Shown here one piece after another: positions 1 to 64,000 of a stretch of DNA of 64,000 bases (positions within the stretch are counted from its first letter, which is position 1; the number at the start of each line of letters is the position of its first letter). The DNA comes from Deltaproteobacteria bacterium (lineage in GTDB: Bacteria; Desulfobacterota; Binatia; UBA1149; JAJCZL01), in contig JAJCZL010000027.1 in NCBI GenBank assembly GCA_029262415.1, positions 1-64,000 on the forward strand, written 5' to 3'. The translations under genes and the position numbers were made by a program. The notes below the pieces were generated by a model. The model was not told the DNA's origin. It ran no database searches and saw nothing but the letters and a program-made list of their open reading frames with translations.

Positions 1-1
1 C

Positions 2-238
2 TACGACCGATTCTTGCCCAATCGCCGTCTCGCGGCTGATTTAGCCGGGGCTGGGATCGACTACGTCGATGTTATGCCGGCCTTGGTCGCCGCTGCCGAG
101 ACCAGCGCCGATCTGTATTTCGCGTTGGATGGTCATTGGACGACCGAGGGAAATCGGACTGCCGGTGAAACCGTCGCCGCGTTCTTAGCGCAGCGCTTGC
201 GGTCGACCCTGGCCGCCGGTGGCCCGCAAGCGCCATGA
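2..238 (+). CDS. C-terminal end of AlgX/AlgJ-like SGNH acyltransferase/hydrolase (5' truncated by window)
   Basis: The reading frame is already open at the window edge and ends at a TGA at 236-238, so only about the last 78 residues are seen. They contain a DGHWTTEG stretch. This resembles the Asp-x-His-Trp block that carries the catalytic Asp/His in AlgX/AlgJ-type SGNH proteins, which move or remove acetyl groups on exopolysaccharide. The gene ends 4 bp from the end of the convergent beta-helix gene. The polysaccharide genes that follow support an acyl-modification role. The N-terminal Gly-Asp-Ser block lies outside the window, so the family call rests on one motif. Confidence 0.6.
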   Translation, partial: YDRFLPNRRLAADLAGAGIDYVDVMPALVAAAETSADLYFALDGHWTTEGNRTAGETVAAFLAQRLRSTLAAGGPQAP

Positions 239-242
239 ATTC

Positions 243-2252
243 TTAGGGCAGCGGCTGCACCGAGATCAGAACCGGCGTAGCCAGCCCGCCGAATTCGTCC
301 GCACCTATGTCGGTTGCAGCGCCCTGGGGCCGCAAATTACCGTCTATGGCAAAGCGTGGGGCGTCTTGTTGCGTTCCCATGTCTATCAGGCCGGAAGCCG
401 GCTGCAGGTGCAGGTCGGAGCTTGATAGGAAGAGCGGGTTTGAACTTACGCCGTTCGGGTCAAAATTCGGGACAACATTTGCCCGCGTGTATTCGGCCGT
501 TGGCGTGCGGATCTTGACGGCGGGAGCACTCGAGGACGAGGCCCAATACGCGTTGTTCGAGTGCAGCCAGTCGCCCGCCCGGTCGAGACGCACCAGCCCC
601 ACACCGCCTATGTTTTGCGTGTTACAGTTGGCAAACACGTTGTTGCGAACCACGAAGTTGCCGGTGCCGACGCTGTTCTCGTTGGTGTCCAGGCATTCGG
701 CATCGACGTTGTTGATCGAATTGTTGGTGATCGTGACATTGCGGACGCCACCGTCGATTTTGATTCCGTGTGGTACCGCGGCATTTCTGCCGGTGATGTC
801 GTGAATCATGTTGTTCGAGATGCGGATGTTTTGAACTGTACCGAAGTCTATCGGTACCGTGACCGCGTGGACACCTGCGCAGTCGCTTTGTGGCGAGTTT
901 ACGGAGGTGCAGACATCGGAAATATCGTTGCCTTCGACGACCGCTCCGTCGCTGGAGCACTTACCGCCACCGTTCTTATCGGAGCGTATCTTCACACCGG
1001 TACGGCCGGTGCCGAAAATCCTGTTGTTGCGAGCAACGCAGTTCTTGCAGCTCTTGATCAGGACGCCGTCGTCCAGCGACGAGCCGATGCCATTGGAGCT
1101 GTGGGCGAAGCCGCAGTTCGATATGGTATTGTTCTCCGCGACGTTACCACTGATTTGGTTGCAGCTGGTGTTCCCACCACCGTAAAAGGCGATGCATTCG
1201 GCCGCGACCTCGTCGATCGTGGAGTTCCGCACTGTTATACGGTCACCGCTACCGGGACGAATGGCGTTACCGTAATCTCGGCCGCCGATTGCGGCGATGG
1301 TCACGCCATCGACGATGATGTCGGCGGAACGGCTATCGAATCGCATCCCGTAGTAGTAATACTTGAAGTACATCGTCCCGCCGCCACGGATTTCGATGTT
1401 TCGGGCACCGTCAAAGAGCATCCCGTAACTAGTGCAGGTCCCGCCCTGACAAGAGATCTTGACGGTGTGAGCGTCGGGGTCTGCATTACCGGCATTGTCG
1501 GGGAGGCGTGCGACGATCGCGTTGTTGAGTGCGGTCGTGTTGAAAGAACCGCACGTCGGGCTCGTCCAGCGGTTATCACAGCTTCCGACAAGGGTGTTTA
1601 GCGAGGCGCAAGTTCCAGTCACCGCCTTTAAGCGGGTTCCCGTGTCGCCGGGGTCGGTGCAATTCGCGTCGGCGTCATCGCACTGGGGGTCGATCCACAT
1701 CTGTTCGCGATCGCCGCTGCCGAAGTTCCATGCTTCAGAGTAATACGTGCGCGACGGGTTTTGGAGGTTGAGGTTCGTGCACGCTCCGCACGAGTCGTTG
1801 TTGCCGCCGGGGCCGTCGCCGCCGTCGCTGCATCGAGTCCAATGCGAAGTCGGCGAGGAATCATCGATCTGCATCGAGGTGCCATCTACGATGACGGTTT
1901 CGCCTTGATACGGCTGGATAACGATCTTGTTGGCCGCCGTGCACTGCTGCGTCATGTAGCCCGAGGCACGCTTGCCGTTTCCGGCGCTACCGCCGCAACT
2001 ATCGACTGCGAAACCTGATGCATTCAGCCGGTAGGTGCCGCGCCGCAGGTTCAAGACATCGCCGCATCGTAGTTGCTTGAGTGCGTAGTGCAGGCTGTGC
2101 CAGGGGTTGCTCTGGCTCCCGGTACCCAGAGACTCGGAACAGGAACCCGACAGGTCGTCCACAAAGAATTGAGCGGCATGCGCCGTACGCGGTTGTGCGA
2201 GCGCGGCTAAGCTGAACACGGCAACCCAAACGAATAAGCGGGCTTTCATCAT
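243..2252 (-). CDS. secreted right-handed parallel beta-helix protein
   Basis: This is a 669-residue protein. I start it at the ATG at 2252, where a signal peptide begins (MMKARLFVWV, cleavage near AHAAQ) and a GGAG lies about 8 nt upstream; longer in-frame starts would bury the signal. After it come a DDLSGSCSESLGTGSQSNPW entry motif and many Asn/Gly-rich turns with about 22-residue spacing. The end, DIGADEFGG, is typical of Pel-like beta-helix folds (pectate-lyase or polysaccharide-lyase superfamily, and non-enzymatic surface adhesins). About 20 Cys residues suggest disulfides in the exported form. It faces the polysaccharide biosynthesis genes across a divergent promoter region, so it may act on or bind surface glycan. 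No catalytic residues could be assigned. Confidence 0.8.
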   Translation of the reverse strand: MMKARLFVWVAVFSLAALAQPRTAHAAQFFVDDLSGSCSESLGTGSQSNPWHSLHYALKQLRCGDVLNLRRGTYRLNASGFAVDSCGGSAGNGKRASGYMTQQCTAANKIVIQPYQGETVIVDGTSMQIDDSSPTSHWTRCSDGGDGPGGNNDSCGACTNLNLQNPSRTYYSEAWNFGSGDREQMWIDPQCDDADANCTDPGDTGTRLKAVTGTCASLNTLVGSCDNRWTSPTCGSFNTTALNNAIVARLPDNAGNADPDAHTVKISCQGGTCTSYGMLFDGARNIEIRGGGTMYFKYYYYGMRFDSRSADIIVDGVTIAAIGGRDYGNAIRPGSGDRITVRNSTIDEVAAECIAFYGGGNTSCNQISGNVAENNTISNCGFAHSSNGIGSSLDDGVLIKSCKNCVARNNRIFGTGRTGVKIRSDKNGGGKCSSDGAVVEGNDISDVCTSVNSPQSDCAGVHAVTVPIDFGTVQNIRISNNMIHDITGRNAAVPHGIKIDGGVRNVTITNNSINNVDAECLDTNENSVGTGNFVVRNNVFANCNTQNIGGVGLVRLDRAGDWLHSNNAYWASSSSAPAVKIRTPTAEYTRANVVPNFDPNGVSSNPLFLSSSDLHLQPASGLIDMGTQQDAPRFAIDGNLRPQGAATDIGADEFGGLATPVLISVQPLP

Positions 2253-2684
2253 AAACTCATCTCCACACAAAAAATTGCCTTCAGGCTGAGCGGATTGGCG
2301 CCTTGTGCCGCCGTCCGAAATGCCGGGAGGGCATCCACGTGAACGGAGGACCTGCAAAAACCGTGCAAGCAAACCTATCAGATCGCTCCCCGCCTTCCAG
2401 TCGGATCGTGCGTAGCGGCACAACGCGCCACGCGCGCCCAACTGGCGAGGAAAACCGCATACCGCTGCTAGGCAGTATGCGGTGCGGTAGGCGGCGACTG
2501 TCAAGAATGCAACGCCCGGCAACACGCGGAACGGCACATCTAATGCCACATAGGGACAATGGCGTCGGGTAAGATAGGGCGTTGCATGACCCGTTTCTGC
2601 TACCCCGTTTGGGGGGGTACACCTGGAATGTCCACCGGGGGCAGGGTATTGGTCGTTGCACGCCGCGGACTACCGACCGACCCT
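2253..2684. promoter_or_regulatory. divergent intergenic region, likely promoters for the beta-helix gene and the polysaccharide operon
   Basis: This 432-bp gap separates the beta-helix gene (minus) from the glycosyltransferase gene (plus). No convincing ORF lies in it, apart from a possible longer start of the glycosyltransferase. It holds the hairpin at 2455-2482. Both flanking transcripts should begin here. I cannot place -10/-35 boxes with confidence. Confidence 0.4.
2455..2482. repeat. hairpin-forming inverted repeat in the divergent promoter region
   Basis: CCGCATA (2455-2461) pairs with TATGCGG (2476-2482). Inside it CTGC (2465-2468) pairs with GCAG (2472-2475) around a TAG loop, leaving a CCG bulge on one side. 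No T-run follows on either strand, so it does not look like an intrinsic terminator. It may be a protein-binding site or a 5'-UTR structure. Confidence 0.4.
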
Positions 2685-3887
2685 ATGCGAATTCTCTACA
2701 TGAACTACGAGTGGGATCGTCGCGGCTCGAGTGGCGCCGCGCGTCATATCAATGAACTGACCAAGGGCCTTGGCGTGTTGGGGCACGAGGTGCTTGTTCG
2801 CGATCGGCACCTCGCGCCTGAGGTGTCGCCCGGCACCCGAAGTTCGAGCAACGGTGGTCCTGGTCTGCGCAAGACGCTAAGCCGCTTTCTACACGAGCCT
2901 GCAGCGCTCGCCCGTGCGGTTGCAGGCCTGGCAGGCGAGACGGCACTAATTCGCAGTGAGCGACCCGATGTCGTCTTAACTCGGTATTCGCTTCACCGTT
3001 TCTCAAGTCTCCTGGCGGCGCGGCGTTGCGGGGTGCCGGTTGTTTTCGAGGTGAACGCCCCTGTTGCCTACGAGTACCGAACTTTTAAGAGAGGCGAGTA
3101 CTCGCTGCTGCCGGGATTTCCCGAATGGAGCGAGTCGGCGACACTTTCGCGTAGCGACGGCCTGTTCGTCGTTTCCAACCAGCTCAAGGAACACTTTGTC
3201 GCACGCGGTGTACCTGCTGAGCTGATCCGTGTGATACCCAACGGTGTTGACACCGAAGTTTTTCGGCCGGGTCTCATCGACGAATCGGTGCGCGCACGCT
3301 TCGGAGACGGGAAGACCGTAGTGGGGTTCGTCGGAAGTTTTGCTAACTTTCATGGCATCGACTCTTTGCGTGAAGCCATTCGTGCGGTCACCCGGGACCG
3401 ACCTGACGTGGTGTTCTTAATGGTGGGACACAGCAAGCTCGCCTCGGCGTTGCAGGCCGGCTGCGCATCGCTCGGCGTGTCTGACCGCGTGCATTTTACC
3501 GGCTATGTTACGCCGGACCGCGTTCCTGCTCTGATGGGTTCTATGGATATTCTTCTTGCCCCGTACGCCGCCCAAAAGTTTTTCTACATGTCGCCCATCA
3601 AAATTTTTGAATACATGGCGTGTGGCCGCGCGATCGTGGCAGCATCGGTTGGGCAAGTGGCGGAGTTGATCGAGGACGGCAAGACCGGGGTGCTCTACAA
3701 TCCGTCCGAACCCAGGGCATTGACGGAAAAGCTCTTGTCTTTGATCAACGATCCACTGCGTCGTGCCGCGTTGGGAGAGGCCGCGCGTGACAAGGTCGTC
3801 GCGAACTACACTTGGCAGCACAACGCGTCGAGAGTAGCAGGGCTGCTCGAAGACGCAGTGGCCCGTGGTTGTGAGGAGACGGCCTGA
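2685..3887 (+). CDS. glycosyltransferase family 4
   Basis: This 400-residue GT-B glycosyltransferase starts at MRILYMNYEWDRRGSSGAA, the usual first strand and Gly-rich loop of GT4 enzymes. In-frame starts as far up as 2559 exist but add residues with no family character; no strong ribosome site decides. The C-terminal half has VIPNGVDTEVF, the PYAAQKFFYMSPIKIFEYMA stretch (E-x7-E-type nucleotide-sugar region) and a G-K-T-G-V-L-Y loop. It transfers a sugar from an NDP donor to a growing lipid-linked glycan at the inner membrane face. Its TGA (3885-3887) directly abuts the ATG of the asparagine-synthase gene, so the two are co-transcribed. Donor and acceptor cannot be read from the sequence. 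Confidence 0.9.
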   Translation: MRILYMNYEWDRRGSSGAARHINELTKGLGVLGHEVLVRDRHLAPEVSPGTRSSSNGGPGLRKTLSRFLHEPAALARAVAGLAGETALIRSERPDVVLTRYSLHRFSSLLAARRCGVPVVFEVNAPVAYEYRTFKRGEYSLLPGFPEWSESATLSRSDGLFVVSNQLKEHFVARGVPAELIRVIPNGVDTEVFRPGLIDESVRARFGDGKTVVGFVGSFANFHGIDSLREAIRAVTRDRPDVVFLMVGHSKLASALQAGCASLGVSDRVHFTGYVTPDRVPALMGSMDILLAPYAAQKFFYMSPIKIFEYMACGRAIVAASVGQVAELIEDGKTGVLYNPSEPRALTEKLLSLINDPLRRAALGEAARDKVVANYTWQHNASRVAGLLEDAVARGCEETA

Positions 3888-5861
3888 ATGTGCGGTATTT
3901 GCGGCGTCTTTTATTTTGACCGCGAGCGCCCGGCCCAGGCGTCCACTGTCGTCGCGATGCGCGACACGATGGTGCACCGTGGCCCGGACGGCCAAGGCGT
4001 TTACATCGACCGCAACGTTGGTTTGGGGCATCGCCGACTGAGTATCGTCGATCTTGCGGCAGGCAAGCAGCCGATGTCGAACGAAGACGGCTCGGTGTGG
4101 GTGACCTACAACGGTGAGATCTATAACCATGCTGAACTGCGCGAGGGCTTACTCGCCAAAGGGCACACCTTTCGAACCAAGTGTGACACAGAGGTTCTGG
4201 TCCACCTGTACGAGGAAGAGGGTGATCGCTGTGTGGAGAGCCTCAAGGGAATGTTCGCGTTCGCGATCTACGACGCAAAGCGATGCCGGATACTGCTCGC
4301 ACGCGACCGTATCGGCATCAAGCCCTTGTACTACGCCGAGACGCCGAACGCGGTTGTCTTTGGTTCGGAGATCAAGGCGTTGCTGGCACACCCGGACGTC
4401 CAGCCGGCGCTTAACTGGAACGTTCTTCACGGCTTTCTGCAATACGGTTCGGTCTACGGTCGAGAAACGCTTTTTGAGTCGGTTCTCGAAGTCGAACCGG
4501 GCTACGTTGTCTCGATTTCTACGCGGGGTACGACGGCGACTCGGTATTGGGACCTGCCGGCCGACCCTCCGGGGTTCGCTGGGGCACACGAGCAAGCCGA
4601 GCGTATCGAGGAGCTATTGCGGGTCGCGATCAAGCGCCGGATGATGAGTGATGTTCCTCTGGGGGCTTTTTTGAGCGGTGGCGTGGACTCGAGTCTCATC
4701 GTTGCGATGATGGCTGAGCTGGGTTCCGGTCCTGTCAAGACCTTCTCGATCGGTTTCAGTGAGGCGGGGTTCAACGAGTTCAGTTACTCGCGCGCGGTTG
4801 CAGAGAAGTACTCGACCGATCACCACGAGTTCGTTCTCGACCACTCGGTGTTCTTTGATGCGTTGCCCGATCTAGTGTGGCATCACGATGAACCCGTTTC
4901 TTTACCCGCAAGCATACCGCTCTACTTCCTATCCAAGGAGACTAAGGGCAACGCCACTGTGATCCTGACCGGCGAGGGTGCCGATGAGGTGTTCCTCGGG
5001 TACAAACGGTACCCTTGGCTTGCTAAACAGGCGCGGATTGCTGCGGCGTTCCGTGCCGTGTGTCCTTCGCCGTTGCGTAGCTCGGCGGTATCATTGGCAA
5101 AGAGGCTGTTCGGAGCGGATAGGAAGCTGTTCGATAGGCTGGCGCTGTCGCCGGGGCAACTGGCGGCCACGTTCTTGGAATGGAGTTCGGCGACGACGGC
5201 CGGCTTGGTGTTGACACCGGCAGCGCGCGAACGCGCATCGAATGCAGCGAGCCCCGACTTTTGCTTGCACGCTTATGCGGGATCAACGATGTCTCGTGAT
5301 GCGATGTCAGCGAACACTTATCTGGATTTCAAGACGTTCCTTGTCACCCTACTGATGAAACAGGACAAGATGTCAATGGCCGCCTCTATCGAATCGCGCG
5401 TGCCGTTTCTTGATCACGAACTAGTCGAGGCCGGCTGTGCGTTACCCACAGACTCGAAGTTAGGCCGCGGTGAGATGAAGAAGGTGGTTAAGAAGATAGC
5501 CGAGAAGTATCTGCCGCACGAGCTGATTTATCGGACGAAGCAAGGCTTTCCGGTTCCTGTCACGCCTTGGTTGAACCAAGCCAAGACCCGCAGCCGGTTT
5601 GAAGAGGTGTTGCTCGACGAGAGCGTCCGCAGACGGGGAATGTTCGACTTGGAAGTCGTGCGCGAACGCATCCGTGCTGCGGGGAGTCCCGATGAGCAGA
5701 CCGCGCGTTCGGCCAGCTACCTAGTATGGACGCTTGCCAACTTCGAGCTGTGGTACAACACCTTCATTGAAGGGACGGGGGCACCGCTCGCATCGAATGC
5801 CCATTCATTGAGCGTGAACGGTGGTGGTGAAGCCGATTCGCTTCCTGCGGACGTACACTGA
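3888..5861 (+). CDS. asnB: asparagine synthase (glutamine-hydrolysing) family amidotransferase
   Basis: The 657-residue protein begins MCGICG, so Cys2 becomes the N-terminal nucleophile of a class II glutaminase domain (to about residue 210; HRGPDG and YNGEIYNH present). The synthetase domain follows with the PP-loop SGGVDSS at 263-269 and ESRVPFLDHELVE. Glutamine ammonia is channelled to an adenylated carboxylate. In polysaccharide clusters, AsnB paralogues usually amidate uronic acids or modify glycan rather than make free asparagine. Its place between a GT4 gene and a flippase supports that, but it is inference. It starts at the base after the upstream stop. Length and motifs are complete. 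Confidence 0.9.
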   Translation: MCGICGVFYFDRERPAQASTVVAMRDTMVHRGPDGQGVYIDRNVGLGHRRLSIVDLAAGKQPMSNEDGSVWVTYNGEIYNHAELREGLLAKGHTFRTKCDTEVLVHLYEEEGDRCVESLKGMFAFAIYDAKRCRILLARDRIGIKPLYYAETPNAVVFGSEIKALLAHPDVQPALNWNVLHGFLQYGSVYGRETLFESVLEVEPGYVVSISTRGTTATRYWDLPADPPGFAGAHEQAERIEELLRVAIKRRMMSDVPLGAFLSGGVDSSLIVAMMAELGSGPVKTFSIGFSEAGFNEFSYSRAVAEKYSTDHHEFVLDHSVFFDALPDLVWHHDEPVSLPASIPLYFLSKETKGNATVILTGEGADEVFLGYKRYPWLAKQARIAAAFRAVCPSPLRSSAVSLAKRLFGADRKLFDRLALSPGQLAATFLEWSSATTAGLVLTPAARERASNAASPDFCLHAYAGSTMSRDAMSANTYLDFKTFLVTLLMKQDKMSMAASIESRVPFLDHELVEAGCALPTDSKLGRGEMKKVVKKIAEKYLPHELIYRTKQGFPVPVTPWLNQAKTRSRFEEVLLDESVRRRGMFDLEVVRERIRAAGSPDEQTARSASYLVWTLANFELWYNTFIEGTGAPLASNAHSLSVNGGGEADSLPADVH

Positions 5862-5875
5862 GCGCGGATCCATTA

Positions 5876-7318
5876 GTGGACGAAGTACGCGCCAAAAAGA
5901 CTATCGCTAAAAATACCGCAGCGCTCCTTGCATTGCGGGTGCTTCTTCCAGCCTTCTCCGTCGTTCTTGTGATGTTTGTGGCCCGCGCCCTCGGTACCGA
6001 GGGTCTGGGCCGCTACACACTCGCCTATACCTTCCTGTATGTATTCAGCACGCTTGCTCCGCTCGGTATCAGCGCGATTCTTACGCGTGACGGGGCGCGA
6101 GACCCGGATCGTCTCGGACGCCTTTTGGGAAGCGGTCTAGAGATAGGCGTCGTCTCCGGCGTGATAGTTACGACGCTGATGTGGTCGGTGATCGGGGTAA
6201 TGGGCTACGACCGTGAAACGCTACTGGCACTGGTTGCGGTAAGCTTTGTGGTCCTGCCCGCGACATTGGGCGTGCAACTGGAAGGTGCTGCTTCAGCGAT
6301 GGAGCGGATGGAGTTCATCACGCTCGCCGCGCTAATAGAGAGTGCTATAAAAACGGTCGGTGGCATTGGGCTTCTGCTAGCGGGCTATGGAATCAATGCA
6401 GTCCTGCTCGCGGCTTTCGTTGCTCGTGCGGCGGGAGCTGCTGTCTTGTTCGTCGCGCTGAGACGCGCGGGGCTCAAGGTCTTGTGGGCGCCGCATCTCG
6501 ATACGTTCAGGTATCTTTTCAGCCGAGCGCCGACGTTTCTTGCAATCACCATATTCGCTACGCTCTATTGGCGGATCGATGTTCTCATGTTGTCGAAGAT
6601 GGGATCGATTGAAGATGTCGGGTTTTACGGTGCCGCGTGGCGGTTGTTGGAGCTCGGCATGGTCGTTCCTCAGAGTGTGTGTCACGCGGTCTATCCCCAG
6701 CTTGCGAATTCCGCACTCGGCGATCTTCCGCGCTTCCTCAGGCTTGGCCGCGCCACGATGCGCAATCTTATGGCGATTAGCCTTCCGATGGCGGTGTGCA
6801 TGAGTATCGTGGCCGAGCCGGTGCTGGAATTCATATACGGCAGTGAGTTCGTGGTTGCCGCGCCGACGCTGATCGTCCTGATCTGGACCGTCGTGCCCTA
6901 CGGCTGGGTGCGCTATAACGCGATGGTGTTGGTCGCTGCCGAACACCAGAGTGCCGATCTTTGGCTGAACGCGTCGATGACGCTGCTCAATGTCGCGTTG
7001 AATCTCTACCTGATCCCGACCTACGGGTATTTTGGCGCGGCGGTTGCCACGACGGTTTCCATCGTCGCGTACGGCGCTGCGCAGTGGGGCTACCTGCGGG
7101 CGAGGCTCCCAAAGCATCAGACTGAACTCGTCCTGCCCGCCGGACCACTCGTGGCGGCAATATGTGCGGGAATGGGCGCTTGGCTTCTTCGCGACGTGCA
7201 TGTTGTTGCCGCCCTAGCGGTTTCTGCGCTACTGTACGGAGGAGCGTTGCTGCTCACCGGGTTCGTGAGTATCGCGGAACTAAGAGTCGTTCTCAGCAGC
7301 GAAACGGTCGAGCGTTAG
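5876..7318 (+). CDS. Wzx-like polysaccharide flippase (MOP superfamily)
   Basis: The 480-residue integral membrane protein has about 12-14 hydrophobic segments spread along its length. The N-terminus (KNTAALLALRVLLPAFSVV) and the repeated G-RY-A-F-F pattern are typical of Wzx/RfbX lipid-linked oligosaccharide flippases. It would turn the undecaprenyl-linked repeat unit to the periplasmic face. The start is a GTG at 5876, 14 bp after the asnB stop, in a continuous plus-strand operon followed by the O-antigen ligase. Substrate is unknown. Confidence 0.88.
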   Translation: MDEVRAKKTIAKNTAALLALRVLLPAFSVVLVMFVARALGTEGLGRYTLAYTFLYVFSTLAPLGISAILTRDGARDPDRLGRLLGSGLEIGVVSGVIVTTLMWSVIGVMGYDRETLLALVAVSFVVLPATLGVQLEGAASAMERMEFITLAALIESAIKTVGGIGLLLAGYGINAVLLAAFVARAAGAAVLFVALRRAGLKVLWAPHLDTFRYLFSRAPTFLAITIFATLYWRIDVLMLSKMGSIEDVGFYGAAWRLLELGMVVPQSVCHAVYPQLANSALGDLPRFLRLGRATMRNLMAISLPMAVCMSIVAEPVLEFIYGSEFVVAAPTLIVLIWTVVPYGWVRYNAMVLVAAEHQSADLWLNASMTLLNVALNLYLIPTYGYFGAAVATTVSIVAYGAAQWGYLRARLPKHQTELVLPAGPLVAAICAGMGAWLLRDVHVVAALAVSALLYGGALLLTGFVSIAELRVVLSSETVER

Positions 7319-7329
7319 CGGGCAAGTTT

Positions 7330-8814
7330 ATGGATACCGTCAAGAATCCCATCATCCCTGCCCCCCGGGTGTCATCAGAGGCACGGAAGTCGCTTTGGTT
7401 TGTGGTCGTGTTCGTCGGCTTGCTCGCCGCATGGGCCGGCTCGCAGCTGGCCGAGGCCGAGATGAAGTGGGTGGTCTATCTGCTAGGTGCCGTTGTCCTT
7501 GGCGTCGCGTTTTCGTTGGTGCAGAACAAGCGCGGCTTCTTATTCGGGGCGTTTCTGATGGCGATGCAGGCAGATGTCAGCTACCGAATCCTGTACGATC
7601 ATGCGGGCAGTGGCGGTATCGCATTCCCGTTGTCCTTTTTAGCCGGTGTAGCGTTGGCGGTCTACGAGTTCAGCGTCGGACGGCTCCGTACCGAGCGCCT
7701 GAGGTTCTCCGGTCGAGCGTTGAACCCGATAGTGTTGTTGGTATTGGCGACTTGCGTGTCGACGTTGTTCAGCAGGGAGCAGTTTGTAGGCTTCACGGAG
7801 ATTGTTTCTCTGGCTCAGTATCTATTCTTCTATTGGCTTGCGGTTAACGTCATTCGAACGCGAGAGGATCTCAGGTTCGCAATCGGGGGGCTGCTGATTA
7901 CTCTCCTTATCCAATCTGTCGTGTATCTGATCCAGAGTTCACTCGGGATCACTTTCACCCTAACAGGAGATGTGCGTAACGCGGGCCAACTACCACGGCC
8001 TGGAGGGACGGTGAGTAACAACCCTAATGGGTTCGCGAGTTACATCATCGTCCCTTTGATGATTTCGGTGGCCTGTTATGTCCGTGGCACGTTCCTGAGG
8101 CCGTCGTTTACGGCGGTGTTGTCCGCGCTGGGTACGGTGGCGATCATCATCACTCTGACACGTGCCGCGTGGGGGGCTTCGGTCCTCGGGTTCGCCACGA
8201 TCCTAGCGCTGAGTATTAGACGGGGCGGGATATCTCCGCATCGGGCGTTCTTGTTAATAGGATTCGCCGTGGGCGCTGCCGTGGTCGCGTCCCCCATGAT
8301 CCTGGCGCGGTTTGCAAGCGCGCCACTGGAGTCTTCTTACAACGAACGGTGGAACCTAATGATGATGGCCGTCGAAGTTATCCAAGCCCATCCGTTCGTC
8401 GGTGTCGGGCCCGGCGCGTATGCCCACGTGTTCAAGGACTATATCGGAGATGGGTTCGAGGGTTGGGTCTACTCGGTCCACAATGTCTACTTGCTCAGAG
8501 CTGCTGAATTGGGGATCGTTGGTGCAATTGCGTGGGTTTGGCTGCTGGTTGCCGGGCTACGTACGGCGCTGCGGGCGACTACGTCGTCGTCTCCGGAGAT
8601 CGTTGCGTTCGCGATGGGGATCGCCGGCACCATTGTTGGGCTCGCATTCGAGATGTACTGGGACATCTGGGGCGGTTTCGTCTACAACTCGATTTTCTGG
8701 TTTGCCTTGGGATTAGCCGAAGTCCTTCGTCGTCTTGATAGCCAAACCGATACGCCGGGTACGGGCGTGCCGATACCGGAGGTCCCGCGTGCGACTCCGG
8801 TGTGGGCGCATTGA
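7330..8814 (+). CDS. O-antigen ligase / Wzy-type polymerase family membrane protein
   Basis: The 494-residue protein has about 10-12 membrane segments. The large periplasmic loop carries the conserved Wzy_C features: an Arg in SSYNERWNLM, HPFVGVGPGAY, and HNVYLLRAAELGI with its conserved His. Family members either ligate O-antigen to lipid A core (WaaL) or polymerise repeat units (Wzy); sequence alone does not separate them. I start at the ATG at 7330, just past the flippase stop, because the longer frame overlaps the flippase. It is the last gene of the plus-strand polysaccharide operon and is convergent with the SGNH gene. Confidence 0.87.
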   Translation: MDTVKNPIIPAPRVSSEARKSLWFVVVFVGLLAAWAGSQLAEAEMKWVVYLLGAVVLGVAFSLVQNKRGFLFGAFLMAMQADVSYRILYDHAGSGGIAFPLSFLAGVALAVYEFSVGRLRTERLRFSGRALNPIVLLVLATCVSTLFSREQFVGFTEIVSLAQYLFFYWLAVNVIRTREDLRFAIGGLLITLLIQSVVYLIQSSLGITFTLTGDVRNAGQLPRPGGTVSNNPNGFASYIIVPLMISVACYVRGTFLRPSFTAVLSALGTVAIIITLTRAAWGASVLGFATILALSIRRGGISPHRAFLLIGFAVGAAVVASPMILARFASAPLESSYNERWNLMMMAVEVIQAHPFVGVGPGAYAHVFKDYIGDGFEGWVYSVHNVYLLRAAELGIVGAIAWVWLLVAGLRTALRATTSSSPEIVAFAMGIAGTIVGLAFEMYWDIWGGFVYNSIFWFALGLAEVLRRLDSQTDTPGTGVPIPEVPRATPVWAH

Positions 8815-8866
8815 GCTGTCGTGGCGCGCCGCGACCGAGTACAGGACGAAGTTGCGAGCCGGCCGG

Positions 8867-9919
8867 CTACTTGTGCTCGAGCAGGAACGCGGCGATCGCC
8901 TTGGCCGCGAGCAAATGCCCCTGGGCGTGAGGGTGATCTCCGTCGTACGGGACAAACAGCGATGCGTGCCCGTCGAAGTGGGGTCGGAACGTCTGCTCGA
9001 GGTCGATCACCGGCAGATCGTGCCTTTTGGCGAGAGCACTCACCCTGACAGGAAACGCGTCTTTACCGAACTCCTGTTTGAACGTAAGCGGCGCCGGCCA
9101 AACAGCCATGGCGACTGCGAAACCACGTTCGCGACTCATGGTCACGAGCTCAGCGAGCGCAGCGTCGACACGTGCGTAGCCGGCCTCTACTCTCCTCGAC
9201 GTGTTGCCCGATAACACGTCCATACGTAGTACCGCATGACTGGAGGGTGAATCGTTTCGTGCTGATACTCTGGCGTACAGTTGCATCAGGCCGTAGAGTA
9301 AACGCGAGCGCTTCACCGCATTTCTCAGGGCGAATGAGAGGGGAGATCGTTCTAAGCGTGCGAGGAAAGTCTTGGATCTCTCGAGGTCGTCTCTGTCGGA
9401 GACCAGTGCGCCGTCGTCTGTTACGAGCACTCCCCGCTTCTTGTTGATGTCGTTCCAATAGTAGCCGAGTACTACCCAATCGGGATCGTAAAGGAGGCCG
9501 TCGGTTCGCAGGTAGGCGATTTCCTGCGGTGTGTTGTAACCGGGGACCGCCGCGTTGATCACCTCGGCCTTGATACCGCGCGCAGTCAGGATCCGCTCGA
9601 GTTGAACCGAAACGGTGTCTTCTTCGCGGACAGCGAACCCGAAGACCACCGAATCGCCCAGCATCAGAATGCGGACCGTGTCTTTTGGCTTTTCGTGCGG
9701 CAGGGATCGACCACGCAGTCCGCGTTCGTTGGTGCGTACCGGCTTGTCGGCCGTGTAGGTCTGCTGGTGTGGTTTGAGCGCGAAGATGAGTTCTTCGCTC
9801 GCGACGAACTGTACCTGCGGGTACTTCCACGGTAGCGGCGCCGGAAGAAAAAGCCTCACCAGCAATTCGCCGATAGCGAGGGCGGTAAGGATACCGAACG
9901 CTGCCGCGGCCGACTTCAA
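8867..9919 (-). CDS. membrane-anchored SGNH/GDSL hydrolase
   Basis: The 350-residue protein has one N-terminal hydrophobic anchor (residues 3-26), then a periplasmic SGNH domain. Block I is LGDS with nucleophile Ser90; GYNT and the YWND Asn fit the oxyanion blocks; Asp328 and His331 (DGDHPH) complete the triad. Family members are esterases or acetyl-esterases/transferases. Beside the polysaccharide genes, a glycan de-acetylation or acetyl-transfer role is plausible but not shown. It is separated from the ligase gene by 52 bp (tail to tail) and is transcribed alone. Confidence 0.85.
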   Translation of the reverse strand: MKSAAAAFGILTALAIGELLVRLFLPAPLPWKYPQVQFVASEELIFALKPHQQTYTADKPVRTNERGLRGRSLPHEKPKDTVRILMLGDSVVFGFAVREEDTVSVQLERILTARGIKAEVINAAVPGYNTPQEIAYLRTDGLLYDPDWVVLGYYWNDINKKRGVLVTDDGALVSDRDDLERSKTFLARLERSPLSFALRNAVKRSRLLYGLMQLYARVSARNDSPSSHAVLRMDVLSGNTSRRVEAGYARVDAALAELVTMSRERGFAVAMAVWPAPLTFKQEFGKDAFPVRVSALAKRHDLPVIDLEQTFRPHFDGHASLFVPYDGDHPHAQGHLLAAKAIAAFLLEHK

Positions 9920-10523
9920 TGGACTGTGTATCCCAGTGCTGTCGGTTCCCCGGCCGAGTTAGGTGAACCGGCTGTCATGTGCGCAAGCCCGGCGAGCGCT
10001 TGTTTGGAACTATGATGACTAAACACTTCTCGATATATCTCGATACCATGTACCTTGGGTCGACGCTGGTCATCATGCTGTTTCGGTGTTTTTCGTGTTG
10101 CTGGGGAGTGCCTCGGTTCCCGCTAGCGAAGGAGTTTACCACCCATGTCGGAGGTAGTCGAAACCGTTCACGAGGACGAGGGTGTGAAGCGACTGAAGTC
10201 GCGGGGTAACATCCGTGACAGGGGCGCTGACGCTTGTTTGCAGGTCAGATTCGTAACGCAGCCGACCGATATCAATAATAGGTAGGCTTTCGGCTGCTGA
10301 TCGGGCCAGCATCCATGCCATTGTAGAACTGTCCATTGTCGCACTCCGGATCTATACTGCAGCATTGTCCAACAACGGGGTTCTCACAATGCCCCGCGTT
10401 ACAAACATCCGCCGCACATCCGGCCTGGTCGTTACAGTCTACGTTTGAACTACATGTCCCACAGGCCATATTCGGTACGAGCACCCCAAAAATGCTTTGA
10501 GGAGACGGATATGGATGGGCGCG
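9920..10523. other. 604-bp region with low coding density
   Basis: No convincing intact gene is present. It holds the Cys-rich fragment at 10272-10484 and a short direct repeat of CTCGATA near 10030-10046. Several plus-strand open frames lack family character and ribosome sites. The SGNH promoter should lie at the left end, and the sulfatase transcript ends at the right end. Confidence 0.4.
10272..10484 (-). pseudogene. Cys-rich repeat fragment, probable gene relic
   Basis: A frame of about 70 residues carries nine Cys, eight in a C-x2-C-x5-C-x4-C-x4-C-x4-C type spacing (CGTC, NVDCND, CAADVCNAGHC, CCSIDPEC). This resembles the Cys-rich modules of myxobacterial surface proteins. It has no signal peptide or clear ribosome site, and the last 20 residues have no module character. 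It lies in the same frame as, and just after, the sulfatase stop (10524-10526). It may be the remnant of a larger secreted protein. It could also be chance, so the call is weak. Confidence 0.3.
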
Positions 10524-12314
10524 CTATTCGACGTAGCCGAGAGTCCGCAAACGCTGGCGAACCGAAGGATCGATATCTGCTTGGTCTAGCGCGTTATCAG
10601 CGACGCGCGCCACGTACTCTTTGGTCTCTGCTCGAAGACGAACTGCCACAGCGACTTCACGATCGACAATGTTCCTCAGTTCGAGTGGATCTTTGCGGAT
10701 ATCAAATAGGAGTTCGATGCCATCATCCACGTTGGAGATCAGTTTGTATCTGCCGTCGCTGACGGCAACCAGTCGGTTGCCGGGAATGTGAAAGGTTTCG
10801 GAGACTGCCGTCCGATCGGTGGCCTGTTTAGGATCGGCTAACATCGGCAGCAGGCTGATCCCGTCCAACTCGGAGGAGTGCTTGAGTCCAAGCAAGGCGA
10901 GCAAAGTAGGTGCGACGTCAACGCTTCTCACCTGCGCTTCGATTTTCACCCCGCTCGGGATCGCGCGCGGGTAACGGATAAAAAACGGCACCTTCGTTTG
11001 CTCATTGTAAATGGCTGCACTGTGCCCGACGTAGTTGTGTTCGCCCAGTGCCTCACCGTGATCAGCAATGGCCACAACGATTGTATTGTCGTAGACCCCT
11101 GTCTTCTCCAGCGCTGCAATAAGCCGTCCGAGTTCTTCGTCCAGGTAAGCAACGTCGGAATCGTACAAATAGGACCTATCGAGCGCGTCGGTGACCGTCG
11201 CGCCGGGATGATACTTGAGGCTCAAGAACCGCCGTGGCGGTGCGTAAGGATCGTGCGCGTCGAAATAGTGGACCCAAAGGAAGAACGGCTTCTCCCCGCG
11301 ACGTGAGAGGAACCCGATCGCCCGAGAGCTTTGGATCGAGGCTCCGAAGTAGCCGCCATTGTCACGTACAACCTGGAGGCGTTTCAGCACACGCGCAAGC
11401 AGGGTGTTACGAAATCCAATGAAGGGATAATCGAGGGGCGGCAACTCAAAGTGATATTCGTCGAACCCACGCTCAATCCCCCCTCCTGGCGCGAGCGGAG
11501 GTGACGAAATGATTGCCGCCGTCGTATATCCGGCTTCCTGCAAGTATTCGGCAAGCATCTTGACATTGGGCTGGATCCGTTTGCCGCCAACGAACCCGCG
11601 AATCCCGTGGGCAACCGGGTAGAGACCTGAGAAGATCGACATGTGTGAGGGCGGGGTGAGCGGCGCATGTGAGATCGTATTGTGAAACAGGACTCCCTCA
11701 TCGGCGAGCCGATCCATGTTGGGCGTACTGGCCCCTCCGTACCCATTGACACCGATTCGGTCAGCGCGAAGCGTATCGAGCGTCAAGATGACGACGTTTG
11801 GTGCACGCACCCGAGAGCCAGACGCAACCGGCACATCGGCGATAGTCGCTATAGCCCACTCGGTTTCGAACCTAGAACGTTGCACGTAGCCTGCTGCCGT
11901 TCCGAGCGTCATCCACGCGAGCACAGCGATCTGCGCCCGCCCCAGCCGAGGATGGCGAGGCACGAACTTATGGAAAAGGAAGGTAACCGCCGCCCCCACC
12001 AGCAGAGAAGCGCCCGCGACGGCGGCGAGCGTACCCCGTTGCGAGCCGGGATAGTATCGCGCGTAGGTCACAACGCCGTGGAACAACGGGGCGCTGAGAC
12101 CCGCGCCCATCAGAAGCGTCCGCCACGGCAACACCGAAGCCATCAACGCGAACGGTACGGCGTAACTCGCCTGGATTGAAGCAAGGCTCGCCAGCGCTGT
12201 CAGCCATCCCTCAGCGATCTCCTGGGTATCAAAGTGCAGAGCGGCGTCGGCCGTCCCGAGGACGAATCCCACCAGTGCTCCAGCTGCCGCCAGCGTCGGT
12301 GTTCCTTCTTTCAT
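10524..12314 (-). CDS. membrane-anchored sulfatase-fold (alkaline phosphatase superfamily) enzyme with Thr at the nucleophile site
   Basis: About 596 residues. The N-terminal 150 form four or five membrane helices. A sulfatase domain follows: metal ligands in VVILTLDTLRADR, WVHYFDAHDPYAPP, IADHGEALGEH. The end LRTLGYVE is the usual sulfatase terminus. Sulfatases need a C/S-x-P-x-R nucleophile motif, but here the region reads LTPPSHMSIFSG, placing Thr (about residue 220) at the Cys position and His at the Arg. Thr is the nucleophile in LtaS- and EptA-type phospho-transferases of the same fold, so phospho-group transfer or hydrolysis in the periplasm is possible. Start ATG 12314 is chosen over an in-frame GTG at 12332; neither has a strong ribosome site. 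Confidence 0.8.
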   Translation of the reverse strand: MKEGTPTLAAAGALVGFVLGTADAALHFDTQEIAEGWLTALASLASIQASYAVPFALMASVLPWRTLLMGAGLSAPLFHGVVTYARYYPGSQRGTLAAVAGASLLVGAAVTFLFHKFVPRHPRLGRAQIAVLAWMTLGTAAGYVQRSRFETEWAIATIADVPVASGSRVRAPNVVILTLDTLRADRIGVNGYGGASTPNMDRLADEGVLFHNTISHAPLTPPSHMSIFSGLYPVAHGIRGFVGGKRIQPNVKMLAEYLQEAGYTTAAIISSPPLAPGGGIERGFDEYHFELPPLDYPFIGFRNTLLARVLKRLQVVRDNGGYFGASIQSSRAIGFLSRRGEKPFFLWVHYFDAHDPYAPPRRFLSLKYHPGATVTDALDRSYLYDSDVAYLDEELGRLIAALEKTGVYDNTIVVAIADHGEALGEHNYVGHSAAIYNEQTKVPFFIRYPRAIPSGVKIEAQVRSVDVAPTLLALLGLKHSSELDGISLLPMLADPKQATDRTAVSETFHIPGNRLVAVSDGRYKLISNVDDGIELLFDIRKDPLELRNIVDREVAVAVRLRAETKEYVARVADNALDQADIDPSVRQRLRTLGYVE

Positions 12315-12453
12315 CTTGGGTTCAGCTCGCACGCTAACCGGAACGCTGCCATCCTATAACAGACCGTAGTCCTTTTCCGCATGACGTCGCTGTGATATCC
12401 AGGCTCTGCCCGCGGATATCAGTCCCAGTGTCTGCCCGGGGTTCGAACAGCCG

Positions 12454-12936
12454 ATGACGGAGCGTGAACTGATCGATACCGTGCTGCGGCTGGCGTGCGC
12501 GGCTGTCACGTCGGGCCGGGGCGGTCCCTTCGGTGCCGTCGTAGTCTTGGACGGGAGGATAATTGGTCGCGGAGAGAACCGGGTCACGTCGGAGAACGAT
12601 CCTACTGCGCACGCTGAAGTGATAGCGGTTCGCAATGCGTGCCGCGAGATAGGGCACTTCGAACTCCTGGGTGCGGTCCTCTACGCCAGTTGTGAGCCTT
12701 GTCCGATGTGTCTTGGCGCCGCCTACTGGGCGCGGGTCGAGAAAATCGTCTTTGCCGCCGACCGCGCCGATGCGACGGCGGCCGGTTTCGACGATGCATT
12801 TATCTACGACGAAATCCTGCGTCGGCCGGACCAACGACGTATCGAGACGGTGGCGTATCGCGATCCCGCCCCCGGGTTTGATGCACTGGCTCCCTTCAGA
12901 CTCTGGCGTGAGAAAGAAGACAAGATTCGCTACTGA
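12454..12936 (+). CDS. guaD: guanine deaminase (cytidine deaminase-like fold)
   Basis: The 160-residue protein closely follows the Bacillus GuaD pattern: GGPFGAVVV, NDPTAHAEV with zinc ligand His53 and proton shuttle Glu55, CEPCPMC with zinc ligands Cys83 and Cys86, and a GFDDAFIYDEI tail that is typical of guanine deaminase and absent from the tRNA adenosine deaminase TadA. It converts guanine to xanthine for purine salvage or nitrogen supply. The length is normal. It stands between the divergent sulfatase gene and the convergent nitroreductase gene, with no purine genes next to it. Confidence 0.88.
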   Translation: MTERELIDTVLRLACAAVTSGRGGPFGAVVVLDGRIIGRGENRVTSENDPTAHAEVIAVRNACREIGHFELLGAVLYASCEPCPMCLGAAYWARVEKIVFAADRADATAAGFDDAFIYDEILRRPDQRRIETVAYRDPAPGFDALAPFRLWREKEDKIRY

Positions 12937-12968
12937 AGGTTAGCTCGCTCCAGCCGCGCCGCACCCAG

Positions 12969-13451
12969 CTACCCCTCGGTGGGTCTCAAAAGGATCACCG
13001 GGATCTTGCGCGAAGTTGCCTTTTGGTAAGACTCGTAGGGTTTGTACATCTGCACGAGCTTTGGCCACAGTCGGTCGCGCTCGCTGTCGGATGCAAACTC
13101 CGCACGCATCTTGCGCACACGTCCGTTCAGTTCGACTTGGGCTTCAGGGTTCGCGCGTAGGTTGTGGCACCAAGCCGGTGAACGCACGTCGCCGCCGTGC
13201 GAGGCGACCAGCGCGTAGCTGTCGCCGTCGATCAGATAGAGCAGGGGAACGGTACGTGTTTTGCCCGACTTTCGGCCGGTCGTGCTCAGCAGTATGACCG
13301 GTGCTTTGAAGAACGTGCCGCCGAGCTTGCCGTTCGACAGTCGGTACAAGAAATTGTGCAGCCGCGTCACCGCGTGCTCGATCGCGCGTACGAAGCCGGG
13401 AAAGTTGCGGCCGGTGTGCTTAGTCGGGGGTGTGGTGTTTTGATTGCTCAT
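12969..13451 (-). CDS. deazaflavin (F420)-dependent nitroreductase-like protein, Ddn family
   Basis: The 160-residue protein contains LLSTTGRKSGKTRTVPLLYL, the hallmark of the Ddn/FDOR split-barrel family, then SHGGDVRSPAWCHNLRANPEAQVEL. Characterised relatives use reduced F420 to reduce quinones or nitro compounds. Start ATG 13451 is preferred because a GAGGAG lies 10 nt upstream; the longer in-frame start overlaps that site. The window also encodes two LLM-family enzymes, so an F420-using host is plausible. Whether this host makes F420 cannot be seen here. Confidence 0.82.
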   Translation of the reverse strand: MSNQNTTPPTKHTGRNFPGFVRAIEHAVTRLHNFLYRLSNGKLGGTFFKAPVILLSTTGRKSGKTRTVPLLYLIDGDSYALVASHGGDVRSPAWCHNLRANPEAQVELNGRVRKMRAEFASDSERDRLWPKLVQMYKPYESYQKATSRKIPVILLRPTEG

Positions 13452-13861
13452 GATTACGAGTCTCCTCATCTCTTCCCCGGCGGTGAATACTCGGGGCCGC
13501 AGTCGCCCCGTTCGGGCGAGTAATACTCAAGAACCTGGATGAATGCATGCAATTTGTCACCTTAGGCTTTCCGACTCGATCGGCCTAAAGCGACAAGCAC
13601 ATAGAACCTCGACCAATCCATGAGCCGCCTCTCGCAAACCTATGCGTTCGCTGTAGTTTCTCTCGCGCTCATATACAGCCAATCAAACCTCGCCTGGGTT
13701 TGCCGACACTTGTAGTGCTGACACTGACCATGCCGACCAGCCCACCGCACCGGCGCGCTGGTCGGCATGGCAGATGCCATAGCGGTTTCCTCGGCACACT
13801 ACCGTGGAGTTTTTCCCGTTACCTAGCTTCGCAACGGTTACACTGGATGCGTGGTGACTAA
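13452..13861. promoter_or_regulatory. 410-bp gap upstream of the exporter operon
   Basis: This divergent intergenic region lies between the Ddn-like gene and the four-gene exporter operon. No gene is seen. It holds the long inverted repeat at 13728-13770, about 90 bp before the first GTG of the operon, and should carry the operon promoter. Confidence 0.4.
13728..13770. repeat. perfect 14-bp inverted repeat upstream of the exporter operon
   Basis: CCATGCCGACCAGC (13728-13741) and GCTGGTCGGCATGG (13757-13770) are exact reverse complements around a 15-nt spacer. No T-run follows, so it is not a standard terminator on either strand. Candidates are an attenuator-like RNA hairpin in the leader of the operon, or a regulator site. 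Confidence 0.6.
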
Positions 13862-15043
13862 GTGCCCGTAGAACCCGATCAACAACATGCGACAGAGACA
13901 CTAGAAGGCGGCCTGTCCGGCTCTTGGCTCGGACTTAAGTTTTTAGCCGTGCCGTTCCTAGTGGCAATCCTCGTGGGTGGTGTGGTGTTGACCGACCTGC
14001 GTGCGGGGGTTGGCAATTCCGACGGCTTCGTATGCACGACCGCCGACCGTTGGCGTAAGCAGTTTGGCGAGGCTTCATCCGAACTTCGGGTGATCCGCGT
14101 CGATGTGGCATTCCGCGGGCGTGCTAAGAAGTTCGGTCCCGGCGAAGGTGTGGTGGTTGCCGCAACCGGCCTCGACCTTGACGGTTTGCAGAAAGTGGTT
14201 GCGACCGCGGCAGATCCTCCGGGCCTGGGTTCTGTTCTCTACGAGGGTATCCAGAACCAGGTTTGGGAGTACGCGGGCAAGCTCCACCGCGATATCAACT
14301 ACACGGCGCTTACCTTGGTACACCCGGTAGCGTCGAGCTACGGCGTCGCTCCTCCGACCGAGCTTGTTGAGAACGAAGACGGCGAAATGGTCGAGGTAGC
14401 GATGTTACCCGAACTCAACCGCGTGGGCGCCGACGTGCTCTACGAGTCGGGACTGAGCCCGGAGTTGACCCGAGATCACTCCCTCGAGCAATGTCAGGGC
14501 TTTGATTCTTGGGCGACCCAGGCTGCAGCTTCGGGCGATGCGATGACTAAGTTTGCACGAATAGCCAATCGCGTTGCTAAGCACCTGGTCGCTCCTGCCG
14601 ACGATCAGACCGAGGAGAATGTTTGCACCGCGATCCGTGAGCAAACTTTCACCCCTCATCAGGCGCAGGTTGCGCTCGTCATGGGTGCGCGTCATGTCGG
14701 CCTCTCGGCATTCGCGATCACCGGCGCGCAGCCCGAACGACGCTACCTGGCCTCGGTATGGGCGGGGCGGCGTGGCTGGCTGCTCCTCGACCTTGAGGAC
14801 CCCGAGACCGGCTATCTCGACGATGCGCCGGCGCTGCTTGCCAAGGCACCGGTATTGGCCGAGTTTGCGGTCGCCAATCACGGATTCTGGAACCCCACCG
14901 CAGTCGCCTACACCGCCACACCGGAGGATGGGGCTTATGCGCCGATTGTCCGCACCGCCTGGCAGGGGCCGGGAACAAACACGGCCGACGGCACGCCGAC
15001 GACGCACGTGCGTACATTCGCGCTCGCAGAGGTATGCCGATGA
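13862..15043 (+). CDS. unknown membrane-anchored extracytoplasmic protein, first gene of the exporter operon
   Basis: The 393-residue protein starts at a GTG (13862). One membrane helix (about residues 24-44, FLAVPFLVAILVGGVVL) is followed by a long extracytoplasmic part. I do not recognise the family. Residues about 250-325 (AIREQTFTPHQAQVAL to GWLLLDLEDPETGY) faintly follow a transglutaminase-like layout, including the late Asp, but the expected Cys and His are not in place; treat this as speculation. It overlaps the thioredoxin-like gene by ATGA at 15040-15043, the first of three such overlaps in a four-gene unit that ends in an ABC ATPase and permease. A role outside the membrane in handling the exported substrate fits the context. 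Confidence 0.75.
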   Translation: MPVEPDQQHATETLEGGLSGSWLGLKFLAVPFLVAILVGGVVLTDLRAGVGNSDGFVCTTADRWRKQFGEASSELRVIRVDVAFRGRAKKFGPGEGVVVAATGLDLDGLQKVVATAADPPGLGSVLYEGIQNQVWEYAGKLHRDINYTALTLVHPVASSYGVAPPTELVENEDGEMVEVAMLPELNRVGADVLYESGLSPELTRDHSLEQCQGFDSWATQAAASGDAMTKFARIANRVAKHLVAPADDQTEENVCTAIREQTFTPHQAQVALVMGARHVGLSAFAITGAQPERRYLASVWAGRRGWLLLDLEDPETGYLDDAPALLAKAPVLAEFAVANHGFWNPTAVAYTATPEDGAYAPIVRTAWQGPGTNTADGTPTTHVRTFALAEVCR

Positions 15044-15699
15044 AGCCGGTAGAATATAGCCACAGCACGTGGCTCTCGGGCCAACGAATGCTGCGCATCC
15101 GCAGCCGCGACGTCGCGATCTTCGCAGTTCTATGTTTGATCGCCGCCGGTGCAGTTGCGACCGGGGCCATGGCTTCGCGTCAGGTCACGCCGACAGCGGC
15201 CCGTTCGATCGCGACGATGTTGCGGCGCTTGGAGGCTACACCGGATCTGCCCAACGTGGTTCTCGTTGACGAGAACCAGAGTTGGTCGCCGCTTCTGTCG
15301 CTGACCCAGCGTACAGAGTCGGTGGTCGCATTCTACGGCGCCGGCTGCGAAGAGTGCCAGAAAATCGTCCCGCGGATGGTTGCCGCTTTGGGCGTTGACG
15401 GACCATGGCTGTTGGTGGTCAAGGCCGACGAAGATGCCGGCGAAGTGCGTAGGCGTTTGAACGACCTGGGCTTGCGACGGCTGCGCTTCGTTATCGACAA
15501 GAAGGGGCAGCTCGCCGAAGGCGGCAACGTCGATGTGCTGCCAACTGTTTTCCGTGTCGGTTCTCACGGCCAGGTGCTCGAGCGCATCGAAGGAACCCAG
15601 GAGTATGTATTCGAGCGCTTGTTGCGCCGGTTCGGCGGCGGCGTGTACGCGCGCGTCGAGGGCGGACCAGACGGACAGGTGCGGTGGGAAAGGCGATGA
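15040..15699 (+). CDS. membrane-anchored thioredoxin-like protein with CEEC motif
   Basis: The 219-residue protein has one N-terminal membrane helix (about residues 24-45) and a thioredoxin fold outside the membrane: FYGAGCEECQKIVP gives a C-x-x-C pair at Cys103/Cys106, and VLPTVF supplies the cis-Pro at 168. It probably reduces, oxidises or isomerises disulfides of a substrate or partner. CEEC is unlike the common CGPC or CPHC pairs. ATG 15040 is chosen over 15034 because it makes an ATGA overlap with the upstream stop and has AGAGG about 7 nt before it. It overlaps the ABC ATPase gene the same way at its 3' end. Confidence 0.8.
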   Translation: MKPVEYSHSTWLSGQRMLRIRSRDVAIFAVLCLIAAGAVATGAMASRQVTPTAARSIATMLRRLEATPDLPNVVLVDENQSWSPLLSLTQRTESVVAFYGAGCEECQKIVPRMVAALGVDGPWLLVVKADEDAGEVRRRLNDLGLRRLRFVIDKKGQLAEGGNVDVLPTVFRVGSHGQVLERIEGTQEYVFERLLRRFGGGVYARVEGGPDGQVRWERR

Positions 15700-16934
15700 G
15701 CGAACTTGACCGATACCGAAATCGCCCGATTCCAGGGCGCCGCCCGCAAAGGCTGACGCAGGCAGCGTCTGCCGTTGCGGGAGCCCCGACGGCGGGTGCC
15801 CGGGATCTATCGCCCGAGGGCCTCGCCCCCGAACTGATCGAACTTACTGAGGACCATCAGCAGGCAGAGCGCCGCCTCGCCAATGAGCACGTTCGAAAAC
15901 TGATCGACGCCCCGAGATCCACCGGGCTGCAGATGCGCGACGACGAGAGTTACGATCTGATCGCAGCGTCGGCGGGCGCCGATCTGCTGGTCTCGGTGCG
16001 TGACATCCACATGATCTTTACAACCGGCTTTAAGCCGCCCGTGCACGCCTTGCGTGGGGTGACGCTCTCGGTGCAGCGCGGTTCGATCATGGGACTGCTC
16101 GGGCCGAACGGTTGCGGAAAAACCACGACCCTGTCTTGCGTGCTCGGCTTGCTCAACCCGCAGCGGGGTTCTATCCATATCGACGGGCGCCTGGTGGGTT
16201 ACGGCGGATTCGACGGCAAGAAACGCTTGTACGGCGTGGTTCTTGAAGATACGCGCCTTCCTCCGTTTCTCAGTGTCGCGGAGTCCTTACGGCTGGTTTG
16301 TTCGATGTGCGGCCTCGACGATTTTGACGCCAAGATCGAGTTCGAGAAAGTTACCAACATGTGTGAGATCGGCTCGGTTCACGACCGTCGCATCAACGAG
16401 TTGTCGAAAGGACAAGCGCGCCGCGTCGGCCTGGCCGCGGCGTTGATCGGTGATCCGCCGTTGCTGGTTTTGGACGAACCAAGCTCAGGACTCGATGTCG
16501 CCGCGCGTTTGGAATTTGACGAGGTGCTGCGTCGGCTGCACGACGGCAAGCGCACGGTTATCATCGCGTCGCACTTCTTAGGCGACGTGCAGAACACATG
16601 TACGCACGTCGGCGTGATGCGCGACGGTCGCGTGAAAGTTGCCGGGCCTACTGAGACGCTGTTGGACCTGACCGAGCCGACATCCAAGAACGGCGTCAAG
16701 TCGAATATTTTCGTCGAAGAGCGCTTCCTGCCGGTTTTGGCGCGAGAGGGGGTCGCATGCGGTACCTGCACCTACCCCGGCTTGGTGCAAGTGCTCACCG
16801 ACAAGCCGGATCACCTCAGCGTGCCTATGCTGGTTAACTCCGGAGTCGTTCCGCGTCGTATGGAACCCAGGGTGAGTCTGGTGTCGGTGTACACCGCGCT
16901 CATCAACGAAGAACACGAAGAGGTTCCGTCATGA
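15696..16934 (+). CDS. ABC transporter ATP-binding protein with long N-terminal extension
   Basis: The 412-residue protein starts at ATG 15696 (ATGA overlap; GGGAAAGG just upstream). About 95 residues precede the ABC domain, which is unusual for an ABC-2 ATPase. Then come Walker A GPNGCGKT (136-143), signature LSKGQ (236-240), Walker B LLVLDEP with Asp260/Glu261, and the switch His in IIASHFL. Where the Q-loop Gln is expected, the aligned residue is Glu184 (VVLEDTRLPP). About 100 residues follow the ABC core. It would power the permease encoded next, from the inner membrane face. The Q-loop change may alter coupling; the alignment is by eye. Confidence 0.85.
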   Translation: MSELDRYRNRPIPGRRPQRLTQAASAVAGAPTAGARDLSPEGLAPELIELTEDHQQAERRLANEHVRKLIDAPRSTGLQMRDDESYDLIAASAGADLLVSVRDIHMIFTTGFKPPVHALRGVTLSVQRGSIMGLLGPNGCGKTTTLSCVLGLLNPQRGSIHIDGRLVGYGGFDGKKRLYGVVLEDTRLPPFLSVAESLRLVCSMCGLDDFDAKIEFEKVTNMCEIGSVHDRRINELSKGQARRVGLAAALIGDPPLLVLDEPSSGLDVAARLEFDEVLRRLHDGKRTVIIASHFLGDVQNTCTHVGVMRDGRVKVAGPTETLLDLTEPTSKNGVKSNIFVEERFLPVLAREGVACGTCTYPGLVQVLTDKPDHLSVPMLVNSGVVPRRMEPRVSLVSVYTALINEEHEEVPS

Positions 16935-17761
16935 ATTCTTCATCCTCGCTGATCGCGCTCTTTATTCGCGACCTGCTCCGCCGACGGATTTTGTGGTTCC
17001 TAGTTACGCTTATCGCCGCAATGGTCGCGTTCAACTACCTGCTTGCGCAGAATTCTGCCACTGCGGTAGAAGGCGGTGCCTCGGCCGACGCGGCTTTGCA
17101 TCAGGCCGCTGCGACATTCGACCAGTGGATCGCCTACATACTCCCACGAATCATGGTCGTCGGCGTAGTGATGGCGGTGTTGATTGCACCCGAATCCCGT
17201 CGCAATGGGACAACCCAGTTCGTGCTTAGCGTACCGATGAAACGCCGTTCGCTGGCGTTTACTCAGTTCGCCTCGATCGCGGTGTTCATCTCTATCGCGT
17301 ACATGATCATCCACTTCGGCGTGGCGATCGGTGGCTGGCGCGTAGGCACTGTAGGCCTGGCGGAGGCGGCCGGCGCGTGGGTCACTCTGGTGATTCCGGC
17401 ACTGGCAGTCTCGGCGGTGGTATTCGCGCTCTCACTGGTATTCTCGCTCGCCGCGACCCTGGTGCTGTGTCTTGCGATCCCAAGCGGGTTGGTAGTCCTG
17501 ACCGAAGCGGTACGACAGGCCGAGGCGTTCGATCCGACGGTGCCGCTAAAGATGCTCGAGCACGCAGCCTTCCTTTTTCCGGCCTGGGAGAACCTGATCT
17601 TCTGGCCGCGGTTGCCGACCGAAGCCCTGAATATGGGGCCCGCGACACCCGGCTGGGGATGGCTTCTTGCCCATGAAGTGCTGGTGGTTGCCTTTTGGGT
17701 GATGCTTGGCAGCTGGCTGTATCTACGTCACGACTTCGGATCGCGCACCGCGCTGAAGTAA
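16931..17761 (+). CDS. ABC-2 type transporter permease
   Basis: The 276-residue membrane protein has about six hydrophobic segments (near 18-36, 71-92, 112-140, 155-175, 180-200 and 250-268). This is the usual layout of a single-subunit ABC-2 exporter permease, which would act as a dimer with the upstream ATPase. It starts at an ATGA overlap (16931-16934) and closes the operon. Its 3' end overlaps the convergent PPK2 gene by 34 bp. The substrate is unknown; the two upstream genes suggest a peptide, protein or glycan that needs redox handling. Confidence 0.8.
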   Translation: MNSSSSLIALFIRDLLRRRILWFLVTLIAAMVAFNYLLAQNSATAVEGGASADAALHQAAATFDQWIAYILPRIMVVGVVMAVLIAPESRRNGTTQFVLSVPMKRRSLAFTQFASIAVFISIAYMIIHFGVAIGGWRVGTVGLAEAAGAWVTLVIPALAVSAVVFALSLVFSLAATLVLCLAIPSGLVVLTEAVRQAEAFDPTVPLKMLEHAAFLFPAWENLIFWPRLPTEALNMGPATPGWGWLLAHEVLVVAFWVMLGSWLYLRHDFGSRTALK

Positions 17762-18678
17762 GGCCGACGGGCGGCAAGTTGCGCCCGGATCTCCTCGAGG
17801 CGTTCCTTTTCGTCTCCGTCTACTGCGGGGTAGGTGGGTTTCATCTCTTGCAGAGTACGATCGAGAATATCGGCGACCAGTACACGCATCGTCGGCTTGT
17901 CATCGGCGGGCACCGCGTACCACGGGGCCCACGGTCTTGACGTCGCGGCGAGGGCCTCTTGGTAGGCGTGCATGTACGCGGGCCAATGTTTGCTTTCGGC
18001 CAAGTCGCCCTCGGAGAACTTCCAGTGCTTGTCGGGCTCTTCTAAACGGCTGAGAAAGCGGCGGTGCTGTTCTTGCTGAGAGACGTTGAGAAAGAATTTC
18101 AGGATCACGGTTCCGTTGCGTGCCAAATGTTCTTCGTGGTCTCGGATCGAAGCGAAGCGTTCTTTCCAGAGCCGCTCGAGCTGCTTCTTGGTCGGAGGAT
18201 TCGATAGCCGGGGGAGGCGCTGTCCGGCCAGGTATTCGGGGTGGACGCGCACGACCAGCGTCTCTTCGTAATAGCTACGGTTGAATACGCCGAAGCGGCC
18301 GCGTTCGGGAAGACGCACCGCAGAGCGCCAGAGAAAATCGTGATCCAGCTCTTCTTTAGAGGGCTGTTTGAATGCGAATACCTGAAACCCTGCCGGGTTT
18401 ACGCCGCTGAACACGGTACGGATCGTCGAGTCTTTGCCGGCTGCATCCATCGCTTGGAAGACGCACAACACCGCGCGGCGATCTTCCGCGTACAGCGCAC
18501 GCTGGTGTTCGTAGAGCCTCTCGACGATCTTCCCGAGTTCTCTCTTTGCGTCCGAACCGCTGAGCTTTGCCTCCGGTGTGGTAGCGCAGCACTCGAGCGA
18601 GAACTTACCATCAAACGGTACGTGGAACACCGACTCGGGTAGGGCGAACAAACCATTGGCGCTTTTCTGCTTGGCCAT
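17728..18678 (-). CDS. ppk2: polyphosphate kinase 2 family (polyphosphate:nucleotide phosphotransferase)
   Basis: The 316-residue protein starts at ATG 18678 with AAGGA about 8 nt upstream; a much longer in-frame start would overlap the GT39 gene and adds no family sequence. Residues 76-84 (AMDAAGKDS) form the Walker A, FNRSYYEE (132-139) is the PPK2 lid/Walker B region, and SNPPTKKQLERLWKERF follows the family. Such enzymes use polyphosphate to phosphorylate nucleoside mono- or diphosphates, or the reverse. It lies 37 bp after the GT39 gene on the same strand. Confidence 0.9.
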   Translation of the reverse strand: MAKQKSANGLFALPESVFHVPFDGKFSLECCATTPEAKLSGSDAKRELGKIVERLYEHQRALYAEDRRAVLCVFQAMDAAGKDSTIRTVFSGVNPAGFQVFAFKQPSKEELDHDFLWRSAVRLPERGRFGVFNRSYYEETLVVRVHPEYLAGQRLPRLSNPPTKKQLERLWKERFASIRDHEEHLARNGTVILKFFLNVSQQEQHRRFLSRLEEPDKHWKFSEGDLAESKHWPAYMHAYQEALAATSRPWAPWYAVPADDKPTMRVLVADILDRTLQEMKPTYPAVDGDEKERLEEIRAQLAARRPYFSAVRDPKS

Positions 18679-18715
18679 TTGCGGTCCTTTGCGCGATACC
18701 CCGCCGGCTTCGCTG

Positions 18716-19912
18716 TCAGGTTGTGTCGCTGCTCCGGCGGCGCAAGCGGGCAGAAACTGCTGCGAACACCTCGGTTGCGCCGACGCCGGAGAACAGGAAT
18801 ACCAGCGGGAGAATCGGGATTCGGTAACGCATCTTGCTGACCAGTAGTGCGTAACCGAAGGCGAACGAGAGAATAGTTGCAAGTAGCAACAAGGTTTCAG
18901 CGCGACGTATTCGTAGCGCGAAGCCCACACCGATGAGCGCGAGCAATAGCTCGGAACCGAAGCTGACCGCGCTGACCGTGTTGCGTAGTCGGCGTGGAAA
19001 GCTGGCGTTTTCGGGTAAGCGCGTGTCCTGTTCGTGCATCTTCGCCCTTTCTTTCGGATAGTCGGTGGCGAGCCGAGTCGGGTAGAGCTCCCAGAATTGC
19101 ACGAACCTTTTGCTTGTATGACTAATCTGAGCCTTGGTGTCATGGACCAGGCTCTCGATTATCGCGCTCAGCGGATTTCTCGGCTCGCCCGATCGCGACT
19201 CGGCAATGGTGTGCCTCGCACCTCCCATGGCCACCGGGCTCACCGATCCTTGTACCGCCAGGTTGCGTAGGCTCCACGGCGCGAGCGCGAGTAGACACGC
19301 CGCCCCCAGTGCCGCCGCGTGGGTGGTGGCGCGGCGGAGCTTCGGTGCGGGTATGCGAAGGAACAGCCACACGACTACGACGGGAAGGAAAAACAGTGCG
19401 ACCTGTCGAAGCTGCACCATGAGTCCGATAAGAAAGCCGGCAGTCGCCGTGGTCGTTAAGCTGTCACGTGCGGTCGCCTTGAGGCACAGCGCGACGAGCG
19501 CGACGACTGCCACGGCGGTGATCGCTTCTGGGTAAAAGAGCGCCGAAGAGATGACCATCAGCGGGTCGAGCGCTACGAGCACGGCCGCGACTGCGGCCGC
19601 CGGGTACCCAAACAGCCGTTCGCCGAGACGTAGTGTCACCAGTGCGATGATTCCTGCTACCGCCGCGTGGGCGATTCGTAGAGCGACCAGCGGTTCGGGC
19701 AGCACCGCGAGAAGGCCGGCCAGCAGGACCGGGAAGACCGGTACGCGGTTGTAGTTTTGGCCGAAGCCGTCGCCGCTGAGGATGCTCCGAGCGGCATCGA
19801 CGTAGTGGGTTTCGTCGGCGAAGTGGAACTCACTGCCCATCACGATTGCAGCGGCGACCCGCGTGATCACCGCGATAGACAAGAGTATTGGGGTGAGCCC
19901 TCGAGCCCTCAT
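18716..19912 (-). CDS. GT39-type membrane glycosyltransferase (GT-C fold)
   Basis: The 398-residue protein has about 10 membrane helices. The first periplasmic loop has GSEFHFADETHY, the acidic motif of GT-C enzymes that use polyprenyl-phosphate sugars (PMT/ArnT type). The start is ATG 19912; an in-frame ATG at 19981 would add an unlikely hydrophilic stretch. It probably moves a sugar to protein, lipid or glycan on the outer face. It is co-directional with PPK2. Donor and acceptor are unknown. Confidence 0.8.
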   Translation of the reverse strand: MRARGLTPILLSIAVITRVAAAIVMGSEFHFADETHYVDAARSILSGDGFGQNYNRVPVFPVLLAGLLAVLPEPLVALRIAHAAVAGIIALVTLRLGERLFGYPAAAVAAVLVALDPLMVISSALFYPEAITAVAVVALVALCLKATARDSLTTTATAGFLIGLMVQLRQVALFFLPVVVVWLFLRIPAPKLRRATTHAAALGAACLLALAPWSLRNLAVQGSVSPVAMGGARHTIAESRSGEPRNPLSAIIESLVHDTKAQISHTSKRFVQFWELYPTRLATDYPKERAKMHEQDTRLPENASFPRRLRNTVSAVSFGSELLLALIGVGFALRIRRAETLLLLATILSFAFGYALLVSKMRYRIPILPLVFLFSGVGATEVFAAVSARLRRRSSDTT

Positions 19913-20107
19913 GATTGCCGCATAGTATACACGTTGATTGCTAAGAGAAGGTGACGGCGAATAGAGCGATGAGGCAGCCATAACGCCGCCGCAACACGCT
20001 GTGCGGAACAAATTTCACCAACCGCTCTTTGACCTGCCTACCACCCGCCGCGAGCTTCGAGGATATCAGAGGTTTGGCCGGGCTTCACGCCCGTGGTCGC
20101 AGGTCGG

Positions 20108-20497
20108 CTACCAGAGTTGCGCGAGGATCATGAACAATCCGACGATGGAGACCGCGAACATCGCGGTGCGGAGGTACCTGATACCGAAGAGATAGGCCGC
20201 GAAATGGCCGACGCGTCCCCAGAAGAAGACAGTGGCACCGAGAGCAGTGGTTTCGTTGCTGGCGCCGGTGGTATGGGCGATCAGCACGAGGGCGGCGAAC
20301 GGAGCGAGGTTCTCAACCAGGTTAAGGTGGGCGCGTTTGGCGCGGCCCACCCAAGGCGCGAAGCCCAGGTCGGTGTCGCGGTTGCCGAAACCCCATTTGA
20401 CGCCGTTCTCAGCGGCCAACTGTCCGCTGACGTAGACCAGCGGAATAGTGAGGCAGAGAACGGCACTGTAAATGAGCATCCAGAGATCGGTAGTCAC
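20108..20497 (-). CDS. MAPEG family membrane protein
   Basis: The 129-residue protein has four membrane helices. The RAHLNLVENLAPFAALVLI motif after the first loop is the MAPEG hallmark (eicosanoid and glutathione metabolism family). GTG 20497 is chosen because AGGAGG lies 6 nt upstream; the longer in-frame start adds 34 basic residues. Bacterial members are often glutathione S-transferase-like but poorly characterised. It lies 29 bp downstream of leuD on the same strand, so it may be read through from the leu genes. Confidence 0.85.
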   Translation of the reverse strand: MTTDLWMLIYSAVLCLTIPLVYVSGQLAAENGVKWGFGNRDTDLGFAPWVGRAKRAHLNLVENLAPFAALVLIAHTTGASNETTALGATVFFWGRVGHFAAYLFGIRYLRTAMFAVSIVGLFMILAQLW

Positions 20498-20526
20498 GGG
20501 GGGCCTCCTGGGCGAAACACGCGCGC

Positions 20527-21120
20527 CTAGACGCCGCGTGCTTGTTCGTATGCGGTGATCTTGTCCTCGTGTCGAAGCGTCAAGCCGATCTGATCCCACC
20601 CGTTGATGAGCCGCTCACGCAGGAAACTGTCCAGCGTGAATTCGATCTTTTCGCCCGACGGCGTCGTCAGTGTCTGTGCCGGCAGGTCTATGTCAAGCCG
20701 GTAGCCTTCGGTAGCACGCACCTCGGCGAACAATCTCTCGATCGTTGCTTCGGGGAGCACCACGGGGACGATCGAATTGTTGATACAGTTGTTGAAGAAG
20801 ATGTCGGCGAACGACGGCGCGAGTACTGCGCGAAAACCGTAATCGTCGAGCGCCCACGGGGCGTGTTCGCGCGAAGATCCGCAGCCGAAGTTTTCCTTTG
20901 CCAGCAGGATGGAGGCGTCCCGGTAGCGCGCTGCGTTCATCTCAAAATCGGGATCCGGCGTTTTGCCGTCGTCTTTGAATCTCCAATCGAAAAACAGGTA
21001 GCGGCCATAGCCGGTACGCTCGATTCTTTTCAGAAACTGCTTCGGGATGATCTGGTCAGTGTCGACGTTAAGTGCATCCAAAGGGGCTACAATTCCCGTT
21101 AGTTGGGTCGTTTTATTCAT
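20527..21120 (-). CDS. leuD: 3-isopropylmalate dehydratase small subunit
   Basis: The 197-residue protein has the LeuD pattern: [31 protein letters not shown] and [11 protein letters not shown]. It forms the swivel domain of isopropylmalate isomerase with LeuC, converting 2- to 3-isopropylmalate in leucine synthesis. Start ATG 21120 gives the family length; a longer frame overlaps leuC. leuC lies 61 bp upstream, so the two form an operon. leuA and leuB are not in the window. Confidence 0.95.
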
Positions 21121-21181
21121 GTTGATTCTTTGCCTGGGTAGGTTCCTGAGTGCACCGCGGTGTCGTTGCTGCCGCAGCGCC

Positions 21182-22591
21182 TTACTTGAAGTGCCAACTG
21201 CGGATGTCGGTGAAGCGACCGGTGACCGCAGCCGCACTCGCCATCGCCGGACTTACCAAGTGCGTACGGCCACCTTTGCCTTGGCGGCCCTCGAAGTTGC
21301 GGTTCGAGGTCGATGCGCAACGGTCGCCGGGCGAGAGCACGTCGTCGTTCATCGCCAAGCACATCGAACAGCCGGGCTCGCGCCACTCAAAGCCGGCTTC
21401 GCGGAACACTGCATCGAGGCCTTCGGCCTCGGCTTGTTCTTTGACCTTGTGCGAGCCGGGAACCACCAAGGCTTGGTCGATGGTAACGTTTACCTTGTGA
21501 CCACGGGCGACCTTCGCGGCCTCACGGAGATCTTCGATACGGCTGTTGGTGCACGACCCGATGAAGACTTTGTTCACTCGCACCTCGGTGATCGGCACGC
21601 CTTCGCCGAGGCCCATGTACTCGAGAGCGCTCTGCGCAGATCTGCGTTCGTTCGCATCGGCGATCTCCGCGAGCACCGGCGTGCGACCTTTGATGCTGGT
21701 TACCATTCCGGGCGAGGTGCCCCAGGTAACCTGTGGTTCAATCGAAGCCGCGTCGAGAATGACTGAGGTATCGTAGCTACAGTCGGGATCCGACGCCCAC
21801 GCTGCCCACTCTCTGTCGAGCTCTTCGTCGCTTTTGTCTTTGGGCAAGTAGGGGCGGCCGTGCAGGTATTCGAGCGTGGTCTTGTCCGGCGAAATCAGTC
21901 CCGCGCGCGCGCCGGCTTCGATTGTCATGTTGCAGACCGTCATGCGGCCTTCCATCGACAGCGCTCTAATCGCTTCGCCGGTGAACTCGATCACGTAGCC
22001 GGTGCCGCCTGCGGTGCCGATCTTGCCGATGATCGCCAGCACGATGTCTTTCGATGTCACGCCCGTGGGCAGCGTTCCATCGACACGGATCTCCATCGTC
22101 TTGGAGCGGCGTTGCGACAATGTCTGCGTGGCCAGCACGTGTTCCACCTCGCTAGTGCCGATGCCGTGCGCGAGCGCACCAAAGGCTCCGTGGGTGGAGG
22201 TGTGAGAGTCGCCACAAACGATGGTCTGCCCCGGCTGGGTCAACCCCAGTTCGGGGCCGATTACGTGCACGATCCCGTTGAGCGGATGGTGCATCCCGAA
22301 GCATGTGACCCCGGCCTCTTTGCAGTTGGCTTCGAGCGTCTCGCACTGCTGCCTGGAAAGCGCGTCGGCGATCGGGCGCGAGCGGTCGGTGGTCGGGATG
22401 TTGTGGTCCATCGTCGCGAAAGTGAGTTCGGGGCGTCGCACCTTACGGCCCGCTAAACGCAGGCCTTCGAAGGCCTGCGGTGAGGTCACCTCGTGGATGA
22501 AATGACGGTCAATATAGATAATTGCGTCGTTCCCCGGCTCTTCGTGGACCAGGTGCGCCTTCCAGATCTTCTCGTAGATGTTCTCAGCCAT
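21182..22591 (-). CDS. leuC: 3-isopropylmalate dehydratase large subunit
   Basis: The 469-residue aconitase-family protein has [30 protein letters not shown], the iron-sulfur ligand regions [13 protein letters not shown] and EPGCSMC (three Cys), and the active-site ending [19 protein letters not shown]. It holds a [4Fe-4S] cluster and works with LeuD. It is the first gene of the leuCD operon, divergent from the beta-helix gene across about 125 bp that must hold both promoters. Full length, no oddities. Confidence 0.96.
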
Positions 22592-22716
22592 GACAGCCCA
22601 AAAGCATAGCGAGAGCGTCCGACTCGTTCCAACCCATTGACCCGTTCGGGTGGGTGGCGGTGCGATGGGAAATATTCGGCCTTTTTCTCTCTGCTCGGGG
22701 ACGCTACAAGAAGAAG

Positions 22717-24918
22717 ATGATGGGACGAGTTTCTGCGCTTGCGGCGTTCCTGTTTGCCCTATGCCCGGCCGCTGCCTGGGCGGCGACGATTGCTGTACCG
22801 GCGGGCCAACCGACGATTCAGGCGGCGCTCGATGCCGCCGGCCCGGGTGACACCGTCGAGGTCGCCGACGGCGTCTATTCAGAGAAGGTCGTGTTCACCA
22901 ACGGCGGCAGCCTTGGCGGCGGATCGCTGGTGCTGCGCGCGGCCGCGGGCGCGAGCCCGATCCTAGACGGCACCGGTGTGACCGGTGCCAACATGGTGCT
23001 GATCGATACCCGAAGTTACGTCGAAGTCGCCGGATTCGAAATCCGCAACAACCTCGGGGTCAACGACGGCTCGGGCATACGAATTATCGGCAACGGAACC
23101 AACATCGAGATTCGCGACAACGTAATCCACGACATGCGTGGACTGCACGCTATGGGCATCACGGTCTACGGGACCGATGCGCAGCCGATCGAGAATCTGA
23201 TCATCGACGGAAACGAAATCTATGACTCGGAGCCCGCGACCAGCGAGGCGCTCACGCTGAACGGCAACGTCACCGACTTCCAAGTCACCAACAACACGGT
23301 GCGCGACGTCAACAACATAGGGATCGATTTTATCGGCGGCGAGACCGACATCCAGCCCGACCAAAACCTCGTTGCCCGCAACGGCCTGTGCGCGGGTAAC
23401 ACGGTGATCAATGCCAACTCAAACTACGGTGGCGGTTTCGCAGGCGGCATCTACGTAGACGGCGGCCGCGATATCGTTGTTGAGCGCAACACCGTGACCG
23501 GGTCGGATCTAGGCATCGAGATCGGTGCGGAAAACGCCGGGCTGCTGACCAGCGGGATCATCGTTCGCGACAACTTTGTCTATGACAACGACAAAGTCGG
23601 CATTGTCTTCGGCGGCTTCAAGTCGAGCGTCGGCCGCGCTAACGACAATTTTTTTCTGCACAACACCCTGTACAAGAACGACACGCTCAGCGCCGGCTTC
23701 GGCGAGTTCTGGATCCAGTACGCCGAGAACAACACCATCGGTAACAACATCGTCTACTCGGGCACCCAGAATCTCGTGTTGTATTCTGAAGCCGGCAACG
23801 TCGGCGCGCTGCTTGACTACAACCTTTGGTATACCGAAGCGGGCAGCGGCGCTGCCCGCTTCGTTGTCAACGGAACCGAGTACGCGGGGTTCGCGGCCTA
23901 CCAAGCGGCGACAGGCCAGGATGCCTCCGGCCAATTCGCCGATCCGTCGCTCGTCGATGCTGATAACGGCGATCTGCATATCGCGGCGGCTTCGCCCGCA
24001 GTCGACGCGGGAGATCCCGCATTCGTTGCCGGCCTCGGCGAGACCGACATCGACGGGGCGCCGCGGGTTGTGAACGCACGCGTCGATATCGGTGCCGACG
24101 AGCTCAGCTGCGGCGACGGTAACCTCGATGCGGGCGAGGAGTGCGACGATTCCAACCTCATCGACGGCGACGGTTGTGACTCGAATTGCACAGTGACGGC
24201 CTGCGGCAATGGTGTCGCGACCCCCTCGACTGGTGAGCAGTGCGACGACGGTGGAGCCGCGGCGGGCGACTGCTGCGATGCTGTGTGTCAGTTCGAGGCC
24301 TCCGGTTCGGCTTGTGTGGATGCCGATGCCTGCTCGATCAACGACCAGTGCGACGGGGCGGGGACGTGCGTCGGCTCTACGCTGCCCGAACCTGCATGCC
24401 TGGTGGTCACGGCGCCGGGTAAGGCCCAGATCCGACTCCGCGACCGCGCAGGTACCGATAAGGACCAGCTCAAGTGGAAATGGACGAAAGGCGAGGAAAC
24501 TCTGCTCGCCGATTTCGGTGATGCAACGGTGAGTACCTCGTACTCGCTATGCGTTTACGATGAATCCGCCGCCGGCAGCGTGACAAACCTCATGCTGAGT
24601 GTGACGGTATTTGCCGGCGGTCAGTGCGGTAGAAACGCCTGCTGGCAGAGTTCCGGCACCAAGGGCTTCAGGTATAAGGACAAGGCCGCTTCGGCCGGTG
24701 GGGTTCAGGCTATCAAGCTGAGCGCCGGCGCTGACGGCAAGGCCAGAATCGGCGTCAAGGCACGTGGCGGAGGCCTGGTGCTGCCTTCGTTGCCGCCGGC
24801 TCAGGATCCGGCTGTCGTGGTACAACTGAAGAACACCAACGGTGTATGCTGGACATCAAGGTTTGCGGCTCCCGCGCTGCGTGACGACGCTGAGCAATTT
24901 AAGGATAAAGGGGAATGA
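22717..24918 (+). CDS. secreted beta-helix protein with Myxococcus-type Cys-rich repeats and a conserved C-terminal domain
   Basis: The 733-residue protein starts at ATG 22717, where a signal peptide begins (cleavage near AAWAA); GTG 22654 would hide it. Residues about 25-455 are a parallel beta-helix (NNxI repeats, ending [11 protein letters not shown] and DIGADEL). Residues about 464-560 carry two Cys-rich repeats ([30 protein letters not shown]), a module common in myxobacterial surface proteins. From about 561 an unrecognised domain of about 170 residues follows. The architecture points to an exported surface or matrix protein. An ATGA overlap couples it to the next lipoprotein gene. Confidence 0.85.
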
Positions 24919-25892
24919 CACGAGTGACCAATCTTGCGCGCGTAGGCCGAAGTCGGTTTGCGGCATCTTGTTCAGTCTTGCTGTTGCTTGCCGCCGGTTG
25001 TGCCACTTTCACCGCGAACTCCGGCGGCCGTACGGCGAAAGGGCGTATCAGGGCCGGGGAGGCAACTGAGGCGCAGACGGCCCGGCGCTCCACCCGCGCG
25101 GTCACGGTCGACGTCGAAGACCGTACCCACCTGCAAGCAACCCCGGTTACGCTGCGCAACGTATATGAACGCGGCTACGAGCTAGGGCGAGACTCAACTA
25201 GCGAAGTCGGCCGCCCGATCCTCAAACAACGGACCTATTCGACGCGGGATAGAATTATTCGCGGGGTGTTTTCGCGGTCCTTCGTTGCAACCTGTCGGTC
25301 GGGCAGTTTGTTCTCTCAGGCGCAAGAAGGTCCGTGTGGATCGATGCCGCTGGCAGAACTGCGCGCTGAACAGGGCGAAGCGTGGACGGTCGCCGGAATT
25401 TTGTCGGAACCGGGACTCGACCAGGTTTACTACGTGATTGGTAAGAACGTCGAGGGCGGCATCCTCTATGTCGCCGTCGATGAAGGCGGGTATTTGAAGT
25501 CCGGACAGAACGTCGCGTGGCGCGCGGACGACGGCGATCCCTATGAACAAAGCGGTCTACCGCTCGATTACATTCGTATGGACATCGCTCTCGAATCTGC
25601 AAAACAGATGGTCGAATTCCAGCACGAACGTGGGATCGTCGAAGGCGCTTCTCATCTGAACTTCGACTTGTTGTACGCCGGTCGCGCGCAAGGGACCCGT
25701 ACCAAGGCGGTTCGGCTGCTCTACAAAGAATACAGCCCATACATAACCGGTCGCGAGATTCATTCCGAAGAACTCGTCTACCGCCTCTACGATGACACCA
25801 TAAAGTTCAAGAAGTTTCGTATCCGCGTGCACGACGCCGACAACCAGACGATCAGCTACCGGGTCGAAAGCGACGCCGCCCAAGACGGCTGA
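24915..25892 (+). CDS. lipoprotein of unknown function, coupled to the beta-helix gene
   Basis: The 325-residue protein begins at an ATGA overlap (24915-24918). Its signal ends in LLAAGC, a good lipobox, so the mature N-terminal Cys is lipidated. I do not recognise the rest; it has a mid segment with Cys residues and a C-terminal region rich in paired charged and aromatic residues (IKFKKFRIRVHD). Translational coupling suggests it serves the beta-helix protein, for example by anchoring it or helping its export. That is inference. Confidence 0.75.
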   Translation: MTRVTNLARVGRSRFAASCSVLLLLAAGCATFTANSGGRTAKGRIRAGEATEAQTARRSTRAVTVDVEDRTHLQATPVTLRNVYERGYELGRDSTSEVGRPILKQRTYSTRDRIIRGVFSRSFVATCRSGSLFSQAQEGPCGSMPLAELRAEQGEAWTVAGILSEPGLDQVYYVIGKNVEGGILYVAVDEGGYLKSGQNVAWRADDGDPYEQSGLPLDYIRMDIALESAKQMVEFQHERGIVEGASHLNFDLLYAGRAQGTRTKAVRLLYKEYSPYITGREIHSEELVYRLYDDTIKFKKFRIRVHDADNQTISYRVESDAAQDG

Positions 25893-26015
25893 AGCGGGCC
25901 TCGTGTGCCCATCGCGCGGGTCGAAGCGCCCCTTGACGGGGCACCGCCGGGTGCATTCGGAGCCGCGTGGACGGCGCTGCCAAATGGCGCGGCGCTAGCG
26001 TATACTCACGGCGCC

Positions 26016-26981
26016 ATGAAGAGCAGTGAAAGGGGCGAATCCAGCCTCGAGAAAGTTATCGACGCGGTCACCGAGAGCTATTCGGGAGGCCGCAGTATCG
26101 ACAGCCTCGAAAGCGCGGCGCTTCCCAACCAAAGGCAGATCACCGATGCCCTCTGGCACCTTCTGCACGTTGTCTACATGGGGTTTTATTCGACGCGGCA
26201 GCTGTCTGAGGTCAACCTGCGCCAGTCGATCGGCGAACATTTGTACCGAGCCTTTGAGACGCTGTCGGGGCAAATCGCGCGGGCCGTGTTGTACGGACGG
26301 CAAAAAGGTGGGGCACCCGGCGATCCCGATCTCCAATGGAGCGAGCGTGCAGTGCTCGAGGTGTTCGAAAGGATCCCCGAAATCCGTGCGCAGCTGTCTA
26401 TGGACGTGGAGGCGGCATTCGCGGGCGATCCGTCGGCCAAAAGCATCGAAGAGATCATCTTTTCGTATCCCTCGGTTCACGCGATCACCGTCTATCGCTT
26501 GGCGCACGAGTTCCACCGCAGGCGCGTGCCGATGATACCGCGCATTATGGCTGAGGCCGCGCACAGCAGGACCGGTATCGACATCCATCCGGGTGCGTTG
26601 ATCGGAAAGCGTTTTTTCATCGATCACGGCACCGGCGTTGTTCTCGGTGAGACCAGCATCATCGGTGACAACGTAAAGATCTACCAGGGGGTTACGCTCG
26701 GTGCGCTATCGTTGCCCCGCGACGCCGGCGGCGAGTTGATCCGTGAGAGCAAGCGCCATCCGACGCTCGAAGACGACGTGACGATCTATGCCGGCGCAAC
26801 TATCCTTGGTGGCGAGACCGTCATAGGGCGTGGCTCGGTGATCGGCGGCAACGTGTGGCTGACGGAATCGGTACCTCCGTATACCCGCGTGACCTACTCG
26901 GACAACAGCTGCTCACAGGAACGCCAGCCGCAGGACACAGCTGACCAGCTGCCCTCCACGCGTCCGCGCGCGATCAAGTAG
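26016..26981 (+). CDS. cysE: serine O-acetyltransferase
   Basis: The 321-residue protein has an N-terminal helical domain of about 180 residues and a left-handed beta-helix with hexapeptide repeats (GIDIHPGALIGKRFFIDHGTG, VVLGETSIIGDNVKIYQGVTLGA, GAGATILGG-type turns). This is the SAT layout with the longer N-terminus seen in EpsC-like members. It makes O-acetylserine from serine and acetyl-CoA for cysteine synthesis. Start ATG 26016 is chosen; the longer frame would add unrelated residues. No cysteine synthase lies next to it. Confidence 0.92.
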   Translation: MKSSERGESSLEKVIDAVTESYSGGRSIDSLESAALPNQRQITDALWHLLHVVYMGFYSTRQLSEVNLRQSIGEHLYRAFETLSGQIARAVLYGRQKGGAPGDPDLQWSERAVLEVFERIPEIRAQLSMDVEAAFAGDPSAKSIEEIIFSYPSVHAITVYRLAHEFHRRRVPMIPRIMAEAAHSRTGIDIHPGALIGKRFFIDHGTGVVLGETSIIGDNVKIYQGVTLGALSLPRDAGGELIRESKRHPTLEDDVTIYAGATILGGETVIGRGSVIGGNVWLTESVPPYTRVTYSDNSCSQERQPQDTADQLPSTRPRAIK

Positions 26982-26985
26982 CGTC

Positions 26986-28125
26986 ATGTCGGACGTTGAT
27001 TTGTTGACAGACCCCACCCCCGAGCATGCGATGCTGCGCGAGACGGTGCGCCGCTTCACAGAAAGTGAGATCGAGCCGCAAGCCGAGCGACACGATGAAA
27101 CCGGCACGCTGAATGTTGCATTGATGCGTCGCTGCGGAGAACTCGGGCTGCTCGGGCTTACCATTCCAGCAGCAGACGGCGGCGCTGGGATGGACGCGGT
27201 CGCGGCCGTCATCGCGCACCACGAGATGGCGAAATCCGACCCCGGTTTCACCTTAGCCTACCTTGCCCACTATCTGTTGTTCGTAAACAACTTCTACAAC
27301 GCATCCACGCCGGAGCAGCGCGAGCGGATTCTGCCCCAGGTTCTCAGCGGTGAGTGGGTCGGCGCGATGGGAATGACTGAGCCGGGGGCCGGTACCGACG
27401 TGCTCGGCATGAAAGCTACGGCGCAGCGCAAGGGTGATGTCTACATTCTTAACGGCGCGAAGACCTTCATCACCAACGGTTACGAGGCCCAATGCGTTCT
27501 GACCTACGCCAAAGTCGACGGCAAGGTCACGGCCTTCGTCATCGAACGTGACTTTTCTGGGTTCTCAACCGGCAACCCGATCAAAAAGATGGGCATGCGC
27601 GCGTCAACGATGTGCGAACTCAACTTTGAGAACTGCGAAGTTCCGGTTGCGAATCGTTTGGGTGAGGAGGGCGGCGGTATCACTTGTATGATGCGCAACC
27701 TCGAGATCGAGCGCATGTGTCTCGCGGCGATGAGTCTCGGCATCGCCGATCGGTGTCTGCGCATCATGGTCGCGTACGCGCAACAACGTCACGCGTTCGG
27801 CAAGCCGATTGCAGAGTTCGGTCAGATTCAGAAGTACATCGGTGACTCGTATGCGCTCTGCGAGGCCTCGCGGGCTCTGGTCTACAGAGAGGCGGCGAAG
27901 GTCGGCCCCGGCAGCCGCAATCGACTCGGTACCGATGCCGCCAAGCTTTTCGTTGCGCCTGCCGCCAAGCAGATCGCCGATAATGCCATGCAAGTGCTCG
28001 GCGGCTATGGGTACACCAACGAATACAAGGTCGAGCGGTTTCTTCGCGATGCCAAATTGAACGAGATCGGCGGCGGAACGCTCGAGAGTCACCAGAAGAA
28101 CATCACGCGGGATCTCACCCGTTAA
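26986..28125 (+). CDS. acyl-CoA dehydrogenase, isovaleryl-CoA dehydrogenase-like
   Basis: The 379-residue FAD enzyme has GMTEPGAGTDVLGMK, NGAKTFITNG, and the C-terminal LGGYGYTNEYKVERFLRDAKL block. The usual MCAD catalytic Glu position reads EIGGGTLESHQ (Gly). A Glu is present instead in helix G (NLEIERM, Glu242), as in isovaleryl-CoA dehydrogenase. This suggests a short-branched or similar substrate; the residue match is by eye. It starts 4 bp after cysE and heads the run with the nitroreductase, a large acyl-CoA dehydrogenase and TesB. Confidence 0.9.
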   Translation: MSDVDLLTDPTPEHAMLRETVRRFTESEIEPQAERHDETGTLNVALMRRCGELGLLGLTIPAADGGAGMDAVAAVIAHHEMAKSDPGFTLAYLAHYLLFVNNFYNASTPEQRERILPQVLSGEWVGAMGMTEPGAGTDVLGMKATAQRKGDVYILNGAKTFITNGYEAQCVLTYAKVDGKVTAFVIERDFSGFSTGNPIKKMGMRASTMCELNFENCEVPVANRLGEEGGGITCMMRNLEIERMCLAAMSLGIADRCLRIMVAYAQQRHAFGKPIAEFGQIQKYIGDSYALCEASRALVYREAAKVGPGSRNRLGTDAAKLFVAPAAKQIADNAMQVLGGYGYTNEYKVERFLRDAKLNEIGGGTLESHQKNITRDLTR

Positions 28126-28162
28126 CAAGCGCGACACGTACTTTGGGTTACACGGAGGATCG

Positions 28163-28882
28163 ATGGCCAAGCCGGAAGTGAAAGCGGATCTTTTTGACAT
28201 CATGTATTCTTGCCGGGCGATGCGGCGTCTGAAGCCGGACCCGGTACCGGAAGCGGTTCTCGAACAACTGATCGATGCCGCGGTGCAGTGTCCGAGCGGC
28301 AGCAACGCGCAGAACTGGCGTTTCGTGATCGTGCGCGACAAAGCCAAGCTCCTCGAGGTCCAGAAGCTGTGGAAGGCGGCCTGGATGTTTTACGGCAAGA
28401 CCATCAACACGGTGCTGCGGCCGGGTGAGGATGCGGAGTCGAAAGCCCGGCAAGACAAAGCCGGCAGCTACATGGTTGATCACGTCCACGAGGCTCCCGC
28501 GCTGATCTTCGTTTGCGCGCGGCACGACGACGTTGCCGCCGAGGCGTTCAAGTCGCCGGCGACTTTGAAGGCCGCAGCCGAGCACTTTGGTTTGGGAGGT
28601 ACAGCCAGGCTCGCGGCTGCCACCAAGCGTACGCAGACCCAACTTGCCGATGGCGCGGCCTTTCCGGCCGTGCAAAACATCCTGCTCGCGGCCAGGGCGC
28701 TCGGCCTCGGAGCGGTGTTGACGACCCCGCATCTGTTTCACCCCGGTAAGTTCGAGAAGATCATCGGGCTGCCCTCCGACGTCATGCTTTGCGCGGTGAT
28801 TCCGGTAGGCTACCCGCTGGGTAAGTTCGGACCGGTTAAGCGACCGCCTGCCCGCGATGTCATCTCATGGGATACCTTCTGA
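28163..28882 (+). CDS. nitroreductase family flavoprotein
   Basis: The 239-residue protein shows the family start (SCRAMRRLKPDPVPEAVLEQLIDAA, PSGSNAQNWRFVIV) and the C-terminal LGLGAVLTTP, GLPSDVMLCAVIPVGYP. Members use FMN and NAD(P)H to reduce nitro groups, quinones or enones. A GGAGG lies about 7 nt before the ATG. It sits between two acyl-CoA dehydrogenase genes, so a role on an unsaturated or CoA-bound intermediate is possible; the substrate is unknown. Confidence 0.88.
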   Translation: MAKPEVKADLFDIMYSCRAMRRLKPDPVPEAVLEQLIDAAVQCPSGSNAQNWRFVIVRDKAKLLEVQKLWKAAWMFYGKTINTVLRPGEDAESKARQDKAGSYMVDHVHEAPALIFVCARHDDVAAEAFKSPATLKAAAEHFGLGGTARLAAATKRTQTQLADGAAFPAVQNILLAARALGLGAVLTTPHLFHPGKFEKIIGLPSDVMLCAVIPVGYPLGKFGPVKRPPARDVISWDTF

Positions 28883-28981
28883 ACTCACGCTAGGCCGGTC
28901 TCCCCCGAGGGGGTGGCCCTACATTTGCCGTTTTTGCCGCATTGCGACAAAAACTGCGTGTCCGAAGGAGGATTCCGATTC

Positions 28982-30832
28982 ATGTCTGATGCAGCGATCA
29001 ATCAATACAAGGCCGATTTGCGTTCCATGGAGTTCACCCTCTATGAACACCTGAAAGTTCAAGAGGTGTTCACGGAAGATTATTTCTCCCACCTCTCTCG
29101 TGAAGAGTGCGACCAGATCATCGAGCAAACCGCGCGCTTCGCCGATGAGTATATCGGTCCGCTCAACGGACCCGCCGATCGCGCGGGATGTACGATCGTG
29201 GACGGGCAAGTCATCACCCCCGAGGGTTTTAAAGCGGCCTGGAGCAAACTCTACGAACTCGGTGTTCCGAACTTTGCGGTGCCGCTGGAGCACGGTGGCT
29301 TTCAGGGGCCGAGTTCGGTCGGAAGTGTACTCCACGAGCTGCTCTCGGGTGCGAACTGTTCATTCAACATGTACCCATCGCTTACACTCGGCGCGATGGA
29401 TCTCGTTGCGACCTTCTGCAAGGGCAAGGTACGCGAGACCTTTCTCGAGCCGATGATGGACGGCCGCTTCGGCGGTACGATGTGTCTGTCTGAGTCGCAG
29501 GCCGGCTCCGACGTCGGCTCGGCGACGACCAAGGCCGTCAAGATCGAAGACAACCGCTACAAGATCTCCGGTACTAAGTGTTGGATCTCAGCCGGCGATC
29601 ACGACCTCGGCGAGAATATCGTCCATCTCGTGCTTGCGCGCGTTGAGGGAGCACCGGCTGGAACTAAGGGGATCTCGTTGTTCGTTGTTCCCAAGTACCG
29701 GGTAAACGACGACGGCTCGGTCGGTGAGTCGAACGATGTCCAGACCGTATCGATAGAGCATAAGCTCGGCATCAAGGCTTCGTCGACCGCCGTGCTGGCG
29801 TTCGGCGAGAACGACAACTGCGAAGGCTTCCTGGTTGGTGGTGAAGAAAACTCCGGCATGAAGCAGATGTTCCAAATGATGAACAGTGCGCGCATCATCG
29901 TCGGCATCCAGGGGTTGGCGGCTGCGAGCAGTGCTTACCTAAACGCGCTGGCATACGCGCGTGACCGCAAGCAAGGCTCGTCGGTCAAGGCCTTTAAGGA
30001 TCCGAACGCGCCACGCGTAGCGATCATCGAGCACTCCGATGTACGGCGCATGCTCATGGAGATGAAGGCCCGTGTCGAAGGCATGCGTTCTTTGGTGGTC
30101 AAACTTTCCAAGCACCAGGATCTCTCGTTGGCACTGGCTGAGAAGGACCCGGATACCGCGAACTATCACAAGGGACAGGTGGACCTGCTGACCCCGATCG
30201 TCAAGGCATACTGTTCCGATCAGGGCTTCCGTGTATGCGAGCTCGCCGTCCAGGTGTACGGCGGCGCCGGGTACGTCCAAGACAACCCGGTTGAGCAGTA
30301 TCTGCGCGACTCCAAGATCTTCTCGATCTACGAAGGCACCAATCACATCCAGGCGCTCGACCTCGTGGTTCGCAAACTACGTGGACGCAAGGGCCAGGAT
30401 CTCGTCGACTTCACCAGCAACATGACCGAGTTCATCCAGACGAATGCCAACGATCCGGGCATCGGCGCCGAAGTACGAGCGCTTGGTGCCGCGGCGCAAG
30501 GGCTGCAAGAAGCGGGTGCTTCGATCATGGAATACATGATGAGCGGCAAGCTCGATCAGCTCACTCTGTGCGCGACCCCGTTCTTGGAGGCGATGTCGGA
30601 GATCACCGTTGGTCACCTGCTGCTCGAAGCCGCGCTCATCGCGGAAGAGTGCCGCACTCAGAACGACGATCAGTCGCAAGAGGACTTCGACTTCTACGCA
30701 GGCCGCGTGATGTCGGCAAAGTTCTTCGCGAACTTCATTCTGCCGACCGTGCACGCCAAGGTCGCCGCCATCAAGTCCGCCGACCGCAGCGCCCTTGATA
30801 TCCCTGACCGTGGGTTCAGTACTGCTTGGTGA
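28982..30832 (+). CDS. acyl-CoA dehydrogenase with C-terminal extension (DmdC/FadE5-like)
   Basis: The 616-residue enzyme starts at ATG 28982, preceded by AAGGAGG. It is longer than ordinary members (about 380-400) because of N-terminal and C-terminal additions typical of the DmdC/FadE5-like class. MCLSESQAGSDVG binds flavin, and FSIYEGTNHIQALDLV carries the catalytic Glu451. It removes two hydrogens from an acyl-CoA and passes electrons to ETF. The TesB gene overlaps its stop by 4 bp. Confidence 0.9.
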   Translation: MSDAAINQYKADLRSMEFTLYEHLKVQEVFTEDYFSHLSREECDQIIEQTARFADEYIGPLNGPADRAGCTIVDGQVITPEGFKAAWSKLYELGVPNFAVPLEHGGFQGPSSVGSVLHELLSGANCSFNMYPSLTLGAMDLVATFCKGKVRETFLEPMMDGRFGGTMCLSESQAGSDVGSATTKAVKIEDNRYKISGTKCWISAGDHDLGENIVHLVLARVEGAPAGTKGISLFVVPKYRVNDDGSVGESNDVQTVSIEHKLGIKASSTAVLAFGENDNCEGFLVGGEENSGMKQMFQMMNSARIIVGIQGLAAASSAYLNALAYARDRKQGSSVKAFKDPNAPRVAIIEHSDVRRMLMEMKARVEGMRSLVVKLSKHQDLSLALAEKDPDTANYHKGQVDLLTPIVKAYCSDQGFRVCELAVQVYGGAGYVQDNPVEQYLRDSKIFSIYEGTNHIQALDLVVRKLRGRKGQDLVDFTSNMTEFIQTNANDPGIGAEVRALGAAAQGLQEAGASIMEYMMSGKLDQLTLCATPFLEAMSEITVGHLLLEAALIAEECRTQNDDQSQEDFDFYAGRVMSAKFFANFILPTVHAKVAAIKSADRSALDIPDRGFSTAW

Positions 30833-31731
30833 AATTTGGTAAGCACTCATCTCCCGATCTCGATCACATGGACGTCACGATGGACGACGTTGTTCGTGTG
30901 CTCGACATCGAGGAGCTCGAGATCAATATATTCCGTGGCGTCAGTCCCAAGGAGGACCGGCCACGGGTGTTCGGCGGCCAAGTCGCGGCGCAAGCGACGA
31001 TGGCTGCGATGCGTACGGTGGATGGAGATCGAAAGCTTCACTCCTTGCACTCGTATTTCCTGAGACCCGGCGAGGTAAACGCGCCAATCCTGTATCAGGT
31101 CGACCGCATTCGCGACGGCGGATCCTACACCACCCGCCGTGTGGTTGCGGTGCAGCACGGCGCGGCGATCTTCAATATGTCGGCGTCGTTTCACGTCGCC
31201 GAAGAAGGCGTTGAACACGACCTTCCGATGCCCGAGGTTCCCGACCCGGAGTCGCTGCCGACGTTGAGCGAACGTTTGGAGCCCTATCGCGACAGACTCC
31301 CAGCGCGCGCGTTCAAGGAACGGCCGATCGATATGCGCTGGTGCGATCCGCCCGGTTGGCGTCCTGCTGACGGCGAGTCGTGGAACTCGCGTGTCTGGAT
31401 GCGCGCGAAAGCCGACCTACCGGATGACGAAACTCTGCACACGTGCGTCATCATCTACGCATCCGATTACACGTTGACAGAGACCGTCATGCGTCCACAC
31501 AGCGTACATTGGAGCGACCCGGGGGTGATGGTGACCAGCCTGGATCACTGCATGTGGTTTCATCATCCCGTCACCGCAGATCAGTGGTGGCTCTATGCCT
31601 CAGACTCACCGGCAGCTGCAGGTGCACGCGGCCTGGCGCGTGGAACTATCTTCGACCAAAGCGGAAAACTTTGCGTCTCGGTTACCCAAGAAGTCCTACT
31701 GCGTACGTCGAGCCAACAGCGCGACGGCTGA
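30829..31731 (+). CDS. tesB: acyl-CoA thioesterase II
   Basis: The 300-residue double hot-dog protein has the TesB signatures RVFGGQVAAQATMAA, HSLHSYFLRPG, GGSYTTRRVVAVQHG and, in the second domain, MVTSLDHCMWFHHP. It hydrolyses acyl-CoA to the free acid and CoA. Start GTG 30829 overlaps the previous stop by 4 bp (GTGA); ATG 30868 is a possible shorter start. Downstream of two acyl-CoA dehydrogenases it may release CoA from dead-end intermediates. Confidence 0.87.
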   Translation: MKFGKHSSPDLDHMDVTMDDVVRVLDIEELEINIFRGVSPKEDRPRVFGGQVAAQATMAAMRTVDGDRKLHSLHSYFLRPGEVNAPILYQVDRIRDGGSYTTRRVVAVQHGAAIFNMSASFHVAEEGVEHDLPMPEVPDPESLPTLSERLEPYRDRLPARAFKERPIDMRWCDPPGWRPADGESWNSRVWMRAKADLPDDETLHTCVIIYASDYTLTETVMRPHSVHWSDPGVMVTSLDHCMWFHHPVTADQWWLYASDSPAAAGARGLARGTIFDQSGKLCVSVTQEVLLRTSSQQRDG

Positions 31732-31810
31732 AGGCCGCAACCAAAGCGGGGCCCGATCCTAACCCTAAGAGTTTCGGCCTGGCGCCGTTCAGCCGTGCTA
31801 GACTCCGGGG

Positions 31811-32260
31811 ATGGAAGAGGTGATCCGTGAACTCGTCGTCGGGGCGGATGCAGGCGAGGGCTCGCGCCTGCAAAAGTCGAGCGAATCTTCGTCGCAAGGG
31901 CGTGAATTGCTGCAGCAAGTGCTGTACGTAGCCGGTGTCTCGATGGTCGTCGGCGGCTGTGCCGTGTTGCTCTACATGGCGGTCTTCATGTTTAAGCTGA
32001 TCCATGAGCCGCGCGATCTCGCACTGGCAGGTTTCGTTCTCGATCACCTAGGCGACGGAGCCCAAGCCGTTTCGGGAACCATCGACGGCCGATCGATATA
32101 TCTACGCTTCGACCCGTCGTTGCTGGCCGGTGTGTACTGCATTCTGAGCCTCGCGATGGTCACGACTTGCGCCACGGTGATCCGCGGGTTGATCTCGGTC
32201 GGACTCAGGCTCATGCGGCTGGATCCCCAAGCCGCTACTTCACAAGTGACGCCGCGTTGA
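31811..32260 (+). CDS. small membrane protein of unknown function
   Basis: The 149-residue protein has two hydrophobic segments (about residues 36-62 and 103-127) joined by a soluble loop, and a charged N-terminus with EGSRLQKSSESS. I do not recognise a family. It is convergent with the MATE gene and overlaps it by 26 bp. An intact frame with two helices argues that it is real, but there is no clear ribosome site. Confidence 0.55.
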   Translation: MEEVIRELVVGADAGEGSRLQKSSESSSQGRELLQQVLYVAGVSMVVGGCAVLLYMAVFMFKLIHEPRDLALAGFVLDHLGDGAQAVSGTIDGRSIYLRFDPSLLAGVYCILSLAMVTTCATVIRGLISVGLRLMRLDPQAATSQVTPR

Positions 32261-33620
32261 ACTTTGCACAAAGCAACACCGCGGCGGTCATCAACCCGAC
32301 GGTCAGACCCCACCAGATACCGTGTACGCCGTAGCCGAGTCCGACGCCCAAGCCGAGTAGCAGTGGGAAAGCGATACCCCAGTAGGCGATGAGATTGGCG
32401 GCCATTGTCCAGCGGGTCAGGCCGGCACCGCGTAGCGCGCCCGCACTGACGACCTGGATGCCGTCGAACAGCTGAAACGCGGCTGCGATCACGATCAGCT
32501 CAGTGGCGAGCTCGAGAACTGCCGGATCCGCGGTCATCACGCCTGCGAACCACAACGGTGCGCTCCACATCATCAGCGCAGAACATCCCATAAACGCGGC
32601 GCCCGCACCGATGCCGGCAAAGCCGGCGCGTCGCGCAGTCGCGGAGTCTCCAGCACCGATCGCGCGGCCGACGCGCACCGAAGTTGCCGCTGCGACCCCC
32701 ATCGGGACCATGAAGGCAAGGGCGGCGAGTTGCAGAGCGACTTGGTGCGCGGCCATCGCGGTTTCACCCATGCGTCCGGCGAGCAGGCCGGCCGCAGTAA
32801 AGATGCCGATCTCGGCGAGCAGGTGCATGCCGATGGGCAGGCCGAGGGTGAGGATCTGTGCGATCCTTTGCCGGTCCGGAGCGTAGACCTGGAACCATGA
32901 AACTTGCGGCTGCGGCTCTTGCGCACCCGCTCGGTCGTTACGCACCACCCACGCGAGCATCGCTACGTTGGCGACGGTCGCTAACGTAGTGGCCAAACCG
33001 AGCCCTGCTACGCCCATCGCGGGTATGCCGAGTGCGGGCAGTCCAAGTTGCAAGAGGCCGTCGTCGCCGAAAATCAGCAGCCAGTTGATTGCCAGGTTGA
33101 GGCCGTTGCTTAGCGCGGCGGCTGCGAGCAATACTGCGACGCGAGAGGCCGACTGCAGGTACGAACGTAGTGCCGATACTAGAAGAAAGGGCAGCACGGA
33201 TGGCAGTCGTGTGAATACGTAACGGCCGGTCTCCGTGGCGAGTTCGCTAGAAATGCCGAGCAGTGTAAGCCACTGCGTGCCGAAATAGATCGCCGCGGTG
33301 ATCGGCACGGCTGCAACCATGCACACCCACAATGATTGGCGCAGAATCGCGCGCGCGTCTCGCGGGCGGCCGGCGCCGAAGGCTTGTGAGGTCAAAGGAT
33401 CAATTCCCATCACCACGCCCATGCCGAGTATCGCACCGAAGAAGAATACCGTTGTCCCGAGTCCGGTTGCGCCTTGTGCCAGCGCACCGATGCGTCCCGA
33501 CAACGCGGTGTCGACGACACCCATCAGCTGCGTGCCGACGTTGACGGCGACCAACGGAAGCGCGAGGCGTAGCAACGCCGTGAGTTCGGAGGTGGGCAAC
33601 GTGGATGGCGGTTTATGCAT
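32235..33620 (-). CDS. MATE family efflux transporter
   Basis: The 461-residue protein has 12 predicted helices and the internal repeat of the MATE family, with PLVAVNVGTQLMGVVDTALSGRIG in the first half and GLPIGMHLLAEIGIFTAAGLLAGRMG in the second. It probably exports cationic compounds or metabolites using Na+ or H+. The start is ATG 33620; the longer frame overlaps the divergent AckA-PduL promoter region. No regulator lies beside it. Confidence 0.88.
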   Translation of the reverse strand: MHKPPSTLPTSELTALLRLALPLVAVNVGTQLMGVVDTALSGRIGALAQGATGLGTTVFFFGAILGMGVVMGIDPLTSQAFGAGRPRDARAILRQSLWVCMVAAVPITAAIYFGTQWLTLLGISSELATETGRYVFTRLPSVLPFLLVSALRSYLQSASRVAVLLAAAALSNGLNLAINWLLIFGDDGLLQLGLPALGIPAMGVAGLGLATTLATVANVAMLAWVVRNDRAGAQEPQPQVSWFQVYAPDRQRIAQILTLGLPIGMHLLAEIGIFTAAGLLAGRMGETAMAAHQVALQLAALAFMVPMGVAAATSVRVGRAIGAGDSATARRAGFAGIGAGAAFMGCSALMMWSAPLWFAGVMTADPAVLELATELIVIAAAFQLFDGIQVVSAGALRGAGLTRWTMAANLIAYWGIAFPLLLGLGVGLGYGVHGIWWGLTVGLMTAAVLLCAKFNAASLVK

Positions 33621-33794
33621 GGCTGGAGGGCAACGGTGTAGTCGGCGAAGCGGCTGCAGGCCGAGGTGTGTGCCGGCTTGTGTGTCGGCCAGCTGCGTGG
33701 CTGGGCGGCTGAGTGTAGAGACGGCGAGCCCGGAATGGAATTCGCGTCGCAAGATGGTTGGTTTATCCTCGCGGGCTGTGGAGGAGACGACCCC

Positions 33795-35564
33795 ATGCAT
33801 GTCCTGGTGATCAACTGCGGCTCTTCGAGTATCAAGTACAGACTGATCGACAGCGTTTCCTCGAAGACAGTCGCTGAAGGTAAGCGGGAGCGTCTTTCCG
33901 CGAAGGATGCGCAGGCCGCGTACAAGGCCGCGCTCGCGGAGATACTCGCGGAGTGCAAGGGACGGCAGGTCGACGCGGTTGGTCATCGGGTTGTTCACGG
34001 CGGCGAGCATTTTCACGAAGCCGTGAGGATTGACGACCAGGTGCTCGCGCGAATCCGCGAGCTCGGCGCGCTCGCGCCGTTACATAACCCGCGCAACGCC
34101 CTAGCGATTGACGCCGCCCGCGCGTCCTTTCCCGAGGTGGCGCACGTCGCCGTATTCGACACTGCGTTTCATCTACGTATGCCGCGTCGTGCGCGCACCT
34201 ACGCGGTCGACCCCGAGCTGGCAGCCGACTATGGTATCAAACGCTTCGGGTTTCATGGCACTTCGCACGCGTACGTGGCCGGCAAGGCCGCCGAGTTCCT
34301 CGGACGACCCTCGGCCGAGCTACGCATTGTTTCGCTGCACTTGGGCGCCGGCGCGAGCGCTTGTGCGATCGAGTTTGGGCACTCGACCGAAACGAGCATG
34401 GGTGTAACGCCGCTCGAAGGCCTGGTGATGGGTACCCGAGCCGGCGACCTTGACCCAGGCGCAATCCTCGCGCTGGTACGCGCCGGTAAGTCCGCCACCG
34501 AGATCGACGATATCCTCAACAACGAAAGCGGACTGAAAGGTCTGTCGGGCGCGGGCGCCGATCTGCGTGACATCGAGACGCGTGCAGCGCAAGGCGACGA
34601 CCGCTGTCGTTTAGCAGTCAACGTCTACGCTCACCGCGCACGCAAATATATAGGCGCGTACGCCGCGGTGATGGGAGGAGTTGACGCTGTGGTATTGACC
34701 GGGGGCGTCGGTGAGAACGCGGTGGCAATGCGGCGGCGTATTCTCCAGCGTTTCGACTTTCTCGGCCTTTCGTTCGATGAAGACCGCAACGCTGATGCAC
34801 GTGTCTCCGAGGCCGAGCCCGCCGTGCGCATAAGTGCCGACGCGTCGCGGGTTACCGCGCTGGTGGTAAAGACCGACGAGGAGCTGATGATTGCGCGTCA
34901 GACCGCGGCCGTTGCCGGCCGTGCAAACGAGGTGGCGAGCGCCGATCCGGTGCCGATCGCGATCAGCGGCCGCCACCTTCATCTTGATGCAGCGACCTTT
35001 GCGGCGTTGTTCGGTGAGGGTGCTGCGCCGACCCGCTACCGTGATATCTCACAGCCCGGGCAGTACGCCTGCGCTGAGGTGGTCAATCTGGTCGGGCCGC
35101 GTGGGCGCATCGACGGCGTGCGCTTAATCGCGCCGCTGCGTCGGGCCAACCAGGTCGAGGTTTCACGTACCGATGAGTTTGCGCTCGGTGTCGATGCGCC
35201 GATTCGTGATTCGGGCAAGACCGAGGGATCTGCTCCGATCACGCTCGAAGGCCCGGCCGGTAGCGTGCATCTGAAAGAGGGCCTGATCTGCGCCAAGCGC
35301 CACATCCACATGACGCCAAAAGACGCTCTTGAATACGGTGTGCGAAACGGCGATGAAGTCGAGGTCGCGCTCAACGGCGGCCCTCGCGACCTCACCTTTG
35401 GCGATGTGCTGATCCGTGTGAGCCCGAATTACAAGCTCGAGATGCACCTAGATACCGACGAGGGCAACGCAGCCGAACTCTCCCGCGGCGCACACGGCGA
35501 ATTGGTGTTTGCGGACGTCGACGGGGCCTCAGGTGTCCTACGTACAAAGCGTACTGCACGCTGA
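33795..35564 (+). CDS. acetate kinase fused to PduL-type phosphate acyltransferase
   Basis: The 589-residue protein starts at ATG 33795 with GGAGGAG about 9 nt upstream. Residues 1-370 are acetate kinase: VINCGSSSIK (Asn7, Ser12, Lys14), VGHRVVHGG (Arg65), FDTAF (Asp122), FHGTSH, GTRAGDLDP (Arg215), TDEELMIARQ (Glu362/363). After a short linker, residues about 385-562 are PduL phosphotransacylase: SGRHLHL (His394, His396), VSRTD (Arg458), KRHIHMTP (His503, His505) and RVSPNYKLEMHLDTDE. One chain could turn acetyl- or propionyl-CoA into acyl phosphate, then the acid and ATP, or the reverse. It has no N-terminal microcompartment signal on the PduL half and no shell genes nearby, so it is probably cytosolic. 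Confidence 0.93.
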   Translation: MHVLVINCGSSSIKYRLIDSVSSKTVAEGKRERLSAKDAQAAYKAALAEILAECKGRQVDAVGHRVVHGGEHFHEAVRIDDQVLARIRELGALAPLHNPRNALAIDAARASFPEVAHVAVFDTAFHLRMPRRARTYAVDPELAADYGIKRFGFHGTSHAYVAGKAAEFLGRPSAELRIVSLHLGAGASACAIEFGHSTETSMGVTPLEGLVMGTRAGDLDPGAILALVRAGKSATEIDDILNNESGLKGLSGAGADLRDIETRAAQGDDRCRLAVNVYAHRARKYIGAYAAVMGGVDAVVLTGGVGENAVAMRRRILQRFDFLGLSFDEDRNADARVSEAEPAVRISADASRVTALVVKTDEELMIARQTAAVAGRANEVASADPVPIAISGRHLHLDAATFAALFGEGAAPTRYRDISQPGQYACAEVVNLVGPRGRIDGVRLIAPLRRANQVEVSRTDEFALGVDAPIRDSGKTEGSAPITLEGPAGSVHLKEGLICAKRHIHMTPKDALEYGVRNGDEVEVALNGGPRDLTFGDVLIRVSPNYKLEMHLDTDEGNAAELSRGAHGELVFADVDGASGVLRTKRTAR

Positions 35565-35624
35565 GCGGCAGGGCCGGCACGCTGCGGTTCGGCGACAAAG
35601 TCGCCCGGGCTGCGTTGGTGCGCT

Positions 35625-38030
35625 TCAGGGGGCCACGGGCGCCGGTGAAGGTGTCGGTGGTGTAGGGGCTTGCCGGTGCCGGCGTCCGAGTAAGCCACCG
35701 AGCAAGTCAGCGACCGCGCCTGCGGCGGCTTTCTCTACCGCGCGCGCAACGAAACGCGAGTCCAACTTGGCGCGAATCCGCGGCGCAGTGCCTTTGAGGT
35801 CGAACGGGAGTTCAAGCCGCCCGGCTTGGTTGGTGAGATACTTGAGGATGCTGGATTCGGCGACCAGGTCGGCGCTCAGTTCTTTTGATGCGAGAAATAC
35901 CGCGTCAAAGTCTACCGAGCGATCGAGTCCGTAGCCGCCGCGACCGCGTAGGCCGAAATCGTCGGCGTTGAGCGTGAACTCATCGGAGTGGAGCACTCCG
36001 TTTACCAACTTGACGCCGCTGCTCAGGTCTTTGAATACCGTGTTCTTGCTTGCGAAGAGCGCTGGGTACTTGCTACGTAACGAAGGCGAGAGCGAGTTAG
36101 AGAGCCCCGGTACGCCGGTCAGACCGCCGAGCACCGCTTCGGCTATGTTGAAGTCTTTGAGGGTACCCTTTTTGATCTCCATCCGTCCGTTGCCGGTCAG
36201 TGCCGAGCGTATTACGTCCCAGGTCGCGCCTTTTCCCCGCACCGCGAACTCGGCATCGAAGAGACCGTCGAGAAGTTGTTCACTCGCAGGTAGGCCTGCG
36301 TAGGCAAACAATTCAGGTAGGCGTACCTGGCGAACCTTACCGTCGAACTCGAACGCGGGTGCGCCACCATCGGCGCGGGCGGTGTAGCCTGCGGTGCCCT
36401 CCAGGCGTCCGCCGAACGCGAGCATCTGCACGGGTTCGAATCTGGCGCGTCCGTCCGCATAGCGCATCGTCGCCACCAGGTCGCGGAAGGCGGCACCGCG
36501 CAGGCTACCGCTGGAAGCGGAGACGGTTGCATCGACCTGTTGCGAGGGAGAGTTGCGCAAGCTGCCCTTGACGCTCAGGTCGTTGAGGATCTCTTTGGTT
36601 TTCGGGTCGTCGTCACCGAAGCCGAGCCCGGCCGGGTCGAGCGCCGGAGATGTCAGTGTGAACCTAGAGGCCAGCGTGACGAGGTCGTCTATGTCGGCTT
36701 GCAAGCGGACGGGCGATCCTGCGATCTTGAATTCGGTGGGCGCAAGGCTTGCGCTGCGTCCCTTAAAGGTGAGCTTCGCTGTAAGGTCTTGCAGTGCCGG
36801 GCGACCGGTACCCGATGCGTTCATGCGGGTAACCGCCACGGTTCCCGTCACCGACGGCGGCTCGGCCGAGCCGCTGCGACCCTGGGCGCGCAGATCGATC
36901 GCGCCAGCGCCCGACACCGCTGTGCCGGCGAGTGCGGCGAGGATTTTGTCCCAGCCCTCGAGGTCGATGGCCGGCGCCCGTATGGCGAGATCGTAGGCGG
37001 TGTCGGACCCAGCGGTTTTGACGGTACCGGTTGTGTTGACAACCGCTCTGTTCAACACCAGCGAGGATTCATCGATGGTGATGGTTTCGTTGCTACGCCG
37101 CGCTTGCGCGCTGAACGAGAAAGGGACGCCCGTGGGCTTGGCGAAAGCGGCTGCGTAGTTCACCGCTGCGCGCGCGGCATCGACACGCGCAGCAACTTTC
37201 GCCGCCGAGGCGGAGCCGTCGATCTCGAGCGCGAGATCGATTGGCCCCGTGACTCGTAAGCCCTCGGGGAGTGCGTTGGCTACCGCGGGTGCGCGCGCAA
37301 GCTCATCGATGGTTACGTCGCTCAGTTTGAGCGACGCACGAATCGCCGTGGCCGCGGGCGAGTCGGCGTTGAGCGGGCCGAGCTCACCCGATGCTTGTAG
37401 GTTGTCGCGCTCCGCGCCGAGCACCGACGCGGTCATCGAAAACGACATCGGCCGGGTGACATCGAGGTCGGTAGCTTCGACCGCGAGGTTCTCGATGGTC
37501 AGCACCGACGGTGGTGAGACGGTGTTATCGGTGTAGCGGATCGTGCCCTCTGCAATGTTGAGCAGCGCGATCGCGATCGCCGCGGCGCCTGCCGTGCTGT
37601 CCGCACCGTCTGCGGCCGAGGCGTCACCCGCCTTGGGGCCGGCTCCGAGGCCGGCAGCGTTTAGTCCGTGCTTGGTCTGCACAAGCTCGATGACCGGGCG
37701 GACGAGCATGATGCTGGCTGCTTCGATGCGCCGTCGGAGCAAAGGCAGCAGTTTGACGCGAACGTAAACGCTGTCAGCCGTAACGAAATCGCCGCTGGAA
37801 AAAGTGCGGTCGTCGGCGATGCGGATGCCGTCGAGTCGGGCGCCTATGCCACCGCGAAACGACACCGCGGCGGATTCAAACGCGAATTCGCGTCCCAGGG
37901 CTGCGGATGCGCGGGCGGAGATCTCCGCCCGATTGTTGGTTATGTATTCGTCGAGTCGAGTCGCGGCGAAGGTGGCAAGGCCCGCGATCAGAACCAGTAA
38001 GACTACACCGGCAATAGCTATCTTACGCAT
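35625..38030 (-). CDS. AsmA family envelope protein
   Basis: The 801-residue protein has an N-terminal hydrophobic signal/anchor (MRKIAIAGVVLLVLIAGLATF) and long beta-rich repeats, with the AsmA-like pattern L-x-G-x-R-I-A-D and a C-terminal region rich in L-x-G-K-G-x-x-N (GKGATWDVIRSALTGNGRMEI). AsmA proteins span the periplasm and help lipid transport or outer-membrane assembly. I use ATG 38030; an in-frame TTG six bases upstream is less likely. It follows the MaoC-like gene by 17 bp. Confidence 0.85.
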   Translation of the reverse strand: MRKIAIAGVVLLVLIAGLATFAATRLDEYITNNRAEISARASAALGREFAFESAAVSFRGGIGARLDGIRIADDRTFSSGDFVTADSVYVRVKLLPLLRRRIEAASIMLVRPVIELVQTKHGLNAAGLGAGPKAGDASAADGADSTAGAAAIAIALLNIAEGTIRYTDNTVSPPSVLTIENLAVEATDLDVTRPMSFSMTASVLGAERDNLQASGELGPLNADSPAATAIRASLKLSDVTIDELARAPAVANALPEGLRVTGPIDLALEIDGSASAAKVAARVDAARAAVNYAAAFAKPTGVPFSFSAQARRSNETITIDESSLVLNRAVVNTTGTVKTAGSDTAYDLAIRAPAIDLEGWDKILAALAGTAVSGAGAIDLRAQGRSGSAEPPSVTGTVAVTRMNASGTGRPALQDLTAKLTFKGRSASLAPTEFKIAGSPVRLQADIDDLVTLASRFTLTSPALDPAGLGFGDDDPKTKEILNDLSVKGSLRNSPSQQVDATVSASSGSLRGAAFRDLVATMRYADGRARFEPVQMLAFGGRLEGTAGYTARADGGAPAFEFDGKVRQVRLPELFAYAGLPASEQLLDGLFDAEFAVRGKGATWDVIRSALTGNGRMEIKKGTLKDFNIAEAVLGGLTGVPGLSNSLSPSLRSKYPALFASKNTVFKDLSSGVKLVNGVLHSDEFTLNADDFGLRGRGGYGLDRSVDFDAVFLASKELSADLVAESSILKYLTNQAGRLELPFDLKGTAPRIRAKLDSRFVARAVEKAAAGAVADLLGGLLGRRHRQAPTPPTPSPAPVAP

Positions 38031-38047
38031 GCCCAAGCCTCGGCGCT

Positions 38048-38926
38048 TCAGCGCAGCGCACTGGCTGAGCCGACAATAACTTTGGTGCCATCATCTTTTT
38101 GAACCCAAACTTGCAGGCTTACCCGCGAGCGATCCGATTCAGGCGATTCGTCGATGATCTGCGCATGCGCGCTGACGCGCTCGCCCCCCCACAACGGGTT
38201 GACCAAGCGCACGTCCATCTTTCCTGCCGTGAGCCACCCTTGCGCAAATTTGCGGGTCAGCACTTCGGAGATGAAGCAGATCGGCATCATCCCTTGAACA
38301 ACGATGTCGGGAAAGCCGAGCGCAACAGCGGCCTCGCGGTTGGTGTGGTAGTTCTCGCCGGGGCCGGAAAAGGCCATGCACATTTCTTCGCTTACGTGCT
38401 TAGACACCGATTCGAGTTCGACTCCGTCTGTGGTTTCCAGGTCAAAGCGTCGGCTGGTGTCTTTCTCGCGATCCTTGTTGACGACGACGTTTTCACGCTC
38501 CACTGCGCGCGGGCCGGCGCCGGCGGCATCGGGCCCAGCGGCAAGAAAGCTCTGGTGGGTGATCCCGCGGTTTAGCAGGCGCCCACCTTTGTCGAGCACC
38601 CAGGTCTCCTTGACCAGGTAATCGCGGCCGCGTTTGCGATAGCGCTCGCGGATGAACCCGCGGGTGGTGACCGCAGTGCCGACCGGCACGGCCGCGTAAA
38701 GTTCCCACTCTTGCCGCGCGTGCAGGTTGCCGAAGATATTCTTCAAGTACCAGTTGAGGTTTTGGTAACACTCCGAGTGCAGCAGCAGGGCAGGGCAGTA
38801 GCTGTCGTAGAGGGGATTGTCATCGAGCACGGCAGCGCGGTAGGCGGCCACCAGGGCGTCGTCTACGGTGATCTCGCGCCCACCGAAGTCGCGGCCGACG
38901 TAGACAGGTTCGTCGTTGAAGTTCAT
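38048..38926 (-). CDS. MaoC-like (double hot-dog) dehydratase-family protein
   Basis: The 292-residue protein joins two hot-dog domains. The first matches FAS1-type dehydratase N-domains (YVGRDFGGREITVDDALVAAYRAAV). The second has GPGENYHTNREAAVALGFPDIVVQGMM, close to the R-specific hydratase motif with catalytic Asn/His. It likely hydrates or dehydrates an enoyl-CoA in the nearby pathway. A GAGGAG precedes the ATG. It is head to head with the LLM enzyme gene across about 90 bp. Confidence 0.8.
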   Translation of the reverse strand: MNFNDEPVYVGRDFGGREITVDDALVAAYRAAVLDDNPLYDSYCPALLLHSECYQNLNWYLKNIFGNLHARQEWELYAAVPVGTAVTTRGFIRERYRKRGRDYLVKETWVLDKGGRLLNRGITHQSFLAAGPDAAGAGPRAVERENVVVNKDREKDTSRRFDLETTDGVELESVSKHVSEEMCMAFSGPGENYHTNREAAVALGFPDIVVQGMMPICFISEVLTRKFAQGWLTAGKMDVRLVNPLWGGERVSAHAQIIDESPESDRSRVSLQVWVQKDDGTKVIVGSASALR

Positions 38927-39017
38927 TAGGCTCCTCTTTTACACCGGATCTCGGCCACACCGCCAGTCGCGGCCCCGCTCCTGGACCTGAAACGCGAGGC
39001 GGCGTAGGTTTCCTGTC

Positions 39018-39860
39018 ATGGATTACGGACTGGTTATCTTCCCCACCGAGTATGCGCCTACACCCGCCGAGCTTGCGCTTGCCGCTGAGGAGCGCGGCTT
39101 TGAGTCGCTCTGGTTCCCCGAGCACACTCACATCCCCGCGAGTAGAAAGTCGCCTTGGCCGGGCGGTGCCGAGTTACCGCAGGCGTATTACGATACCTAC
39201 GATTTGTTTGTGGCGCTGACCAACGCGGCGTCGGTAACGAGCAAGATCAAGGTCGGCAGCGGCATCTGCTTGATGGTCGAGCGCGACCCGATTACCACGG
39301 CGAAGGAAGTTGCCAGCCTCGATCGTTTGTCGAACGGACGGTTTCTCTTCGGCATCGGCGGTGGTTGGAACGAAGAAGAGATGGCCAACCACGGCACCCA
39401 GTTCAAGCGGCGTTGGCAGGTGATGCGCGAGCGCGTCGAGGCGATGAAGGAGATTTGGGCGAACGAGCAGGCCGAGTACCACGGGGAGTTCGTGGATTTT
39501 GATCCGATTTTTTCCAACCCGAAGCCGGTCCAGAAGCCGCACCCGCCGGTGATCATCGGCGGCTCGGCCCCCCACGCGTTGCGCCGCGCGGTGCGTTACT
39601 GCGACGGTTGGATTCCGATCGGTGTGCGCGACGATATCGTCGCGCAGATCCCGGAGTTGCGCAGGATGGAAGAAGAGGCCGGTCGCGGGCCGGGCTCTGT
39701 CGAGGTATCGGTGTTCTACGCGATGCCGGATGCGGAGACCGTTGCAAACTACCAAGAGCTGGGCGTCAAGCGCTGTATCTTCGGGCTGCCTTCTGCCGGT
39801 GCGCAAAAGGTGCTGCCGATGATGGACACCTTCGCCGAATTCGCTCGCAAGCAGGGCTGA
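39018..39860 (+). CDS. LLM class oxidoreductase, probably F420-dependent
   Basis: The 280-residue TIM-barrel protein has FPEHTHIPASRKS, KVGSGICLMVERDP, LDRLSNGRFLFGIGGGWNEEE and the PPVIIGGSAPHALRRAVRYCDGW block. These fit the luciferase-like family branch that uses F420 rather than FMN. The substrate is unknown. It is followed after 18 bp by an acyl-CoA dehydrogenase gene on the same strand and is divergent from the MaoC-like gene. Confidence 0.88.
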   Translation: MDYGLVIFPTEYAPTPAELALAAEERGFESLWFPEHTHIPASRKSPWPGGAELPQAYYDTYDLFVALTNAASVTSKIKVGSGICLMVERDPITTAKEVASLDRLSNGRFLFGIGGGWNEEEMANHGTQFKRRWQVMRERVEAMKEIWANEQAEYHGEFVDFDPIFSNPKPVQKPHPPVIIGGSAPHALRRAVRYCDGWIPIGVRDDIVAQIPELRRMEEEAGRGPGSVEVSVFYAMPDAETVANYQELGVKRCIFGLPSAGAQKVLPMMDTFAEFARKQG

Positions 39861-39878
39861 GCGGGCAGGCGATAGGAG

Positions 39879-41042
39879 ATGACCACAGCAAAGTACTTGA
39901 CCGATGATGTCACCGCGTTTCGCGAGGCTTTCCGCGGCTTCCTTGCCGTAGAGGTAGTCCCTCACCTCGAGCAGTGGGAACGAGACAGGCGCGTGCCGCG
40001 CGAGTTTTGGCTTGCGATGGGGCGCAACGGTTTTCTCGCTCCGTGGCTGAAAGAGGCAGACGGCGGCAGCGAAGCCGGGTTCGGGTTCTCAGTCATCATT
40101 CAGGAGGAACTCGGGCGGATCGGTTTCATGGGGCTGCAGACCGGCGTCTCGGTACATTCCGACGTAACTGTTCCATACCTTGACCAGTTGCTTAGCGGCG
40201 AACTCCGCGCCGAGTGGCTGCCGAAGTGTGCGACCGGCGAGGCGCTTACCGCCATCGGCATGACAGAACCCGGTGCGGGGTCGGACCTCGCCGCGATTCG
40301 CACCACTGCAGTGCGCGACGGCGACGCCTACGTAGTTAACGGCCAGAAAACCTTCATATCCAACGGTATCGATTGCGACCTGATTGTCTTGGTGGTCAAG
40401 ACCGACGCGAAAGCCGACCCCCCTCACTCCGGTATCAGCCTGCTACTGGTTACCGACGGCACCCCCGGATTCAACAAGTCGCGTCAGCTCGAAAAGATGG
40501 GCCAGCATTGCCAGGACACCGCCGAGATCTTTTTTGAAGACTGCCGCGTGCCGGTCGCTAACTTGCTCGGTGATGAGGGCAAGGGTTTCCACTACCTGAT
40601 GCGCAATCTGCAGCGCGAGCGCCTGATGATTGCGATCAGTGCGCAGGCGGCCGCTGAGCAGATTCTCGAGAAGGCGCTTGCCTACGCCAAGGAACGTAAA
40701 GCTTTCGGCAAGCCGATCGGCAGCTTTCAACACAACGCGTTCAAGATCGTCGAGCTTGCCACCGAGATCGAGATGGGCCGAACGTTTATCGATGCCGTGA
40801 TCGATGAGTACATGGACGGCGAGGATATTACGCGCCGCGTATCGATGGCCAAGTGGTGGCTGAGCGACCTTGCCAACAAAACGGCCTACGAGGCCGTGCA
40901 GTTGCACGGCGGGTACGGTTATATGCAGGAGTACCCGGTATCGCGCGATTACACCGACGTGCGCGTGTTGCCGATCTACGCTGGTTCCAATGAAATCATG
41001 AAGCTGATTCTCGCGCGCATGATGGGCTTGGGTGAGCGTTAA
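39879..41042 (+). CDS. acyl-CoA dehydrogenase
   Basis: The 387-residue enzyme has IGMTEPGAGSDLAAIRT, NGQKTFISNG and LHGGYGYMQEYPVSRDYTDVRV. The MCAD-type Glu position is Ala (IYAGSNEIMK), but Glu247 in LQRERLMIA can serve as the base, as in long-chain and isovaleryl-type enzymes. It would oxidise an acyl-CoA with ETF as acceptor. An AGGAG lies directly before the ATG. It probably shares a transcript with the LLM gene. Confidence 0.9.
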   Translation: MTTAKYLTDDVTAFREAFRGFLAVEVVPHLEQWERDRRVPREFWLAMGRNGFLAPWLKEADGGSEAGFGFSVIIQEELGRIGFMGLQTGVSVHSDVTVPYLDQLLSGELRAEWLPKCATGEALTAIGMTEPGAGSDLAAIRTTAVRDGDAYVVNGQKTFISNGIDCDLIVLVVKTDAKADPPHSGISLLLVTDGTPGFNKSRQLEKMGQHCQDTAEIFFEDCRVPVANLLGDEGKGFHYLMRNLQRERLMIAISAQAAAEQILEKALAYAKERKAFGKPIGSFQHNAFKIVELATEIEMGRTFIDAVIDEYMDGEDITRRVSMAKWWLSDLANKTAYEAVQLHGGYGYMQEYPVSRDYTDVRVLPIYAGSNEIMKLILARMMGLGER

Positions 41043-41076
41043 TCCCGGCTGACTGATACCGGATGACGCGGCGGGG

Positions 41077-41700
41077 TCATTTCCTTCGGCCGCGAATCGC
41101 GCGCACCAGCAGATCGCGAAACTCGTTGTCGTTGCTGTCGGTCCAGCCGAAGGCCGCGGACATCACCGGTCGCAACAAATTGAAACCAAGAATCGCGCTG
41201 ATCAGCAGCGCGAGGTTCATCGCGGATTCCTCCGGTGAACTCGGATTGGGCGCACCCTCGCGCAGGGCTTTCAGTATTTGCGCGGCTGCGTCACGGTCGG
41301 CGCTGAATTCGGTGGCGAGATCGTCTGCATCGAGCAACCCTGTGAGCAGGCCCCATGCGACCATGCGTGAAACGCCGGGGCGCTCAGCAAAAGTGTCGAA
41401 CATCACCACCACCGAAGGGATCTCGGGGTCTAGATAGCTGCCGTCTTCTTGGAGTTTGCGGATATCACGACCCATGCCCTTGAGAGTGCGGCGCAGTACG
41501 GCTTTGAGTAGGCCTTCTTTGCTGCCGAAGTAGTGGTGGATCAGGCCGAAGCTGACACCGGCTTCGCGTCCGAGCTCTGCTAAGCCGAAGCCGTCAGGGC
41601 CTTTGCGATTGAGGAGTTCCTCGGCGCTGGCGAGGATCTGTTTGATGGTTTGCTCGCGGTCGCGCTTGCGGACGGGCTTTTGCTCGGCTGGGTCGGACAT
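41077..41700 (-). CDS. TetR family transcriptional regulator
   Basis: The 207-residue protein has an N-terminal helix-turn-helix (residues about 15-65; REAGVSFGLIHHYFGSKEGLLKAVL) and a variable ligand domain. TetR regulators of this layout often respond to acyl-CoA. It is the last gene in the minus-strand SDR-MaoC-TetR series, 42 bp after the MaoC gene, so it is probably co-transcribed and may repress this beta-oxidation region. Operator and ligand are not identified. Confidence 0.9.
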   Translation of the reverse strand: MSDPAEQKPVRKRDREQTIKQILASAEELLNRKGPDGFGLAELGREAGVSFGLIHHYFGSKEGLLKAVLRRTLKGMGRDIRKLQEDGSYLDPEIPSVVVMFDTFAERPGVSRMVAWGLLTGLLDADDLATEFSADRDAAAQILKALREGAPNPSSPEESAMNLALLISAILGFNLLRPVMSAAFGWTDSNDNEFRDLLVRAIRGRRK

Positions 41701-41742
41701 CTCGGCTGATTAAAGCGCCTCATGGCTTCGGGGCGCTGGTGT

Positions 41743-42609
41743 TCAGACGCTGATCGTCGCCTTCGCGTTCTTTACGACATCGATACCGCGTCCCTTAACG
41801 TTGGCTTTTACGATGACCTCGGTGTCCGACTCTTTCCAGATCTCGGTGACGATCGTCTCGCCGGGGATTACCGGTGAAGCGAAGCGCGCGTCGAGTCCCT
41901 TGAACTTGGTCGGATCGTTTCCACAGCACGCTTCGATCACCGCGCGCCCGACATTTCCGTAGGTGCAAAGGCCGTGAAGGATCGGGCGCTCGAAGCCGAC
42001 CATCGCTGCCATTTGCGGGTCGATGTGCAGCGGGTTCCGATCGCCACTGAGCCGGTAGATGATCGCCTGGTGTTCGAGCGTTGGCGTTTCGACCTTGAAG
42101 TCGGCCGCACGGTCGGGCGGTTTGTTGCCGGGCGGGGGGCCCGACTCGCCACCGAAACCGCCTTCACCGCGTACGAATATCTTGTACTCGTTGCGGAAGA
42201 TCGGCTTACCCGCGTCGTCTTTGGTGAGCGTTTCGACGACGAGTACTGCACCTTTTCCCTTGTCCCACACCTCGGTCACCTTCGCGGTGTTGGTCGCCCT
42301 ACACTTGGTCGGGACTTCGTCGCAGAGAACTTCGAGATTCTGTTCGCCGTGCAGGATCATCATCGGGTTGATCTCGACGCCGTCCATGCCGATCAGCCCC
42401 ATGATGCACGAAAAGGTCGGCACCACGCCGAAGGTCGGAATCACTTTCAGTTGGTTCTCGTAGGTATATTGCAGCACGCCGGGATCGACGGGGGAGGCTC
42501 CGACTCCAACCCCAAGTCCCAGCGCATACAGGATGACATCCTTGTCGTTCCACTCAAAGGTGGTCGGCTCGAGTTCCTGGCCGCGTACTTTCTCGACATC
42601 GATCGGCAT
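41743..42609 (-). CDS. MaoC family (R)-specific enoyl-CoA hydratase 2
   Basis: The 288-residue protein matches the hydratase-2 part of peroxisomal multifunctional enzyme 2: an N-domain with VVPTFSCIMGL, and the catalytic YRLSGDRNPLHIDPQMAAM (Asp/Asn/His) followed by GFERPILHGLCTYG. It adds water to trans-2-enoyl-CoA to give (R)-3-hydroxyacyl-CoA. A GAGGAG precedes the ATG, and the SDR gene lies 13 bp upstream; together they reproduce the two functions of MFE-2 as separate genes. Confidence 0.92.
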   Translation of the reverse strand: MPIDVEKVRGQELEPTTFEWNDKDVILYALGLGVGVGASPVDPGVLQYTYENQLKVIPTFGVVPTFSCIMGLIGMDGVEINPMMILHGEQNLEVLCDEVPTKCRATNTAKVTEVWDKGKGAVLVVETLTKDDAGKPIFRNEYKIFVRGEGGFGGESGPPPGNKPPDRAADFKVETPTLEHQAIIYRLSGDRNPLHIDPQMAAMVGFERPILHGLCTYGNVGRAVIEACCGNDPTKFKGLDARFASPVIPGETIVTEIWKESDTEVIVKANVKGRGIDVVKNAKATISV

Positions 42610-42622
42610 CTGGGTGCTCTCC

Positions 42623-43537
42623 TCAGCTCATCGCGTGTTTCAAAGAGTGCTGGGTCGACTCACCGATCGAGCGCAGGATCTGCGCGTCTTTCATATCGTT
42701 GATCTTGTCCCAGCCGTCGGCGACTTGCTCGGCGGTGATCTCGCCCTCGGGCTTGATCGAGAGGCCCCGGGCACGAATCCATTCGACGCGTGAGAAGTGG
42801 CCGGCACCAACCTCAAAGACCTCGCCGTTTACGTCGCAGCTCTCCGAGCAAAGGTTGATGACGAGCGGTGAGACGTAATCGGGCTTGATCGCATCGTGCA
42901 TGTTGGGCGGCAAGAGGTTCTCCGTCATACGGCTGAGTGCCACCGGAGCTATGATGTTGGTGCGGATGTTGTACTTCTCGCCTTCGAGCGCGAGGGTCTG
43001 GCCGAGACCGACCAGCGCCATTTTCGCGGCGGAATAGTTGGTCTGTCCGAAGTTGCCGTAGATGCCCGAAGCCGACGAGGTCATCACCACCCTCCCGTAG
43101 CCTTTCTCGCGCATGTGCGGCCACGCCGCTTTGGTTACGCAGAACGCACCTTTGGTGTGGACGGCGAACACCAGATCCCAGTCTTTCTCTTGTTGTTTGG
43201 CGAAGCTGATGTCGCGTAGGATACCCGCGTTGTTGACGACGATGTCGATCGAGCCGAAGTTTTCGAGCGCAGTTTTGACCATCGCCTCGCCACCTTCCAT
43301 GGTCGCGACCGAGTCGTAGTTCGCAGCGGCGTTGCCTCCGGCAGCTTTGATCTCTTCGACCACTTGATCGGCCATCGCTGAGCCTTTGCCGCTACCGTCG
43401 GTGGCACCGCCGAGATCGTTGATCACCACGTTGGCGCCGTGTTTGGCGAACAACAACGCGTGGGCGCGTCCCAAGCCGCCGCCGGCTCCGGTGATGAGTG
43501 CGGTTTTTCCTTTAAGTCCGAATCGATCTCCAGCCAT
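42623..43537 (-). CDS. SDR family (R)-3-hydroxyacyl-CoA dehydrogenase, MFE-2-like
   Basis: The 304-residue protein has ITGAGGGLGRAHALLFA (NAD binding), the NNAGILRD motif, SSASGIYGNFGQTNYSAAKMAL with the catalytic Ser-Tyr-x3-Lys, and an MFE-2-like end (FSRVEWIRARGLSIKPEGEIT). It oxidises (R)-3-hydroxyacyl-CoA to 3-ketoacyl-CoA with NAD. A GAGGAG lies about 9 nt before the ATG. It heads the minus-strand SDR-MaoC-TetR unit and is divergent from the acyl-CoA dehydrogenase pair. Confidence 0.92.
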   Translation of the reverse strand: MAGDRFGLKGKTALITGAGGGLGRAHALLFAKHGANVVINDLGGATDGSGKGSAMADQVVEEIKAAGGNAAANYDSVATMEGGEAMVKTALENFGSIDIVVNNAGILRDISFAKQQEKDWDLVFAVHTKGAFCVTKAAWPHMREKGYGRVVMTSSASGIYGNFGQTNYSAAKMALVGLGQTLALEGEKYNIRTNIIAPVALSRMTENLLPPNMHDAIKPDYVSPLVINLCSESCDVNGEVFEVGAGHFSRVEWIRARGLSIKPEGEITAEQVADGWDKINDMKDAQILRSIGESTQHSLKHAMS

Positions 43538-43651
43538 TTCTAAACTCCTCTGTGTTGCGCAAACGGCTCCGGATTAGGTATCCACGGCCGCTTTTCGCGC
43601 CGTTATATGCACGCTCTTGCAATAAGTAAAGGTCCGTGGCTACGTACCCCG

Positions 43652-44776
43652 ATGGATTTCGGTTTTACCGAGGAGCAGGCCCAGCTCCAATCCCAGGTCC
43701 GACGATTTGTCGATAGCGAATGCCCGCTCGCGCGCGTGCGTGAGCTGATGGCTTCCTCTGTCCCGGTAGATAAAGGCCTGTGGGAGAAAGCGGCCGGACT
43801 CGGTTGGCAAGCGCTGACGCTTCCCGAGGAACACGGCGGTCTCGGGCTGGCCTGGGAAGACCTGGTGGTGATTGCAGAGGAGGCGGGCCGGGGACTCTTG
43901 CCGCTCCCGCTCGTCGCCGACGCGGCCGCGGCCCGACTCCTCGCGCGCCTGGGCAATCCACAGCAGTGCGCGCGCTGGCTTCCGGCGATCGCGACCGGTG
44001 ACTCGATCGCAACCATCGCGATGCTCGAAGACGCCGATGTTTACGAAGACAGGGGCGTCTCGCTCCAGGCAAGCGCATCCGCGAACGGTTCTGCGTCGCT
44101 CAAATTGAATGGGGCCAAACGATTCGTCCCCTATGCGCAGGCCGCTGACCTACTGCTGGTGATCGCACGCGAACCCGAAGGCGTCAGCGTTTTCGCTGTC
44201 CCCGCCGACTCACCCGGCGTGACGATCATTCCTTTGGTTCTGGTCGACGCGACCCAGCGAGAGGCCGACGTCGTGTTTAACGAGGTATCTGTCTGCGACG
44301 ACCAACGTCTCGGCCGCGCAGGAGCGGCTTGGGCCGAGGTAGCGCGGGTCCTCGATGCCCACGCTGTTGCACTTTCCGCCGAGCTTGTCGGTGCCGCCGA
44401 CGCTGCAGTCATGATCGCGACCGAGTACGCGAAAGTCCGCAAGCAGTTCGGTCATACCATCGGTCGTTTCCAAGGCGTAAAGCACCGGCTTGCCGAGCTC
44501 CACGTCGGCGTCGAGTCGGCACGTTCGCTTGTTTACTACGCCGGGTGGGCAGTCGATCACCTCGAAGACGCGAGAATGCACGTCTCGATGGCCAAGTCGT
44601 TCGCCTCAATGGCGGCAGACGAGGCGGGGGAGGACTGTATCCAAATCCACGGTGCGATCGGCTACACCTGGGAGTGTGACGCGCAGCTTTACTACAAGCG
44701 TGGACGCGCGAGCCGTAACATTCTCGGCTCGCCCGAGTGGCACAGCGAACGCGTGCTGAGCAGCCAGGGGCTGTAG
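43652..44776 (+). CDS. acyl-CoA dehydrogenase-like subunit lacking an obvious catalytic base
   Basis: The 374-residue protein has the fold of the family but few of its active-site residues: the helix-G position reads LDAHAVALSAELVGAAD with no Glu, and the C-terminal position reads GRASRNILGSPEW. It resembles the non-catalytic partner of heteromeric enzymes such as mycobacterial FadE28/FadE29 (ChsE1/ChsE2). I start at ATG 43652; a longer in-frame start adds unlikely residues. The next gene, an acyl-CoA dehydrogenase with a helix-G Glu, follows after 12 bp. Confidence 0.85.
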   Translation: MDFGFTEEQAQLQSQVRRFVDSECPLARVRELMASSVPVDKGLWEKAAGLGWQALTLPEEHGGLGLAWEDLVVIAEEAGRGLLPLPLVADAAAARLLARLGNPQQCARWLPAIATGDSIATIAMLEDADVYEDRGVSLQASASANGSASLKLNGAKRFVPYAQAADLLLVIAREPEGVSVFAVPADSPGVTIIPLVLVDATQREADVVFNEVSVCDDQRLGRAGAAWAEVARVLDAHAVALSAELVGAADAAVMIATEYAKVRKQFGHTIGRFQGVKHRLAELHVGVESARSLVYYAGWAVDHLEDARMHVSMAKSFASMAADEAGEDCIQIHGAIGYTWECDAQLYYKRGRASRNILGSPEWHSERVLSSQGL

Positions 44777-44788
44777 GAGTTACTAGCG

Positions 44789-45979
44789 GTGAACTTTACA
44801 TTTTCGCCTGAGGAGGAACGTTTTCGCAGCGAAGTACGCGTGTTTCTCGCCGAGAAAAATCCAAACCGCGGGGAGAAAATCGGTAGCGATATCGAGTCGA
44901 GCCTGGCTCGTTTGCCGCAACTGTTGGCCTGGAACCAGGCCCTCTACGATAAGCACTGGGTTGGTTTTAACTGGCCGCAGCGCTACGGCGGAGGCGGAGG
45001 CGGACTCATCGAGCAGATGATACTCAAGGAAGAGTGCGCGAAAGACCACGCGCCGATCCTCGGGCTCTCTTACATGGGTCTTGCGTGGGTCGGTCCGGGT
45101 TTGATCAAGTACGGCACCGAGGAGCAGAAGCAACGTTTCATCCCGCCGATTCTCAAAGCCGAGGAACACTGGTGCACGGGCTACTCTGAGCCTGGGGCCG
45201 GTAGCGATCTTGCGTCGTTACAGTGCAAGGCCGAACGCGACGGCGACCACTACGTCATCAATGGACAGAAGATCTGGACATCGCTGGCGTCGTGGGCGCA
45301 GTGGATGATTTTGTTGGTGCGCACCGATCTTTCGGCGCCGAAACATCTCGGCATGAGTTGCTTGTTGGTGCCGATGGACGCCGAGGGAATGGAAGTACGG
45401 CCGATTAAAGTGATGAGCGGTGAAACGCCGTTTGCGGAGATCTTTTTCAACGACGTGCGCGTTCCGATCGAGAACCGGCTCGGCGAGGAAGGGCAGGGCT
45501 GGGACGTAACCAAGACCGCTCTGGCCAACGAACGCAGTTCGATTGCCGAGGTTACCGCGCTGCAACACAACCTCGAGGACTTGAAGGATCTTGCGCGCCG
45601 GTGCCGGATAGGCGGCCGGGCGGCCATCGAGGACTCATCGGTGCGTTCGCGACTGGCGAAACTCGACTGCACGATCGAGGCAATGCGGTTGTCGGGTTTG
45701 CGTTTTTTGACCAAGCAGCTACGTGGCGAGCCCATCGGCGCCGAGACTTCCGTCAACAAACTCCTGCGTGCCCAGGTCGAAGTTGAGATGGGTCGGCTCG
45801 GGTGTGACATCGAAGGTTCCGCAGGCCGCTTGCTCAAGGGTCCGCACGGCATGGACGTCGGTGCGAAGTGGCAGAAACATATGCTCGGTTGGCCGACTAC
45901 GGTGATCGGCGGTGGAACGCCGAACATTCAAAAAAACGTCATCGCCGAGCGAATTCTCGGATTGCCGCACGATGTTTGA
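44789..45979 (+). CDS. acyl-CoA dehydrogenase, predicted catalytic partner of the preceding subunit
   Basis: The 396-residue enzyme starts at GTG 44789 with AGGAG about 9 nt upstream. It has YSEPGAGSDLASLQCKA, NGQKIWTS and VIGGGTPNIQKNVIAERILGLP. The C-terminal Glu is missing, but Glu248 in LANERSS aligns with the base described for ChsE2/FadE29. With the previous gene it probably forms an alpha2beta2 enzyme like those that oxidise steroid side chains or other bulky acyl-CoAs. The partnership is inference from sequence and order. Confidence 0.88.
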   Translation: MNFTFSPEEERFRSEVRVFLAEKNPNRGEKIGSDIESSLARLPQLLAWNQALYDKHWVGFNWPQRYGGGGGGLIEQMILKEECAKDHAPILGLSYMGLAWVGPGLIKYGTEEQKQRFIPPILKAEEHWCTGYSEPGAGSDLASLQCKAERDGDHYVINGQKIWTSLASWAQWMILLVRTDLSAPKHLGMSCLLVPMDAEGMEVRPIKVMSGETPFAEIFFNDVRVPIENRLGEEGQGWDVTKTALANERSSIAEVTALQHNLEDLKDLARRCRIGGRAAIEDSSVRSRLAKLDCTIEAMRLSGLRFLTKQLRGEPIGAETSVNKLLRAQVEVEMGRLGCDIEGSAGRLLKGPHGMDVGAKWQKHMLGWPTTVIGGGTPNIQKNVIAERILGLPHDV

Positions 45980-46053
45980 ATGCGACAACGCTGTTCGCAA
46001 CCTGACAACGCGAATCGGAATCGGATAAGCGAATAGACGAGAGGAGACCAACG

Positions 46054-47286
46054 ATGGGGACTGCATATATTTTGGACGCGACGCGCACCCCGCGCGGCAA
46101 GGGCAAGAGCTCGGGCAAACTGCACGAGACCCACCCCCACGAGTTGCTCACCACTCTTCTCAAAGAGATGCCTAAGCGTGTCGACTTCGACCCCAAAGAT
46201 GTTGAAGACGTCGTGACCGGGTGCGTGACCGAGTTCGGCGACCAGTCCGGTCCGATGGGTCGCATGGCGGTATTGTCAGCCGGCTGGCCAACCCAAGTGA
46301 CCGGTGTCAGCCTCAACCGCTACTGCGGGTCGGGCCAACAAGCCGTCAACTTTGCCCTAATGGGATGCGCTGCCGGATTTCAAGAACTCGCGATCGGAGG
46401 CGGCGTCGAGAGTATGTCGCGTTGCCCGATGGGTGCCGACAAGGGCGGTCTGGACGGTCACAACCCGCTACTCGCTGAGCGCTACCCGTTGGTCCCGCAG
46501 GGAATTTCCGCCGACTTGATCGCTACGCGTGAAGGTTTTTCACGCCAAGAGGTTGACCAGTTCGGCGTCGAGAGCCAGCACAAAGCCGGTGTCGCAGTCG
46601 AAAACGGTTATTTCGACAAGAGTATCATCCCGGTCAGGGACACAAATGGTGACGTCGTTTTGGACAGAGACGAGATGCCGCGCCCGCAGACGACCCTGGA
46701 GACACTTGCCGGACTGGAGCCGTCGTTTATTGGTATGGGCGGCTATGTGCCCGAAGGCCAGACCTTGAGTCTTGATGGACGCGCAAAGTCGGCGTACCCC
46801 GAGGTTACCGAGATCAACCACGTACACCACGCCGGCAACTCTTCGGGGATCGTTGACGGTGCTTCGGCGGTGCTTGTCGCTTCTGAGAACTACGTCAAGC
46901 GGCATTCGAACGTGAAGCCGCGCGCGAAGGTCATCTCGATGGCGACCGCCGGCGACGAGCCGGTGATCATGTTGACGGCCGTTGAGCCTGCATCCAAGAT
47001 TGCCCTCGAGAAGGCGGGCATGAATTGGAGTGACATCGATTTGTTCGAGGTTAATGAGGCGTTCGCCGCGGTGGTCCTCAAGTTCCTTAAGGAGTCGGGG
47101 GTAGACCGCGACAAAGTTAACGTGAATGGTGGTGCGATTGCGCTTGGCCACCCGCTCGGCGCGACCGGCGGAATGTTGATCGGCACCGCACTCGACGAAC
47201 TTGAACGGCGTGATCTAAACACCGCGCTGATAACCATGTGTATCGGTGGCGGCATGGGCATCGCGACGATCATCGAACGGGTCTGA
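46054..47286 (+). CDS. thiolase (acetyl-CoA acyltransferase)
   Basis: The 410-residue protein has the nucleophile Cys in NRYCGSGQQAVNFA, the LFEVNEAFAAVVLKFL His region pattern, NGGAIALGHPLGATGG and the second active Cys in CIGGGMG. It would cleave 3-ketoacyl-CoA with CoA to acetyl-CoA (or propionyl-CoA for branched chains), the last step of the set encoded here. AGAGGAG precedes the ATG. It follows the acyl-CoA dehydrogenase pair by 74 bp. Confidence 0.93.
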   Translation: MGTAYILDATRTPRGKGKSSGKLHETHPHELLTTLLKEMPKRVDFDPKDVEDVVTGCVTEFGDQSGPMGRMAVLSAGWPTQVTGVSLNRYCGSGQQAVNFALMGCAAGFQELAIGGGVESMSRCPMGADKGGLDGHNPLLAERYPLVPQGISADLIATREGFSRQEVDQFGVESQHKAGVAVENGYFDKSIIPVRDTNGDVVLDRDEMPRPQTTLETLAGLEPSFIGMGGYVPEGQTLSLDGRAKSAYPEVTEINHVHHAGNSSGIVDGASAVLVASENYVKRHSNVKPRAKVISMATAGDEPVIMLTAVEPASKIALEKAGMNWSDIDLFEVNEAFAAVVLKFLKESGVDRDKVNVNGGAIALGHPLGATGGMLIGTALDELERRDLNTALITMCIGGGMGIATIIERV

Positions 47287-47371
47287 GTCGGTCGGACCGC
47301 GCATTGCCCGATTGCGCCGAAGTTCGGCTCCCCGGGGTTGCAACAGCGCCGTGGCGGGGGAGCATGGGGGC

Positions 47372-48127
47372 ATGAGTTTCGTGCTTCCGCGGCGGCTCTC
47401 CGTTCTGCGCTCCGGCGTCGTGGTTGCTGCTGCCTGCGCCGTTGCCGGCTGCTCAGCGTACGACAGCCGCTACGTGTTCATGCCTAAACCGGCACAGATG
47501 CACTTTGCCGCCAGCGGCGGTCCGCACCGTAGTGCAGGTGCTTTGGTAGCGGTGGCCGGCGTGCGCAATGCTGACGCGAGCGTTGGAACCCCCGCGGCAC
47601 TCGAAGTCCTCTTGCTCATTTCCAATGATTCAGGCCAAACCATTTACGTTGACCCTGCAAACCTGCGCCTGTTTGCCGGCAACCTCGCCGAGTTTCCAGC
47701 GCCGATGATGCAACCTGCCGGGGTATTCGCAGTCGCGGCGGGCGAGACTGCGGCGGCCACCGCTTGGTTCCCGTTTCCCGACGGTCGCGTGCCTGGAGGA
47801 TATGACCTCGACGGGCTAAATCTGCGCTGGGGCATCGAGGTTGGCAGCGAAACGGTAACACAAGGCGTCAGCTTTGTACGTGCGCAAAGCCGACCACAAC
47901 CGCCGTATCCGGCGTGGTTCGGTTTTGGCCATCGTGGATACGGCGGGCACCGTGGATACGATGGGCACCGCCATGCCCGCCCCTCGCGCCCTCCGCGCGA
48001 TAGCGTTCGGCCTACTCGGCCGCCCACGGTTACGCCTCCGGTTACGCCCCCGGGCCCCCAGCCGGTGCGGCCCACTCATCCACCTTACCTGCGCAGCGGT
48101 GCTGACGGCCGGATGCAAGACCTATAG
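47372..48127 (+). CDS. lipoprotein with Gly/His repeat and Pro-rich tail
   Basis: The 251-residue protein starts at ATG 47372 and has a signal ending in AVAGC (lipobox). The middle has a beta-sandwich-like pattern (ALEVLLLISNDSGQTIYVDPANLRLF). The tail holds the tandem HRGYGG-HRGYDG-H segment and many Pro-Thr, which looks like a flexible linker or wall-spanning region. The function is unknown. It lies just before the TauE/SafE gene on the same strand. Confidence 0.65.
   Translation: MSFVLPRRLSVLRSGVVVAAACAVAGCSAYDSRYVFMPKPAQMHFAASGGPHRSAGALVAVAGVRNADASVGTPAALEVLLLISNDSGQTIYVDPANLRLFAGNLAEFPAPMMQPAGVFAVAAGETAAATAWFPFPDGRVPGGYDLDGLNLRWGIEVGSETVTQGVSFVRAQSRPQPPYPAWFGFGHRGYGGHRGYDGHRHARPSRPPRDSVRPTRPPTVTPPVTPPGPQPVRPTHPPYLRSGADGRMQDL
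47931..47966 (+). repeat. two 18-bp tandem units inside the lipoprotein gene
   Basis: Units 47931-47948 and 47949-47966 differ at three positions and encode HRGYGG and HRGYDG, followed by a partial HRH. The repeat keeps frame, so copy-number change would lengthen or shorten the His/Gly tail. Confidence 0.6.
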
Positions 48128-48136
48128 AATACCCGG

Positions 48137-48928
48137 ATGCTTGACCCTTGGCTGAGTGCCAGCGGGTTCGTCGTCGGAGTGCTCGTCGGAATGACGGGCG
48201 TCGGCGGCGGCGCGCTGATGACGCCCCTGTTGATCTTGCTCTTCGGGGTCACGCCCACGACCGCGGTCGGCACCGATCTGGTGTACGCAACGATCACTAA
48301 AAGCTTCGGCTCCTACCAGTACATCCGCCGCGGGCAGGTGAACTTTCCCTACGTGCGCTGGCTCGTGGTTGGTTCAATTCCGGGGGCTCTCTTGTCTGTT
48401 TTCGTCCTGACGCCTTGGCTCGCCGGTCGCGGCGTCGACGTTGAACTGCTCACCACCCGCGTACTCGGGTTCATGCTCGTCGCGGTCGGCATCATAGGCA
48501 TCCTCGAACATCGATTTTTTACAGGTAGGTTGCGTAACTCAAAGCTGATCCGGAGTCATACCGTTCAGGTACGCTACAAGGAGCCGATTCTCGTTGTCGG
48601 GGGGCTGGTTATCGGCACTGGGGTCGGTTTGACCTCGGTCGGTTCGGGATCCCTGCTGATGGCGGTTCTGTTACTGGTTTCAGAGCTCGAGGTCCTGGTG
48701 TTGATTGGGACCGACCTGTTCCACGCGACCATCCTTCTTGCGGCCGCAGGATTCGCCCACTTGGTCAGCGGACACGTCGAGCTACCGATGGTCGGTGCGC
48801 TGCTGATCGGTTCGATACCGGGGATCTGGCTTGGCACCCGGCTCGCGCAGGTGGTGCCGACTACTCCGTTGCGCTACGGGCTAGGGGTGCTGCTCGCCGC
48901 GACCGGCATCAAGCTCGCAATCGGTTGA
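48137..48928 (+). CDS. TauE/SafE family (TSUP) membrane transporter
   Basis: The 263-residue protein has seven or eight helices and a duplicated start (GVLVGMTGVGGGALMTPLLILL and GTGVGLTSVGSGSLLMAVLLL), the TSUP hallmark. Members move sulfite, sulfonates or other small anions. The ATG follows the lipoprotein stop by 9 bp. No sulfur-metabolism gene is adjacent, so the substrate is unknown. Confidence 0.86.
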   Translation: MLDPWLSASGFVVGVLVGMTGVGGGALMTPLLILLFGVTPTTAVGTDLVYATITKSFGSYQYIRRGQVNFPYVRWLVVGSIPGALLSVFVLTPWLAGRGVDVELLTTRVLGFMLVAVGIIGILEHRFFTGRLRNSKLIRSHTVQVRYKEPILVVGGLVIGTGVGLTSVGSGSLLMAVLLLVSELEVLVLIGTDLFHATILLAAAGFAHLVSGHVELPMVGALLIGSIPGIWLGTRLAQVVPTTPLRYGLGVLLAATGIKLAIG

Positions 48929-48957
48929 GACTCGGCCGACAACTGTTGCCGCGGGGA

Positions 48958-49833
48958 CTACTCTTTGTAGCTAGGATCGATCCTTTCGAGCTTTCTTATC
49001 AACGCCGGCCACGCCAATGCGCGCCCGGCCGCTTGTAGGCCGATATGCGCGTACTCGGCGGTCTTCTCCATGGCCGGACCGCGCGGAACACTCAGTTCTC
49101 CGGAGCCCGTTAGTGCGGCGAGTTGTGCCTGGCACGCGCGCTCGAGGAAATAGATGCGCATAAACGCCGAGGCGACGTCCTCGCCGAGAGTCAGCGTCCC
49201 GTGGTTACGGAGAATCAGGGTGGTGCGGTCGCCAAGCGCGGCGAGCAATCGCTCACCCTCACTGTCGTTCGTCGCCACACCCTCGAAGTCGTGGTAGGCG
49301 ACATCGGCTGCGATCAGCATCGCGGTTTGCGTGAGCGGTAGCAGTCCGTCGCGTTGCGAGGCAACGGCCTGGCCGGCGATGGTGTGTAGGTGCAGCACGC
49401 AGTTGGCGTCGGAGCGCCCGGCGTGGAGCATGCTGTGCAAGATGAATCCCGGTGGGCTCACGATGTGCGGTGAGTCGAGAACCTTGTTCCCTTCTTTGTC
49501 TACTTTGACGAGACTCGACGCAGTGATCTCCTCGAAGAGCAAACCGAAGGGATTGATGAGTAAGTAGGGTTCGTCTGGAACCCGAGCGGAGATGTGGGTG
49601 AAGATCAGGTCGTCCCAACCGAAGTGAGCGACCAAGCGATAGGCTGCGGCCAACTCGACGCGGGTCGCCCACTCCTTCTCGCTAACCGAGTTGCGAACGG
49701 TGCTGTCTTGCCCGAACCTCAGAACTGCTGCTGACACTGTCGATGACATTCCTGCTTCCCCCTTGGGTGATTCGATCACGTTGGGAAGGGCTTTTGCAAG
49801 GTCAGTTGGCGAATCGGGACAAAAATTGGTCAT
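48958..49833 (-). CDS. class II aldolase/adducin family protein
   Basis: The 291-residue protein has the zinc-binding H-x-H in LHLHTIAGQAVA, THISARVP and NHGTLTLGED. Members are sugar-phosphate aldolases/epimerases or decarboxylases. ATG 49833 makes an ATGA overlap with the sulfotransferase stop, so I choose it; ATG 49749 is an alternative with a weak purine-rich site. The substrate is unknown. It closes the minus-strand run of phosphotransferase, sulfotransferase and aldolase. Confidence 0.85.
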   Translation of the reverse strand: MTNFCPDSPTDLAKALPNVIESPKGEAGMSSTVSAAVLRFGQDSTVRNSVSEKEWATRVELAAAYRLVAHFGWDDLIFTHISARVPDEPYLLINPFGLLFEEITASSLVKVDKEGNKVLDSPHIVSPPGFILHSMLHAGRSDANCVLHLHTIAGQAVASQRDGLLPLTQTAMLIAADVAYHDFEGVATNDSEGERLLAALGDRTTLILRNHGTLTLGEDVASAFMRIYFLERACQAQLAALTGSGELSVPRGPAMEKTAEYAHIGLQAAGRALAWPALIRKLERIDPSYKE

Positions 49834-50672
49834 GCTATACCGCGGCGCCAGGCTTCGAGCTCCTCGCTGAGTATTCGCTCGAGCATTTCCCTGTAACGGG
49901 GCGGGATTGCGGAGCCACCGGCTGGGTTGACCGCGGTGTTGACCGAGCGCCCGGCGAAGCGCGGGTCGGCGCTGACCCCTAGGAAACTCATAACCTCGCA
50001 CATGAGTTTGACTGGGCGTGCGGAAACCTCTTCGAAGCGTCCGACAAACACGTTGTCGTCGCCGAGCGCGCTCCTCCAGTTGGCAAGGTTTTCCGCGTAG
50101 CGCGCACAACGCACCTGGTAGGGACGTGAGACGAATTCCTCGACTTCGCTGTCAGTGACGTCCTCGATTTTTTTCCCTACATTACGCACCAGATCCTTTT
50201 TTGCGTGCGACCATGCACGTTCGATCGGGTCACGTACCATCATGATGGCTTTGGTCCCTGGTGCCAGCACGGCTAGTTCGTCGATGACCTCCCGGTCCAT
50301 CGCTGCATAGCTCGCGGTCGCCTCGCCGCGAACCCTCGGTGCGTAGAGCCGCCTACTAAAGTACAGGCTGAGCGCTTGCTTGCGTAGGTAGCGAAGCGGG
50401 CTCTCCTTGAAGAAGTCGAGATACCAAGACAGATCGGGCGGGATGCTCCGTTCTTCGTGGAGGTGTTCGTCGCACAGCCTACTGAAGTAGAACAATTCTT
50501 TCGGTTCAGAGAGAAAGACCTCGGGGTGTTCACGCAGGTTGGCATGCAGCCATGTCGTGCCGGTGCGCTGTGGACCGATGATCAAGAAATCGGGAAAGCG
50601 CGACATATCGACTGCGGATGGATCCGTGACGCGCACATATCTGAGGCGGTCGATGATCTCAGGGGCGATCAA
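49830..50672 (-). CDS. sulfotransferase family protein
   Basis: The 280-residue protein has the 5'-phosphosulfate loop IIGPQRTGTTWL and the 3'-phosphate site MVRDPIERAWSHAKKD, as in PAPS-dependent carbohydrate and lipid sulfotransferases. It would move sulfate from PAPS to a hydroxyl. The longest start is a TTG at 50672, 15 bp after the upstream gene; ATG 50606 is an alternative. The acceptor is unknown; nearby GT-type genes hint at a glycolipid or sterol-like target, which is only inference. Confidence 0.85.
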   Translation of the reverse strand: MIAPEIIDRLRYVRVTDPSAVDMSRFPDFLIIGPQRTGTTWLHANLREHPEVFLSEPKELFYFSRLCDEHLHEERSIPPDLSWYLDFFKESPLRYLRKQALSLYFSRRLYAPRVRGEATASYAAMDREVIDELAVLAPGTKAIMMVRDPIERAWSHAKKDLVRNVGKKIEDVTDSEVEEFVSRPYQVRCARYAENLANWRSALGDDNVFVGRFEEVSARPVKLMCEVMSFLGVSADPRFAGRSVNTAVNPAGGSAIPPRYREMLERILSEELEAWRRGIA

Positions 50673-50687
50673 CTTCGCTATGCGTTC

Positions 50688-51746
50688 TCAGGCTCTTCCG
50701 GCTTCGGTGAGCAGAGACCATGCCGAGAACGCGAGCATGGCGCAGCCGTCTTTGTATTGCATCGCGCGCGATGAACTGGCGTTACCGTCAAGGCCGCGCT
50801 TGTAGACGCCCTGGACGATTGATGCGAGGCGGAAGACCGAGAAAGCGACGTAGAAGTTCATGTCTTCGATACGGTCACGCCCGGTTGCAGCGCAGTACCT
50901 GGCGACGTAGGCCTGTTCGTCGGGAATTCCCGTCGCGTCGAAGTCGGTTCCGACCAGTCCGCCGAGTTGGGGGGTGTTGATGTGATAGAGCATGCAGTTG
51001 TAACCGAGGTCGGCCAACGGGTGGCCGATGGTGGAGAGCTCCCAGTCCAGGATCGCAATCATGCGCGGCTCGCTGGGATGGTACACCGAGTTCTCCAAGC
51101 GGAAATCGCCGTGCGCGATGGTCACGCTGTCGTCGGCGGGAATGTTGCTCGGCATCCATGCGATCAGGTTCTCCATCCATTCAACTTCATCGGTCTGTGC
51201 TCCGCGGTACTGCTTGGTCCAGCGGCCGATCTGACGTTCGAAGTAGTTGCCGGGCTTACCAAAATCCTCCAGCCCGACGTTCTTGTAGTCTACTTTATGG
51301 AGTGCGGCCATTGCGTCGACCATGCTCTCATAGATCGCCTTGCGCTCGGCCGGCGACAACTCGGGGAGCTGCGGGTCGCGGAATATGCGTCCTTCCATGA
51401 ACTCCATTACGTAGAAATCGGTGCCGATTATGCTCGGGTCGGTACACACACAGATCATTCGTGGTACCGGCACGTCGGTGTGCTCGAGCGCCTTCATAAC
51501 GCGGTATTCGCGGTCTACCTGATGGGCCGACGGCAAGAGCTTGCCGGGCGGTTTTTTTCGTAGCACGTAGCGTCGACCGCCCTGCGTAAGCAGGAAAGTG
51601 GGGTTGGACTGACCTCCTTCAAACTGACGGACATCGATCGCACCGGAAAAGTGCTCGGTACTGGCTGCGAGGTAGGCCTCGAGTGCCGAGAGGTCGAATC
51701 TGTGAGCATCGCGAACGCTGATGGTCTGATCGGGGAGGCTACTCAT
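50688..51746 (-). CDS. APH-like phosphotransferase family protein (ACAD10/11 kinase-domain type)
   Basis: The 352-residue protein has the kinase core HGDFRLENSVYHP, then ILDWELSTIGHPLADLGYN (metal-binding Asp), and a conserved N-terminal FEGGQSNPTFLLT loop. This branch is close to the domain fused to acyl-CoA dehydrogenase in ACAD10/11, where it phosphorylates hydroxyacyl groups. Here it is a stand-alone gene in a genome segment rich in acyl-CoA dehydrogenases. It shares a transcript with the sulfotransferase (15 bp gap). Confidence 0.87.
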   Translation of the reverse strand: MSSLPDQTISVRDAHRFDLSALEAYLAASTEHFSGAIDVRQFEGGQSNPTFLLTQGGRRYVLRKKPPGKLLPSAHQVDREYRVMKALEHTDVPVPRMICVCTDPSIIGTDFYVMEFMEGRIFRDPQLPELSPAERKAIYESMVDAMAALHKVDYKNVGLEDFGKPGNYFERQIGRWTKQYRGAQTDEVEWMENLIAWMPSNIPADDSVTIAHGDFRLENSVYHPSEPRMIAILDWELSTIGHPLADLGYNCMLYHINTPQLGGLVGTDFDATGIPDEQAYVARYCAATGRDRIEDMNFYVAFSVFRLASIVQGVYKRGLDGNASSSRAMQYKDGCAMLAFSAWSLLTEAGRA

Positions 51747-51854
51747 TGATGTCTACTACGCAGCAAAGGCCGAGCAAAGAGCAGAACATAGCATGGCGGA
51801 TAGGGGTGGCAATGCTGCGTGGCAGGCGCCACCCGGACTGCGGTTGTTCGAATG

Positions 51855-52775
51855 TCAGAGAGTCCTGATGCGGTAGCCCGCGCGGGGGAAGTGCATCGCG
51901 ACCTTGCCGCACTCATTGCTCTCGCGCACCAGCGCGACGGTATCGGCACCGAGAGCCGTCAACGTCCCCTCGACGACGTCGCTTGGGAGATCGTCGGCGA
52001 ATACACCGACACGAGTGCCGGGGGAAAGGCCGTTCGGGTCGCTCCCGTCAGCGCTTTCCTCGCAGGCCGGGGTCGCGGCTCTAGCGATCTCCATCGCTTC
52101 TTGGGGAGACATCTCGCTGGGCTCTCCGTGTCCCATCGCGTCGATTCGCGCGAGCCAGGCGCTTACGCCGGGAAACTCGCCGAGGATTGCGCCTGCGCCG
52201 GGCTCGTTACGCGCGAACCAGAAGACGTGGTACACGGCGGCGTCCGCGGCGCTGAACTCCTCGCCAAGCAAAAAGTTACAATGCGACAGCGTGCTTTCGC
52301 ACGATGCGACGAATGCGCGCAACTCGTTGCGTAAGTCGGGCACCACCTCGGCCAGTGCCGCCGGATCTAGATCGGGTCGCATTTTGCGGCGGTCTTCGAG
52401 CAGTTCGGCCGGCATCACCGCGGCGAGCCCGGTGAATACTTGTGGCACGACTGCTGCGAAGATGTGCCGGTCGGCCCATTGACAGATCGAATCCGCTGCA
52501 GCCTCGAGGCCGACGGGGACGAGCGGGTGCTCGGGGGAGATTTGCTCGAGTTTGCGTAGGATGAGACGCGTGTCGCAGTAAATGTCTGCGCCGATTTGCA
52601 GCACCGGAATCCGCCGGTAGGGGCCCGTCAGCGGGGTCAGGAACGGGCGTGGAAGCCACATCGGCTGGGCGACGGCACGCCAGGCGAGCTTCTTGTGTGC
52701 GAGCGCACGCCTGACCTTCTCGGAGAATGGCGACATATCGTAGTGGTGAAGGATGAGTTCCGGCGTGGCGGTCAT
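51855..52775 (-). CDS. glutathione S-transferase with C-terminal extension
   Basis: The 306-residue protein has the thioredoxin-like N-domain (HHYDMSPFSEKVRRALAHK, YRRIPVLQIG, YCDTRLILRKLE) and the helical GST domain (SAADAAVYHVFWF). A tail of about 70 residues follows (from about 238), with a small beta-barrel-like pattern (LSPGTRVGVFADDL), which is not part of the usual GST. Its ATG overlaps the GT87 stop by ATGA, so translation is coupled. Likely role: thiol conjugation or reduction. Confidence 0.87.
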   Translation of the reverse strand: MTATPELILHHYDMSPFSEKVRRALAHKKLAWRAVAQPMWLPRPFLTPLTGPYRRIPVLQIGADIYCDTRLILRKLEQISPEHPLVPVGLEAAADSICQWADRHIFAAVVPQVFTGLAAVMPAELLEDRRKMRPDLDPAALAEVVPDLRNELRAFVASCESTLSHCNFLLGEEFSAADAAVYHVFWFARNEPGAGAILGEFPGVSAWLARIDAMGHGEPSEMSPQEAMEIARAATPACEESADGSDPNGLSPGTRVGVFADDLPSDVVEGTLTALGADTVALVRESNECGKVAMHFPRAGYRIRTL

Positions 52776-54082
52776 GTTCGGTTCTCCCTGCGGGTAGTTG
52801 CCGTGCGAACGGCGTCCGAGGTATGCGCCTGTGCACTCGGCGAAACAATTGAGGCTTGCCGCAAGACAACGGCGGTGATGGTCGCTGCGGCGAGGGCATT
52901 CAATGAGACGACCGCAGTGCGGACGGTTGGGAACTGCTCAAGGTAGCCCAGCACCGCATACGTGGAGAGGTAGTTCGCGCCGATGATCGTGCCTGCAATC
53001 ACAACGACGGCGCGGCTGATCCGACCTTCGGTGCTTGCGTACGGCGCGACACCAACCCACGCGGCCGCGACTGGGACGCATAGCAGGAGTGCGTCATAGG
53101 CTTGGTGATAGAATCCCGAGAGGGTGATGCAGGAGATCACAGCTACCGCGGAACGTCGCTGCGTCGGCGAATTTCCGGTCGTACTCCGGCGTAAGCAGGT
53201 GCCGCCGACAGCGAGCAATCCCAACATCACGGCGAAAGTGAAGACGCGCGGTGCAGGGCGGCCAAGGGCGTGGGCTACCAGAAAAAAAACATCGGAACGG
53301 TGCGCCGATGTTTGGTACCCGGTCCATCTGGTCTGCCCCCAACCGGCGATGTTATCTACGATCGCTGATGCCGCCGGTTCGACGCCGCCGACACCGACGG
53401 CGATCCAAGCGAAGCCGGCAAGGCACGAGACGGTGGTGAAAGCCGCTCCGTAGGCTACGGCGGTCGTGTTGCCGCGCAGCGCAAGCAGCGCGAACACGGG
53501 AATTCCGAAGGTCGGTTTGGTCGCGGTTACTGCCAACAGGGCACCCGCTAAAGCAGGACTCGAAGCCGCGAACCACACCGCGCCGTAGGTTGCTGAGGTC
53601 ATCAACGCGCCGCTTTGGCCGACGAACAGGTTTAGCTCACCTGGGTGCGACAGGACGATTGCTGCGGCTCCTAACATCGTCTGCGCCGGCGTCGGACGGA
53701 TGCCGCATATCCGCAGGGTTGCCAAGCAAAGCAACGCCGAGAGCAACAGGTTCAGGCCAAGATAGAGGGTTTGCGCGGCACCGTGCGGCAAGGCTGCGAA
53801 GGGAAGGTACAAAAGCAGGTGTGAAGGCGCGTAGGCCGGGAAGCGGTTGTTGACGGGGTAGCGCGCGCGGTAAGCCTCAACATCGTAGGGATTGTTGCCC
53901 TCGAGCGCCGCAGTAACCGGGTAGTAAACGGCGTCGCGGAAGTCTACCAACGCGTTGGCTGGTGTGTGCGGGGATCCGGGCACGTTCATGTTGACGTACA
54001 CGCGTCCGCCAACCACCGCGACTACCACGGCGAGTACAAGCGAGGCCACGAGCGTGGATGGTGGTGGGAGAAGTTGCTTCAA
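52772..54082 (-). CDS. GT87-type membrane mannosyltransferase-like protein
   Basis: The 436-residue protein has about 10 helices, an early periplasmic loop with VDFRDAVYYPVTAALEGNNPY, then FPAYAPSHLLLYLPFA and a KPTFGIP motif, matching the GT87 (DUF2029) family of polyprenyl-phosphate sugar transferases. Start TTG 54082 is the first in frame and lacks a strong ribosome site. It is coupled to the GST gene by ATGA. The acceptor may be a lipid or glycan; no direct evidence. Confidence 0.78.
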   Translation of the reverse strand: MKQLLPPPSTLVASLVLAVVVAVVGGRVYVNMNVPGSPHTPANALVDFRDAVYYPVTAALEGNNPYDVEAYRARYPVNNRFPAYAPSHLLLYLPFAALPHGAAQTLYLGLNLLLSALLCLATLRICGIRPTPAQTMLGAAAIVLSHPGELNLFVGQSGALMTSATYGAVWFAASSPALAGALLAVTATKPTFGIPVFALLALRGNTTAVAYGAAFTTVSCLAGFAWIAVGVGGVEPAASAIVDNIAGWGQTRWTGYQTSAHRSDVFFLVAHALGRPAPRVFTFAVMLGLLAVGGTCLRRSTTGNSPTQRRSAVAVISCITLSGFYHQAYDALLLCVPVAAAWVGVAPYASTEGRISRAVVVIAGTIIGANYLSTYAVLGYLEQFPTVRTAVVSLNALAAATITAVVLRQASIVSPSAQAHTSDAVRTATTRRENRT

Positions 54083-54227
54083 GATGACGCGCGAAGATCC
54101 ACTGACACGGGGACCCTTCGGAAATCAGTGTATACGTTAGGATTGTCGCTGCATAGCAAGGTCGGCGTCGCTCCATGTCAAGGGCGCGGCCTTTCCTTAA
54201 CGGCTTGGGTGGTTTCTACTGCGCAGC

Positions 54228-55151
54228 ATGAACATAGGCTTGGCAGTCGGCGGGGGCGAAGGCTCGACGCTGGAGGAAATGACCGACCGGATTGTCGAGG
54301 CCGAGAACGACGGTTTTGCATCGGTGTGGATGGCAAACGTATTTAACCTCGATGCACTCACTGCACTTGCGTTCGCAGGCAAGAATACCAGGCGCATTGA
54401 ACTCGGGACAGCCGTCATCCCAACCTATCCGCGACACCCGCACGCGCTTGCGCAGCAGGCACTTACCGCCGAGCAAGCCACCGGTGGACGGTTGGTACTC
54501 GGAATCGGGCGAAGCCACAAACTCGTCATTGAGACGATGTTCGGCATTCCCTATGACAAACCGATCGCGCATATGCGCGAGTACGTGACCGTTCTCAAAG
54601 AGCTGATGGAGAAAGGCGCGGCCGGCGTTAGCGGCGAGGCGTATCAGGTCAACGCGCCACTGAAGATTAAGAACTCCAAACCGGTCCCGGTCATGATCGG
54701 CGCGCTGCGACCGAAGATGCTCGAGGTTTGCGGAACGCTTTGCGACGGCACGCTGACCTGGATGGCCGGTCCTAAGTACATTGAGAACGAGATTGAACCG
54801 CGTCTTCGCCGTGCGGCCAAAGCCGCGGGCCGCGACAAGCCCAGGATCGTCGCTTCACTCCCGGTGTGTGTGACTGACGATCCCGATGGCGCGCGCGAAG
54901 TTATCGGCAAGGCACTGCAGATCTATGGTCAGCTGCCGGTCTACCGCGCCTGCTTGGACGCAGAGGGCGCCGCCGGTCCGGCCGACATCGCGCTGGTCGG
55001 TGATGAGAAAACGGTGGAAGAAGGGTTGCGCCGCGTGGCTGCCTGCGGAGCCTCTGATTTTTACGCTGCGGCTGTCGCGGTGGGAGCCGACCGCGGCGTT
55101 TCTTTAGCGCGCACAAACGACCTACTGAAAGGACTGGCGGGTAAGCTCTAG
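54228..55151 (+). CDS. LLM class F420-dependent oxidoreductase
   Basis: The 307-residue TIM-barrel protein has the start MNIGLAVGGGEG, ELGTAVIPTYPRHPHALAQQALTAEQATGGRLVLGIGRSH-type block and KPVPVMIGALRPKMLEVCG. This matches an actinobacterial/proteobacterial LLM subfamily assigned to F420. It is transcribed alone, between the minus-strand GT87 gene and the convergent unknown gene. Substrate unknown. Confidence 0.88.
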   Translation: MNIGLAVGGGEGSTLEEMTDRIVEAENDGFASVWMANVFNLDALTALAFAGKNTRRIELGTAVIPTYPRHPHALAQQALTAEQATGGRLVLGIGRSHKLVIETMFGIPYDKPIAHMREYVTVLKELMEKGAAGVSGEAYQVNAPLKIKNSKPVPVMIGALRPKMLEVCGTLCDGTLTWMAGPKYIENEIEPRLRRAAKAAGRDKPRIVASLPVCVTDDPDGAREVIGKALQIYGQLPVYRACLDAEGAAGPADIALVGDEKTVEEGLRRVAACGASDFYAAAVAVGADRGVSLARTNDLLKGLAGKL

Positions 55152-55176
55152 CAGCAGTGGCCGCTGCGCGCGCCGA

Positions 55177-55785
55177 CTACAGAAGCCGGACCATCGCGAA
55201 GTAGGTTCCGGTCTCACGTTCGTCGCGTGTATGAGCGGCAACGTATACATCGTCGGCGACTGCGCGCACATAGGTTACGAGTCCATCGTAGATCCGTTTG
55301 CCGAGCCCTATATTGTTTGGGCGAATGCGCGGCCAGTCGGCGGGGGCCTCAGGGGGAACCATCGTGTAGTCGAAAGCGACCGACCCGTGCTCGGAGACCA
55401 GCGAGTTGTGTACGGTGTAGTAGCCGGGACCGATCACCGGTTTGCTGTAGGTCTCTGAGTAACCCCAAAGCGTGTCATTACCGACCAACACCGGTGGGCG
55501 GCAGCAGATCATGTTAAACGATGGGAAGGTTCGTTGAGAGCCGTGACAATGAAAGACCACAGCCTCCATCGGTTTGACCGTCGCCGGTACCAGGTCTTCG
55601 ACTTCGATTTGGCGGCCCGGCGCAGCTTTGTCCCATAGACCCTGCAGTATCACGCCGCCTTTCAACGAATTTACAGCCTCGACCTTGTGTGTCAGATCGA
55701 GCCTGTTGAACACATAGGCGACGTCGGTGAGATCGGTGTTGGGCTCGAATATGAGGTTGTGGAGCCGGTAGTACGGGTCGAACAT
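55177..55785 (-). CDS. hypothetical protein
   Basis: The 202-residue protein starts at ATG 55785 (MFDPYYRLHNLIF); a longer in-frame TTG at 55869 is possible. I do not recognise it. It is soluble, has MEAVVFHCHGSQRTFPSFNMICCRPP (His and Cys pairs), and ends DERETGTYFAMVRLL. It stands between an LLM gene and the hybrid kinase gene, with no clear operon partner. Confidence 0.6.
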   Translation of the reverse strand: MFDPYYRLHNLIFEPNTDLTDVAYVFNRLDLTHKVEAVNSLKGGVILQGLWDKAAPGRQIEVEDLVPATVKPMEAVVFHCHGSQRTFPSFNMICCRPPVLVGNDTLWGYSETYSKPVIGPGYYTVHNSLVSEHGSVAFDYTMVPPEAPADWPRIRPNNIGLGKRIYDGLVTYVRAVADDVYVAAHTRDERETGTYFAMVRLL

Positions 55786-56006
55786 GCTGTCACCGCAAGG
55801 ACGGTTCTCTCCGGAATGAAAAACTGGCCCGCGAGGCGAGATGATAGTCTTCCCCGCTAGGTGTAGCAACGAGGCTGGAGGGCTGTAAATCGAGAAAGGG
55901 CGCCTACATACACACCCATCCCCGGCTATGCGTAGGCGTACGCTGTGTGCATGGCGTAGCGCTAAGCCGGAGGGAAGCGGTGCCCTGCAAGGCTCGCTAG
56001 GGGGGC

Positions 56007-59000
56007 TCAGCTCGAAGTCGGCGTTTCGTCGCCTGCGGTGCCGGCGATCAGCACGACGGGCTCGGGCGCGTGTGCTCCGCCCGGACGTCGGATCTTAGAG
56101 ACGAGTTCCCTGAGGGCTTCGCCAACCTCGGGGTTCGCAATGGCCTCCAACGGCAACGCGTCGTCCATCGCTAGTTCGGTAAGAAGAACGACACTGATCT
56201 CGGCCGTGTCCGGGTTGTCGCGCAGCATACCGATCAGTTTCTGGCTGTCGAGAGTGGTGCATGACCCCCCGACGATGATTAGGTCCGGCTGTGTCTTCAG
56301 CGCCGATTCCAGACAGGTTTCTTCGTCGTAGACCTGTGTCACCTGATACCCGTGGCCGCTGAGATCGGCGTCGATCGGCTCGGCTTCTGTAGGATTGTCG
56401 ACCACCAGGAGAAGCTGCTTGGGTCGGTCTCCGAGCAGGCTGTGCACGGTGCGCAGCAAGCGCGGTCCGCTGACCGGTTTGTCCAAGTACGCGTCCGCAC
56501 CGATATGCAACGCATGTGCTTGGTTGCCGATGCCGCCAAGCACGGAGAGCAAGACCACCGGGATGTCGCGTAGCGCAGGGTCCTTGCGTAACGCGTCTAC
56601 CACATCGTACCCCGATAGCTCGGGCATCATCACATCTAGCGTGATGAGGTCGGGACGCGACTGCTTGGCAACTTCGAGCGCATCCCTTCCGCCGGAGGCT
56701 TGTAGAACGGTGATCCCGTTGCTTTCTAAGTGAAACGCGATGATCGAGCGCGTAGATTTATCATCGTCGACGACGAGCACGACCGGCTTGCGCGACTTGC
56801 CGTCGCCGACTGCGGTGTTCTCGCGCTCGACCGTGTCGTGCGCGGGGGCTAACGCCTGGGGATCGGGCGAAGGCGGGGGCTCAAGGGAAACCGTTGGTCC
56901 CTCGGCCGCGCGGGGGTAGGGCAGATTGAAGTAGAAGGTACTGCCCGCACCGCGCTTTGATTCGATCCAGATATCTCCGCGGAAGTGCAACACTATTTCT
57001 TTGCAGATCGGCAGGCCCAATCCGGTTCCCTTAGGGCGGTCGGTTTGGACGTCACCGATCTGTTTGAACCTTTGGAAAACGAGCTGCTGGTCGTCGGCAT
57101 CGATTCCAACCCCGTCGTCGGTGATACTGAAAAGTACCCCTTGGTCCGAATGCTTCACTGCGATGCGGACACGGCCGCCCTCGTCGGTAAACTTCAGAGC
57201 GTTCGATACGAGGTTGGTCAAGACTTGGCGTATCTTGTCGCGGTCGACTTCGATCTCGCACAACCCATCCTCGAAATCGGTTTCCAGTGCGACGCCGCGT
57301 TCGGCGGCATATGCGGCGAACATCTCCGACACGCTTCGCGCGAGCTCGACTGGGGAGCTGGGTTCGACGTGCCAGTCGACTGCCCCCGAGTCCATTTTGG
57401 ACAGGTCGAGCATGTCGTTGACCAGGCGCGTGAGCCTCTGTGTCTCGCCGAAAATGATCCCGGAGAACTTTTCGATGACCTCAGGCTTGGTGTTGAGGTA
57501 CTTCCGCAGGATGTTGGCCGAAGACATGATGCACGACAGCGGCGTACGGATCTCGTGCGATATGGTGCTTATGAAATCCGCTTTGAGCTTCTCGAGCTCG
57601 CGTTCGCGGGTAATATCGCGAACCATGGCTGTGAATGCGATTCGTCCTTCGTGACGCATTTCGTTGGCTGCAATCTCTATCGGAAACGAAGAACCGTGCG
57701 CTCTAATACCCTCGGCTACGCCACGGGTACCGACATACAATCCCATCAGCGCGCGGATCGGCTGCGCAGTTGCAAGCTCGGCTTGGTCAGTGGCTATGGG
57801 TCGGATGAAAGCGCCAACGCTGGCTCCGACAATCTCGTCTTTGGGCAGTCCGAAGATCTGTTCGGCGGCAGGATTTGCCGTCAGAACGACACCGCTGTCG
57901 CCGTCGACCGTGATGATGCCGTCGGCGGCGCTGCGCAGGATCGCCCGCGTCGAAGCCTCCGAGCGTTGTAGTTCTTTCTCCACCTGCAAGCGTTCGAGTT
58001 CGGCGGCTGCGCGTGATGCGAACACGCGCAGCAGTTCCTGATCGTTTGCAGCCGACGGTAGTGTGTCATCATGGAAGGCACTTAAGACGCCGAGGACACT
58101 GCCGTTGCTATCAGTAAGCGCATAGCCGACGTAGCTATCTACATTGAAGTCATGTGCGAAGGTACAGTCTGGAAACGCTTCGCGTAGACCCTCGCGGTAG
58201 AGCGCAGATCCATTGGCGACGACTTCGGCGCACGGAGTTCCGGGCAGGGGGTGTTCGGCGTCGCGTTGAATCGAGGTGCCGTCCCACATGCTGAGGAACC
58301 GAATCGTCTGGTCCCCTCGCGTCATGCCGACGGCCACCCAACGGGTCCCGAGCGCGCGGGCTAGGGCAATGACCAGGGCATCAAGGAATGCTTTACCGGT
58401 CTTCGACGCGGTTCCTTCAAAGATCGCCCGCAAGCGTTCGCGGCTCTGCTGGAGGTCGTTGTTGACGACCCGGAGTTCACGGGTTCGTTCGGCGACCTCT
58501 TCCTCGAGTTTGCCCCGATGCTTTTGCAGTTCAACGTCGCGGTCCTGGATCTGCTTGACCATTTCGTTGAAGCCGTCGATGAGGCCGCCGACCTCATCGT
58601 TTCCGAACTTACGCGCTCGCACGGTGAAGTCTTTCTGCCGTGAGATGCTCCCAACCGTCTCGGCGAGTGCCAGGATAGGTGTGGAGATAACCTTTTGCAG
58701 TCTGCCGGAGACGGCAAGCACAAGGGCGAAAGCAAAGCTGATCAAGGTTGCGCCTACGGCCACGAACCTCGATATCCGCGTGTTTAGCTGACTCAGATCC
58801 GACTCGATATAGACGTAGCCGAGAACCTCGCCGTCAAAGCTGATTGAGCGACGTACTGTCAACCTGTCGTCGACAAACGCGTAGCCGTTGGACTGCAATC
58901 GTGCGATGGTCTTGTTTTGGGGTTGATCCCAGCGGCGGTACGTGGCGAGCGTGTCACCATCGGGTCCGAGGAGTGAAGCTCGCGTGACGGCACGGCGTTT

Positions 59001-59237
59001 TTCCATGCCCGAGAGGATTACGCCGGCTGCTTCGTGGTCGTTGAAGGTCAGCGCCGCGGTGCAGTTGACCGCGATGATGTCGGCTTCGACCGCAAGTTCA
59101 GCGGCCATCGAGTCTTTGTAAGTGGTTATGTCGTAGAAAAGGAAAGCGCCCGTCGCCAGCAGCAACGTGACCGAACTGGTCGCTACGATGACGCCGACGA
59201 GCTTGTAGCGAATGGAGAGGTCGCGCAGTCTATTCAT
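56007..59237 (-). CDS. hybrid sensor histidine kinase (CHASE8-HAMP-GAF-PAS-HisKA-HATPase-REC-REC)
   Basis: The 1076-residue protein has a first membrane helix (about 12-36), a periplasmic CHASE8-like sensor (about 40-155), a second helix (about 156-178), HAMP, a coiled coil, GAF (about 270-420), PAS (about 430-545), HisKA with His561 (STISHEIRTPL), an ATPase domain (about 665-772; GTGLGLPI) and two receivers. REC1 (about 819-935) has Asp868 and Lys920. REC2 (about 941-1050) has Gly990 where the Asp should be (LIIVGGS), so it is probably not phosphorylated. It closes the receptor-YfiR-kinase operon and may read YfiR state. Confidence 0.92.
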   Translation of the reverse strand: MNRLRDLSIRYKLVGVIVATSSVTLLLATGAFLFYDITTYKDSMAAELAVEADIIAVNCTAALTFNDHEAAGVILSGMEKRRAVTRASLLGPDGDTLATYRRWDQPQNKTIARLQSNGYAFVDDRLTVRRSISFDGEVLGYVYIESDLSQLNTRISRFVAVGATLISFAFALVLAVSGRLQKVISTPILALAETVGSISRQKDFTVRARKFGNDEVGGLIDGFNEMVKQIQDRDVELQKHRGKLEEEVAERTRELRVVNNDLQQSRERLRAIFEGTASKTGKAFLDALVIALARALGTRWVAVGMTRGDQTIRFLSMWDGTSIQRDAEHPLPGTPCAEVVANGSALYREGLREAFPDCTFAHDFNVDSYVGYALTDSNGSVLGVLSAFHDDTLPSAANDQELLRVFASRAAAELERLQVEKELQRSEASTRAILRSAADGIITVDGDSGVVLTANPAAEQIFGLPKDEIVGASVGAFIRPIATDQAELATAQPIRALMGLYVGTRGVAEGIRAHGSSFPIEIAANEMRHEGRIAFTAMVRDITRERELEKLKADFISTISHEIRTPLSCIMSSANILRKYLNTKPEVIEKFSGIIFGETQRLTRLVNDMLDLSKMDSGAVDWHVEPSSPVELARSVSEMFAAYAAERGVALETDFEDGLCEIEVDRDKIRQVLTNLVSNALKFTDEGGRVRIAVKHSDQGVLFSITDDGVGIDADDQQLVFQRFKQIGDVQTDRPKGTGLGLPICKEIVLHFRGDIWIESKRGAGSTFYFNLPYPRAAEGPTVSLEPPPSPDPQALAPAHDTVERENTAVGDGKSRKPVVLVVDDDKSTRSIIAFHLESNGITVLQASGGRDALEVAKQSRPDLITLDVMMPELSGYDVVDALRKDPALRDIPVVLLSVLGGIGNQAHALHIGADAYLDKPVSGPRLLRTVHSLLGDRPKQLLLVVDNPTEAEPIDADLSGHGYQVTQVYDEETCLESALKTQPDLIIVGGSCTTLDSQKLIGMLRDNPDTAEISVVLLTELAMDDALPLEAIANPEVGEALRELVSKIRRPGGAHAPEPVVLIAGTAGDETPTSS

Positions 59238-59256
59238 AATATTCGCGCAGGAGGTC

Positions 59257-59859
59257 CTACTCGCGCACCCGGCGCGCAAGGCTGAGGAGTTGCGAGTTGA
59301 AGGTTATGCCCACCAAGCCTGCGCTGTGGGTGTTGATATCGAACCGGGTTTTCTTGTTCTCGATCAACAACCGCACCATCCCCCCGTTGGCTGCAAAGGC
59401 TTCCGAGTCGCCGACGGTCAGGACCGTGCGACCCTTGAGCCGCTGCATAAGGCGTGCCATTCGAGGGCCGTCGGGAGCGCTCACAAACGCGATGTGACAG
59501 CCGTCGTCGTTGGTCGGTTCCTCGAGGATTTTGAGTAAAGTGAGTCGGCCATGGGCCTTTCGCCCGGCCAATACGGCGTGGAGCGGCTCGCCAAAGGGGT
59601 CGTCACCGACGATGCATAACGCGAGCGGCTCGGTTTTCGAGGCAAACGTGCCGTCAGGCCACGCTACAAACTTTGCGAAGTTGTACAAGAATGCCGCTTT
59701 GACTTGATATTCGATGTCGGGCTCACCCACCTGCGCGTGCGTCGGCGGCGGTGACGTGCACAGCATTGCGCACGTCACAATCATGCTCGCGACGGCCGGC
59801 CGCAGGCGGAAAAACAGGCGGCCTGCGCACCGGCTCGAGTGTTGTCTCCCGATAAGCAA
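59257..59859 (-). CDS. YfiR-like periplasmic protein
   Basis: The 200-residue protein starts at TTG 59859, where AGGAG lies 7-8 nt upstream. An Arg-rich N-terminus leads to a signal-like helix (SMIVTCAMLC, cut near THAQV). YQVKAAFLYNFAKFVAWP and RFDINTHSAGLVGITFNSQLL are the YfiR family marks, with two conserved Cys (LALCIVGDDP, DGCHIAF). YfiR relatives bind and restrain a membrane signalling partner. Here it lies between the TonB receptor and the hybrid kinase, so the kinase is the likely partner. Confidence 0.9.
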   Translation of the reverse strand: MLIGRQHSSRCAGRLFFRLRPAVASMIVTCAMLCTSPPPTHAQVGEPDIEYQVKAAFLYNFAKFVAWPDGTFASKTEPLALCIVGDDPFGEPLHAVLAGRKAHGRLTLLKILEEPTNDDGCHIAFVSAPDGPRMARLMQRLKGRTVLTVGDSEAFAANGGMVRLLIENKKTRFDINTHSAGLVGITFNSQLLSLARRVRE

Positions 59860-59881
59860 CTTGAGTCTCCTGGGTTGCTTC

Positions 59882-61987
59882 CTAACGTTCCCAGGTCACC
59901 ATCAAATAGCCTGAGCGTTCCACGGGTGTGGCCTGGCCGCTCGCGAATGCCGACTCGCCGAACTCGAAGTGTTCGTTTTCGGTGAGGTTGCGTCCGACCA
60001 AAGCGATCTCCAAGCCATCGACGGGCAACCAGCCCAAGCGCAGATCGCCGGTGAAATAGCTGGCGACTCTTGTTCCGTTAACGCTGAAGCCGTCTACCCA
60101 ACGAAGAGTTGCATTGAGTTCGAGATCTGCGGACAGCTGAAACAGTCCGCGCATAAAGGCTCTGTTGCGCGGGGAGGCATCCTCGAACCCTTCATCGATC
60201 GAGGCAACTGTGACCGAGGGGTCGAGCCGGAGGTTGAGGCGCAAAAAGCTGTAGCCGAGCCGGAACTGCGTACGTTGGCTCGGAACCCAGTCTGCTGAGA
60301 GTTCTCCCCCGTAACCTTCACCCTCCATTTTGTTGGTGGCGTCGGCGACAATGGCAATCCCGAGCCTGGGGTCGGCCTCGAAGCTCGAGCGCTGCACTAC
60401 GGCACGCAGCGTGTCGTAGTCGTTGTAGAAGCCGGCAATGTCCAACGAAACGGTGTCGCTGAGTTGCGGCCGGTAGCCGAGTTCGAGGGCGAGAAGTTCT
60501 TCGGAGTCGACGTCCCTGTTACCACGGAGCAAGACGGCGGCTGGAGACGGGGGTACGCCCGGAGCCAGTGCGTTTGTCGGGAGCACGCGCGAGAAAATCT
60601 CGATGTCGTTCTCCACCCGTGACGGCGAACGAACGGCGCGTGAAACCGCGCCCCAGATGGTGTGGCGATCTGCCGGCTTGAACAAGAAGCGCGCGGTCGG
60701 CTGCGCCTCGAAGCCGGTGTAGTCGGTTTGCTCGAACTTCGAACCGAGGGTGAGTACCAAGCGATCGTCGAGGAGCGAAGTCTCGTCCTGGATAAACGCG
60801 GAAAAGACGTTGACGGTATCGTCGGGCGGCGTCAGCGTGAACACGATGCTGTTAGAGTGTTGATCGTTGACGTAGCGGTAACCGAGCCCCCAGATCAACT
60901 CGCTGTTGTCACCAATGGGAAGGTCGTGCTGGAAGGCGATGTCGATAGTGTTGCGGTATTGGTTAAAATTATTTGCCTGCCGATCGACTCGGTCGTAGTA
61001 GACCTGTAGCTCGGTCTGTTCTCCTCCCCCCAGCAAATGTTTCCAGCGACCGAGGATATTGCCGCCGGCAAAGTCGGTTTCGGCGCGAAATCGTCCGGTA
61101 GTAAACGGCGCGCTGAGCGTAGGCTCGACCTGCCGGGCGAAGCTTTGTCCGTCGTAGTACTCGCCCTGTACCGTAAGCGAGTCTGTCTCGGAGGCCTCCC
61201 AGTCCAACCGTCCGCCGCCGCGCACGTTGCGCCACTGGTCATCGCCGATCGGTACCGTCGGTCCTTCGAATCCTTCGCGCTCCAATGATTTCGCGTAGAC
61301 GCGCATGTAAGCGTTGTCGCCGATCTTGGCGCCGTGCCGTACGACGAACGTTCCTTGCTCCTCGTTGCCGCCTAGTGCCGAGATCAGCGTGCCTTGGGTG
61401 TCTTGCGCACGCTTGGTGATGATATTTATGACACCGTTCACCGCGTTTGCGCCCCACAGGGTTCCGCCCGGACCGCGTACGACTTCGATGCGCTCGATGT
61501 CTTCGAGCACAGTGTCTTGAACGTCCCAGTAGGTACCCGCGAACAACGGTGTGTACACCGAGCGTCCGTCGATCAAGACCAGCAGCTTGTTGGCGAAGCG
61601 ATCGTTGAACCCACGGATGGTGATTGCATAGGTGTGGCGGTTGATCGCCGCGACCTCGACGCCGGGAACCAACCTCAGTGCGTCCATGATACTGGTCGCG
61701 CCGGAGCGTCGTATGTCGTCTTCAGTGAGTACGTAGGCCGCAGCGCTCGAATCGGACAGCTTGCGGGCCTTTTTCGCCGCGGTGGTGATCTCGATATCCA
61801 TGAGCTCTTGAAGATTGAGCTCGAGGTAGCGCGACGGTACCAAGCCCCTTGCACCGGCAACTTGTATCGCGGCTGCAACCTGGGCCGGCTGGGCTTGTTC
61901 GTTAGCTAGAGAAGGTCCTGGTGCCGCAAGTGAAAGGAAGGCGAGGGCACAGAATACTGTAGCAAAACATTGTTGTTGTATTTTCAT
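59882..61987 (-). CDS. TonB-dependent outer-membrane receptor
   Basis: The 701-residue protein has a signal peptide (cut near SLANEQ), a plug domain (LTEDDIRRSGATSIMDALRLVPGVEV, VLIDGRSVYTPLF, RGPGGTLWGANAVNGVINIITK) and a 22-strand barrel ending in an aromatic/Arg residue. The ELMDIEITTAAKKARKLS stretch before the plug is common in receptors paired with YfiR. It starts at ATG 61987 with TGAGG upstream. It is the first gene of a three-gene minus-strand operon. Substrate unknown. Confidence 0.92.
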   Translation of the reverse strand: MKIQQQCFATVFCALAFLSLAAPGPSLANEQAQPAQVAAAIQVAGARGLVPSRYLELNLQELMDIEITTAAKKARKLSDSSAAAYVLTEDDIRRSGATSIMDALRLVPGVEVAAINRHTYAITIRGFNDRFANKLLVLIDGRSVYTPLFAGTYWDVQDTVLEDIERIEVVRGPGGTLWGANAVNGVINIITKRAQDTQGTLISALGGNEEQGTFVVRHGAKIGDNAYMRVYAKSLEREGFEGPTVPIGDDQWRNVRGGGRLDWEASETDSLTVQGEYYDGQSFARQVEPTLSAPFTTGRFRAETDFAGGNILGRWKHLLGGGEQTELQVYYDRVDRQANNFNQYRNTIDIAFQHDLPIGDNSELIWGLGYRYVNDQHSNSIVFTLTPPDDTVNVFSAFIQDETSLLDDRLVLTLGSKFEQTDYTGFEAQPTARFLFKPADRHTIWGAVSRAVRSPSRVENDIEIFSRVLPTNALAPGVPPSPAAVLLRGNRDVDSEELLALELGYRPQLSDTVSLDIAGFYNDYDTLRAVVQRSSFEADPRLGIAIVADATNKMEGEGYGGELSADWVPSQRTQFRLGYSFLRLNLRLDPSVTVASIDEGFEDASPRNRAFMRGLFQLSADLELNATLRWVDGFSVNGTRVASYFTGDLRLGWLPVDGLEIALVGRNLTENEHFEFGESAFASGQATPVERSGYLMVTWER

Positions 61988-62352
61988 GGGTAGAACCTCA
62001 TATGCTCGTGCTACGAGCGGTTTTACAGCCGCACCTCAGGTCGTAGCGTGTCGGGCAACCGGCCCGTTCAGGGTCGGCGCCCGTTAGCAGCTCGTCCGAC
62101 AACAATATCAGGCTGTATGCGGGGGCGCTGCTCTGATCGCATAGCGTCGGAAAAAGGCTGCGCACGGGAACCCGGGAAGCCGCAAACCCTTGGCAACGGC
62201 GGCTTTCCGACTCCGGCGGAGAAGCCGTGGTGTTGAGACAGCGCGGGGCGGACGCTACCCTCAGGACCCGTCGGACTAGACCGTGCGCAGCAGGCGGCGC
62301 CGAATGCGCTGGTGCGGACAGCGGGTCGAGCCGGCGCAACGAGAGGAGAGTC
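61988..62352. promoter_or_regulatory. 365-bp divergent region upstream of the TonB receptor and SirB1-like genes
   Basis: It holds a perfect 5-bp stem at 62052-62066 (CGGGC/GCCCG) and a bulged 9-bp stem at 62175-62208. I compared it by eye with cobalamin and c-di-GMP-I riboswitches and found no match to the core motifs. Promoters for both directions should be here. Confidence 0.35.
62175..62208. repeat. hairpin (9-bp stem with one bulged T)
   Basis: GGAAGCCGC (62175-62183) pairs with GCGGCTTTCC (62199-62208) apart from one extra T, around a 15-nt loop. No T-run follows on either strand. Confidence 0.4.
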
Positions 62353-62469
62353 ATGGCAGCGATAAAGGCCCACGGCGCGTATATTCGGTCTCATCGTCGG
62401 CAATCCGGTGCTTTATCAGACGAATTGGCAGTAGGCCCGGCAAAGGTCGTCGGGCGTTCGGGAGCCTAA
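62353..62469 (+). CDS. possible 38-residue small protein or leader
   Basis: An ATG at 62353 follows GAGAGGAGAGTC, one of the best ribosome sites in the window. The frame encodes 38 residues (MAAIKAHGAYIRSHRRQSGA and on), mildly basic, no helix or known motif, and ends 4 bp before the TTG of the SirB1-like gene. Coupled translation is possible. The short length makes chance likely, so confidence is modest. Confidence 0.4.
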   Translation: MAAIKAHGAYIRSHRRQSGALSDELAVGPAKVVGRSGA

Positions 62470-62473
62470 GCAC

Positions 62474-63184
62474 TTGCGTCAAAGAGAACCGCTGCGGTGC
62501 GAGTCTCATCCGGCAGTCGAGATGCTGGCAGACCTGGTCACCCGCGAGGACGCCGCGATCGACCTACCTGCTGCAGCACTCGCGATCGCGCGCGTGCACT
62601 ACCGTGAACTGGACCCGCTTTCATCCCTGGAGTCGTTGCGGCGCGTGTGTGCCGATGCCGCCCAACACATGGCTGCGGTCGATTGTGAAGATGCCGTCGC
62701 GGAGCTGAGTTCGTTCTTCTCGGGTACGCTCGGCTTTCATGGCAACTCCAAGGATTACAACGACCCGCGCAACAGTTTCTTAAACGAGGTTTTGGTGCGA
62801 CGTACCGGGTTGCCGATCACGCTTGCGGTGGTCTATATCGAAGTGGCCGCGGCATGTGGGATAGAGTGCGATGGGATCGGTTTTCCCGGGCACTTTCTCG
62901 TGCGCGAACTGACCGGTGGCCGAGTCATCGATCCGTTTCACAAGGGACGCGAACTCAATGAGCCGGACTGCCATCGTCTCTTGGAGCGACAGGGACTGCC
63001 GCCGGACCGCTGGCGCGAGGAGTTCCTGCATAGCGCAAGCAAGAGCGATGTCCTCATCCGTCTGCTCAACAATCTGCACCGGTACTACGCAGGCGCCGAG
63101 GACCGCGAACGTCTCGGTGTGGTGATTGAAATGGTGCGGCTGGTGCGTGCTTCGCGCGGCACCGGCGGCGGCATGATGCACTGA
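62474..63184 (+). CDS. SirB1/transglutaminase-like protein
   Basis: The 236-residue protein has the SirB1 pattern: DYNDPRNSFLNEVLVRRTGLPITLAVVYIEVAAACGIECDGIGFPGHFLVR and DPFHKGREL. It is of transglutaminase-like fold but lacks a clear catalytic Cys in the usual place. Function is unclear in any organism. The start is TTG 62474 with GGGAG about 9 nt upstream; ATG 62522 is the first ATG. It is plus-strand, convergent with the small Cys protein gene. Confidence 0.85.
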   Translation: MRQREPLRCESHPAVEMLADLVTREDAAIDLPAAALAIARVHYRELDPLSSLESLRRVCADAAQHMAAVDCEDAVAELSSFFSGTLGFHGNSKDYNDPRNSFLNEVLVRRTGLPITLAVVYIEVAAACGIECDGIGFPGHFLVRELTGGRVIDPFHKGRELNEPDCHRLLERQGLPPDRWREEFLHSASKSDVLIRLLNNLHRYYAGAEDRERLGVVIEMVRLVRASRGTGGGMMH

Positions 63185-63196
63185 GATTGGGCTGCC

Positions 63197-63514
63197 CTAT
63201 TGGCAGTTTTCGCGCAGCGGTTTTGTCCGCGAGCACGCCATCGAGTCGGTCACCCCCGACGAGACGAACGCGCACGCGTTGGTGATCGCGCCCTGCCTGG
63301 CTTCTTCAATGCTCACGGCACTCACGGTTCTGCACTTCTCGCGTCCCCGGTAAGCGATGCATACCTCGCAGGAGTGTCCCTGTAGGTTCATCGTTTGCCA
63401 CGCGAGGACACCGGCGATAGCGGCCATGAGAGCGAGGCCGAGAATCCCGACCCGGGTAAGCCCGAGGGAGCCCGGAAACTGTTTGGGTGGCTGTATGGGT
63501 GGGGTCGGTATCAT
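63197..63514 (-). CDS. small membrane-anchored Cys-rich protein
   Basis: The 105-residue protein has one N-terminal helix (about residues 18-38), then a short extracytoplasmic domain with six Cys: HSCEVCIAYRGREKCRT, NACAF, ACSRT and CQ at the end. The spacing (C-x2-C-x8-C, then two more pairs) suggests three disulfides. Start ATG 63514; a longer in-frame start adds unlike residues. It is convergent with SirB1 and divergent from the HEAT gene. Function unknown. Confidence 0.75.
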   Translation of the reverse strand: MIPTPPIQPPKQFPGSLGLTRVGILGLALMAAIAGVLAWQTMNLQGHSCEVCIAYRGREKCRTVSAVSIEEARQGAITNACAFVSSGVTDSMACSRTKPLRENCQ

Positions 63515-63601
63515 GCGCGGACCATAGCGCCTGCCGCTGCGCCGGACAACGTCGACCCCTTCCGTGCACCGTCGCGCAGTGCCCGCTATGCTTGCCGCGT
63601 G

Positions 63602-64000
63602 GTGAGCAGCCAATCCGAGACCCGCATCGTTGACGCACTCGCCGACGCCGCCCGCCGCGACCAAGCGCTTGTGGCGCTTTCGGCCCGGTCCGGGCGCTTG
63701 GAGGCCGCCGCCTTCGACGCCGTTTTCGCGCTGCTGACCGTCGCGACCAAGACCACGCGCCGTCTGGCCGCGGGTGCACTTGCCGCCGCGGTGGGCGATC
63801 CCGCACACGACTGCGCGTTGCGTGCCGGTTTGGCAAGCAATGACCCACTGCAGAGTTGGGGGGTGTGCTTCGCGTTCGCGTCTGCCGGTGAGAGCGGTCG
63901 TGAGGTCTGCCTGGCCGCGCTGCGTGCACTTGAACTAGACGATGGCGACGTGCGCTGGGCGGCAGCCGAGATCGTCGCAGCCGCAATACCCGGCGATGAC
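63602..64000 (+). CDS. HEAT-repeat protein, 3' truncated by window
   Basis: A plus-strand frame stays open to the window end (133 codons seen), starting at GTG 63602 (a GTG at 63599 is also in frame). It has repeating Ala/Leu-rich paired helices with the pattern DALADAARRDQALVALSARSG and DPLQSWGVCFAFASAGESGR, as in HEAT/PBS-lyase repeats, which act as protein-binding scaffolds. The minus-strand frame over this stretch is a shadow. The end is outside the window. Confidence 0.7.
   Translation, partial: MSSQSETRIVDALADAARRDQALVALSARSGRLEAAAFDAVFALLTVATKTTRRLAAGALAAAVGDPAHDCALRAGLASNDPLQSWGVCFAFASAGESGREVCLAALRALELDDGDVRWAAAEIVAAAIPGDD

Follow-up and report, generated by a model that had tools for sequence, protein, structure and literature searches.

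A single open frame in the DNA analysed here (64,000 nucleotides of a contig of a Deltaproteobacteria bacterium, hereafter the window) encodes one chain of 589 residues that contains a complete acetate kinase (AckA) and a complete PduL of family PF06130. Most probably (at a probability of about 0.87), this protein is a cytosolic bifunctional AckA-PduL enzyme that acts in place of the Pta-AckA pair and is the sole route of this kind found in the genome, with activities, substrate and direction that we infer from sequence. The architecture itself is not a discovery: it is already described and is found in many bacterial phyla. According to Erbilgin et al. (2016; PMC4784909), PduL is also found joined to acetate kinases, with no encapsulation peptide, an arrangement that might serve channelling. 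Accordingly, the initial annotation, for which an architecture that is common and already described would count as a refutation, is superseded on this point, since both the architecture and the channelling idea date from 2016. The Ack-PduL proteins of that paper have in common with the protein of the window the union of PF06130 with an acetate kinase, the lack of an encapsulation peptide and the proposed role as a stand-in for Pta; the relevant part of the paper is a passing statement, with neither a phylogeny of the fusions nor an assay, to which residues, distribution and genome context are added here. Searches of open-access papers yielded no biochemical work on such a fusion.

The gene (33795-35564, plus strand) has no internal stops, is covered by Pfam and NCBIfam domain matches, and is preceded by a ribosome-binding-like GGAGGA (33780-33785, plus strand) ahead of the ATG at 33795. 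The acetate kinase domain spans residues 3-368 (33801-34898; PF00871, E 8.6e-124, 413.6 bits against a cut-off of 22; TIGR00016, 396.6 bits against 293.4) and the PduL phosphotransacylase domain residues 387-562 (34953-35480; PF06130 (PTAC), E 1.8e-68; NF011652, 233.9 against 209), an assignment that the residue table and the alignment to 5cuo, respectively, also support. The linker between them (residues 369-386; 34899-34952) consists of the end of the last AckA helix and a short stretch, 378-382, of low confidence in the AlphaFold2 model. The intact frame and the completeness of both halves agree with the initial annotation, and codon-position GC is coding-like in the AckA half, the PduL half and the junction. 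Both flanking genes, for a MATE transporter and an AsmA-like protein, lie on the opposite strand; the fusion gene therefore stands alone, and an operon with neighbouring acyl-CoA genes is ruled out. The initial annotation had stressed a setting rich in such genes, and acyl-CoA dehydrogenases, a thioesterase and a thiolase are indeed encoded farther away, but proximity is the sole link. An acyl-CoA degradation region occupies positions 38048-47286 (three acyl-CoA dehydrogenases, MaoC-type hydratases, an SDR, a thiolase, a luciferase-like monooxygenase and a TetR regulator), and two further acyl-CoA dehydrogenases are encoded at 26986-28125 and 28913-30832.

The kinase half retains the AckA hallmark residues N7, S10, S12, K14, R65, H97, D122, H154, H182, G213, R215, G304, N308 and E362/E363 (residue table), and the equivalents of the PHOSPHATE1 Asn/Ser/Ser/Lys, the catalytic Arg pair, His180, Asp148 and Glu384 are present. 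The residues named in the initial annotation (Asn7, Arg65, Asp122, Arg215 and Glu362/363) are all in place, but the sole deviation among the hallmarks checked was overlooked, namely Ala185 at the position of Asn211 (PHOSPHATE2) of the M. thermophila enzyme. Because stand-alone AckA relatives vary here too (Ala, Gly, Ser or His), this position is not counted as defining. In M. thermophila AckA, the N211A substitution lowers activity about 6-fold, leaving the enzyme active, and raises the Km for acetate from 14 to 165 mM (PMC4390882). Given this residual activity and the variation among relatives, the kinase half of the fusion is probably active; with Ala185, it may activate acetate poorly and perhaps favours acetate formation. 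The fold and nearly all hallmark residues are common to the window protein and AckA of the ASKHA family (4ijn, 2iir, 1g99), from which it differs by the C-terminal PduL and the Ala at the Asn211 position; its N-terminal region is about 25 residues shorter than that of T. maritima AckA. The catalytic residues of the kinase are conserved across the fusions outside the three-domain members from Rhodocyclaceae and Thauera (see below).

The metal and phosphate contacts given for rPduL (PMC4784909) are His48, His50, Glu109, His157, His159, His204 and Arg103. Alignment to 5cuo maps the six metal ligands to H394, H396, E455, H503, H505 and H551 of the fusion and the phosphate-contacting Arg103 to Arg449, and all seven residues are invariant in 15 aligned fusions. 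The two His pairs (H394/H396 and H503/H505) had thus been located correctly in the initial annotation, whereas the phosphate arginine is Arg449 rather than Arg458. On these grounds the PduL half is predicted to carry phosphotransacylase activity. The fold and all metal and phosphate ligands are common to this half and the PduL of Rhodopseudomonas palustris (5cuo/5cup); unlike the latter, it is located behind a kinase and comes with neither shell genes nor an encapsulation peptide, the PduL domain beginning directly after the short linker (Pfam, AlphaFold2). No BMC shell protein (PF00936) was found in the window's genome in a search in which E. coli and Synechococcus controls matched, which rules out a microcompartment enzyme; a bifunctional AckA-PduL outside microcompartments, as initially annotated, is what the sequence supports.

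The window's genome (96.8% complete, in 83 contigs) was searched family by family. The profile search yielded a single AckA/PduL match, the fusion itself. No member of the PTA_PTB family was found in this genome (controls matched 10/14), where a Pta could have been missed given the completeness and the number of contigs, nor in the fusion-bearing genomes G002, G158 and G141; when an ADP-forming acyl-CoA synthetase was sought with PF13549 (ATP-grasp), one match lay just above the cut-off and two fell below it. Because no other phosphotransacylase-acetate kinase route was found in the organism, the fusion would stand in for the Pta-AckA pair. The PduL half would exchange CoA for phosphate on acetyl- or propionyl-CoA, and the AckA half would transfer the phosphate of the resulting acyl phosphate to ADP, yielding ATP and the free acid, both half-reactions being in principle reversible. 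The genome also encodes a phosphoketolase with all three domains (4917-7286 of locus L128), so acetyl phosphate can also reach the fusion from outside the protein and may be converted either to acetyl-CoA or to acetate and ATP. The phosphoketolase gene directly adjoins a gene for a GH94-type protein of 2185 aa, a pairing that suggests sugar phosphorolysis feeding acetyl phosphate.

The phosphoketolase bears on two other views of the fusion. Its acetyl phosphate could be the main substrate, salvaged to acetyl-CoA by the PduL half while the kinase serves to release any excess. Such a role would suit a genome with a phosphoketolase and no other detected phosphotransacylase, as well as a kinase carrying Ala in place of Asn, a change by which a relative uses acetate less well (PMC4390882), and a phosphoketolase is also encoded in the fusion-bearing genome G141; but none was detected in five other genomes with the fusion (G002, G158, G207, G229 and G269), and in the window's genome the phosphoketolase and fusion genes are unlinked, so that we regard salvage as a rather unlikely main role. 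Less likely still is the proposal, made in the initial annotation and, in brief, by Erbilgin et al. (PMC4784909), that acetyl phosphate is channelled from site to site, away from the cytosol. Consecutive reactions on one chain and the retention of the fusion across phyla are compatible with this idea, but free acetyl phosphate is made by the phosphoketolase of the same genome, and the AlphaFold2 model, built from 15 fusion sequences (mean pLDDT 79.1, pTM 0.59), predicts a flexible linker. In the model, whose low-confidence stretches are 201-222, the linker at 378-382 and the tail at 572-589, Foldseek matches the kinase part to acetate kinases (4ijn, E 4.4e-40) and, separately, the PduL part to 5cuo (E 2.1e-24, TM 0.95 by target length, rmsd 1.2); the two active sites are not fixed relative to each other and the model therefore lends no support to a channel. 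Acetate kinase and PduL are each oligomeric when separate, which leaves the site-to-site geometry unfixed. PduL is described as a dimer (PMC4784909), and a channel within an oligomer is possible and would be compatible with the model. For the bifunctional stand-in for Pta-AckA, the benefit of fusion is most likely a fixed 1:1 supply and joint inheritance of the two activities.

Homologues with both halves, a search for which had been proposed initially, are widespread: 25 other in-frame fusions were found in several phyla, a minimum count because the searches favour close relatives. The genome contig collection contains 19 loci with the fusion in one frame, from Granulosicoccaceae, Polyangiaceae, Bacteroidota, Pirellulaceae, Desulfobacterales, other Deltaproteobacteria, Rhodocyclaceae, Thauera and one contig labelled Acidimicrobiales. 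Among 148 genomes searched in the window's class, 80 gave an AckA match, but the fusion was confined to two of them, the window's genome and G002. The latter is an independent genome from the same order, and its fusion is 65% identical over query residues 1-578; 296 genomes drawn from the phylum added five more (G269, G158, G229, G141 and G207). That an assembly error or frameshift joined adjacent ackA and pduL genes is accordingly ruled out for practical purposes. Adjacent separate genes do exist in many Bacillota (L020, L026, L030), but with pduL first, the reverse of the order in the fusion, and at the junction, which the initial annotation had marked for checking, the sequence is coding-like and neither G002 nor the 24 other in-frame loci show a frameshift or stop. 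In one genome (G105; L129:1595-4044) the fusion is split into two overlapping frames, by either sequencing error or decay, and is whole in its genus-mate G141 (L130). The only neighbour conserved across fusions is a gene for a beta-propeller protein, shared by the two loci from Granulosicoccaceae that were scanned. In a Desulfobacterales MAG, a DUF3141 (PHB-depolymerase-like) gene lies immediately upstream of the fusion (L005:4023-6224); DUF3141 gave no match in the window's genome, in a search in which no control matched either.

In the tree of the AckA half, the short-form fusions make up a clade with 14 members (support 100) and the long-form fusions another with 7 (support 99), which requires 2 changes, whereas in the tree of the PduL half all fusions fall on one side of a single weak branch (support 43), which requires 1. 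This pattern fits one old fusion followed by transfer and loss and would also be compatible with two separate fusion events; repeated independent fusion is not needed. The fusion on the contig labelled Acidimicrobiales groups with that of a member of Granulosicoccaceae (L003 with L004; support 99), perhaps reflecting recent transfer or mis-binning.

The long forms constitute a sister branch to the window-type fusions. In all four scanned with Pfam (L012:7491-9794, L013:2029-4356, L016:7248-9560 and L058:7191-9524), a cNMP_binding domain (E 2.4e-14 to 4.1e-11) precedes AckA and PduL; a similar N-terminal extension is present in L014, L015, L017 and L130-L133, the first three of which are likely to have the same three-domain architecture. 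These proteins have in common with the window protein an AckA-PduL core, about 45-49% identical, and differ from it by the additional cyclic-nucleotide-binding domain. Nearly all kinase residues are kept in two deltaproteobacterial members. The Rhodocyclaceae and Thauera members (L014, L015, L016, L017 and L058) no longer have the GSSS/K motif of PHOSPHATE1 or the equivalents of Gly331 and Asn335 (ADENOSINE motif), and they have Asp or Asn at the Glu384 position, with PduL residues intact, so their kinase half is a probable pseudokinase. A tentative scenario, to which we give well below even odds, is that of one old bifunctional family with a cyclic-nucleotide-gated branch, within which the kinase of the Rhodocyclaceae and Thauera group became a pseudokinase, leaving a cyclic-nucleotide-controlled phosphotransacylase, and of which the window protein would be the ungated form. 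No paper on an acetate kinase with a cyclic-nucleotide-binding domain, or on the three-domain form, was found in the open-access papers searched. As the sole detected route of its kind in the genome, the protein of the window would provide a clear natural example of Pta being replaced by PduL without a microcompartment, and its apparently unreported three-domain relatives could link cyclic-nucleotide signalling to the flux between acetyl-CoA and acetate.
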